IMG/VR virus record: IMGVR_UViG_3300013126_000157
Span: 1-30,087 of that record
DNA: 30,087 nucleotides
Strand: one strand, 5' to 3'
DNA from: a virus
Shown here one piece after another: positions 1 to 30,087 of this stretch. Positions within the stretch are counted from its first letter, which is position 1. Every line of letters begins with the position of its first letter. The notes beneath the pieces are model-generated. The model was given only the letters and a program-made list of their open reading frames with translations. It searched no databases and had not been told where the DNA came from. The translations under genes and the position numbers were made by a program.

Positions 1-421
1 CAGATATGCCATGAGAACCATTTGCCGCTGGACATGCGCCACCAGCACCAACGGTCACAGCAATAGTTGCGCCTGGCGTTAACCCGCTAAGAAACGAAAT
101 ACCTGTTGCGCCAGCACCACCACCTGTATTTACGCCACTGCCACCTGAACCACCGCCGCCAGTAACAGTGACCTTAACTTTTGTCACTCCAGTTGGTATT
201 GTAAATGTTCCGTTTGATGTAAATACCTGCATACCGCCAAGACCAGCAACAGGCGTTGCACCACTTGATGCCGCAGTTAAACGACCATAAGCATCTACAG
301 TTACGCTTGCGTATGTATATGTCCCAGCCGTTACGCCTGAACTTGGCAACGCAGTAACGTCAAGAACCCCTGATGAATTGACCTTGTTTGCCAGTAAACT
401 TAAATTAAATGCCGCTGTCAT
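1..421 (-). CDS. Tail fibre protein, N-terminal part (runs off window)
   Basis: Open reading frame that starts with ATG at 421-419 and has no stop before the window edge, so only the first 140 residues are visible. An AGGAG Shine-Dalgarno lies 8 nt upstream. Residues 39-53 read SVTVDAYGRLTAASS, a motif common near the start of modular phage tail fibres. Residues 67-87 (FTSNGTFTIPTGV onward) lead into a glycine-rich stretch of GGGG and GAGG runs, as in the glycine-rich domain of many siphovirus fibres and adhesins. It lies directly downstream of the J-like tail tip gene, 11 nt away, where lambda-type phages carry their fibre gene. The likely role is host recognition at the tail tip. The receptor-binding C-terminus lies outside the window. 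Confidence 0.8.
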   Translation of the reverse strand, partial: MTAAFNLSLLANKVNSSGVLDVTALPSSGVTAGTYTYASVTVDAYGRLTAASSGATPVAGLGGMQVFTSNGTFTIPTGVTKVKVTVTGGGGSGGSGVNTGGGAGATGISFLSGLTPGATIAVTVGAGGACPAANGSHGIS

Positions 422-432
422 TTTTTTTACTC

Positions 433-3400
433 CTATGCCGCACCAGCGCGGGCAAAAGTTTGTTGCACTAATATATTTTGATTGTTGCTGTATGCTGTCA
501 CAAGACTATAACTGCCAGTAGTCGTAGTGTAATCATCAGGTTCAATCAATAATACCCCATTTCCATATAAATCAAAAGCATCAGGCGCATAAGTGAAACC
601 ATAAGTTGTTTGATTTGCTACAGAATACGTTGAAATATTTACTGGGTTGCCAGTAGGTGTTGTCAAATTGTTTTCGCTAAACTGTATTACAGTTATTTTG
701 CCTGTGGTCAATGATGGAAAATTAGTTATTGTGTTACCAGCAATATCATAATCGCCATCTGTCAAAGCTGAACCATTGATAAACAACAATTCATAGCCGC
801 TATGGATATTCCATTCAGTTGGCGTGTAAGTATTAGCATCTACTAAATCAGCACTAAAACGGCTAAATACTGGATATGAACTAGCCGCCGCACGATAACG
901 ATATACAGTATCAGTTGCGTTTGCCGTTATGCTAGAACTAAATGTAATGGTCCGCGTACTATAATTGACGTTTGTTACTGTGTATTGAGTTGGCGTTCCT
1001 GTATTAGCAAAAGTCAAAATATCGCCAACATTGATAGTTTGATACGGCATTGTCACGGCGTTCCACACAATAGAATTTGTTGAAACTGACTCTACTGTAA
1101 TATGCAATGATTCATAATTGGCTGTGCTTGATACTGCTCGCATTGAAATACAAGTTATTTTATCGCCAACATCACAAGCCACGTTCAATGTGAAATTGCT
1201 ATTGGTTTCTGTGTAATCAGTTGTATCAAGCAAAATGCCGTTTTTAAAGATTAAATCTTGCCCAGTAATGTATCCAGCATCCCTTGTGGTTGGCGTAAAT
1301 ACAGTTTGCCCTGCTGTGGCTGTAAATGTTTGGTCAGTAAAATAAAAGTCATCTGCTACGCCAAAGCCAAGCACACGACCATAAATATCAATGGTTAAAC
1401 TAGAAGCCGCACCTGTTTTGGTATATGCGCCACCAAAATCAAGTAATTTATCAAGAGAAGCAATAACGCGCCCATCAGGATTATTGGTAATGGCAATTTG
1501 TCCTGCGCCTACAGTTGTTGAACCTGTTTGTGTTAGCTGTCCAGTACGAACATCAAGGTCAATAATGTTTGTGCCATCAGGCAAAGCGGACCAAATACTT
1601 GGGTCAAACTTGGTAGCTGAACTTGGCACAAACGCCGCAGTACCAGCCGCATAAGTGGCAAAGTCGGTTGCAAAACTAAATTTACGCGCTTCACGATTGA
1701 TATATGCAAGGTAAATATTTGAACCAAAATTAGGGTCAGATAAATACCATGTATAGTCGCTTGCAGTATTAGATACGGCGTTTGCTGACGTATTGTACAA
1801 GCCATAATAAACTTTGTTTCGTGGGTTAAATGTAAAGCCGCCGCCATTGATGTCATCAGCATACGCCACAGATACATAACGCTCTGTAAATTGGAATGTA
1901 GTTGGTCGCCATACAAATTTAGTAGATGCTGGGGAAAAATCACTTGACGCCAAACTGTTTACCATGCGGCTAAAGAAATACCAATCTCCTGCTGGAATAT
2001 TAAGTAATTGCACAGGCGGCATTGCTTCATTGATGTCATAAGGGTCGCCGTTAGCTTGAACTTGCGTAGTCGTGGCAAAAATACGTTGAGCGCTTGTTGG
2101 GTATTGATATGCTGAATACCAAATCTCTGCATACTGTGTGATACCTGCGCTTGATGCTGTCACATTGACGTTAAATGCTGGATTGGCAATGTTAGGGTAG
2201 CTGTTTGAAATAAATGGTGCAGGAATTGTGCCAAAAGCCGTAGGACTGCCAATGCCAGTATTAGGCGATGGAGTAAACTGCGTGACGTAATAATCATCAT
2301 AAACGGCAGGATTAAATTCAAGCATAGTCAATGCGGTAGTAATTTCACCAGTTTCAGCAAATTTTTCTACTACTTTATTAAGCCTAAACATTTTGTCAGT
2401 CCAGCCATAGTTAGCGCTGGTCACAGTTACAATATCGCCAGCTTCAAGCTGTAGTCCTGTAAAACCAATTTCAACATTAACTTGTAAATCCTCACGCGCC
2501 GCCTCTAGCAAACGATTAGCAATGTATTGAGCCGTTACGTTGTTGTTTACTAAATTAAGGTTCACTGATTGTTTGTTTACTGGCTCATTGGGGAATAACA
2601 AAGATGGATTTAATGTAGCAAGGTCAAACGTGGCGCTATTAAATGAATCTTTGGCTGTGCCATCAGGGAATTTAACTTCAATGATATTAAAGCTATTGGC
2701 AAGGTCAATTGGCGTAATGGTAATGCCTGACACCATGTTGCTGTCATTGATATTCATCACTGGCACTACAGTTGGCGTTTGAACAATCACGCCCCATTTG
2801 CCTGTAATTTCATTGTACTTGAGCAAGCAATCACAGCAATCAGCCATGATTTGCAAATTGTTCATAATTTTTTGTGAGGTATCTACTGTGCCATTAAACT
2901 CAAAACGTTTTAAAGTTGATGAACCACCAGTATAAGTTTGATAGCCAATTGGTGTGTTTGAATATGCAGTTAAAGCATCTAACGAAACCGTATCAATTAA
3001 AGCAGGCGCAATAGCCGCACCATAACGTGAGCTAACAAGATAATCTTTAAAACAATCGCCTGTATTTTTGCGTGAGTTGATAACTTGGAAACGAGTTTGT
3101 TGAAGCCCAGTAAGGTTTTTAGATTGACTGTATTTCAAGTGAATAATTGCAAACGCGCAATTAGACATCAGCTTATTGCTGTCCCATGTATAAACTAAAC
3201 CTGCGGTAGATAAAACTGAAATAGCACTTTGACTAGAATTGTATGGATTATTAGAGCCATTGCTATAAAGATAAATGTCCATTTTGCCCGTGATGTCTTG
3301 GGTTTCGTTGGTACTTTCATCCAATAATCCAGTGACAGAATAGCCGTTAGCATCAAAAACCACGCGCTTGCCACCCCAATAAATGTTGCCAAAAGTAATG

Positions 3401-3753
3401 GCATCAGGACCCCCTGTAGAATTAGCGTCTGTGTTGGTTACTTCTGATAAAGCAAGCACCCAATAAACGTCTTGATTGTTATTGCTGATAGTTAAATCTG
3501 TAATGATGCCACCCACATAAGCAGAGCCATATACCACAGGAATTTTGTTGTCACCTGCTGGGGGTAATTGTTGACGATTGCCCGGATTAGCTTGTTCAGC
3601 TACGTTTCCGCCTTTAGGTTGGTCAGGCGCAAAAATCTTTGAAATAACCGCAGAAGCCACCATGCTCAAGGCAAATGAAAGCACCATGCTACCAAAACCA
3701 CCAGTACCAAGACCAACGGCTATTTGCACGACTGAACTGATGACATTACCCAT
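433..3753 (-). CDS. Tail tip / host specificity protein (lambda J-like)
   Basis: A 1106-residue protein at the end of the tail module, the size and place of lambda gpJ, the central tip protein that contacts the receptor. The N-terminus carries a hydrophobic, glycine-rich segment (about residues 5-42) followed by QQLPPAGDNKIPVVYG, typical of phage tail tip proteins of this class. Residues about 270-480 resemble the tail-hub (Phage-tail_3-like) region with DIVTVTSANYGWTDKMFRLNKV. Residues about 510-620 look like a fibronectin-III-type beta domain ending in VNSLASSDFSPAS. The C-terminal 300 residues contain three related beta modules with an NGxxL...DY signature near residues 838, 993 and 1066. 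The start codon overlaps the end of the upstream GNAT-like gene by 8 nt. The family call is confident; the domain borders are estimates. Confidence 0.85.
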   Translation of the reverse strand: MGNVISSVVQIAVGLGTGGFGSMVLSFALSMVASAVISKIFAPDQPKGGNVAEQANPGNRQQLPPAGDNKIPVVYGSAYVGGIITDLTISNNNQDVYWVLALSEVTNTDANSTGGPDAITFGNIYWGGKRVVFDANGYSVTGLLDESTNETQDITGKMDIYLYSNGSNNPYNSSQSAISVLSTAGLVYTWDSNKLMSNCAFAIIHLKYSQSKNLTGLQQTRFQVINSRKNTGDCFKDYLVSSRYGAAIAPALIDTVSLDALTAYSNTPIGYQTYTGGSSTLKRFEFNGTVDTSQKIMNNLQIMADCCDCLLKYNEITGKWGVIVQTPTVVPVMNINDSNMVSGITITPIDLANSFNIIEVKFPDGTAKDSFNSATFDLATLNPSLLFPNEPVNKQSVNLNLVNNNVTAQYIANRLLEAAREDLQVNVEIGFTGLQLEAGDIVTVTSANYGWTDKMFRLNKVVEKFAETGEITTALTMLEFNPAVYDDYYVTQFTPSPNTGIGSPTAFGTIPAPFISNSYPNIANPAFNVNVTASSAGITQYAEIWYSAYQYPTSAQRIFATTTQVQANGDPYDINEAMPPVQLLNIPAGDWYFFSRMVNSLASSDFSPASTKFVWRPTTFQFTERYVSVAYADDINGGGFTFNPRNKVYYGLYNTSANAVSNTASDYTWYLSDPNFGSNIYLAYINREARKFSFATDFATYAAGTAAFVPSSATKFDPSIWSALPDGTNIIDLDVRTGQLTQTGSTTVGAGQIAITNNPDGRVIASLDKLLDFGGAYTKTGAASSLTIDIYGRVLGFGVADDFYFTDQTFTATAGQTVFTPTTRDAGYITGQDLIFKNGILLDTTDYTETNSNFTLNVACDVGDKITCISMRAVSSTANYESLHITVESVSTNSIVWNAVTMPYQTINVGDILTFANTGTPTQYTVTNVNYSTRTITFSSSITANATDTVYRYRAAASSYPVFSRFSADLVDANTYTPTEWNIHSGYELLFINGSALTDGDYDIAGNTITNFPSLTTGKITVIQFSENNLTTPTGNPVNISTYSVANQTTYGFTYAPDAFDLYGNGVLLIEPDDYTTTTGSYSLVTAYSNNQNILVQQTFARAGAA

Positions 3754-4177
3754 GATTTATTTCCCACATATTTTCTATTTTTTTCATATCTAATTTTGAA
3801 AAATCAGAGTCTATTGAGCAAGGTATTGTGGCATGAATAATAAATTCATCCTGCAACATCTTTTTCGCTATTTTCGCATACTCTTTAATGAGCTTGACCA
3901 TAACTATTTTACTTGGGCTAAACAACATCACTTCTTGCAATTGATATGAATTAGGTATCCATAACAATGGACTGCGTATAGCCACTAAAATTGAGGTTTT
4001 TTTATCATCTATAAGCACAAACCCTAAACCGCCAAGAACTTGCGTTAGAACCCACTCCACATGAAGTTTAGACCACTTCATTGGGTCGCCTGTTTTTGCA
4101 AGGTCAGATTGTTCAGCAAAACTTTTGATAATGCCAATCAAATCCTCAATATCATATTTGTTTGCCTGTCTAATCAT
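3746..4177 (-). CDS. GNAT-like protein in the tail module
   Basis: A 143-residue protein that opens with MIRQANKYDIEDLIGIIKSF, the usual first strand and helix of GNAT acetyltransferases, and continues with VEWVLTQVLGGLGFVLIDD, which fits the following helix and strand. The place of the acetyl-CoA pyrophosphate loop (about residues 82-100, EVMLFSPSKIVMVKLIKEY) lacks the usual R/Q-x-x-G-x-G pattern, so catalytic activity is doubtful. It overlaps the upstream tail gene by 4 nt (ATGA) and the downstream J-like gene by 8 nt, so it is translated as part of tail-tip synthesis. In lambda this slot holds the NlpC/P60-type gpK; no such motif is visible here. It could be a structural or assembly factor rather than an enzyme. 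Confidence 0.55.
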   Translation of the reverse strand: MIRQANKYDIEDLIGIIKSFAEQSDLAKTGDPMKWSKLHVEWVLTQVLGGLGFVLIDDKKTSILVAIRSPLLWIPNSYQLQEVMLFSPSKIVMVKLIKEYAKIAKKMLQDEFIIHATIPCSIDSDFSKLDMKKIENMWEINHG

Positions 4178-4779
4178 GAGTTAGATGGCGCGTCTTTACC
4201 AAAGTAATAATTGATAGTTTCAATAAATGAAACGCGGTTCATTGAAGTATCGGTTGGGTTAAAGAATTGCCAAGCATTGTTATTAGTGTAACGCCCTGCT
4301 GTTCTGTTTTGCAGAATGATTTGAATGCTTGATGCGCTTACAGTGATTGTGCCAACAAACATGCGGACTTCTTCCATCCATTGCTCTGATATGGAAAAGC
4401 TATTGATATATCCAGTAAAAAATTTGTACAGACCGCCAGTGCCGCCTGTAGTAATCAATGCGCCATTTTCATCAAAGAAGCCATGCCACATTTCAATTAA
4501 ACAGCCTTTAATGTCTTGACCAAGCACCCATCCAAGCAAAGCCGTATCAATGCCCACCAGCGTCACGCTGGTTTCGTTTGCCGTTGATTTAATGTCACGC
4601 TGTACGTCATTGACTTTAATAAGCGTTGAAAGCGACTCAAACGGCTGACTATCAACTGCAGGAATGGTCAATTCACTTGGCGTTGTTGCCAAACGATAAA
4701 CGGCAGTAGGCGTAGTCACGCGAATAAAATCCGCTATGCGAATGACATTGGTATTATCTACTGGAGTTATGATGTTCAT
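4174..4779 (-). CDS. Minor tail protein, tail-hub / gpL-like
   Basis: A 201-residue protein between a Dit/gpM-like gene and the GNAT-like gene upstream of J. The central part (YRLATTPSELTIPAVDSQPF, SVTLVGIDTALLGWVLGQDI, FTGYINSFSISEQWMEEVRM) has the alternating beta pattern of the DUF2163/gpL group of tail-tip proteins, which form the hub ring between the tape-measure end and the J protein. The C-terminus (FFNPTDTSMNRVSFIETINYYFG) is also typical of minor tail proteins of this group. The start overlaps the previous gene by 4 nt, which suggests translational coupling. The exact family is inferred from gene order and fold pattern. No zinc- or iron-cluster cysteine set like that of lambda gpL is obvious. 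Confidence 0.6.
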   Translation of the reverse strand: MNIITPVDNTNVIRIADFIRVTTPTAVYRLATTPSELTIPAVDSQPFESLSTLIKVNDVQRDIKSTANETSVTLVGIDTALLGWVLGQDIKGCLIEMWHGFFDENGALITTGGTGGLYKFFTGYINSFSISEQWMEEVRMFVGTITVSASSIQIILQNRTAGRYTNNNAWQFFNPTDTSMNRVSFIETINYYFGKDAPSNS

Positions 4780-5456
4780 AGCACCGCCTCAAAAGCTTTA
4801 AACGTACCATTCCAATTGATAAAGCTGTCATTGGTCATTGGCGTTAGCGTGTAAGTTGGATACTCACGCAATATCACGCAAAATGTCACGCCATTGTATG
4901 CGCTACCACCTAAATTGATAGTCACGCCATATTGACCAATTACCGCCGCAATAGGTGAAATGACTGCCGTAATTAAATTACGGTGTACTGGAATGCTCAC
5001 AGTAGCGCCACTTCCACGCAGTACGTCTGCCGTGGCAATGTAAGCGTATCTGCCTACTTGGCAAAAATCGCCTTTTTTGACGATATACGCTGACGCTGAT
5101 ATTGCTGGCAAACTACCAAGTACCAAAGTTTTATTGGCGGATGACGTTTGCCATGCACACGCCGCCACTTGAGCGTTAGTCATGTCACCTTGATATTTAA
5201 TGTAGTTAAGCCAACCAGTAGAACCAAAGTTAAGATATTGCTCAACGTCTTTATCGGCATAACGCAAATCAGCCAAAAGACCTCTGTTTTTGCTGTAAAG
5301 CAAATAATTCATTGGCTTCATCGTGAACTCAAAAGGTATCACAGTCAAAATTTCAGAAGTGCTGATACGTTGGTTACGGCTAATCATTTGACCAATAAAA
5401 CGTTGGTCATTGATGGCAATGTTTTCTGTCACCGCTAGAATTGTATTTAAACTCAT
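4776..5456 (-). CDS. Minor tail protein after tape measure (gpM/Dit-like)
   Basis: A 226-residue protein starting 2 nt after the tape measure stop codon. Residues about 50-95 (LLYSKNRGLLADLRYADKDV, then YLNFGSTGWLNYIKYQGDMT) and the beta-rich remainder fit a distal tail protein. Position immediately after the tape measure is where lambda gpM and Dit proteins are encoded; these cap the tail tube and start the tip. The sequence itself gives no catalytic motif. I assign the role mainly from synteny, and from a length compatible with a ring-forming beta-sandwich protein. It overlaps the next tail gene by 4 nt. Confidence 0.6.
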   Translation of the reverse strand: MSLNTILAVTENIAINDQRFIGQMISRNQRISTSEILTVIPFEFTMKPMNYLLYSKNRGLLADLRYADKDVEQYLNFGSTGWLNYIKYQGDMTNAQVAACAWQTSSANKTLVLGSLPAISASAYIVKKGDFCQVGRYAYIATADVLRGSGATVSIPVHRNLITAVISPIAAVIGQYGVTINLGGSAYNGVTFCVILREYPTYTLTPMTNDSFINWNGTFKAFEAVL

Positions 5457-5458
5457 TT

Positions 5459-7705
5459 TTAAGCCCTCGACATTGGCAAGCTTCTATTAGCCGATTGATT
5501 TGCGGCCCAAATAGCATCTTTATTTCTTGCAATAAATTGTAATCCGCTTTGAGTATCAATAGCGTTAAGGCTTGCAATATATGGACCATTGATAACCATT
5601 TCAGGTTGTTGTTGCTGACCCATAACGTTTGAAAGCTGATTGTTTGGAATAATTGTGCCGCGTGATGACGGAATAAACAATTCAGGACCTTGCTCACCTA
5701 CGATTGCTGGACCGCCAATTTCGCCGCCAGTAGCCATAAATGGCAGTTTAAAACCAGCCAAGCTAATCCCTGACGATACGTTTGTTGAACCGCCAGCGCT
5801 ACTTCCACCGCCAAAGCCAAAAAAGTCACCAATAGCACCAAAAATTTTAGACATTTGCATACGCATTTGAATACGCAAAATGTCTTGAATAATGCTGGCA
5901 GTCAATTGGCTAAAGCTAAATTTGCCTTTGCTTACAAAATCATCCATTGCGCGTTCCATGCTACTTGTCATGGAATTAAATGCCTCTGCGCCTAACGCGG
6001 CGCTATCGCTGGCGCGTTCTTTAAAGTTTTCCCATGCTTTATTCCAACCAGCTTGGAAAGTGCGATTTGCGCGTTTTGTGCTTTCTTCCATATCAATCAT
6101 TTTTTGATTGGCTGTGGTGATAGCTTCAATTTGTTCAGGCTTCCACAATGGGTCGCCACCAAGCTTGATAATTTTTTCTTTAAGGTCAAAGTATTGCAAA
6201 GCTTTTTCGCGCTGTGTGTCTGAAAGGTTTACAAGCTCTTTTTCATATTCAAAGCGGCGTGTTTGAGCCTCAATAGATTTGACTTCATTGTTTACATCTT
6301 GTTTTTGCTGTTCAGCGCGTTCTGTTTGTTGGCGTTGAATTTCAATGCCCATGTCGCGCATCTGCAACATGAATTGACTTCTGCGTTCATCATAATCAGC
6401 CATGGCACGAGCTAAATCTAGCTCTTTGGCTTTATTCATCAAGCGCTCTTTGTCAGCTTTGCTTAAATCCTCAAACTTACCGCCTTTGCCAAATTCATCC
6501 TGCAAAGCGCGAGCCTCTGTGACCACGCCTTTCAATGCCAAACGCTGACGTTCATAAGCGGCAATTTGTTGCTGTGCTTTATCAAGAAGCTTACTTGATT
6601 CATCATTGGCTACCGCAAAATCATCTTTAGCTGGCGGTTTGTTTGCATCAGCATCAGCTTTGTCTTTTTTTAGTAATTGGTCACGTTTATGTTTTAAGTC
6701 GGTGATTTTTGCTAAAGCTTCGCCAATAGAATTTTCAAGTCCAGCAATATCTACTTTTTTGGCGTCAGGAAATAATTTATCAGCCCAATTGTCAGGTGTG
6801 GTTTGCAATTCACGCAGGCGCTTTTGATAATTGCCCAATGCAATTTCAGTGGACTCAATGGCTTTATTGACGCTATATAATTCAGTGCCAAAATCAGCGC
6901 CAAAAATTAGCTTATCTACAGCTAACCCAATTCCCAAAAATACTGCTTCGAGCGTGCGACCCTCTTTGATTGTTTTAACCATCCACTCTACTGTGGATGA
7001 AAGCGCTGGCAATAATTTATTACCAAGCTCAATTTGAAACCCTTTTGTGGCTTTAGCCATGCGCGTCATGTTGTCATTAAATTGCTCTGACGCTTTACCA
7101 GCTTCGGTGCTGACAATAAGACCAAATTTTTCTGCTTCTTTTGTGGCATCACGAATAGATTGAGCGCCACCATTGAGTAGCGGTATCATTTCTGCGCCTG
7201 ATTTGCCAAACAGTTTTACGGCTGTGGCAGTTTTGGTGGCATTGTCATTGGCTTTTTGAAAGCGGTCAGAAAGGTCGCTTAATACATCACTTGTATCACG
7301 GACCTTACCTTTGCTATCTACGATTTGAACATTGAGGTCTTTAAAGACTTGAGCCATTTCTTTTTTGCCACTAGCGGCATCATTGATGGCTTTTGATAAT
7401 TTGACTAGACCGCCTTGTAATTGACCAAACTCAACGTCAGCAAGGTCGGCGGCATAACGCAATGCTGATAGACTTTCTGTAGTAACGCCAATCTTTTGAG
7501 AGGCCTTGTACATTTCATCGGCATAATCAGCGGCTTGCTTGGTAGCGGCAATCATTTCAGCGCCTACCAAAGCTACGGCAGACGCAATGCCTACTTTCAC
7601 TTTGCTACCAAAGTCTTTCATCTTGGTATCGGCAATGCCTAAACCTTTGACGAACTCACTGGTATCTAACCCCAGTACGACTCCAAGCCTTGAAATAATT
7701 GCCAT
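5459..7705 (-). CDS. Tail tape measure protein
   Basis: A 748-residue protein and the longest helical gene of the tail module. The N-terminus (LGLDTSEFVKGLGIADTKMK) and the following segment (YKASQKIGVTTESLSALRYA) are the classic tape-measure start. The middle is alanine-, lysine- and glutamate-rich, with long predicted helices (about 330-540) built on heptad-like QQ/ER/KK patterns. The C-terminus has the lambda-type tape-measure tail motif: FMATGGEIGGPAIVGEQGPE followed by LFIPSSRGTIIPNN, about residues 665-700. A hydrophobic stretch near residues 37-52 (VGIASAVALVGAEMIA) may be a membrane-active segment. By the known rule of roughly 0.15 nm per residue, the tail would be about 110 nm (inference). 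Shine-Dalgarno GAGG sits 6 nt before the ATG. Confidence 0.93.
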   Translation of the reverse strand: MAIISRLGVVLGLDTSEFVKGLGIADTKMKDFGSKVKVGIASAVALVGAEMIAATKQAADYADEMYKASQKIGVTTESLSALRYAADLADVEFGQLQGGLVKLSKAINDAASGKKEMAQVFKDLNVQIVDSKGKVRDTSDVLSDLSDRFQKANDNATKTATAVKLFGKSGAEMIPLLNGGAQSIRDATKEAEKFGLIVSTEAGKASEQFNDNMTRMAKATKGFQIELGNKLLPALSSTVEWMVKTIKEGRTLEAVFLGIGLAVDKLIFGADFGTELYSVNKAIESTEIALGNYQKRLRELQTTPDNWADKLFPDAKKVDIAGLENSIGEALAKITDLKHKRDQLLKKDKADADANKPPAKDDFAVANDESSKLLDKAQQQIAAYERQRLALKGVVTEARALQDEFGKGGKFEDLSKADKERLMNKAKELDLARAMADYDERRSQFMLQMRDMGIEIQRQQTERAEQQKQDVNNEVKSIEAQTRRFEYEKELVNLSDTQREKALQYFDLKEKIIKLGGDPLWKPEQIEAITTANQKMIDMEESTKRANRTFQAGWNKAWENFKERASDSAALGAEAFNSMTSSMERAMDDFVSKGKFSFSQLTASIIQDILRIQMRMQMSKIFGAIGDFFGFGGGSSAGGSTNVSSGISLAGFKLPFMATGGEIGGPAIVGEQGPELFIPSSRGTIIPNNQLSNVMGQQQQPEMVINGPYIASLNAIDTQSGLQFIARNKDAIWAANQSANRSLPMSRA

Positions 7706-7707
7706 GA

Positions 7708-8022
7708 TTAACCTCGCTTAAACTTATCCATGCTAAAACCTTGAGCTTGCGTCATGAATAGTAGAAGCTTATCACTAACGCTATGTTCTTGCTCGCGGAA
7801 AATGTAATTATAACTGTTACCAAGCACCGATTTCAGCGTATAAGCTTGAGCATCTTTAGGGCGAATATAATTAAACACGCCAGCTAATAAACTACCCAAT
7901 AGCGTCAACGTTTGATTATTGCCCAACAATCCATCCGCATACATCACCACAATTTCATTCATGGTGTTTTCGTCTAAATTGTTTATGGTTTCTTGTGTAT
8001 GCCCATTAAAAAGCATCGCCAA
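7708..8022 (-). CDS. Tail assembly chaperone, downstream (gpT-like) part
   Basis: A 104-residue frame placed between the gpG-like gene and the tape measure, where lambda-type phages encode the T half of the gpG/gpGT chaperone. The first possible start is TTG (8022), followed two codons later by an in-frame ATG at 8016, and neither has a convincing Shine-Dalgarno. The frame stays open upstream through the end of the gpG-like gene and is -1 relative to it. This fits expression only as a frameshift extension: GGAAAAG at 8058-8052 just before the gpG-like stop would give a fusion of about 273 residues, with VTGSLRSQVR joining the two halves. The protein has helical segments (TLTLLGSLLAGVFNYIRPKD) consistent with binding the tape measure during tail assembly. 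Confidence 0.65.
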   Translation of the reverse strand: MAMLFNGHTQETINNLDENTMNEIVVMYADGLLGNNQTLTLLGSLLAGVFNYIRPKDAQAYTLKSVLGNSYNYIFREQEHSVSDKLLLFMTQAQGFSMDKFKRG

Positions 8023-8048
8023 GCGAACTTGACTTCTTAATGAGCCAG

Positions 8049-8528
8049 TTACTTTTCCTTGATAGTTTTGTAATCAGGATTGATAGCTTCAAGAATTTTG
8101 GTCACTACTTCCAATTGAGCTTGGAATGGCAATTCAGCTTCAATGTCTTCATAGGTAATTTGTGACCAATCAGCGCCCTCTGCTGGAATAATCAGCTTAA
8201 ATGCTTCCATTACACGGGTTTGAACTGCAACACTGTTACGCGCCGCTTCACGCATTGATTTGCCATTGACCAAAACATCATCATCAGTAAACTCAACGCC
8301 CTCAATTTGCTCGTCTTTATGCGCCATCAAATTTTTAGTGATGTCATCATAAACCGCTTGAATTTTAGCAGTGTCAATTTCAACAAGGCGTTTGTTGATT
8401 GCTTCTTGTTCACCTACAGTTGGGATGCGGACTTTAAATGTGGCATCGCCTACTTGAATGTTTTTTGTTACCAATGAAAGCTTTTTGTCTTGGTATTCTG
8501 CACCCAAGACATTCCCTAATTTACTCAT
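8049..8528 (-). CDS. Tail assembly chaperone, upstream (gpG-like) part
   Basis: A 159-residue protein starting MSKLGNVLGAEYQDKKLSLV, with a strong AGGAG site 6 nt upstream of the ATG. The first half (FKVRIPTVGEQEAINKRLVE) and the acidic, helical rest (YEDIEAELPFQAQLEVVTKI) fit tail chaperones that keep the tape measure soluble and guide tube assembly. It precedes a -1 frame open up to the tape measure, which is the standard gpG/gpGT arrangement. Sequence conservation in this family is poor, so the call depends on synteny, length and the frameshift signal. The product should act in the cytoplasm and be absent from the virion. Confidence 0.7.
   Translation of the reverse strand: MSKLGNVLGAEYQDKKLSLVTKNIQVGDATFKVRIPTVGEQEAINKRLVEIDTAKIQAVYDDITKNLMAHKDEQIEGVEFTDDDVLVNGKSMREAARNSVAVQTRVMEAFKLIIPAEGADWSQITYEDIEAELPFQAQLEVVTKILEAINPDYKTIKEK
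8052..8058 (-). other. Candidate -1 ribosomal frameshift site
   Basis: On the minus strand the last codons of the gpG-like gene read AAG GAA AAG TAA. The heptamer G GAA AAG resembles lambda's G GGA AAG slip site, and the stop codon follows it directly. A -1 slip places GAA/AAG on GGA/AAA and enters the open downstream frame. About 18 nt further on, at 8033-8018, there is a short stem (GTCAAG/CTTGGC with one G-T pair) closed by a TTCG loop. That spacing is longer than usual for a stimulatory structure. The P-site re-pairing is imperfect, so efficiency may be low, as expected for a minor gpGT product. This is inference from frame and position. Confidence 0.55.
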
Positions 8529-8542
8529 ATCGAACTCCTATC

Positions 8543-9175
8543 TTATCTATTTTTTTCAACGAACTTATCAATTTCAACCCGTAGGATTTCACCCAAAGCA
8601 TTGCTCACTGTTTGAGTGTTATTTTCCATAGCAGGTCTTAAAAATGGTCTAGCGGCTACTCTCGCTGTACCAAATTCTGTTTTTGTACCAAACTCCATTG
8701 CTGGTACGCGACCATCATAAACATAGCCTTTATCTTGATAAAACTTTTGTTGAGCTGTCCGCAAATTTTTTGATGCTATCAATCGGGCTTTTGACCCTTT
8801 TCTTGTCTGTGTATATGCGTTTATCAAATCAGCATTTTCTGTGGTGAATTGATTTTTTAACTTCTTAGGAATGATTTTTGTGCTGACAATCGCTACCACG
8901 CTATCCGTTTCAGTAATGTACATTGAACGGCGGTCTTTGCGTGTTGGTCGTCTAGCTGTTAAATAAAGCGAGTTTTCCAAAATGCCAGTTGCACCTTTAG
9001 GCGCGTTTTGTTTTGCCTGTGCTAACACTGGCTCCATGGCTTTTGTGACTGCTGGAATTAAAATCTTTGAGCGCATTGTTTTGTCGCCTACCGCTACCGC
9101 AATCTGGTCAAGCTTTTTGGACAGCTCTTTTAAGCCAGTAATTTCAAACGATAGAGAATTTAGCGACCTGCTCAT
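8543..9175 (-). CDS. HK97 gp10-like tail completion protein
   Basis: A 210-residue protein with the HK97-gp10 family signature: an N-terminal FEITGLKELSKKLDQIAVAV, then LAQAKQNAPKGATGILENSL at about residues 52-71, and a basic C-terminal part with RVAARPFLRPAMENN near residues 174-188. Members of this family sit at the head-tail interface or help finish the tail. In HK97-like phages the gene usually lies before the tail tube gene; here it lies after the tube gene and after a terminator-like hairpin, which is a local rearrangement. It overlaps the preceding 78-residue gene by 4 nt (ATGA). The family assignment is good; the precise place in the particle is inferred. Confidence 0.8.
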   Translation of the reverse strand: MSRSLNSLSFEITGLKELSKKLDQIAVAVGDKTMRSKILIPAVTKAMEPVLAQAKQNAPKGATGILENSLYLTARRPTRKDRRSMYITETDSVVAIVSTKIIPKKLKNQFTTENADLINAYTQTRKGSKARLIASKNLRTAQQKFYQDKGYVYDGRVPAMEFGTKTEFGTARVAARPFLRPAMENNTQTVSNALGEILRVEIDKFVEKNR

Positions 9176-9408
9176 GGCTTCATCTTAATAAACTCAAAGT
9201 AAATTTCATTGTTTAATTCACGCGCATATTTGGCCACTTCTTTAGCGGTCATTTTGTCTGCGTGACGTTTTGCTATTTCATGTGCCAAGTAAATGCCAGT
9301 GATACGCTGTTCTGTGAAGCCAAACCAATCTTTATCGCCTGTCATGTACTTTGATATTAAATACTCCAATAAATCGCTTGAGGAGCTTACCTGTGCGTTT
9401 TTAGTCAT
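9172..9408 (-). CDS. Small conserved-looking phage protein, function unknown
   Basis: A 78-residue protein between the tail tube terminator hairpin and the gp10-like gene, overlapping the latter by 4 nt. It is polar and helical (LLEYLISKYMTGDKDWFGFT, then ITGIYLAHEIAKRHADKM), with no membrane segment or metal ligand set. It is the first gene after the hairpin, so its level would depend on read-through. A link to tail assembly is only suggested by its position. I do not recognise the family. Confidence 0.65.
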   Translation of the reverse strand: MTKNAQVSSSSDLLEYLISKYMTGDKDWFGFTEQRITGIYLAHEIAKRHADKMTAKEVAKYARELNNEIYFEFIKMKP

Positions 9409-9419
9409 GTCTTATCCTG

Positions 9420-9446
9420 AAAGAGAAACCCCCTCTTTCGAGGGGG
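9420..9446 (-). terminator. Rho-independent terminator or attenuator after the tail tube gene
   Basis: On the minus strand a perfect 7-bp stem CCCCCTC/GAGGGGG with a GAAA loop spans 9446-9429 and is followed by TTTCTCTTT. It begins 8 nt after the tail tube stop codon. GC-rich stem, stable GNRA loop and U-rich tail are the hallmarks of intrinsic termination. Partial termination here would make tail tube mRNA more abundant than that of the downstream tail genes, matching the copy-number need. The U-run is interrupted by C, so read-through is likely. Confidence 0.75.
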
Positions 9447-9454
9447 ATGCAATT

Positions 9455-9949
9455 TTATGGGTTAGTTGACCAACCATATTGATTGCCGCGTGGATGAATA
9501 GTGAATGTCACTTTCGCCTCTGCGCTAGTATTTGAGTCAATATCCCATTGACCTACGCGACCATTGAACGCATAAGCAATTGAGTTAGTGCCATCAGTTG
9601 CTACAACGACAAACGTGCGGTCGATAGTGCCATTGTAAGCGTCATCACGAAGTGTCAATAGCATAGCGTCACTTGGGTTCCAAGCGGCAGTAATGCTCAT
9701 TGAAGTTGGTGCGGCTTGCACTGGGATTTTGTCAGATTGACGGCTACCAGCTACAGCAAAGTTAGCGACTGCATCATCTTGACCAAACGCTGGGATATTC
9801 TCAACGTTTACAGCATTAGCCGCTACAGCGATAGCTGAAACGCTTGCCCATGTAGATAAGTTGGCAGTAGTTAAAGGTGTTGGAGTTGCGGCATCTTGAG
9901 CATACAAGGTAGCGCTAAATCCGGGTAAGACTTTATTTGGGAGTGCCAT
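9455..9949 (-). CDS. Major tail tube protein
   Basis: A 164-residue, beta-rich, low-charge protein upstream of a terminator hairpin in the usual place of the siphovirus tail tube gene. It starts MALPNKVLPGFSATLYAQDA, contains VENIPAFGQDDAVANFAVAG, and ends with the strand pair AEAKVTFTIHPRGNQYGWST, which resembles the C-terminal part of lambda gpV-like tube subunits. AAAGGA lies 7 nt before the ATG. As the tube polymerises around the tape measure this should be one of the two most abundant virion proteins. No Ig-like extra domain is present, since the protein ends at the tube fold. Confidence 0.8.
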   Translation of the reverse strand: MALPNKVLPGFSATLYAQDAATPTPLTTANLSTWASVSAIAVAANAVNVENIPAFGQDDAVANFAVAGSRQSDKIPVQAAPTSMSITAAWNPSDAMLLTLRDDAYNGTIDRTFVVVATDGTNSIAYAFNGRVGQWDIDSNTSAEAKVTFTIHPRGNQYGWSTNP

Positions 9950-9991
9950 AATTTTTTCCTTTGTTTACAGAAAATAAAAAAATTTCTTATC

Positions 9992-10396
9992 TTATGCTGG
10001 AATGTACAAGAAACAATCCATATAAATGTTGTAGAGTTTTATCTCGTCGTCATAGCCTTGAAACAGCATATGAACATCAGCTTTAGATACATAGATACTG
10101 CCAAATTGACCAGTGTATCCATGTAACCCTTGCATGATTTGGTCCGCAAGTGCCAAACCTGTATTTATTGTAGTCGTAAAAATACTAATTTGAAACACTG
10201 GCGTATCAATCCCTTTATTAGCTTGATAAATGCCTGTGTACACAGGTTGGTGTACGTCACGCAATTGCCAAACAATAAATTGACTGCTATTGGCAAACTC
10301 GCGGTCAAAGTTATTTAATACAGGCACACTCACCAGCCCTGATAAAAAAGACTGAATAGAGGTCATGTATTGGTCAATGCTATTTTGTCCAGCCAT
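9992..10396 (-). CDS. Tail terminator / tail completion protein
   Basis: A 134-residue protein between the head closure gene and the tail tube gene, the standard position of the tail terminator (lambda gpU, DUF3168-like). The internal pattern FIVWQLRDVHQPVYTGIYQA, PVFQISIFTTTINTGLALAD and IMQGLHGYTGQFG shows the strand-strand-helix order expected for this fold: a beta strand with a Gln/Thr edge, then a helix of the ALADQI type. Such proteins form a hexameric ring that stops tube growth and docks the tail to the head. The call is from synteny plus fold pattern. Confidence 0.65.
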   Translation of the reverse strand: MAGQNSIDQYMTSIQSFLSGLVSVPVLNNFDREFANSSQFIVWQLRDVHQPVYTGIYQANKGIDTPVFQISIFTTTINTGLALADQIMQGLHGYTGQFGSIYVSKADVHMLFQGYDDEIKLYNIYMDCFLYIPA

Positions 10397-10398
10397 TT

Positions 10399-10743
10399 TT
10401 ACACCGCCGTTTGTGGGTCAGAGCGATAACACATGAATGTCACGCTCATTCTGTCATTAGACTCAAAACAATCAGTAATACGCCAATCGTTTCCACGATA
10501 CCTAAATGAATACTCTTGCTGATTATCCACAATATCGCGAACTTTGCGTGTGTAATTGAACTTAAACTGCACCAAATCTTGATAAACACGATACTTATCC
10601 GTAATTCTTAAAGAATTTTTAACATCCAAAATAGTTGGATTGCTTCTAAATTGATACGTTTTAGCGACTTCTTGAGTGCCATAGGCATTAGTTGTCACTG
10701 TAAGCGTGTAAACCTCAACGGGTTCAAAACGTGCGATTGCCAT
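10399..10743 (-). CDS. Head closure / head-tail adaptor protein
   Basis: A 114-residue beta-rich protein just downstream of the gp6-like connector gene. The strands TLTVTTNAYGTQEVAKTYQF, EYSFRYRGNDWRITDCFESN and MSVTFMCYRSD fit the beta-barrel head closure proteins (SPP1 gp16 / HK97 gp7 type) that bind below the connector and seal the packaged head. The gene is one base from its neighbour on one side and 2 bases on the other, inside a tightly packed head-tail joining cluster. No catalytic motif is seen. Confidence 0.6.
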   Translation of the reverse strand: MAIARFEPVEVYTLTVTTNAYGTQEVAKTYQFRSNPTILDVKNSLRITDKYRVYQDLVQFKFNYTRKVRDIVDNQQEYSFRYRGNDWRITDCFESNDRMSVTFMCYRSDPQTAV

Positions 10744-10744
10744 A

Positions 10745-11401
10745 TTACATTCTCAATGGTTTGTAAGGGCGCAATAAAACATCAACACCATACGGAATTG
10801 TCTGCATTTTTGATACAGTCGTTTCTGAACGATTGTTATAAAAATGTGTGAATAACAATTTAGCCGCAAGCTTGATATTTTCGTATTGTGACAAAATACT
10901 TGGCTGTTCAGTGTATTCAACAATCACTGGGTTAGCCACAAAGTTACTAATATCGTTTGGCAACGCATTCACAATCACTTGATTGCCAGTTGGGTCATAG
11001 TAGTATTGTGTTTTGGCAATTGTGGTCAATACTGGCGGCGTATCCATGTTGTAATACGCCACCTTATTGATTGTCATTCCACCTTGCGAAGTTTGAGGTA
11101 AATCAAGCCCAATAGGAGTGGCAACAATGCCTGTCATCCCATAATAAACGCGGTACGTTTGATTAAAAATTGGCATGCCAAGATAATCCTCAATGTACAT
11201 GCGAGTAGCTAATTCAACGCTGTAAATGTAATCATCTTGCGAATCATCACCATACAGGTTCAATTGCTCTTTTAATTCTTCCTCTGTAAGCCAGCTAGTG
11301 TTGATGTCACGCGAAATTTGCTCAATCTTTTCATAGTTGAAAGGATTGCGCGTATTTGCGAGCATCATGCCGCCATAGCCCAACGTACCATAAACGCTCA
11401 T
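10745..11401 (-). CDS. Head-tail connector protein (gp6/gp8-like)
   Basis: A 218-residue protein directly after the second capsid gene. The N-terminal part (LTEEELKEQLNLYGDDSQDD, then YIYSVELATRMYIEDYLGMP) matches the HK97 gp6-type connector helical bundle. The C-terminus (IKLAAKLLFTHFYNNRSE, then TIPYGVDVLLRPYKPLRM) is the typical helix and closing segment in which members end with a P-x-G-V-x-x-L-L-x-P-Y pattern. The protein forms the ring that attaches to the portal. It is longer than HK97 gp6 and fits the phiE125 gp8-like branch. Spacing to its neighbours is 1 base on each side. Confidence 0.8.
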   Translation of the reverse strand: MSVYGTLGYGGMMLANTRNPFNYEKIEQISRDINTSWLTEEELKEQLNLYGDDSQDDYIYSVELATRMYIEDYLGMPIFNQTYRVYYGMTGIVATPIGLDLPQTSQGGMTINKVAYYNMDTPPVLTTIAKTQYYYDPTGNQVIVNALPNDISNFVANPVIVEYTEQPSILSQYENIKLAAKLLFTHFYNNRSETTVSKMQTIPYGVDVLLRPYKPLRM

Positions 11402-11402
11402 A

Positions 11403-12425
11403 TTAAGCTCCTACTAAACGAACGCCTGCAAAAACATCACGCACTGAACTTACCACGCGCTTTTCACCATAAATTGTGGTGAAACCAGCTTGAGTTTGTT
11501 CAAACATGCTGATTTTAATTTCGCCATCATCAGCAATAGTCAAGAAGCGGTCCCAGTTAGCTAAATAAACAGAGAACGCACCTGCGGCTGGAGCTTCAAG
11601 ATATGGGTTAGGCACTACTGGGAAACCAAGCATAAATGCCACTGGACCACCATCTTCATCACCTGTTTCAAGGTAAATTGGCAAGCCGTTAGCTTTGAGC
11701 TTACGCAACGCTTGAATTGTGTCAGGATGAACGTGCCATGCTGTGCCTTGCATTGACCAGTATTGTGATGGCAATGCGTGTGCAACATTTACTAAGTCAT
11801 CATAAGCAATTGAAGCGCCAGCTTGGGTTACTGTGGCAATTGTGTGTAAGCCATTGGTAATTGCTGTGCCACTAGAGCCAAAAGCGGCTGTCGCACCACT
11901 TGGATATGATGCCAAGCCGCGTAAACCATCAGTTGCACCAGTTGAAGTTGTTGTTGAGCCAGCTTGGTCATCATTTAATGCCATTGAAGCGGCTTCGTTT
12001 TGTGAAAATTCCAAAATCAAATCTTCAACAAGCTCGTCACCAAGACCATTTACGTCTTCTAATACGGCTGTACGAACTGGGATTTGAGCTGAAACTACAC
12101 GCACTGGCAATTGCCAGTATGCGGTATCAATGTTTGGACTACCACTATTAGGGTTGACTGCATAACCCCATGGGTTAGTTGAATTAGTTGCGTTACCAGT
12201 TTTGGCAACAAAAGTCATATCTGACACACCATTAAACGCCAATTGGCGTGAGCCTTGACGGAATGGATTAGCATAACGAGCCTTTGCAAAAGCTTCGTCA
12301 TAAAACATGCGACCACCAACACCACTACCTGAACCAGTGATGCCGCTTGCCTCATTTAAGTTGATAGTAGCCTCACCATTGAGCAAGGCTTCAGCAATAC
12401 CCTTTTTGATTAAATCGTAACTCAT
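11403..12425 (-). CDS. Second HK97-fold capsid protein, lacking the delta domain
   Basis: A 340-residue protein clearly related to the major capsid protein encoded just upstream: shared blocks are TGSGSGVGGR (near residue 30), RTAVLEDVNGLGDELVEDLI, TDGLRGLASY and YGEKRVVSSVRDVFAGVR at the C-terminus. Unlike its neighbour it has only about 20 residues before the capsid fold and no coiled-coil scaffold domain. An upstream ATG at 12452 is in frame, but the Shine-Dalgarno AAAGGAAAG sits just before the ATG at 12425, so I take the shorter form. It may form pentamers, occupy particular lattice positions or decorate the shell. Expression could be set by the hairpin at 12461-12480 in its leader. Confidence 0.85.
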   Translation of the reverse strand: MSYDLIKKGIAEALLNGEATINLNEASGITGSGSGVGGRMFYDEAFAKARYANPFRQGSRQLAFNGVSDMTFVAKTGNATNSTNPWGYAVNPNSGSPNIDTAYWQLPVRVVSAQIPVRTAVLEDVNGLGDELVEDLILEFSQNEAASMALNDDQAGSTTTSTGATDGLRGLASYPSGATAAFGSSGTAITNGLHTIATVTQAGASIAYDDLVNVAHALPSQYWSMQGTAWHVHPDTIQALRKLKANGLPIYLETGDEDGGPVAFMLGFPVVPNPYLEAPAAGAFSVYLANWDRFLTIADDGEIKISMFEQTQAGFTTIYGEKRVVSSVRDVFAGVRLVGA

Positions 12426-12460
12426 ATTCTTTCCTTTTTGCCTATAACTCATGGTGAAGT

Positions 12461-12480
12461 GCAGGGGGCGAACCCCCTGC
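12461..12480 (-). other. Strong RNA hairpin between the two capsid genes
   Basis: A perfect 8-bp inverted repeat GCAGGGGG/CCCCCTGC around a TTCG loop (minus strand) lies in the 69-bp gap between the first capsid gene stop (12495) and the second capsid gene start (12425). No U-run follows, so it does not look like a normal intrinsic terminator. It could stabilise the 3' end of the first capsid message, mark a processing site, pause transcription, or tune translation of the second capsid gene. Confidence 0.7.
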
Positions 12481-12494
12481 GCTCATTCTAACAA

Positions 12495-13877
12495 TTAAGA
12501 CTTGTTAGCTGTCGCTGTAGAACGGTAGCGAACACCTGCGAATGGGTCACGAACAGAGCTTGCCAAACGTTTTTCACCAAAGAAAGTGATATAGCCGGGC
12601 AATGTTTGGTCGTAACGACGTAACACCATGCTCAAGCGGTCAACGATTGTGTGGAAACGTGACCAGTCAGCAAAGTAAGCTGGATACAAGCTAGTTGCAT
12701 CTGAACCTGTTGCTGTAACGCCTGATGGATTGTCTAGGTATTTGTTTACTACTACATCAAAACCTAATACACGACCAACAATGCCGTCATAAACCAATGG
12801 GTCCATACGTTCAAACACTGGAGTACCATTGTCGTCTGTTAAACCGCGAATTTGCGCCAAGAATGTTGGGCTGATAAGCAATTTAGCGTCAGGTGTCCAG
12901 TATTGTTGTGGCAAGCTGTAAATGAAGTTTACAACGTCTTTGTATTGAACGTTTGCCGCACCAACAACGTCGCCGTTTGTAACGATTTGGTCGTAAGTAG
13001 CCAAATCAGCAAGACCTGATGTTGCGCCTGTGCCGCTTGTACCAAACGCCGCTGTAGTTACAGAACCGCCAGCGTATGTACCTGCTTCGCCGCCGTATTG
13101 GTTAAGACCACGCAAGCCATCTGCGCCACCAGTTGAAACAGTAGTGCCGTCACCTGATTGGTCATTGTTTTGAATCATTGAAATCGCTTCTGTTTGAGCG
13201 AACTCTGCCAACATATCGTCAACAACGTTAGCTTCCAAGCCGTCAATGTCATCTAGTGCCGCTGTACGGATAGGGAACTGTGCATTCACATCTTTCAAGT
13301 TGATTTGCCAGATGTTTGTGTTTTCAGTTGTTTTCGCGCCGTTGTTTTGGATGCCATAGCCCCATTGAGCGCCAGCGTTACCAGTTTTCACGCGGAATTG
13401 GTATTGTGAGCCGTCAGTAGCCACAGTACGAGATACGCCACGCAATGGGTTAGCCAAACGTAGTGCAACGAATACTGGGTCATAAGCTGTACGACCACCT
13501 TTGTCTGTACCTGAACCTGTCAATGCAGACGCTTCAAGCGCCATCATTTTAGCTTCGCGGATATAGGCATCGTATTGGTCTTCTGACTCAAACAATTTGA
13601 TTTCTTTTTCTAATTGTTTGCCAGCTTTATGGAAGTCAGCCAATTGCTCACGAACCATGCGGTTAACGCCTTGACGAATGCTTGTTTCGCGTTTAATAAG
13701 CGCTGGAGTGCCAATTGATGCCACTTTAGCTTCAAGAGCCGCAATAGCGTCTGCACTTTCAGTTTTCGCTGTTTCGATTGAAGTAGTTACCAAGTCAAGA
13801 ATTTCTGACTTAACAGCATCTACCTTTTCTGATTGTTTTTGCTCAATCAGGTCAAGCTTTTCTAATACTTTATCCAT
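12495..13877 (-). CDS. Major capsid protein, HK97 fold with N-terminal delta domain
   Basis: A 460-residue protein following the prohead protease gene by 3 nt. Residues 1 to about 115 are charged and helical with heptad-like spacing (VLEKLDLIEQKQSEKVDAVK), the delta or scaffold domain that HK97-type proteases remove. The mature part probably begins near residue 115-120 (MMALEASALTGSGTDKGGR). The capsid fold includes LRLANPLRGVSRTV, ADGLRGLNQYGG and a conserved C-terminus FFGEKRLASSVRDPFAGVRY. It carries extra residues compared with its downstream paralog, notably around 240-275 and before the C-terminal strands. No experimental basis for covalent cross-linking can be read from the sequence. 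Confidence 0.93.
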   Translation of the reverse strand: MDKVLEKLDLIEQKQSEKVDAVKSEILDLVTTSIETAKTESADAIAALEAKVASIGTPALIKRETSIRQGVNRMVREQLADFHKAGKQLEKEIKLFESEDQYDAYIREAKMMALEASALTGSGTDKGGRTAYDPVFVALRLANPLRGVSRTVATDGSQYQFRVKTGNAGAQWGYGIQNNGAKTTENTNIWQINLKDVNAQFPIRTAALDDIDGLEANVVDDMLAEFAQTEAISMIQNNDQSGDGTTVSTGGADGLRGLNQYGGEAGTYAGGSVTTAAFGTSGTGATSGLADLATYDQIVTNGDVVGAANVQYKDVVNFIYSLPQQYWTPDAKLLISPTFLAQIRGLTDDNGTPVFERMDPLVYDGIVGRVLGFDVVVNKYLDNPSGVTATGSDATSLYPAYFADWSRFHTIVDRLSMVLRRYDQTLPGYITFFGEKRLASSVRDPFAGVRYRSTATANKS

Positions 13878-13880
13878 GAT

Positions 13881-14696
13881 TTAATCCTTTAAACGATTAT
13901 CTAAGTTTTGAAGCAATTCACGACGCTCAAGAGCGGCAAGTAAAGCTTCATCGGAAGCCACAGCGTCAGTATCACTCCGAGCTGGCTCATTTTCATTAGG
14001 CTTAATAATTGCATCACGCAATTCATTCACCTTTTTGAATACAGAAACAGCGGCTTCCGCGTTCTGTTTTGAAACCCCTGCGTCACGCAGAGCTTGTTCC
14101 AAATCTCTTGGGTCAACAGAGCCGTCATCTTTTACGCATGATTCAAGCTTGTTGATGTTTGCTTGTGGATTGTTTGGTTGCATCACAATTGATACTTCGC
14201 TCAATCCACCTTTCATAATTGAAAAATAACCTTTTTCCCAACGGTCAGGGTCACTATCAGGCAGAATTTCACCAGCTTCATCTACCAAAGCCCATTCCTC
14301 TGCATACGCGCCTACTGAAACGCCGCCGACTAGGTTAGGTGACTCTTTCATGATTGTGTAAAGGTCACGACCAGCCGTAGTGTTGGTAAACATGCGACCT
14401 GTGCCGCTCATGCCGTTTTCTGTGAACTCAAAAGCTGTCCACTCACCTACAGGCAATGACTCGTCATCATGCTGGAAATACATTGGCAATGGTTTACCAC
14501 TAGCCTCAAGCCCTTTGATAAATTCCATAAATGGTTCAGCGCGATAGAAAAAACGTCTGCCATCAGCGCCCTCACGCGGACCCCAAGTGGTAAAAGTTGC
14601 TTCAATTAAACCTGAACCCTTTGACTCGTCAAGAGTTTGCTCAAGCTTAACAATGCTTTCATTGAAAAACTTAAACTGTTCTAATTGTTTAGTCAT
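13881..14696 (-). CDS. Prohead protease (HK97 gp4 family, S78)
   Basis: A 271-residue protein upstream of the capsid genes. It carries the family's catalytic blocks: PLPMYFQHDDE with His76, NLVGGVSVGAYAEEW with Ser127, and GGLSEVSIVMQPNNPQANI at about residues 163-181, which matches the conserved strand ending in P-x-N-P-x-A. The enzyme cleaves the delta domain of the capsid protein during prohead maturation. The C-terminal 90 residues (EQALRDAGVSKQNAEAAVSV, then an acidic and Arg-rich tail) may serve scaffolding or self-processing, and make the protein longer than HK97 gp4. A GGGG-containing Shine-Dalgarno lies inside the end of the preceding 35-residue ORF. Confidence 0.93.
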   Translation of the reverse strand: MTKQLEQFKFFNESIVKLEQTLDESKGSGLIEATFTTWGPREGADGRRFFYRAEPFMEFIKGLEASGKPLPMYFQHDDESLPVGEWTAFEFTENGMSGTGRMFTNTTAGRDLYTIMKESPNLVGGVSVGAYAEEWALVDEAGEILPDSDPDRWEKGYFSIMKGGLSEVSIVMQPNNPQANINKLESCVKDDGSVDPRDLEQALRDAGVSKQNAEAAVSVFKKVNELRDAIIKPNENEPARSDTDAVASDEALLAALERRELLQNLDNRLKD

Positions 14697-14796
14697 GAAT
14701 TGGTACCCCTTTTTTCATTCCATTTGTCTTAAATGGCTGTGGCACACGATTCAACGCGGCGAGCCTTAATTTCTCTAAAAGGTCTTGTAGTGTCAT
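14689..14796 (-). CDS. 35-residue ORF bridging portal and protease genes
   Basis: ATG at 14796-14794 overlaps the portal stop codon (ATGA), and the ORF ends 8 nt inside the protease gene with TAA at 14691-14689. The product starts MTLQDLLEKLRLAALNRVPQ, an amphipathic helix, followed by PFKTNGMKKGVPIHD. Double overlap and full use of the otherwise empty 96-bp gap support a real, translationally coupled gene. It could instead be only a leader that couples portal and protease translation. I do not recognise a family. Confidence 0.5.
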   Translation of the reverse strand: MTLQDLLEKLRLAALNRVPQPFKTNGMKKGVPIHD

Positions 14797-16205
14797 GCTG
14801 AACCTCTAGCGCCTGTCTTGCCAACGGAATTGGTGTTTCCACCGCCGCCAGTGTCTTGTGGGCTAGAGCCTGCAATTTGGTCTGCTGGTTTGCCGCTATC
14901 TTTTAACTCGTCTGCGCCATCTAAATTATCAAGTCCAAGATACTCACGACCTTCGTTTGGCGTGAGTACGCCGTTTGATACGCCTGAAACCACATAATTC
15001 ATTTGGTCAAGCGGAGCGCCTTTCAAAAAGTCTTTAATATCAAATTCAATATCAAGGCTTGGGTAGCCCTCAAGCAAGTTGGCCTTAAATTTTTGTTGAA
15101 TATTGATAATTATAGGCAACATTGTTGATTTGTAAAACTCGTCAAACATTGTTTGCGTATTGTTGTACTTGCCCTCTGATACGCCAATCATTGCTGGCGG
15201 TACGCCAAACAAGCCGCAAATACGCTTCATGGTTTGCTCTTTTAGCTTGGCGGCATCAGCATCTTGCAGTGTTAGCATGTCCACAGGCATATATTTCATG
15301 CCTTGGTCTAAAAGCATTGATTGGCCCGGCTTGCTTGGGTCAGTTGCGCGGCTACCTGTCATTGAAGCCCATGCTTCTTTCAAACGCGCCGCAATTTGAG
15401 CGTAGCGAGTATCAGGGATAACTTGCTCTGTCACAAACACGCCACTTGGTTTAGCGCCGTTCAACATTACGAAGTTAGCATACACATCCAAGTCATGGTC
15501 CAATGACACTAGCTCTACAGCCAAAGTGCCTTTGTTGAATGACGCGCTACCTTGCCACGGAGCATCCATGCAATGCACTACTTGGAAATACTTGAGCGGC
15601 TCCTCTTTTGAAAAGCCATAGCTAGGTGTTGAAAGGCGATAAGTTGGATAGCGCGTTTCAGTGATTTGTGAAGTGATAAGCGTACTGTCAAGCAAGTACA
15701 TTTCAAGTGGCGTTACAGTTGAAACCTCTTTGCCACTATCACCACGCCACATAAGCGTAAAATTCTCACCAGCCAAGTCATACCACATGCAGAATTGATA
15801 CCAAAACTCATATTGGCTTTGAAATTTGTTTGGGTTTTGCAATAAACGAAGCACTTGCTTCGCTTTAAATTTTTCACGCGCTGGAACGTCAGGATGACTA
15901 ATTGCATCCCGTTTTGTGCCGTCAGCCGCTACAGAAGTGATTTTGATAGGTAATTGAGCCAATGCTCGCGCTTTTACGCCAATACATGACATGACTGTGC
16001 TGTTTCGTGACAGCATTGACATATCAATAATGCGACCAGCCTCGTTTTGTGCTGACGTTGTAACGTATAAAAGTTGCGCAGAAGCTACGCTTTGAGGTGA
16101 ATTGGCATTGCGTAGAACATTGTTACCTAACGAAGTTTGTCCAAAAAGTGTATTAGACTCTTTGTTTACTGGCGTTTTTCTTTTGAATGCGTCAAATAAG
16201 CCCAT
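14793..16205 (-). CDS. Portal protein (HK97 family)
   Basis: A 470-residue protein between large terminase and protease. The N-terminus MGLFDAFKRKTP, the block STVMSCIGVKARALAQLPIK at about residues 69-88, the segment FQSQYEFWYQFCMWYDLAGE, and the C-terminal-third motif RICGLFGVPPAMIGVSEG with NTQTMFDEFYKSTMLPII are characteristic of HK97 gp3-type portals (Phage_portal, PF04860). It forms the dodecameric ring through which DNA is packaged and to which the connector binds. The last 40 residues are glycine-, serine- and asparagine-rich (GGGGNTNSVGKTGARGSA) and probably disordered. The stop codon overlaps the start of the 35-residue ORF. Confidence 0.95.
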   Translation of the reverse strand: MGLFDAFKRKTPVNKESNTLFGQTSLGNNVLRNANSPQSVASAQLLYVTTSAQNEAGRIIDMSMLSRNSTVMSCIGVKARALAQLPIKITSVAADGTKRDAISHPDVPAREKFKAKQVLRLLQNPNKFQSQYEFWYQFCMWYDLAGENFTLMWRGDSGKEVSTVTPLEMYLLDSTLITSQITETRYPTYRLSTPSYGFSKEEPLKYFQVVHCMDAPWQGSASFNKGTLAVELVSLDHDLDVYANFVMLNGAKPSGVFVTEQVIPDTRYAQIAARLKEAWASMTGSRATDPSKPGQSMLLDQGMKYMPVDMLTLQDADAAKLKEQTMKRICGLFGVPPAMIGVSEGKYNNTQTMFDEFYKSTMLPIIINIQQKFKANLLEGYPSLDIEFDIKDFLKGAPLDQMNYVVSGVSNGVLTPNEGREYLGLDNLDGADELKDSGKPADQIAGSSPQDTGGGGNTNSVGKTGARGSA

Positions 16206-16214
16206 GATTTTCCT

Positions 16215-17903
16215 TTAAATTAAGCGGAAACCATAAGAAGTGGACACTACAGGATGGTCAAGTGAGCAGTGCATGGCAATAATCATCGCAATGATGCCAT
16301 CCACTTTAGCTGATTTGTCCGCTTCATTTTTCCTCACTTTGATATTCCCGTTTACATCCTCATAAACTTCGCAGTTGCCTAACTGCCATCCCAAGAAAGG
16401 ATTTCCATCGTGTCTTATAGAGTGTGACATTATCAGCTTTTCGGTATGTTTACTAGGATTGCTTAATACTGCAATACCTTGACCGACTTTTTTAACTGGT
16501 ATGCCTGCTTCATGTAAACGCGCAATGAGGCTCGCGGCGTTATAGGCATCATATCCGACCTCTTTTATATTGTAAAGCTCACATTGTTGTTTAATGTAAT
16601 CTGATATTTCTCTGTCATCCATGACGTTACCCTCTGTCAATTTTAGGATGCCAGTGCGTTGTGCTTGCGTAAAAATATCGCGGTAATGCGTAGGAACGTG
16701 ATTAAGACCTTCTTCGGGCAAGAAAAACTTAAATTCTGCGTAGTAATCATCTTCCGCATATCGTTTGAGAGTACAAACCGCGTTCAAATCTCGCGTAGCC
16801 GCCAAGTCAAAGCCCAAAAACACGGCTTCGGGTTCACGCTCGCCATAAGGATTGACACCACCTATCAACAATGGATTGATTGTTGATTCATCCCAATACT
16901 GTCTGTCAATCCACGCGCTGTTAGCTGATACATAAACGTTAAGCGTTTTACATAAAAACTCATTGAGTGCCGCTGGCTTGAGCTTTGCTTGCTCACAGCG
17001 TTCAGCAATAGCATCCTCAAACACTGAAATGCCATGCATGGGGTTAGCTTTGTGCCATGTGGCTAAATCACGCCAATCATCTTGTGGGTCCAAGCCGTAC
17101 AGCAAGCCAAACCAACGAGGATTGTCAGCCGCCTCGCCATTAAGCATAGCAGTGAAAGCTTGCAGGTCCTCATAAAATTTGGTTTCTTTGGTAAAGCTGG
17201 CAGTTGTAATGTAAATCCGCAATGGGTTTTTACGCGCCACCATGCCTGAAAAGATAACCTCAATTGAGTTTCGGTCCGTGATTTGAGCCGCCTCGTCAAT
17301 AATGGCGCATGATGCATTCTTGCCGTCGCCAGTTTTCTTATTGTCGCGTGAAAGCGCTTTGAACATTGTTTGACTGTCACCAGCCTTGCCAATTTGATAC
17401 TTGCTTACACCAAACCATTGTTGTGCTTCGCGTGGCATATATTCCACCATGCCTTTAGCCGCATCAAACACAATAGACGCTTGCTCTCGGTTGGTAGCCA
17501 AAGTAAACACCTCTGCACCAGCTTCGCCAAAAAGAAGCTCATACAAACTGATAGCCGCCGTTAGTGTTGATTTACCAGCTTTACGAGGAATGAAAACAAT
17601 AACGTCTGTGACCATCCGCTTGCTGTGGTCTTTTTTAGAGCGAAAGCCATAAATGGCGCAAATAAGGAAAAGTTGAAATGGCTCAAGGACTATCGGCTCA
17701 CCAGCTTGCGGACCTTTTGTGTGCTTGAGTATTTTGACAAAATCAATGACATGTTCAACGTATGGAACAACAAACTCATATTCCCACTGCCTGTCCTCAA
17801 GGTAATTGAGGAAACGTTGGCATGCCAGCCTTACGTTATTACATACTGCGATATTGCCTTTAGTGACATCTATCGCATATTGAATGCCATCCTGCCATTT
17901 CAT
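16215..17903 (-). CDS. Terminase large subunit
   Basis: A 562-residue packaging motor and nuclease of the HK97 gp2 / Terminase_1 type. Walker A is PRKAGKST at residues 106-113; Walker B is CAIIDEAA at 199-206 with the catalytic acid at Glu204. The segment IYITTASFTKET after it is the usual coupling motif. The C-terminal RNase H-like nuclease is visible with candidate metal ligands Asp366 (FLGFDLAAT), Asp452 (EVGYDAYNA) and Asp535 (AKVDGIIAMIIA). It overlaps the upstream 70-residue gene by 4 nt. The protein cuts concatemers and translocates DNA into proheads through the portal. Length and motifs are complete. Confidence 0.96.
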   Translation of the reverse strand: MKWQDGIQYAIDVTKGNIAVCNNVRLACQRFLNYLEDRQWEYEFVVPYVEHVIDFVKILKHTKGPQAGEPIVLEPFQLFLICAIYGFRSKKDHSKRMVTDVIVFIPRKAGKSTLTAAISLYELLFGEAGAEVFTLATNREQASIVFDAAKGMVEYMPREAQQWFGVSKYQIGKAGDSQTMFKALSRDNKKTGDGKNASCAIIDEAAQITDRNSIEVIFSGMVARKNPLRIYITTASFTKETKFYEDLQAFTAMLNGEAADNPRWFGLLYGLDPQDDWRDLATWHKANPMHGISVFEDAIAERCEQAKLKPAALNEFLCKTLNVYVSANSAWIDRQYWDESTINPLLIGGVNPYGEREPEAVFLGFDLAATRDLNAVCTLKRYAEDDYYAEFKFFLPEEGLNHVPTHYRDIFTQAQRTGILKLTEGNVMDDREISDYIKQQCELYNIKEVGYDAYNAASLIARLHEAGIPVKKVGQGIAVLSNPSKHTEKLIMSHSIRHDGNPFLGWQLGNCEVYEDVNGNIKVRKNEADKSAKVDGIIAMIIAMHCSLDHPVVSTSYGFRLI

Positions 17904-18112
17904 AGGTCTTTTAATTCCACTCGTATTGTTTTGCCTTTACGTCTTGCATCTACTAAAGCATTTAACAATGAATTTTCTGTGAGGTTTATAAATCCTGCGT
18001 GTCTTGGTTTATTTAACCAATGATTGAAACATGATGGGGTTTTATCAAGCCATTTATTAAATTGACATCTGCGCTTGAGCTTTTTTTCTACCTTTTTGTT
18101 TGGGTGCTTCAT
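17900..18112 (-). CDS. Small basic protein between terminase subunits
   Basis: A 70-residue, lysine- and arginine-rich protein (MKHPNKKVEKKLKRRCQFNK at the start) encoded between the small and large terminase genes with 4-nt overlaps on both sides. The charge suggests nucleic acid binding, and the position suggests a packaging accessory role; both are inference. It is not an HNH protein, since the Cys and His residues (CQFNKWLDKTPSCFNHWLNK) do not form paired metal-binding knuckles. I do not recognise a family. Confidence 0.65.
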   Translation of the reverse strand: MKHPNKKVEKKLKRRCQFNKWLDKTPSCFNHWLNKPRHAGFINLTENSLLNALVDARRKGKTIRVELKDL

Positions 18113-18582
18113 TGATTGTGTACTTTTGGTCCAGCAAGCAAGTCAGATAGTGGAGCGTGTTCATCTTTACCAAGCGCCAATCTGCCACGCGCTGTTAAGC
18201 CCATTTCATTCATGAGCGATTGAATGCGTGGTAGTAATTTGTCTTGCAGGCTTAAAAATGGATTTGGTCCAAGCGTCTTGCCATTGTTGTATTGAGCAAT
18301 CAATGGCGCTTTCTGTGATGCCTTGTACGCCTTAATGTAGTTATCAATTGTGATAGCCAACATTGCAAGCAAGTGGCGGTCATATTCACTGCCTAGACCA
18401 TACATCTCAAACAAGTAGTCAGACGTTTCCTCAATAAAACGTTTTTTATTCCATTCGTCAGGATTGTCCAGCCATTCAGCATAAGGCGTACGCTTCTTGA
18501 TGCTTTCAGGTAAAACCTTTCCTTGATTAGTGCCGCGTGTGCCGTGGACTATGTGTAATTCAGGTGGTAGCTTGTTGCTCAT
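18109..18582 (-). CDS. Terminase small subunit (P27 family)
   Basis: A 157-residue protein whose C-terminal half carries the P27-family signature: LGPNPFLSLQDKLLPRIQSL and NEMGLTARGRLALG, where family members read GPNP and then a helix, E-F-G-L-T and an R-rich end. The N-terminus (LPPELHIVHGTRGTNQGKVL) is also typical (L-x-x-L-x-G-x-R). The central helices (LLAMLAITIDNYIKAYKAS) form the oligomerisation core. It recognises the packaging start site and loads the large subunit. A good AAGGAG lies 7 nt upstream of the ATG, inside the end of the preceding gene, which it overlaps by 23 nt. Confidence 0.88.
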   Translation of the reverse strand: MSNKLPPELHIVHGTRGTNQGKVLPESIKKRTPYAEWLDNPDEWNKKRFIEETSDYLFEMYGLGSEYDRHLLAMLAITIDNYIKAYKASQKAPLIAQYNNGKTLGPNPFLSLQDKLLPRIQSLMNEMGLTARGRLALGKDEHAPLSDLLAGPKVHNQ

Positions 18583-18769
18583 TATTTTGCTCCTTGAGAT
18601 AAATCAGATAATCACGCGATAAAGTGATGCCACTAATAATGGCGCGTATCAAATCTTCTTCTGTTTCAAAGTTGGCTGTCATTGTTATCTGCAAATAATC
18701 TAACACTTCATCAATAGTTAGTGTTGATACATCTACGTTGACTTGCTCTTGTGTGTTTTGTTCTGTCAT
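18560..18769 (-). CDS. Small acidic protein, first gene of the late operon
   Basis: A 69-residue acidic protein (MTEQNTQEQVNVDVSTLTID onward) with two helices (EVLDYLQITMTANFETEEDL and RAIISGITLSRDYLIYLKEQ). It is the first gene after the non-coding strip at 18770-18953 and overlaps the small terminase gene by 23 nt. GGGGA lies 7 nt upstream of its ATG. No known domain is recognised. A packaging or late-regulatory role would be a guess from position. Confidence 0.7.
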   Translation of the reverse strand: MTEQNTQEQVNVDVSTLTIDEVLDYLQITMTANFETEEDLIRAIISGITLSRDYLIYLKEQNNEQQATT

Positions 18770-18803
18770 ATCAAATTCCCCAAACGGATTTCCCTGAACG
18801 TTG

Positions 18804-18825
18804 AGAGAGAGTACCCCCTCTCTCT
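18804..18825 (-). promoter_or_regulatory. Hairpin in the leader of the late operon
   Basis: AGAGAGAG and CTCTCTCT form a perfect 8-bp stem around a 6-nt loop (GGGGTA on the minus strand), about 35 nt upstream of the first late gene. No U-run follows. Together with the palindrome at 18855-18869 it lies in the only sizeable gap between the DNA-metabolism genes and the packaging genes, so it is a good candidate for a leader structure that controls late expression. Confidence 0.5.
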
Positions 18826-18854
18826 ACTTGACCTGTACGAAGTTGCATCTGCGC

Positions 18855-18869
18855 TTGCTAGATTAGCAA
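18855..18869. promoter_or_regulatory. Palindrome TTGCTA-GAT-TAGCAA, possible operator
   Basis: A perfect 6-bp inverted repeat with a 3-bp centre in the 184-bp non-coding strip, next to a run of eight T residues on the plus strand (18875-18882). A dimeric DNA-binding protein could use it as an operator. A weak candidate -10 (TACAAT, minus strand, 18898-18893) lies upstream, without a clear -35. The rest of the strip shows nothing I can support. Confidence 0.4.
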
Positions 18870-18953
18870 TGCTATTTTTTTTAAGTTATTAAATTGTAGC
18901 GCTGTCATGCACTCACACATACTCATATCTACACCATGGCATAGCATCATTGA

Positions 18954-19415
18954 TTATTCCCTGCCTTGGTCATAGCTTACACGCTCACATGATAGCTGTT
19001 CATACCATGTGCCATTAGGGTTAGGCGTATGCTGTTCATCTATCTGCTTCCAATAACGTGACTTTGTATAGATGACGTTCATGTTCTTAATAGGCGCTAG
19101 TCTATCTACCTCACCACTGTGAACCATACGAATATAGTTTAGGTAATGTACCCAATGCCCTACATATCTAAAGCGTAGGTGTAGCATCGCATGGCATCTA
19201 CCGCATAGGACATGCAGTGAACGTAGGTAGTCCTCTAATTCAGGACCATAATCCTCTGCGTGAGGCATAGTGTTGTGAGGCTCGCCACACATAGAGCATG
19301 GTCCTTCATGGTTTACCCATTCAGGTAGCTTGCCCTCTTTCTTTAAGCGTAGGTATATGGCGTACATCTCTGCCCTTAACTCACCGCTCCATTGCTTATA
19401 GTATTTGAGTGTCAT
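18954..19415 (-). CDS. HNH-like zinc-binding protein
   Basis: A 153-residue protein with two Cys pairs and an HNH-like core: C40-S-M-C43, then H52-A-E-D-Y56, then L-C71-G-R-C74-H75-A-M-L-H79. This follows the phage HNH-like pattern in which a DY replaces the usual catalytic second His/Asp (H-x-E-D-Y), so zinc binding is likely while nuclease activity is uncertain. It is the last gene of the ParB/PP-loop/GNAT cluster, overlapping the GNAT gene by 4 nt. The C-terminal 60 residues are basic and tyrosine-rich. It may bind or nick DNA as part of that cluster. Confidence 0.65.
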   Translation of the reverse strand: MTLKYYKQWSGELRAEMYAIYLRLKKEGKLPEWVNHEGPCSMCGEPHNTMPHAEDYGPELEDYLRSLHVLCGRCHAMLHLRFRYVGHWVHYLNYIRMVHSGEVDRLAPIKNMNVIYTKSRYWKQIDEQHTPNPNGTWYEQLSCERVSYDQGRE

Positions 19416-19786
19416 AGTGTCTTATATATCCATGCGCCATTTTTGTGTGGTGCTTTAAGCTTCCATCCCTGTGACAGCCACCAATCAGGTTGACTAGCCA
19501 ATTGCTCAACATAACAGACGTTCTTACTATCAAAGTAAGCCATAAGCTCACCCATCATTGCACTGCCTATGCCTTTGCCCCTATGCTGTGGTAAGACATA
19601 AACGCCTCTTATTCTGCCATTGCCATCTTTTACAGCGGCACCAGCTACACCACATAAAACATTATCAATGTAAACGCCAAACCATTGAGTAGTTGGCGTA
19701 TCTTTTAAACAAACTTTGTCTTTGCTTGCCTTGCTAGATAGTGGCTTAACAGTATTATAACTAATTTGTGCAATACTATGAAGCAT
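19412..19786 (-). CDS. GNAT family acetyltransferase
   Basis: A GNAT protein of about 124 residues with an intact acetyl-CoA loop: RIRGVYVLPQHRGKGIGSAM, containing the Q-H-R-G-K-G-I-G motif at about residues 67-74 (from the ATG at 19786). The strand before it (WFGVYIDNVLCGVAGAAV) and the late segment QPDWWLSQGWKLK are also typical. The frame extends to a TTG at 19816 and an ATG at 19807, but those would overlap the ParB-like gene more, and none of the starts has a strong Shine-Dalgarno, so the start is uncertain. The substrate is unknown. Coupling to a ParB/PP-loop operon hints at action on nucleic acid or on a protein of that system. Confidence 0.8.
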   Translation of the reverse strand: MLHSIAQISYNTVKPLSSKASKDKVCLKDTPTTQWFGVYIDNVLCGVAGAAVKDGNGRIRGVYVLPQHRGKGIGSAMMGELMAYFDSKNVCYVEQLASQPDWWLSQGWKLKAPHKNGAWIYKTL

Positions 19787-20309
19787 CTTTACTATCTTTT
19801 TTAGCATTGGTTTCAATTGGGTACCATGCCTTGCTGTACTTGTAATCCTTGATGTTCTTCATTTTGAACACGCCATCTTGGTACAACAAATCAATTTCAT
19901 CCCGTGTTGCACCAATTTCTTGTGCTATCTGTTCAGGGTCAAGTTTATGCTCGTCAATGAGTTGGTGAACAATCTCACTCATTTGCAATGCCACATGAGA
20001 GCCTTTAGCTCTATTCATGCGAACAGTCAAAATCATGGCAGTTGGGCGGTCAATGTCTAATACAGCGCATGGTAGCTTGCCATGATATTTCTCTTTCATG
20101 AGCTTGCTGTCTTGTGACAAGCGCCAACGATGAAAGCCGTCAATGATAATGCCATCTTTTGACACTAGGACTGGCTGCACCCAGCCTGTTTTTAGAATGC
20201 TACGCTCCAAGAGCTTTAATTCAGGGGTGAATACAACGTTTGGGTTGTAGTCATTGCCATTTAACTCACTAGCGTCACGCCATTGGATATTGTTGATTGG
20301 GTCGTTCAT
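19776..20309 (-). CDS. ParB-like nuclease/NTPase domain protein (IbrB-like)
   Basis: A 177-residue protein with a ParB/sulfiredoxin-type N-terminal domain: NGNDYNPNVV (residues 17-26), SILKTGWVQPVLVS (37-50), the nucleotide-binding motif DGFHRWR (57-63) and RMNRAKGSH (97-105), which corresponds to the R-x-x-N-x-x-R motif. The pattern NDYNPN with GW-Q-P and DGFHR is close to IbrB-like proteins, which are encoded next to PAPS-reductase-like IbrA. Its ATG overlaps the stop of the PP-loop gene by 4 nt. It lacks the HTH and dimer domains of chromosomal ParB, so plasmid-type segregation is unlikely. A helper that handles nucleotides or DNA for the PP-loop enzyme is a better guess. Confidence 0.8.
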   Translation of the reverse strand: MNDPINNIQWRDASELNGNDYNPNVVFTPELKLLERSILKTGWVQPVLVSKDGIIIDGFHRWRLSQDSKLMKEKYHGKLPCAVLDIDRPTAMILTVRMNRAKGSHVALQMSEIVHQLIDEHKLDPEQIAQEIGATRDEIDLLYQDGVFKMKNIKDYKYSKAWYPIETNAKKDSKDAS

Positions 20310-21370
20310 TTCTTGTTTTTTCCTTGAGGTAAGATATTTCGTTTGAAAGCACCGCTCATAAACACGCCAAGCAAGTAAAGAGGCGGATAGCTATTAGGCG
20401 CATTGCGTTCTGATATGAGGCATTGCTCAAAACGCTTGATTGCAAGGTCATATTGACGTTCATCCTCAATCAAGTTTTCCTCAATCCATGCTCTTACGCC
20501 GCCATAGCTTTTGCCATACTGTTCTTTGATAGCATTGCGGTCTAGCTCTTTGTAATAACGCTCATGTGCCAACATTTCAGGGAATACGTCAATGACGCGC
20601 TGGTAAAAGTCAGGCGTAGTGATGCGAATAAGGTCAAAACGCTTGGCGCTTTCAGCATGCAAAGGCGTTGAAACACGCAAGCCATTGCCAGCGTACATCT
20701 GCATGTCATAGAGCTTGCAATATTCAATGTCATGGTCATAGAAGTAACGGAAAATATCGTTTTCTTCCCAATCAAATAGAGGTTTGCAGAGCATGACGTT
20801 CCTAGCGCTTGGGTCAGGTACGGCATTGATATAGTTGTCATTGATTTTGTTGATGCTTGCGCGGTAACGCATTAAAGATTCACTAGCGCGGATGCCAGTG
20901 ATAAATGCGACTTTGCCTTTGTAGTATTTGGCTGTGAAAGCATCCATTGAGTATTGGTCAAATTCCCTGTCATCACCATCCTCAAGGCTGATAGCCCATT
21001 CAGGCTTTTGACGCACCCATTTACGCTTTGGGTCCCACTGGGTATATGAATGGCACACAGACAAGACGTATTTCGTGGACTTCAATGGCACTGTGAACCA
21101 CAGCATTTTAATCCAATCCATCTTGCGATATTTGTCCACAAAGTTGATAACCTCGTCAGGAATAAGCTCCTCGTCACGGAATACAACGTCAAGTGGTTTG
21201 GTAATACCACGCTCTTGCATCACTTCATGGCATAGGTGCAATGCGGCTAGACTGTCTTTGCCGCCTGAAAACATAACAACAACGCTGTCAAAAATGTCAT
21301 AAATGTGGTGAATACGCTTTTTGGCTTCCACTAGCACATCGGTTTCAATGTATTGCTTGCGTTTAGCCAT
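20306..21370 (-). CDS. PP-loop ATPase, PAPS-reductase-like (IbrA-like)
   Basis: A protein of about 354 residues with the ATP pyrophosphatase PP-loop SGGKDS at residues 35-40 (VVVMFSGGKDSLAALHLCHE) and the following core FRDEELIPDEVINFVDKYRK. It lacks the ECGIH-type C-terminal cysteine motif of true PAPS reductase (CysH), so sulfate assimilation is improbable. Members of this group include IbrA and DndC-like enzymes that activate a substrate by adenylation. ITGIRASESLMRYR near residue 168 is the usual G-x-R-x-x-E-S block. The start at 21370 is chosen because AGGAG lies 7 nt before it; an in-frame ATG 6 nt upstream is too close to the site. It overlaps ParB-like genes at both ends. Confidence 0.85.
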   Translation of the reverse strand: MAKRKQYIETDVLVEAKKRIHHIYDIFDSVVVMFSGGKDSLAALHLCHEVMQERGITKPLDVVFRDEELIPDEVINFVDKYRKMDWIKMLWFTVPLKSTKYVLSVCHSYTQWDPKRKWVRQKPEWAISLEDGDDREFDQYSMDAFTAKYYKGKVAFITGIRASESLMRYRASINKINDNYINAVPDPSARNVMLCKPLFDWEENDIFRYFYDHDIEYCKLYDMQMYAGNGLRVSTPLHAESAKRFDLIRITTPDFYQRVIDVFPEMLAHERYYKELDRNAIKEQYGKSYGGVRAWIEENLIEDERQYDLAIKRFEQCLISERNAPNSYPPLYLLGVFMSGAFKRNILPQGKNKK

Positions 21371-21962
21371 CAACATTCTCCTGAATAAACGCTGTTAAGC
21401 GCTCACCAATGGTTTCTTGTTCAGGATAATGAGTTTTGAGGTGTTTAATGAAGTCAAACCATACGTCTTGTTGCTCTTGGTCATCAAAAATGATGTTGTA
21501 TTGAACAACAAAATTGGTTTCCTTATCGTCATTTTTATCGCTGTCAATCAAATCATCAAACATGATTTCAGACAGCTCACTTGCATCAAAGCCCACTAGC
21601 GATAAGTCATAGCCCATAGTATCAAGGGCATGCAATTCAAGTTTCAATAGCTCCGCATCCCATCCAGCATTAAGCGCCAATTTGTTGTCAGCCATGATAT
21701 AGGCTTTCTTTTGAGCGTCTGTGAGGTCAGATAATTGAATACATGGCACTTCATCCATGCCAAGCTGTTCAGCGGCTTTGACGCGCCCGTGACCAGCGAT
21801 AATGGTATTGTCTTCATCCACAATCACTGGGTTAGTCCAACCAAACTCCTCAATGCTTTTGGCAATTTGGTCAATTTGCTCTTTGCTGTGAGTGCGACTG
21901 TTACGCGCATAAGGCGCTAACGCGCTTACCTTTTGGTATGCAATTTTCATTTTATTTGTCAT
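21363..21962 (-). CDS. ParB N-terminal domain protein with extra C-terminal domain
   Basis: A protein of about 199 residues. The start at 21962 has AAGGA 6 nt upstream; a longer frame to 22016 would run into the HNH gene. The ParB domain is clear: ALAPYARNSRTHSKEQIDQI (15-34), FGWTNPVIVDEDNTIIAGHG (40-59), then R-V-K-A-A-E-Q-L-G and ADNKLALNAGWD (91-102). In many phages this domain is fused to a DNA methyltransferase; here it is followed only by an acidic linker and a short domain (about 140-199, NFVVQYNIIFDDQEQQDVWF onward). Its stop overlaps the PP-loop gene start by 8 nt, so the two are co-translated. Likely roles are sensing or loading onto DNA for the PP-loop enzyme. Confidence 0.83.
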   Translation of the reverse strand: MTNKMKIAYQKVSALAPYARNSRTHSKEQIDQIAKSIEEFGWTNPVIVDEDNTIIAGHGRVKAAEQLGMDEVPCIQLSDLTDAQKKAYIMADNKLALNAGWDAELLKLELHALDTMGYDLSLVGFDASELSEIMFDDLIDSDKNDDKETNFVVQYNIIFDDQEQQDVWFDFIKHLKTHYPEQETIGERLTAFIQENVDG

Positions 21963-21972
21963 GTCTTGTCCT

Positions 21973-22389
21973 TTATTGGTTGATGATGCGTTCGTAGTCA
22001 TTTTCCCTATATTCAATCACTCCATTGGGGCTGAAATAAAGATAAATGCCTCTGTTTTCCATTTGTGTCTTTAGTGTATGACATGCAGGGCAGAGGCTTT
22101 GATATAGATTATTTTTGAATTTGGCGGAATTTTGTCTATGAGGAAATACATGGTCCACGTGTTCGGCTTGGATGACTTTTCCGCGCCCAAGGCAAGCCAT
22201 ACAAAGTGGCTGTCTTGAGAGCTGGATAGCTCGCATTTTTTTCCAAAACGCTTGTCCGTAGAGCTTGCTATTTTCTTTCCCCTTAGCAGTTACGCCGCCA
22301 CCATGTGAAGCACAAAAAGATGAGCGTGACGTTCGTTTGTTTTGACAGCCAAACTCATTGCATTTGTTATTCAGCGGAGCGTAGGGCAT
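21973..22389 (-). CDS. HNH endonuclease
   Basis: A 138-residue protein with two zinc-type segments. The N-terminus has CNEFGCQNKRTSRSSFCASH, a short Cys/His knuckle common in phage HNH enzymes. The core reads LCMACLGRGKVIQAEHVDHV then FPHR, NNLYQSLCPACHTLKTQ, with the V-D-H-V catalytic His-Asp and paired C-x-x-C/C-x-x-C-H ligands. This is the classic HNH nuclease arrangement. In many HK97-like phages an HNH enzyme next to terminase is needed for packaging; this one sits in the DNA-metabolism block, so a role in packaging, homing or host DNA degradation cannot be separated here. It overlaps the previous gene by 23 nt. Confidence 0.88.
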   Translation of the reverse strand: MPYAPLNNKCNEFGCQNKRTSRSSFCASHGGGVTAKGKENSKLYGQAFWKKMRAIQLSRQPLCMACLGRGKVIQAEHVDHVFPHRQNSAKFKNNLYQSLCPACHTLKTQMENRGIYLYFSPNGVIEYRENDYERIINQ

Positions 22390-22642
22390 CTTCCGTAGGC
22401 TCTGCTTCTACAACCGCTTTTTTAGATTTTTTGGTTTTGGTTTCTTTTAGGTCAGCTTCAATTGCTTCGGGAATTGGATTTGCTTTTACCAAAATTTGAA
22501 GCACTAGCTCCTCTGATGAACCTTTTTCAGCATTTTTCAACGCTTCTGCGGCTTCGTATGGGTCAACCACCATGCCAGCGCCCTCACGATGAATATCACC
22601 ATAAGAATTCAAAAGTTTATTGATTGCGTGTTGTAAGCTCAT
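22367..22642 (-). CDS. Hypothetical small helical protein
   Basis: A 91-residue protein starting MSLQHAINKLLNSYGDIHRE, with a helical N-terminal half and a lysine/glutamate-rich tail (DLKETKTKKSKKAVVEAEPT). GGAG lies 6 nt before the ATG, within the end of the Dps-like gene. The charged, low-complexity tail suggests a flexible region. The gene is in the middle of the DNA-metabolism block and overlaps the HNH gene. I do not recognise a family. Confidence 0.7.
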   Translation of the reverse strand: MSLQHAINKLLNSYGDIHREGAGMVVDPYEAAEALKNAEKGSSEELVLQILVKANPIPEAIEADLKETKTKKSKKAVVEAEPTEDALRSAE

Positions 22643-22645
22643 AAT

Positions 22646-23044
22646 TTACTCCAAGAAAGTTAGTTTGTAGATTTGTTGGTCAAAAAGACTCACAAGTTCA
22701 TCCACTTCATTTTGGATGTTACTTTCAGAGCCAATAACCATGCGGTTGTTATTGATGTAATCTCGTATTGTCTTGGCTTGTTCTAACCCAGTTGCTTCAA
22801 GCTGTGGATAGATTTGCGTAAATTCAACAAACTCACCGCGCTTGCCTTGCCACACTTCAATGAGTTTATCCACACCATCCTCAAGACCACTATACAAATC
22901 GCCAAGAGCGCGATGCTCTGCGTCATTGCGTGTCGTAAAGTGTTTGATATGCAAATTTGTCACTGAATTGAGCAAATATGTGAAAAAGTCACCAATTTTG
23001 TTATCAAATATGGGTGCTTCTTTGTGGATTGTGATTTTAGTCAT
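22646..23044 (-). CDS. Dps/ferritin-like protein (DUF5856-like)
   Basis: A 132-residue helical protein. The first helical pair resembles Dps: His32 and His44 are 12 residues apart, Asp59 and Glu63 follow at +15 and +19 from His44. This reproduces the spacing of E. coli Dps ligands His51, His63, Asp78 and Glu82; only the position of Asp67 differs (Gly48, with Asp49 beside it). Key region: LHIKHFTTRNDAEHRALGDL. The protein is shorter than Dps (about 167 residues) and lacks its lysine-rich DNA-binding tail. It might protect phage DNA from iron/peroxide damage or serve an unrelated structural role. It overlaps the Ref-like gene by 4 nt. The family call is moderate, since it was made by eye. Confidence 0.6.
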   Translation of the reverse strand: MTKITIHKEAPIFDNKIGDFFTYLLNSVTNLHIKHFTTRNDAEHRALGDLYSGLEDGVDKLIEVWQGKRGEFVEFTQIYPQLEATGLEQAKTIRDYINNNRMVIGSESNIQNEVDELVSLFDQQIYKLTFLE

Positions 23045-23376
23045 GGCATGTCTTTCAAAAGTTGTTTTACTTGCTCAAGCAATTCTACTTCCGTTCCGTA
23101 TCGCTTTTCAAACTCTTTTATTCCAGCGTGAAGTGCAACACCATAGCCGCCATGCTGGTGATGATTAGGACACAAAGGAATAGCAGAACTGTAATGACTC
23201 CTTTGAGCCATCCCAGCTCCATGACGTATGTGGTGAACATGAGGAGCGCTATAGCCGTACCCAATGTTAAGGCAAACAATACAACCAAGCTGTGAAAGTC
23301 TATCATAATGACGTTTTTCCTCTGCTTTAGAGCGCGGCTCACGCATTTCCACTGGCTCGCCTGTATCCCATTTCAT
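23041..23376 (-). CDS. Ref-like HNH nuclease
   Basis: A 111-residue protein with the P1 Ref / DUF968-type zinc core: GCIVC (Cys32, Cys35), APHVHHIRHGAGMAQRSHYS (His48/His49 core), IPLCPNHHQHGGYGVALHAG (Cys69, His72, His73) and a final KEFEKRYGTE block. P1 Ref is a RecA-dependent nuclease that cuts within displacement loops, and family members sit in phage recombination modules. Here the gene abuts NinB, another recombination factor, with the start directly after the NinB stop, and it is followed by the Dps-like gene with a 4-nt overlap. The protein is close to the minimal C-terminal HNH part of Ref. Confidence 0.85.
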   Translation of the reverse strand: MKWDTGEPVEMREPRSKAEEKRHYDRLSQLGCIVCLNIGYGYSAPHVHHIRHGAGMAQRSHYSSAIPLCPNHHQHGGYGVALHAGIKEFEKRYGTEVELLEQVKQLLKDMP

Positions 23377-23751
23377 TTAAAATTGACCCTCAAGCCCACC
23401 CCATCCCATCTGTGATGCGGTAAATTCAATTTGTTGTTGATACCAGCTCATTCTGTCAGCCTTGAGCTTTGTCGTGCTTTCAATACGCTCAACGATTTCA
23501 CCATTGATAACAGTTTGGTATCGCAATAGCTTATGCCCAAAATAATCATGCATCTCGTCTTTTGTATAACCAAGATAATTGCCAATGCTTTCGTACAAAA
23601 CCCAAAGCCTAGCATTCTGCGGCAATGTTCTGTCTTTAACATGCTCTTGAATTATCACTTCCCATTTTGTGTTTTTATCCAGCCCTTTGATTTTGTCAAA
23701 GAGGTAGGGCATGTTTTGTTCAGTAAGTATCCAAGGCCTATGCTTGTACAT
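23377..23751 (-). CDS. ninB: NinB-like recombination protein
   Basis: A protein of about 124 residues (ATG at 23751; the frame also has a TTG at 23763). The diagnostic block is DRTLPQNARLWVLYESIGNY followed by LGYTKDEMHDYFGHKLL, the NinB/Orf signature (R-x-x-x-Q-N-x-x-L/F-W and a helix). Lambda NinB (Orf) binds DNA and SSB and helps RecA-type loading in phage recombination. The C-terminal W-containing motif (QIEFTASQMGWGGLEGQF) is seen in related proteins. The start overlaps the end of the small ribbon-helix-helix-like gene, so the two are coupled. It forms a pair with the downstream Ref-like nuclease. Confidence 0.8.
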   Translation of the reverse strand: MYKHRPWILTEQNMPYLFDKIKGLDKNTKWEVIIQEHVKDRTLPQNARLWVLYESIGNYLGYTKDEMHDYFGHKLLRYQTVINGEIVERIESTTKLKADRMSWYQQQIEFTASQMGWGGLEGQF

Positions 23752-23911
23752 TGAAAGCGTCAATCAATTGGTTAAGCCAACGATTACCACCAAGCAATTT
23801 AAATTTCTGCAATCGCTCTTGGCTCAAACGGATACTGGTAGTTTTACCGCGTAAATGTTCAGGCTGTGGCTTGCGACCGCGTTTCTTATATTCAACAATA
23901 GCGTGATTCAT
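23738..23911 (-). CDS. Small ribbon-helix-helix-like protein
   Basis: A 57-residue protein; the ATG at 23911 has AGGAG 5 nt upstream, which decides it against the ATG at 23926. The sequence has a basic arm (YKKRGRKPQPEHLRGK) then TTSIRLSQERLQKFKLLGGN and RWLNQLIDAF, the strand-helix-helix pattern of RHH transcription factors (T-x-S-I-R-L-x-x-E). It could bind DNA as a dimer and repress a promoter of this operon or act as an accessory recombination factor. The family call is by pattern only. Confidence 0.6.
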   Translation of the reverse strand: MNHAIVEYKKRGRKPQPEHLRGKTTSIRLSQERLQKFKLLGGNRWLNQLIDAFNVQA

Positions 23912-23944
23912 AGTAACTCCTATCATTTCTTGTACTGCATTATA

Positions 23945-24265
23945 TCATTTCATTGACAAAATTTTGCGAATTTCTTGCATGTGAAGCGCCGCAGCGGCTG
24001 GAGAGCTATGTGGCTTTGGTAACTTCACGCTAAACACGCGGCTTTGTTCAGCCTTGCACAGCTCAATAATATCCGCTGGGGTTGGCATACGCTTGCTGTC
24101 ATTGGTCCAAGTGTCAAACGCCTTGCTAACAATCTTAAACTCAAAACGTTCAAGCTTATGCCACCATACGCGCAACAATTCTTGGTTAAGCTCTGTTTTT
24201 CCGTACAGTGTTGTCACTGCCATCATCATCTGCTTAAACTGCATTTTATGGTCATCAATCATCAT
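23945..24265 (-). CDS. Probable replicative helicase loader (lambda P / G39P-like role)
   Basis: A 106-residue protein with AGGAGG 3 nt (first ATG) or 6 nt (second ATG, 24262) upstream. Its helical core LLRVWWHKLERFEFKIVSKA followed by FDTWTNDSKRMPTPADIIEL resembles the pattern WW-x-x-L-x-x-[FY] and M/F-P-T-P-A-D-I found in phage helicase loader or replication P-type proteins. It lies directly after, and overlaps by no bases, the initiator gene (7-bp gap). This order matches lambda O then P. It is likely to bring the host DnaB helicase to the phage origin. The longer frame to 24307 is an overlap with the initiator gene and is less likely. Confidence 0.65.
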   Translation of the reverse strand: MMIDDHKMQFKQMMMAVTTLYGKTELNQELLRVWWHKLERFEFKIVSKAFDTWTNDSKRMPTPADIIELCKAEQSRVFSVKLPKPHSSPAAAALHMQEIRKILSMK

Positions 24266-24272
24266 GCACCTC

Positions 24273-24962
24273 CTAAAACGGGTTTGTGTCCCGTATCTGT
24301 GGTTCATCCTGCCATCTTCCTTGATTCAAGTATGTAGCTGGATTAGGGATAAATTGACCGTTCTGCTTGGTCCACTGTTCACTAGGTACTTGCCATTCCA
24401 ATGCTTGCAGAACATCAATCAACACTGGCTTTTTCTTACTCCACGCCCTACGAGCGTCATCTTTTCCTGTCTTTTTTGGATATGCTCGCCAAAAAACATC
24501 AAAGTCATTGTTTACAGCTACACCACTTCGCACTATTAGATTATTACTCTTTAGAGGAATAATCTCTGTTCTGCTCTGTTCTGTATCTGTTCTGTTCTGT
24601 TCTGGTGCCGTTACTGTAACGTTACATAATGTTTCATCATTATCAACACCAATCTTTTTCATCATACGATGCTTGCGAACCCTTGCAGTGCTTGTATCTG
24701 AAATAAATTGACGTTTATCCCAATTAAGCAATTCATTGTCTTCACTTATAAACCCAAGCCCTACAAAAGTGTTCTTTGTTGACTGCCATTCATCAACACT
24801 TATTCTCATGTGAAACGCCACTGCAACGTCTTGTAACGTTTCATATTCGTTACATTTCATGCAAAATAACATTATCAAACGCCTTTGGTCAACCTCTGAA
24901 AGCATCTGCACCTTTGGGTCATATGCAAATTCACCGTACAATCTAAACCACTGATTAGCCAT
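24273..24962 (-). CDS. Replication initiator (lambda O-like replisome organiser)
   Basis: A 229-residue protein. The N-terminus (WFRLYGEFAYDPKVQMLSEV, RLIMLFCMKC) and the ISDTSTARVRKHRM segment at about residues 87-100 resemble winged-helix phage replication proteins. The C-terminus (FWRAYPKKTGKDDARRAWSK, then QFIPNPATYLNQGRWQDE) is a common phage replication domain that binds the helicase loader or DnaB. The linker (PEQNRTDTEQSRTEII) is encoded by TCTGTTCTG repeats at 24563-24604, so the origin may be inside the gene as in lambda. SD AGAGGA is 6 nt before the ATG. The downstream loader gene completes the initiation pair. Confidence 0.8.
   Translation of the reverse strand: MANQWFRLYGEFAYDPKVQMLSEVDQRRLIMLFCMKCNEYETLQDVAVAFHMRISVDEWQSTKNTFVGLGFISEDNELLNWDKRQFISDTSTARVRKHRMMKKIGVDNDETLCNVTVTAPEQNRTDTEQSRTEIIPLKSNNLIVRSGVAVNNDFDVFWRAYPKKTGKDDARRAWSKKKPVLIDVLQALEWQVPSEQWTKQNGQFIPNPATYLNQGRWQDEPQIRDTNPF
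24563..24604. repeat. Iteron-like TCTGTTCTG repeats, candidate replication origin
   Basis: Three copies of TCTGTTCTG start at 24565, 24575 and 24586, followed by two more TTCTG half-copies (24595-24604). The spacing of 10-11 bp places the copies on one face of the helix. An AT-rich stretch (24531-24563) flanks one side and a palindrome GTAACGTTAC (24616-24625) the other. Repeats inside an initiator gene with an adjacent AT-rich stretch match the layout of lambda-type origins. No binding data exist; the repeats could also be only a consequence of the low-complexity QNRT-type linker. Confidence 0.55.
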
Positions 24963-25010
24963 ATAAAGTCCTCTTATCTTGTATTGCTTTTTTATGATAG
25001 TTTATCAGTT

Positions 25011-25376
25011 TTATTTTTGCAATGCCGCTTTTAATAAATAATCTCTGATTTGATGTTTGGCTTCCTCAAAGCCATAACACACTACAGTGTGATAGCCATA
25101 ATGCGTGGCAAGCGCCATGAATTCTTTTTGACTGTCAGCTAATCTACCTTTGCTGGACTTCATTTCAATGAACATGCCGTGATGCTCACCAGCAGGTATC
25201 ATTAAAAACAAGTCAGATACTCCAGCGACCACGCCCTCTTGTTTGAGCTGTATGGCTACTCGTTTGTTTCTTAATCCGCCATTGGGGATAGCCCACAGGC
25301 ACTTTTCTAGCTTGGGATATTGCATGCGGAACCATTGCACCACTAGCTTTTGCTCATAATGTTCATATTTTTGCAT
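25011..25376 (-). CDS. VRR-NUC domain nuclease
   Basis: A protein of about 121 residues with a complete VRR-NUC core: Glu8/Gln9 (HYEQKLVVQWFRMQYP), the IPNGG motif at residues 30-34, GVVAGVSDLFLMIP with Asp55, FIEMKSSKGRLADSQ with Glu71, Lys73 and Gln83. The spacing of D...E-x-K fits a PD-(D/E)XK nuclease; VRR-NUC stand-alone enzymes in phages act on branched DNA. It is the first gene of the leftward operon. The frame extends to 25412, but that start would lie inside the divergent promoter region, so I choose the ATG at 25376. The Shine-Dalgarno is weak (AAAAAG). Confidence 0.85.
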   Translation of the reverse strand: MQKYEHYEQKLVVQWFRMQYPKLEKCLWAIPNGGLRNKRVAIQLKQEGVVAGVSDLFLMIPAGEHHGMFIEMKSSKGRLADSQKEFMALATHYGYHTVVCYGFEEAKHQIRDYLLKAALQK

Positions 25377-25390
25377 TTTTTTTGTCTTTT

Positions 25391-25469
25391 TATTAAAAAA
25401 GGTATTGCACAATCATATCACATCTGTAGAATGTTTTGTGTAGTGCTTAATTAACTGAAAGGAACGAAA
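25391..25469 (+). promoter_or_regulatory. Repeated promoter-leader cassette, copy 1
   Basis: -35 TTGCAC (25405-25410), 16-bp spacer, -10 TAGAAT (25427-25432), A-rich run upstream of the -35, and a leader ending ACTGAAAGGAACGAAAATG. The conserved CATCTGTAGAAT block spans the -10. It faces away from the leftward VRR-NUC operon; its spacer contains TGATATGAT on the minus strand (25420-25412), an extended -10 candidate for leftward transcription. It drives the 59- and 76-residue genes. Confidence 0.8.
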
Positions 25470-25649
25470 ATGATTAAAGAACGAAATATGTATTTAGTGA
25501 CTAAGAATTTTTTAAGTGGGCCGCTAGCTGGAAAAAGCGTTACTGAAAAAACAGTGGTACCTTTTAAGCTTGGCAGAACGTACACCAGTTGCACCAACCG
25601 AAAAACAAGATACACGATTACCAACGTTGAAAAGATTGCGAAAGCATAA
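25470..25649 (+). CDS. Small basic protein, 59 residues, function unknown
   Basis: ATG at 25470 directly follows the first repeated promoter-leader, with AAAGGA at 6-7 nt spacing. The protein (MIKERNMYLVTKNFLSGPLA at the start) is basic and beta-rich, ending TRYTITNVEKIAKA. Its stop codon overlaps the next start (TAATG), so the two genes are coupled. It has no membrane segment or clear metal motif. As the first product of an early phage transcript it is a candidate host take-over protein, but this is only position-based. Confidence 0.75.
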   Translation: MIKERNMYLVTKNFLSGPLAGKSVTEKTVVPFKLGRTYTSCTNRKTRYTITNVEKIAKA

Positions 25650-25879
25650 TGACTTTAGCTAGATACGAACCTAATGAGGATTTAAAAATGTTTGGCTGTT
25701 CAAAAGAATATCTTGATAAGCTGGCAGAACAATGGCTAAAAAACCATGATGATGTTTCTATGTTGATTGCTGGAATGTTGAGTGATACTCAAGAAGTATT
25801 AAGTCATTACCCTGAACAAGCAACGCAATATCTTAATAGAGCCAAATACCTAATTTTTAATTATCTTGAAAAAGATTAA
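25649..25879 (+). CDS. Hypothetical early helical protein
   Basis: A 76-residue protein coupled by TAATG to the previous gene. It is helical and slightly acidic (MFGCSKEYLDKLAEQWLKNH, DTQEVLSHYPEQATQYLNRA). No family recognised. It ends just before the second promoter-leader copy, so this promoter-to-promoter unit contains only two genes. The early-region position suggests a regulatory or host-interaction role, which cannot be confirmed from sequence. Confidence 0.7.
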   Translation: MTLARYEPNEDLKMFGCSKEYLDKLAEQWLKNHDDVSMLIAGMLSDTQEVLSHYPEQATQYLNRAKYLIFNYLEKD

Positions 25880-25955
25880 AAAAGGTATTGCATTATTTAT
25901 TGACATCTATAGAATATGAATTGTAGTAAATGACTTTTAACTGAAAGGAACGAAA
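25875..25955 (+). promoter_or_regulatory. Repeated promoter-leader cassette, copy 2
   Basis: -35 TTGCAT (25888-25893), 16-bp spacer, -10 TAGAAT (25910-25915), preceded by TTAAAAAAGG. The leader contains TGTAGTA and ends TTTTAACTGAAAGGAACGAA before AAATG. It overlaps the end of the 76-residue gene and drives the 129-residue cysteine-peptidase-like gene. Confidence 0.8.
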
Positions 25956-26345
25956 ATGGCTTATATTTTTAATGATGGCGGCAGACAAGCGGCAGGATTT
26001 AAAGGACGCGTTGGCGATTGTGCCGCAAGGTCTTTAGCGATTGCACTTGAACTTGACTATGAACAAGCATATAGAATCATTGCAGAAACCAATGCTGATT
26101 TTGGATATGCTAAATCAGCGCGTAATGGAATTCATAAAGAAGTGTTTCACTATGTTTTGAAACAGCTTGGATATACATGGCATACAGCACCTAAATTTAA
26201 TGGCAGGAAAGCTAAATGCTCCGATATGCCAAAAGGTATTGTAATTGCAAGACAAGCCAAGCATTTTGTTGCTGTTATTGATGGATTGCCACACGATACA
26301 TGGGACTCCTCAAACAAAATGGTTTATGGTTATTGGGCGATTTAA
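25956..26345 (+). CDS. Cysteine-peptidase-like protein (GDC...H...D)
   Basis: A 129-residue protein of a type often seen on phages and plasmids, with VGDCAARSLAIALELDYEQA at residues 19-38, a middle segment NGIHKEVFHYVLKQLGYTW, and a C-terminal KHFVAVIDGLPHDTWDSSNK followed by VYGYW. Cys22, His103 and an Asp (109, 114 or 117) form a plausible papain-like triad: Cys at a helix start, His on a later strand, then Asp. This could be a small protease, transglutaminase-like or deamidase-like effector. It is the only gene of its promoter unit. No signal peptide is visible, so it acts in the cytoplasm. The enzymatic idea is inference. Confidence 0.75.
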   Translation: MAYIFNDGGRQAAGFKGRVGDCAARSLAIALELDYEQAYRIIAETNADFGYAKSARNGIHKEVFHYVLKQLGYTWHTAPKFNGRKAKCSDMPKGIVIARQAKHFVAVIDGLPHDTWDSSNKMVYGYWAI

Positions 26346-26349
26346 AAAA

Positions 26350-26428
26350 AATTAAAAAAGGTATTGCAACATTCACTGGCATCTGTAGAATAAAACTTGT
26401 AGTAAACATTTAACTGAAAGGAACGAAA
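26350..26428 (+). promoter_or_regulatory. Repeated promoter-leader cassette, copy 3
   Basis: -35 TTGCAA (26364-26369), 16-bp spacer, -10 TAGAAT (26386-26391), with a strong A-rich run (26344-26359) upstream like an UP element. The leader has TTGTAGTAAAC and ends TTTAACTGAAAGGAACGAAA before ATG. It drives three small genes (71, 120 and 57 residues). Confidence 0.8.
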
Positions 26429-26644
26429 ATGAAACGAAATGAATATCAATATACTTCAATGACCATTGGATTGGTTTCTGATATTAGAATTTCTGAAATA
26501 GTTTATGACGATGGCACTTTTGGGCAATTCATTAGAGTTGAGGATGACAATGGCAATGTTTTTAATTTTACATTAAATACTGACAAGCCAAGAAGCGCGG
26601 CAATTGTAATTGAGCCTAAGCGTAGCCCAAGAAAGGATGACTAA
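26429..26644 (+). CDS. Small protein, function unknown
   Basis: A 71-residue protein preceded by the third promoter-leader. It looks like a small beta barrel or sheet (TSMTIGLVSDIRISEIVYDD, GQFIRVEDDNGNVFNFTLNT), with a basic C-terminus (VIEPKRSPRKDD). No family recognised. The stop is 1 nt before the next start codon, and an AAAGGA inside its last codons serves as that gene's ribosome-binding site. Confidence 0.7.
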   Translation: MKRNEYQYTSMTIGLVSDIRISEIVYDDGTFGQFIRVEDDNGNVFNFTLNTDKPRSAAIVIEPKRSPRKDD

Positions 26645-26645
26645 C

Positions 26646-27008
26646 ATGAGTATCCTTGATGACATGAAAAAAGCCATGCTGGAAACCAAACATAACCACG
26701 AAGTAATGCTTGAGCGCCTAGACAATGTATTGCTTGGGCAAGGGCATGTGGTTTGCTATGTGACGAATGGCGCTGTAATGGCGATGGGTTACAAGACCAA
26801 TGAGCTTAAAGAGGTCATTGATTGCTTTATTACCTCTTTAGGCAGAGCTACTCGTTGGACCAAAAATGATGCTGAAAAGCTGGCTAACGCCACTAAAAAC
26901 GGCAAAGGGGAGCGACCAGTGGCAATGCACATCCGTGAAGCGCTGGAGCTGGACATTCAACGAATAAACGAATCACTGAAAGATTTAGAGTGCCATGACC
27001 CACAATGA
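26646..27008 (+). CDS. Hypothetical early protein, 120 residues
   Basis: The start at 26646 is chosen because AAAGGA lies 8 nt upstream and it follows the previous stop by one base; the frame also opens at 26610 but that overlaps the previous gene. The protein starts MSILDDMKKAMLETKHNHEV and includes LLGQGHVVCYVTNGAVMAMG and helices rich in Lys and Glu (KNDAEKLANATKNGKGERPV). No family recognised. It overlaps the following 57-residue ORF by 14 nt. Confidence 0.7.
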   Translation: MSILDDMKKAMLETKHNHEVMLERLDNVLLGQGHVVCYVTNGAVMAMGYKTNELKEVIDCFITSLGRATRWTKNDAEKLANATKNGKGERPVAMHIREALELDIQRINESLKDLECHDPQ

Positions 27009-27168
27009 AGCTTTTGATGTTTTGAACCGCGAGGCTCAAAAAAGAATTATGAAGCCAGCCCAGTTGCTATCTGACTGGCTGGCTAGACGGAATAAAACGA
27101 CCAATGAAACTGACTACTACTCAAAAGAAGTCAATGAAGCTTGCAAAATAATCACGAATAATAAATAA
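26995..27168 (+). CDS. 57-residue ORF, function unknown
   Basis: ATG at 26995 lies within the last codons of the previous gene, with TAGAG a few bases upstream. The product (MTHNEAFDVLNREAQKRIMK, then PAQLLSDWLARRNKTTNETD) is helical and contains a W-L-A-R-R segment. The stop at 27166-27168 falls in the A-rich part of the fourth promoter copy. Overlap and codon use compatible with its neighbours support it, but it is short. Confidence 0.55.
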   Translation: MTHNEAFDVLNREAQKRIMKPAQLLSDWLARRNKTTNETDYYSKEVNEACKIITNNK

Positions 27169-27239
27169 AGGTGTTGCATTATTATGTGGCATCTGTAGAA
27201 TAGATTGTGTAGTGCATTTATTTAATGAAAGGAACGAAA
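27163..27239 (+). promoter_or_regulatory. Repeated promoter-leader cassette, copy 4
   Basis: -35 TTGCAT (27174-27179), 16-bp spacer, -10 TAGAAT (27196-27201), leader with TGTGTAGTGC and ending TTTAATGAAAGGAACGAAAA before TG. It differs from the other copies by GGTGTTGCA instead of GGTATTGCA and by a shorter A-run. It drives the DNA recombination genes downstream. Confidence 0.8.
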
Positions 27240-27512
27240 ATGAATATCCCTAATTTTAGAAATTACATGAACTGTAGCTCCGATAATTATGGAGTCCATT
27301 CCCTAGTATTTTATGTAGATGGCAGAGCTTTCTACTTTTCCTATGAAACCCTAGTAGCGTTTACTGACCCAAGTGGCAATTTAGTCATTAGGGAAAACGA
27401 TTGGGGTCCAACGACAGGCAAACACCTAAACGCGATTGATAGCGACAAATCAAAGCGCGTGACAGGCACAAGATTTGAACAGCTTTATCAACAACATTAT
27501 GGGAGCAAATAA
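27240..27512 (+). CDS. Conserved-looking phage protein, function unknown
   Basis: A 90-residue protein; the ATG at 27240 follows the GAAAGGAACGAAA leader, and an ATG 15 nt upstream (27225) is part of the leader itself. The sequence has strands and the block VIRENDWGPTTGKHLNAIDS with a basic C-terminus (KSKRVTGTRFEQLYQQHYGS). The W-G-P-T-T-G-K-H-L-N block looks conserved, as it occurs in unannotated phage proteins of this size. No enzyme motif is clear. The stop overlaps the next start (TAATG). Confidence 0.7.
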   Translation: MNIPNFRNYMNCSSDNYGVHSLVFYVDGRAFYFSYETLVAFTDPSGNLVIRENDWGPTTGKHLNAIDSDKSKRVTGTRFEQLYQQHYGSK

Positions 27513-27607
27513 TGAGAACCAAGACTGATTGGTACATGGTGTTTTGGGTTAGCGTAGTTGGCGCATGGTTTCTTTATGCGTTTTTGAAATGGTGGTACTG
27601 CTGGTGA
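27512..27607 (+). CDS. 31-residue tryptophan-rich membrane microprotein
   Basis: ATG at 27512 overlaps the previous stop (TAATG), giving translational coupling. The product has one hydrophobic segment (WYMVFWVSVVGAWFLYAFLK, residues 7-26) then WWYCW. Seven of 31 residues are Trp. A single-pass inner-membrane peptide is likely; possible roles include superinfection exclusion or envelope disturbance. The small size leaves some doubt that it is real. Confidence 0.55.
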   Translation: MRTKTDWYMVFWVSVVGAWFLYAFLKWWYCW

Positions 27608-27654
27608 GCCAACAACAATTTTATGAAACAGTAACAAGACAAGAGGAATATGAA

Positions 27655-28278
27655 ATGGATACCTACATGAATTACAGTGAAAGACGCAAGATTGACGTAT
27701 CAAAATACATTGAGAAAAAGGGCAAATTTAATTATTTGTCATGGGCTTGGGCTGTGGACCAGCTTCTACAGCTAGACCCAATGGCTACTTGGGATTACAA
27801 AGAGCCTACTTATTACCATGACCAAACAATGATGGTGTATTGCTCTGTGACAGCTTTTGGCAAGACGATGACTGCACAATTGCCAGTGATGGATAACTAT
27901 AACAAGCCAATTGTTGAACCAAGCTCTATGCAGGTAAATACTGGCATGCAACGATGCCTAGCTAAAGCGATTGCGCTTCATGGACTTGGGTTATACATAT
28001 ATCAAGGCGAAGACTTGCCCGACTTGGATGCACAAGACTTCATTGACAAGCTCAATGCTTGCCAAAACCTAGATGAATTGACTGCGGCATTCAAAGAGGT
28101 TTACCCAGCGATACAAACGCAACCAAACATTTTGAAGCTAGTGACAGCGGTTAAAGACCAATTGAAAGTTAAGTTTACAAAAGATGCCGCTGACGTACAA
28201 CGTTTAGGCGTAGCTGGTGCAGTTGAAGCGGCTATGGCAGAAAAACAAGATGCTGGCGCAAGTGAAGACATACATTAA
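27655..28278 (+). CDS. Single-strand annealing recombinase (Sak3/DUF1071)
   Basis: A 207-residue protein starting at the ATG at 27655, with AGAGGA 7 nt upstream; the frame reaches 27565 but the region upstream has no site. Diagnostic blocks: KGKFNYLSWAWAVDQLLQLD (residues 22-41), TAQLPVMDNYNKPI (73-86) and VNTGMQRCLAKAIALHGLGL then YIYQGEDLP (94-122), the DUF1071/Sak3 signature. Such SSAPs anneal complementary strands and work with a 5'-3' exonuclease and SSB. Both are encoded just downstream (29119 and 29726). It is an ERF/Rad52-type functional analogue with its own family. C-terminal 70 residues are helical. Confidence 0.88.
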   Translation: MDTYMNYSERRKIDVSKYIEKKGKFNYLSWAWAVDQLLQLDPMATWDYKEPTYYHDQTMMVYCSVTAFGKTMTAQLPVMDNYNKPIVEPSSMQVNTGMQRCLAKAIALHGLGLYIYQGEDLPDLDAQDFIDKLNACQNLDELTAAFKEVYPAIQTQPNILKLVTAVKDQLKVKFTKDAADVQRLGVAGAVEAAMAEKQDAGASEDIH

Positions 28279-28287
28279 GGAGCTAAC

Positions 28288-28707
28288 ATGAAGCAAGTTG
28301 TAATTTGTGAATGCTGTGGCGCCAAAGTAGTTGAGTATAAGCATGTTTTAAACAAAGGGTTGGTGGATGCACTTTTTAGGCTTTCAAAACATATTGTGCC
28401 TATGCCTCTAACTGAATTAGATATTACTCGTAACCAATGGACTAATTTTCAAAAGCTACGCTATTGGGGTCTAGTTGATAAAGCTATCCATGCTGATGGC
28501 ACTGGAACTGGATGTTGGTTTGTAACATGGAAAGGCAGAGAGTTTATTGCTAATGAAATACCAATGAAAAACAATGCTTGGACTTTTAGAGGTATAACCA
28601 CAAATTTAGATGGAAAAGAAATGTACTTCAATGATATTTATGACCCACTTTACAGAGATAGAGTTGAATATGCCAAAGATGCAAGGACACATCATGCTGA
28701 CAACTAG
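28288..28707 (+). CDS. Zinc-knuckle and winged-helix-like phage protein
   Basis: A 139-residue protein with AAGGAG 5 nt before the ATG. The N-terminus VVICECCGAKVVEYKHVLNK has a short Cys cluster (C7, C9, C10). Residues about 27-75 (LVDALFRLSKHIVPMPLTEL, TNFQKLRYWGLVDKA) form an HTH-like set of helices, followed by a beta wing with GCWFVTWKGREFIANEIP. This is the common layout of unannotated phage proteins adjacent to the recombinase gene. DNA binding or regulation is plausible but not shown. Confidence 0.7.
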   Translation: MKQVVICECCGAKVVEYKHVLNKGLVDALFRLSKHIVPMPLTELDITRNQWTNFQKLRYWGLVDKAIHADGTGTGCWFVTWKGREFIANEIPMKNNAWTFRGITTNLDGKEMYFNDIYDPLYRDRVEYAKDARTHHADN

Positions 28708-28807
28708 GCAAATTCAACAGATAAAGCGGCAAAGGCGCGTCAAAAATCAAAATTGGTATCAACGTATGCTTGGAAAATTTAAGGAGCTTCTATGCGTAAC
28801 AAAATGA
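28694..28807 (+). CDS. 37-residue basic ORF
   Basis: ATG at 28694 with AAGGA 6 nt upstream, overlapping the previous gene by 14 nt. The product MLTTRQIQQIKRQRRVKNQN plus WYQRMLGKFKELLCVTK is strongly basic and helical. A longer in-frame start at 28610 lies inside the previous gene and is less likely. The end of this ORF supplies the AAGGAG for the next ORF. A short nucleic-acid-binding peptide is possible. Confidence 0.5.
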   Translation: MLTTRQIQQIKRQRRVKNQNWYQRMLGKFKELLCVTK

Positions 28808-28917
28808 CTTTGGATGAAATGAGAAAATCTATTAGGGCGCAAATTAAACGTGATGCTCAAGAGGGTATCCGTGAAAACTTTTGGCATACATTGTTTGTAA
28901 TTACTTGGGGGATTTGA
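28792..28917 (+). CDS. 41-residue ORF
   Basis: ATG at 28792 with AAGGAG 5 nt upstream, one of the strongest sites in this stretch. The product MRNKMTLDEMRKSIRAQIKR plus DAQEGIRENFWHTLFVITWG-I is basic at the start and hydrophobic at the end. It overlaps the previous ORF by 16 nt and ends 1 nt before the next start. No family recognised. Confidence 0.55.
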   Translation: MRNKMTLDEMRKSIRAQIKRDAQEGIRENFWHTLFVITWGI

Positions 28918-28918
28918 A

Positions 28919-29119
28919 ATGGATGAAATTGAAGCAGTCGAACGATTGGTTTCCGCGCAAGAGCGTTTGGTAAGAATGGGTCAGCAACATTTTGCAATTA
29001 CCACGGCAATTCAAAGTTTGCTTGAAACAGTGTCATTCAAAACTAATGAAGAACGAATTGATTTAATGAATCAACGTGCTGGTCAAGCTATTAGAATTGA
29101 AACTGGGAGCAAAAAATAA
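28919..29119 (+). CDS. Small helical protein upstream of the exonuclease
   Basis: A 66-residue protein (MDEIEAVERLVSAQERLVRM, HFAITTAIQSLLETVSFKTN) with two long helices and heptad-like hydrophobics, so perhaps a coiled coil. GGGGGA lies 7 nt before the ATG. Its stop overlaps the exonuclease start (TAATG), so production of the two is coupled; an accessory of the recombinase module is possible. No family recognised. Confidence 0.7.
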   Translation: MDEIEAVERLVSAQERLVRMGQQHFAITTAIQSLLETVSFKTNEERIDLMNQRAGQAIRIETGSKK

Positions 29120-29733
29120 TGGACCAACGTACTGATGAATGGTTTGCCGCAAGGCTTGGCAAAGTAACTGCCAGCAGGATTATTGATATTTTGACAGTTG
29201 CAGGCAAGCCTGAACCAGCTAAACGACGTATTTACCGAACAGCGCTTATCTGTGAGCGTTTTACTGGCAAGCGTGAGCAAGGTTTTACTAATGACGCAAT
29301 GCAACGTGGCACTGATTTAGAACCTGTGGCGCGTTCAGTGTTTGAGATGCAACGGAACGTCACTGTAGTTGAAGTGGGGTTCATTGACCATCCTACAGTA
29401 CCAATGAGTGGCGCTAGTCCTGACGGATTGATTGATGATAAAAGCATCATTGAAATTAAGTGTCCGCAACCAAGCACTCACTTGGATACCATGATGGACA
29501 AGAAAGTACCCACAAAATACATTCCACAAATTCAATGGCAATTGGCATGTACTGGCAGGGAACTATGTTATTTCACTAGCTATTGCCCTGAAATTGGCAA
29601 TGGTCTTGAGCTTGCAGTGTTTGAAGTACCGCGTGATGACAGTTACATCAACATGCTTGAAACAGAAGTGGAACGTTTCAATAAAGAAATAGAACAATAC
29701 ATTATTCAATTAAAGGAAATGAAACATGGCTAG
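29119..29733 (+). CDS. YqaJ / lambda-exonuclease family nuclease
   Basis: A 204-residue protein with the YqaJ fold signature: RTDEWFAARLGKVTASRIID (residues 4-23), AMQRGTDLEPVARSVFE with Glu68 (60-76), SPDGLIDD with Asp102, IIEIKCPQP with Glu112 and Lys114, and YIPQIQWQLACTGRELCYF (134-152). This Asp...Glu-x-Lys set is the PD-(D/E)XK active site. Lambda exonuclease digests the 5' strand of duplex DNA to give 3' overhangs for the annealing protein, here the Sak3 protein encoded about 0.9 kb upstream. SSB overlaps its last codons by 8 nt. Length and motifs are complete. Confidence 0.93.
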   Translation: MDQRTDEWFAARLGKVTASRIIDILTVAGKPEPAKRRIYRTALICERFTGKREQGFTNDAMQRGTDLEPVARSVFEMQRNVTVVEVGFIDHPTVPMSGASPDGLIDDKSIIEIKCPQPSTHLDTMMDKKVPTKYIPQIQWQLACTGRELCYFTSYCPEIGNGLELAVFEVPRDDSYINMLETEVERFNKEIEQYIIQLKEMKHG

Positions 29734-30087
29734 TCTTAATCAAGTGAACCTTATTGGCAACGTAGGCAAAGCGCCTGAAATCCGCTACTTACCCAATGGC
29801 GATGCAGTCGCTAATTTCAGCGTGGCAACCAGCAATGTATGGAAAGACAAACAAGGACAACAACAAGAAACCACAGAATGGCATCGAATTGTTTGCTACC
29901 GCAAGTTAGCTGAAATCGTAGAAAGCTACGTCAAAAGTGGCACCAGTGTTTATATTGGCGGACAAATTGAGTCACGCAAATATACTGATAAAGAGGGCAT
30001 TGAACGCACTGTGTTTCAAATACGCGCTGACGCTATCAGATTATTAGGTGGCAAGCCAAAAGACAATAATGGTGTTGCAAATAATAC
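29726..30087 (+). CDS. ssb: Single-stranded DNA-binding protein (partial at window end)
   Basis: The first 120 residues of an SSB are visible: MASLNQVNLIGNVGKAPEIR, FSVATSNVWKDKQGQQQETT, EWHRIVCYRKLAEIVESYVK and SGTSVYIGGQIESRKYTDKE are the classic bacterial-type OB-fold segments. The final visible stretch (GGKPKDNNGVANN) begins the flexible tail; its acidic tip, if present, lies outside the window. It binds phage ssDNA during replication and annealing, and could recruit NinB. AAAGGA lies 9 nt before the ATG, inside the exonuclease gene. Confidence 0.95.
   Translation, partial: MASLNQVNLIGNVGKAPEIRYLPNGDAVANFSVATSNVWKDKQGQQQETTEWHRIVCYRKLAEIVESYVKSGTSVYIGGQIESRKYTDKEGIERTVFQIRADAIRLLGGKPKDNNGVANN

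Follow-up and report, generated by a model that had tools for sequence, protein, structure and literature searches.

Two tandem HK97-fold capsid paralogs separated by a conserved hairpin in a group of aquatic phages: a possible division of labour between hexamers and pentamers

The virus record IMGVR_UViG_3300013126_000157 (30,087 bases, analysed over its whole length and here called the window) encodes two homologous capsid proteins in tandem, MCP1 and MCP2, which are both predicted to have the HK97 fold. An earlier note had recognised this pair in the window; the observation is confirmed and extends to a whole phage group. In this group the two genes occur together in every locus with room for both, they are most simply traced back to a single duplication, both are under purifying selection, their N-termini are asymmetric and a hairpin lies between them at every junction. 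With slightly better than even confidence we favour the reading that MCP2 is specialised as a minor capsid protein, most likely located at the non-portal five-fold vertices, and that MCP1 forms the hexamers. The interpretation given in the earlier note, according to which the second protein could form pentamers or occupy special lattice sites or give a mosaic shell, is thus partly supported.

The genes concerned lie on the minus strand, in the order terminase small subunit, terminase large subunit, portal protein (14793-16205; PF04860, E 2e-56), prohead protease of the Peptidase_S78 type (13881-14696; PF04586, E 6e-7; phrog_80, head maturation protease), MCP1 (12495-13877, 460 aa), MCP2 (11403-12425, about 340 aa) and head-tail adaptor (10745-11401; phrog_40 and phrog_442), which directly follows MCP2. 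Further 3' on the same strand are two small genes, the major tail protein and more tail genes with a tape measure. The S78 protease presumably trims MCP1, perhaps MCP2 also. The longest open reading frame of MCP2 comprises 349 codons (11403-12452). Its likely start was placed at the ATG at 12425, which gives a protein of 340 aa, because the ribosome-binding-like sequence AAAAAGGA lies upstream of this codon and the residues downstream of it are conserved in relatives.

Both proteins match the Pfam family PF05065 (Phage_capsid) above the gathering score (MCP1, E 8e-24; MCP2, E 5e-20), and an alignment of the two spans 349 columns with 41% identity (E 5e-69). Thus the shared motif blocks from which two tandem HK97-fold paralogs had been deduced in the window reflect real homology. 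A phmmer search of the capsid sequences against the PDB yielded weak matches; therefore folds were compared instead. AlphaFold models, built from alignments of relatives, reached a mean pLDDT of 79 for MCP2 and 71 for MCP1, and in both the confidence is low at the N-arm and at the tip of the E-loop. The best solved-structure match of both models was 6tb9, the gene transfer agent of Rhodobacter capsulatus (E 1e-16 for MCP2 and 5e-17 for MCP1). HK97 capsid structures ranked close behind, and 1ohg and 2gp1 were among the fold matches. The predicted fold of MCP2 is complete, with E-loop and A-domain. Judging by these models, MCP1 and MCP2 would both have the HK97 fold.

At their N-termini the two proteins are unequal. 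MCP1 begins with a delta-like domain (approximately residues 1-117), which ends at the putative cleavage region EASALTGSG and is modelled over residues 1-117 as long helices (2-54, 67-84 and 99-116), as a delta domain should be. The helical scaffold region that the earlier note had assigned to MCP1 only is therefore found again in the predicted structure, ahead of the junction. MCP2 had been described as starting directly at the mature fold. This has to be corrected: ahead of the sequence EASGITGSG it has a conserved N-terminal extension of some 28 residues (about 27 from the likely start in the window; 28 in 61 of 83 relatives). The EAS-TGSG junction is common to both proteins, and the region in front of it has a median length of 106 residues in the MCP1 relatives (117 in the window, 100-117 in the group) versus 28 in MCP2.

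When the two classes were compared segment by segment, the N-arm around the presumed cleavage site proved most alike (in 8 of its 19 columns the conservation is shared, and none is class-specific), and the A-loop least, with 0 of 20 columns conserved in common. MCP2 has the shorter A-domain loops. The borders of these segments were taken from DSSP of the predicted model; their roles are presumably those known from HK97. The A-loop of HK97-type capsids sits near the capsomer axis, and A-loops are generally variable. Since the N-arm is shared and the A-loop is not, the pattern would fit a protein adapted to another rotational axis.

Among 50,697 phage records, close homologs were found only in Methylophilaceae phage P19250A, which carries both genes in the same order (60% identity for MCP1 and 59% for MCP2); its MCP2 homolog P19250A_0006 is annotated as hypothetical. 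The next relatives of MCP1 are capsid proteins with 22-24% identity from phages that have one such gene at that place. In IMG/VR, relatives of MCP1 are encoded in 587 stretches. MCP2 follows MCP1 in all 93 fetched capsid-baited IMG/VR loci whose contig runs past MCP1. Because sampling with a capsid bait risks circularity, the portal protein was used as a second bait, and again the pair was present in all loci with room for it (47/47). The other portal-baited loci either stop just past MCP1 (18) or lack a capsid ORF, their contig ending no more than about 1 kb from the portal gene (13). Five contigs from prokaryote metagenome bins carry the pair too. The phages with the pair are a large group of mostly uncultured aquatic viruses.

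Some loci show peculiarities. A contig of this phage group (L101, JAHEYD010000010.1) was assigned to a MAG that bears the name of an archaeon, Candidatus Nitrosotalea; mis-binning is the most likely cause. The contig IMGVR_UViG_3300022748_000017 (75,987 bases) contains two MCP1-MCP2 pairs that differ from each other and lie about 40 kb apart (L023 and L072); it resembles two joined related phage genomes and is perhaps an assembly product. In two loci an ORF of about 190-210 codons lies between MCP1 and MCP2, past the hairpin (L033:5669-6242 and L054:5895-6536), which we take to encode a GIY-YIG-like free-standing endonuclease. In one locus MCP2 is interrupted by one in-frame TAG, possibly a sequencing error (L053:6550-7533); this was the sole such case seen.

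A maximum-likelihood tree was calculated from 55 mature-region sequences, unrooted and with no outgroup. MCP1 and MCP2 are split by a long branch with a support of 100/100, and this split was present in 200 of 200 bootstrap trees. Rooting by Rhizobium phage RHph_X2_25 and Azospirillum phage Cd was dropped, as both are too distant (22-24% identity, with a long-branch warning); therefore only the unrooted split was used. The earlier note had named a phylogeny of both paralogs as a check on the age of the duplication. The simplest reading of the tree is a single old duplication, common to the sampled group and predating its radiation, with no pair lost and no later gene conversion. Gene conversion between the copies can indeed be discarded, since MCP1 and MCP2 never intermix across the bootstrap trees. 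A recent duplication or an assembly artefact is likewise out, given the age of the split and the presence of the pair in all adequate loci.

The dN/dS ratio is about 0.12-0.14 for MCP1 and MCP2 alike (321 genome pairs), and the distance matrices of the two genes are correlated (Mantel r 0.71, p 0.001). MCP2 is thus kept as strictly as MCP1, though it is more divergent. That MCP2 is a decaying copy can be dismissed because of the equal dN/dS and the complete predicted fold. Between the loci L041 and L043, MCP1 differs by 1.3% and MCP2 by 32%, so that MCP2 was exchanged by recombination. Such a swap of MCP2 next to a near-constant MCP1 argues against very tight co-adaptation of the two proteins.

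The main new evidence, overlooked in the earlier note, is the hairpin between the two genes. A strong GC-rich hairpin is present 3' of MCP1 in all 107 distinct MCP1-MCP2 junctions, whereas the same scored rule finds one after ten other structural genes of those genomes in 0-19%. A T-rich tract follows the hairpin behind MCP1 in 72 of the 107 junctions, compared with at most 5% after the ten other genes. Under a more stringent rule for stems, 68 of 91 junctions qualify, versus 2.9% of dinucleotide-preserving shuffles. In the 23 junctions that fail, a hairpin is evident too, but its loop is longer, its stem is shorter or it contains a mismatch; as the stricter rule misses these, the scored rule, identical for all genes, was used for the count of 107. 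Relatives have 44 different 5' arms with pairing retained, and when arms were swapped between genomes only 68% of the inner seven positions paired, a figure to be read with the reservation that the stems had been chosen for pairing, which biases towards structure. The gap between MCP1 and MCP2 has a median of 62 bases.

In the window the hairpin lies at 12461-12480 on the minus strand, between the MCP1 stop and the MCP2 start (GCAGGGGG-TTCG-CCCCCTGC), and the stem is followed by ACTTCACC, a poor T-tract. For this reason it was not among the terminators listed by a pattern scan of the window. Since an Rfam search of the window gave no match, a known RNA element at this place was rejected. A terminator-like hairpin also lies 3' of the major tail protein gene of the window (9429-9446, minus strand; CCCCCTC-GAAA-GAGGGGG followed by TTTCTCTTTC); among distinct relatives, 15 of 95 have a hairpin after this gene. 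Considering the sequences of the whole group, the MCP1 hairpin most likely acts as a terminator or an attenuator. In the window genome it is possibly a 3'-end stabiliser, and terminator action there is uncertain. Either function would predict more MCP1 than MCP2. With the hairpin between the genes, MCP2 is probably a minor component that is produced by attenuated read-through.

These observations can be brought together as follows. MCP2 would have arisen when the capsid gene was duplicated in tandem, once and long ago. Procapsid assembly would be driven by the delta or scaffold domain of MCP1, and MCP1, by its abundance, would make up most of the lattice. MCP2, which has no scaffold domain apart from the short conserved N-terminal peptide, would co-assemble on the MCP1 procapsid, and the S78 protease would probably trim both proteins at the shared EAS-TGSG junction. 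Many transcripts would end or weaken at the hairpin past MCP1, leaving read-through to supply MCP2 in lower quantity. In the case of a T=7 capsid, about 55 copies of MCP2 would stand against 360 of MCP1. If fewer copies of MCP2 are required, a hairpin 3' of MCP1 in all junctions is what one would expect. The role similar to T4 gp23/gp24 that the earlier note had proposed is thus favoured by the hairpin found everywhere, the propeptide asymmetry, the equal purifying selection and the A-loop without shared conservation; the placement at the vertices is what we infer from these. The poor T-tract of the hairpin in the window counts against it. Terminators 3' of a major capsid gene can also serve other ends, for example Tphi of T7 after gene 10, so MCP2 may simply have the same dose as the connector genes. 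Moreover, the same data are compatible with any minor lattice role.

Several other interpretations have to be considered. It is rather unlikely, in our view, that the hairpin is unrelated to MCP2 and acts as an end signal or 3' stabiliser of the abundant capsid mRNA, MCP2 being made at normal levels otherwise. The similar hairpin with a T-rich tail 3' of the major tail protein gene and the poor T-tract behind the MCP1 hairpin of the window would agree with this. However, of 95 genomes no more than 15 have a hairpin after the major tail protein gene, whereas the MCP1 hairpin precedes MCP2 in all junctions, and a median gap of 62 bases leaves scant room for a separate promoter. A mosaic shell, in which MCP1 and MCP2 are mixed within capsomers and their expression ratio tunes capsid size or stability, we regard as improbable. 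Two HK97-fold paralogs can build mixed shells of variable composition, as the encapsulin of Streptomyces lydicus does (PMC12407261), and the retained identity of 41%, the common N-arm and the exchange of MCP2 between close relatives would suit such a mixture. But the hairpin at every junction predicts unequal amounts, and an A-loop without any position conserved in both classes speaks against mixing round one axis. Of what the earlier note had proposed in this respect, the duplication and the one-sided delta domain stand, and a mosaic shell with comparable amounts is weakened by the hairpin.

MCP2 might also occupy a special lattice site away from the ordinary vertices, e.g. a capsomer ring round the portal, and assist in initiating assembly or in holding the portal. 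Its gene is directly upstream of that of the head-tail adaptor and is on the low-expression side of the hairpin, which would suit a very low copy number. Yet the complete predicted fold of MCP2 includes both the E-loop and the A-domain that a regular lattice subunit requires, and that we know of no HK97-type phage with a separate HK97-fold protein round the portal also counts against such a site, so that this role seems very doubtful. It is hardly probable, finally, that MCP2 is located outside the regular virion lattice, as an assembly chaperone, a transient size-control factor or a protein of alternative particles. The missing scaffold domain and the annotation of the P19250A homolog as hypothetical could be seen in this light, but the whole protein is under purifying selection equal to that on MCP1, its predicted fold is that of HK97, and it retains the putative maturation junction, for which a protein that stays outside the procapsid would have no use.

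A central question of capsid assembly is how a single HK97-fold protein can make hexamers as well as pentamers; the standard exception is T4. If MCP2 is a vertex protein, the phages described here would be a second, independent case of a division of labour between hexamers and pentamers, in a small delta-domain phage with an HK97-type capsid. Paralogs with 41% identity and about 100 natural variants of the pair would then allow a direct test of which residues determine whether a subunit is placed at a five-fold or a six-fold position. It would also give a likely role to the 'hypothetical protein' adjoining the capsid gene in a phage group that is frequent in aquatic metagenomes, together with a simple and testable model in which the capsid stoichiometry is set by a hairpin between two genes. 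That a widespread delta-domain clade with genomes of about 39 kb independently evolved a penton protein by duplication, dosed by a conserved attenuator hairpin, is a proposition which we put forward tentatively, with a little less than even confidence.

Among known systems, HK97 gp5 and the Rhodobacter capsulatus gene transfer agent resemble the phages with the pair in the fold, the order portal-protease-capsid, the S78 protease and the N-terminal delta-like domain, which here belongs to MCP1; they differ in having one capsid protein at all positions instead of two. Methylophilaceae phage P19250A (KX815270) has the same gene order and shows no difference in kind, and Venkman has been reported as syntenic with it (PMC8163748). 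In the matched passages of the Venkman and MEP301 papers the pair is not described; the original description of P19250A may hold an earlier mention. Literature searches for phages with two HK97-fold capsid paralogs brought up T4, CcrColossus and the two-component encapsulin. The family 2B encapsulin of Streptomyces lydicus likewise has two HK97-fold shell proteins, which form mixed shells (PMC12407261), but it is a cellular nanocompartment without portal, protease and delta domain. In the Caulobacter siphophage CcrColossus, gene 36 likewise encodes a diverged paralog of the major capsid protein. It is, however, about 21 kb away from the capsid gene and is described as a duplication that distinguishes Colossus from phiCbK (PMC3556154); it is no universal tandem pair.

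T4 gp23 and gp24 also are two HK97-fold paralogs in one phage with a long N-terminal region on the major one; their cleaved N-terminal regions comprise 65 and 10 residues, respectively (PMC9958956). Some of the mutations that let gp23 replace gp24 map to the A domain, at subunit interfaces within the capsomer, and in other well-studied phages the major protein itself occupies the vertices, according to the same T4 review (PMC9958956). Unlike gp23 and gp24, which are about 20% identical, MCP1 and MCP2 share 41% identity, and they occur in a genome type of about 39 kb, with a fused delta domain and a conserved hairpin between the genes. Membership of the T4 capsid family was rejected, as Pfam and PHROG searches with MCP1 and MCP2 matched PF05065 and phrog_10, phrog_15928 and phrog_267 but no T4 capsid family. 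By analogy MCP2 may work like gp24, yet it stands outside the gp23/gp24 family, because MCP1 and MCP2 are members of PF05065, each being the nearest relative of the other. This suggests that the arrangement of MCP1 and MCP2 is independent in origin from that of T4 gp23 and gp24.
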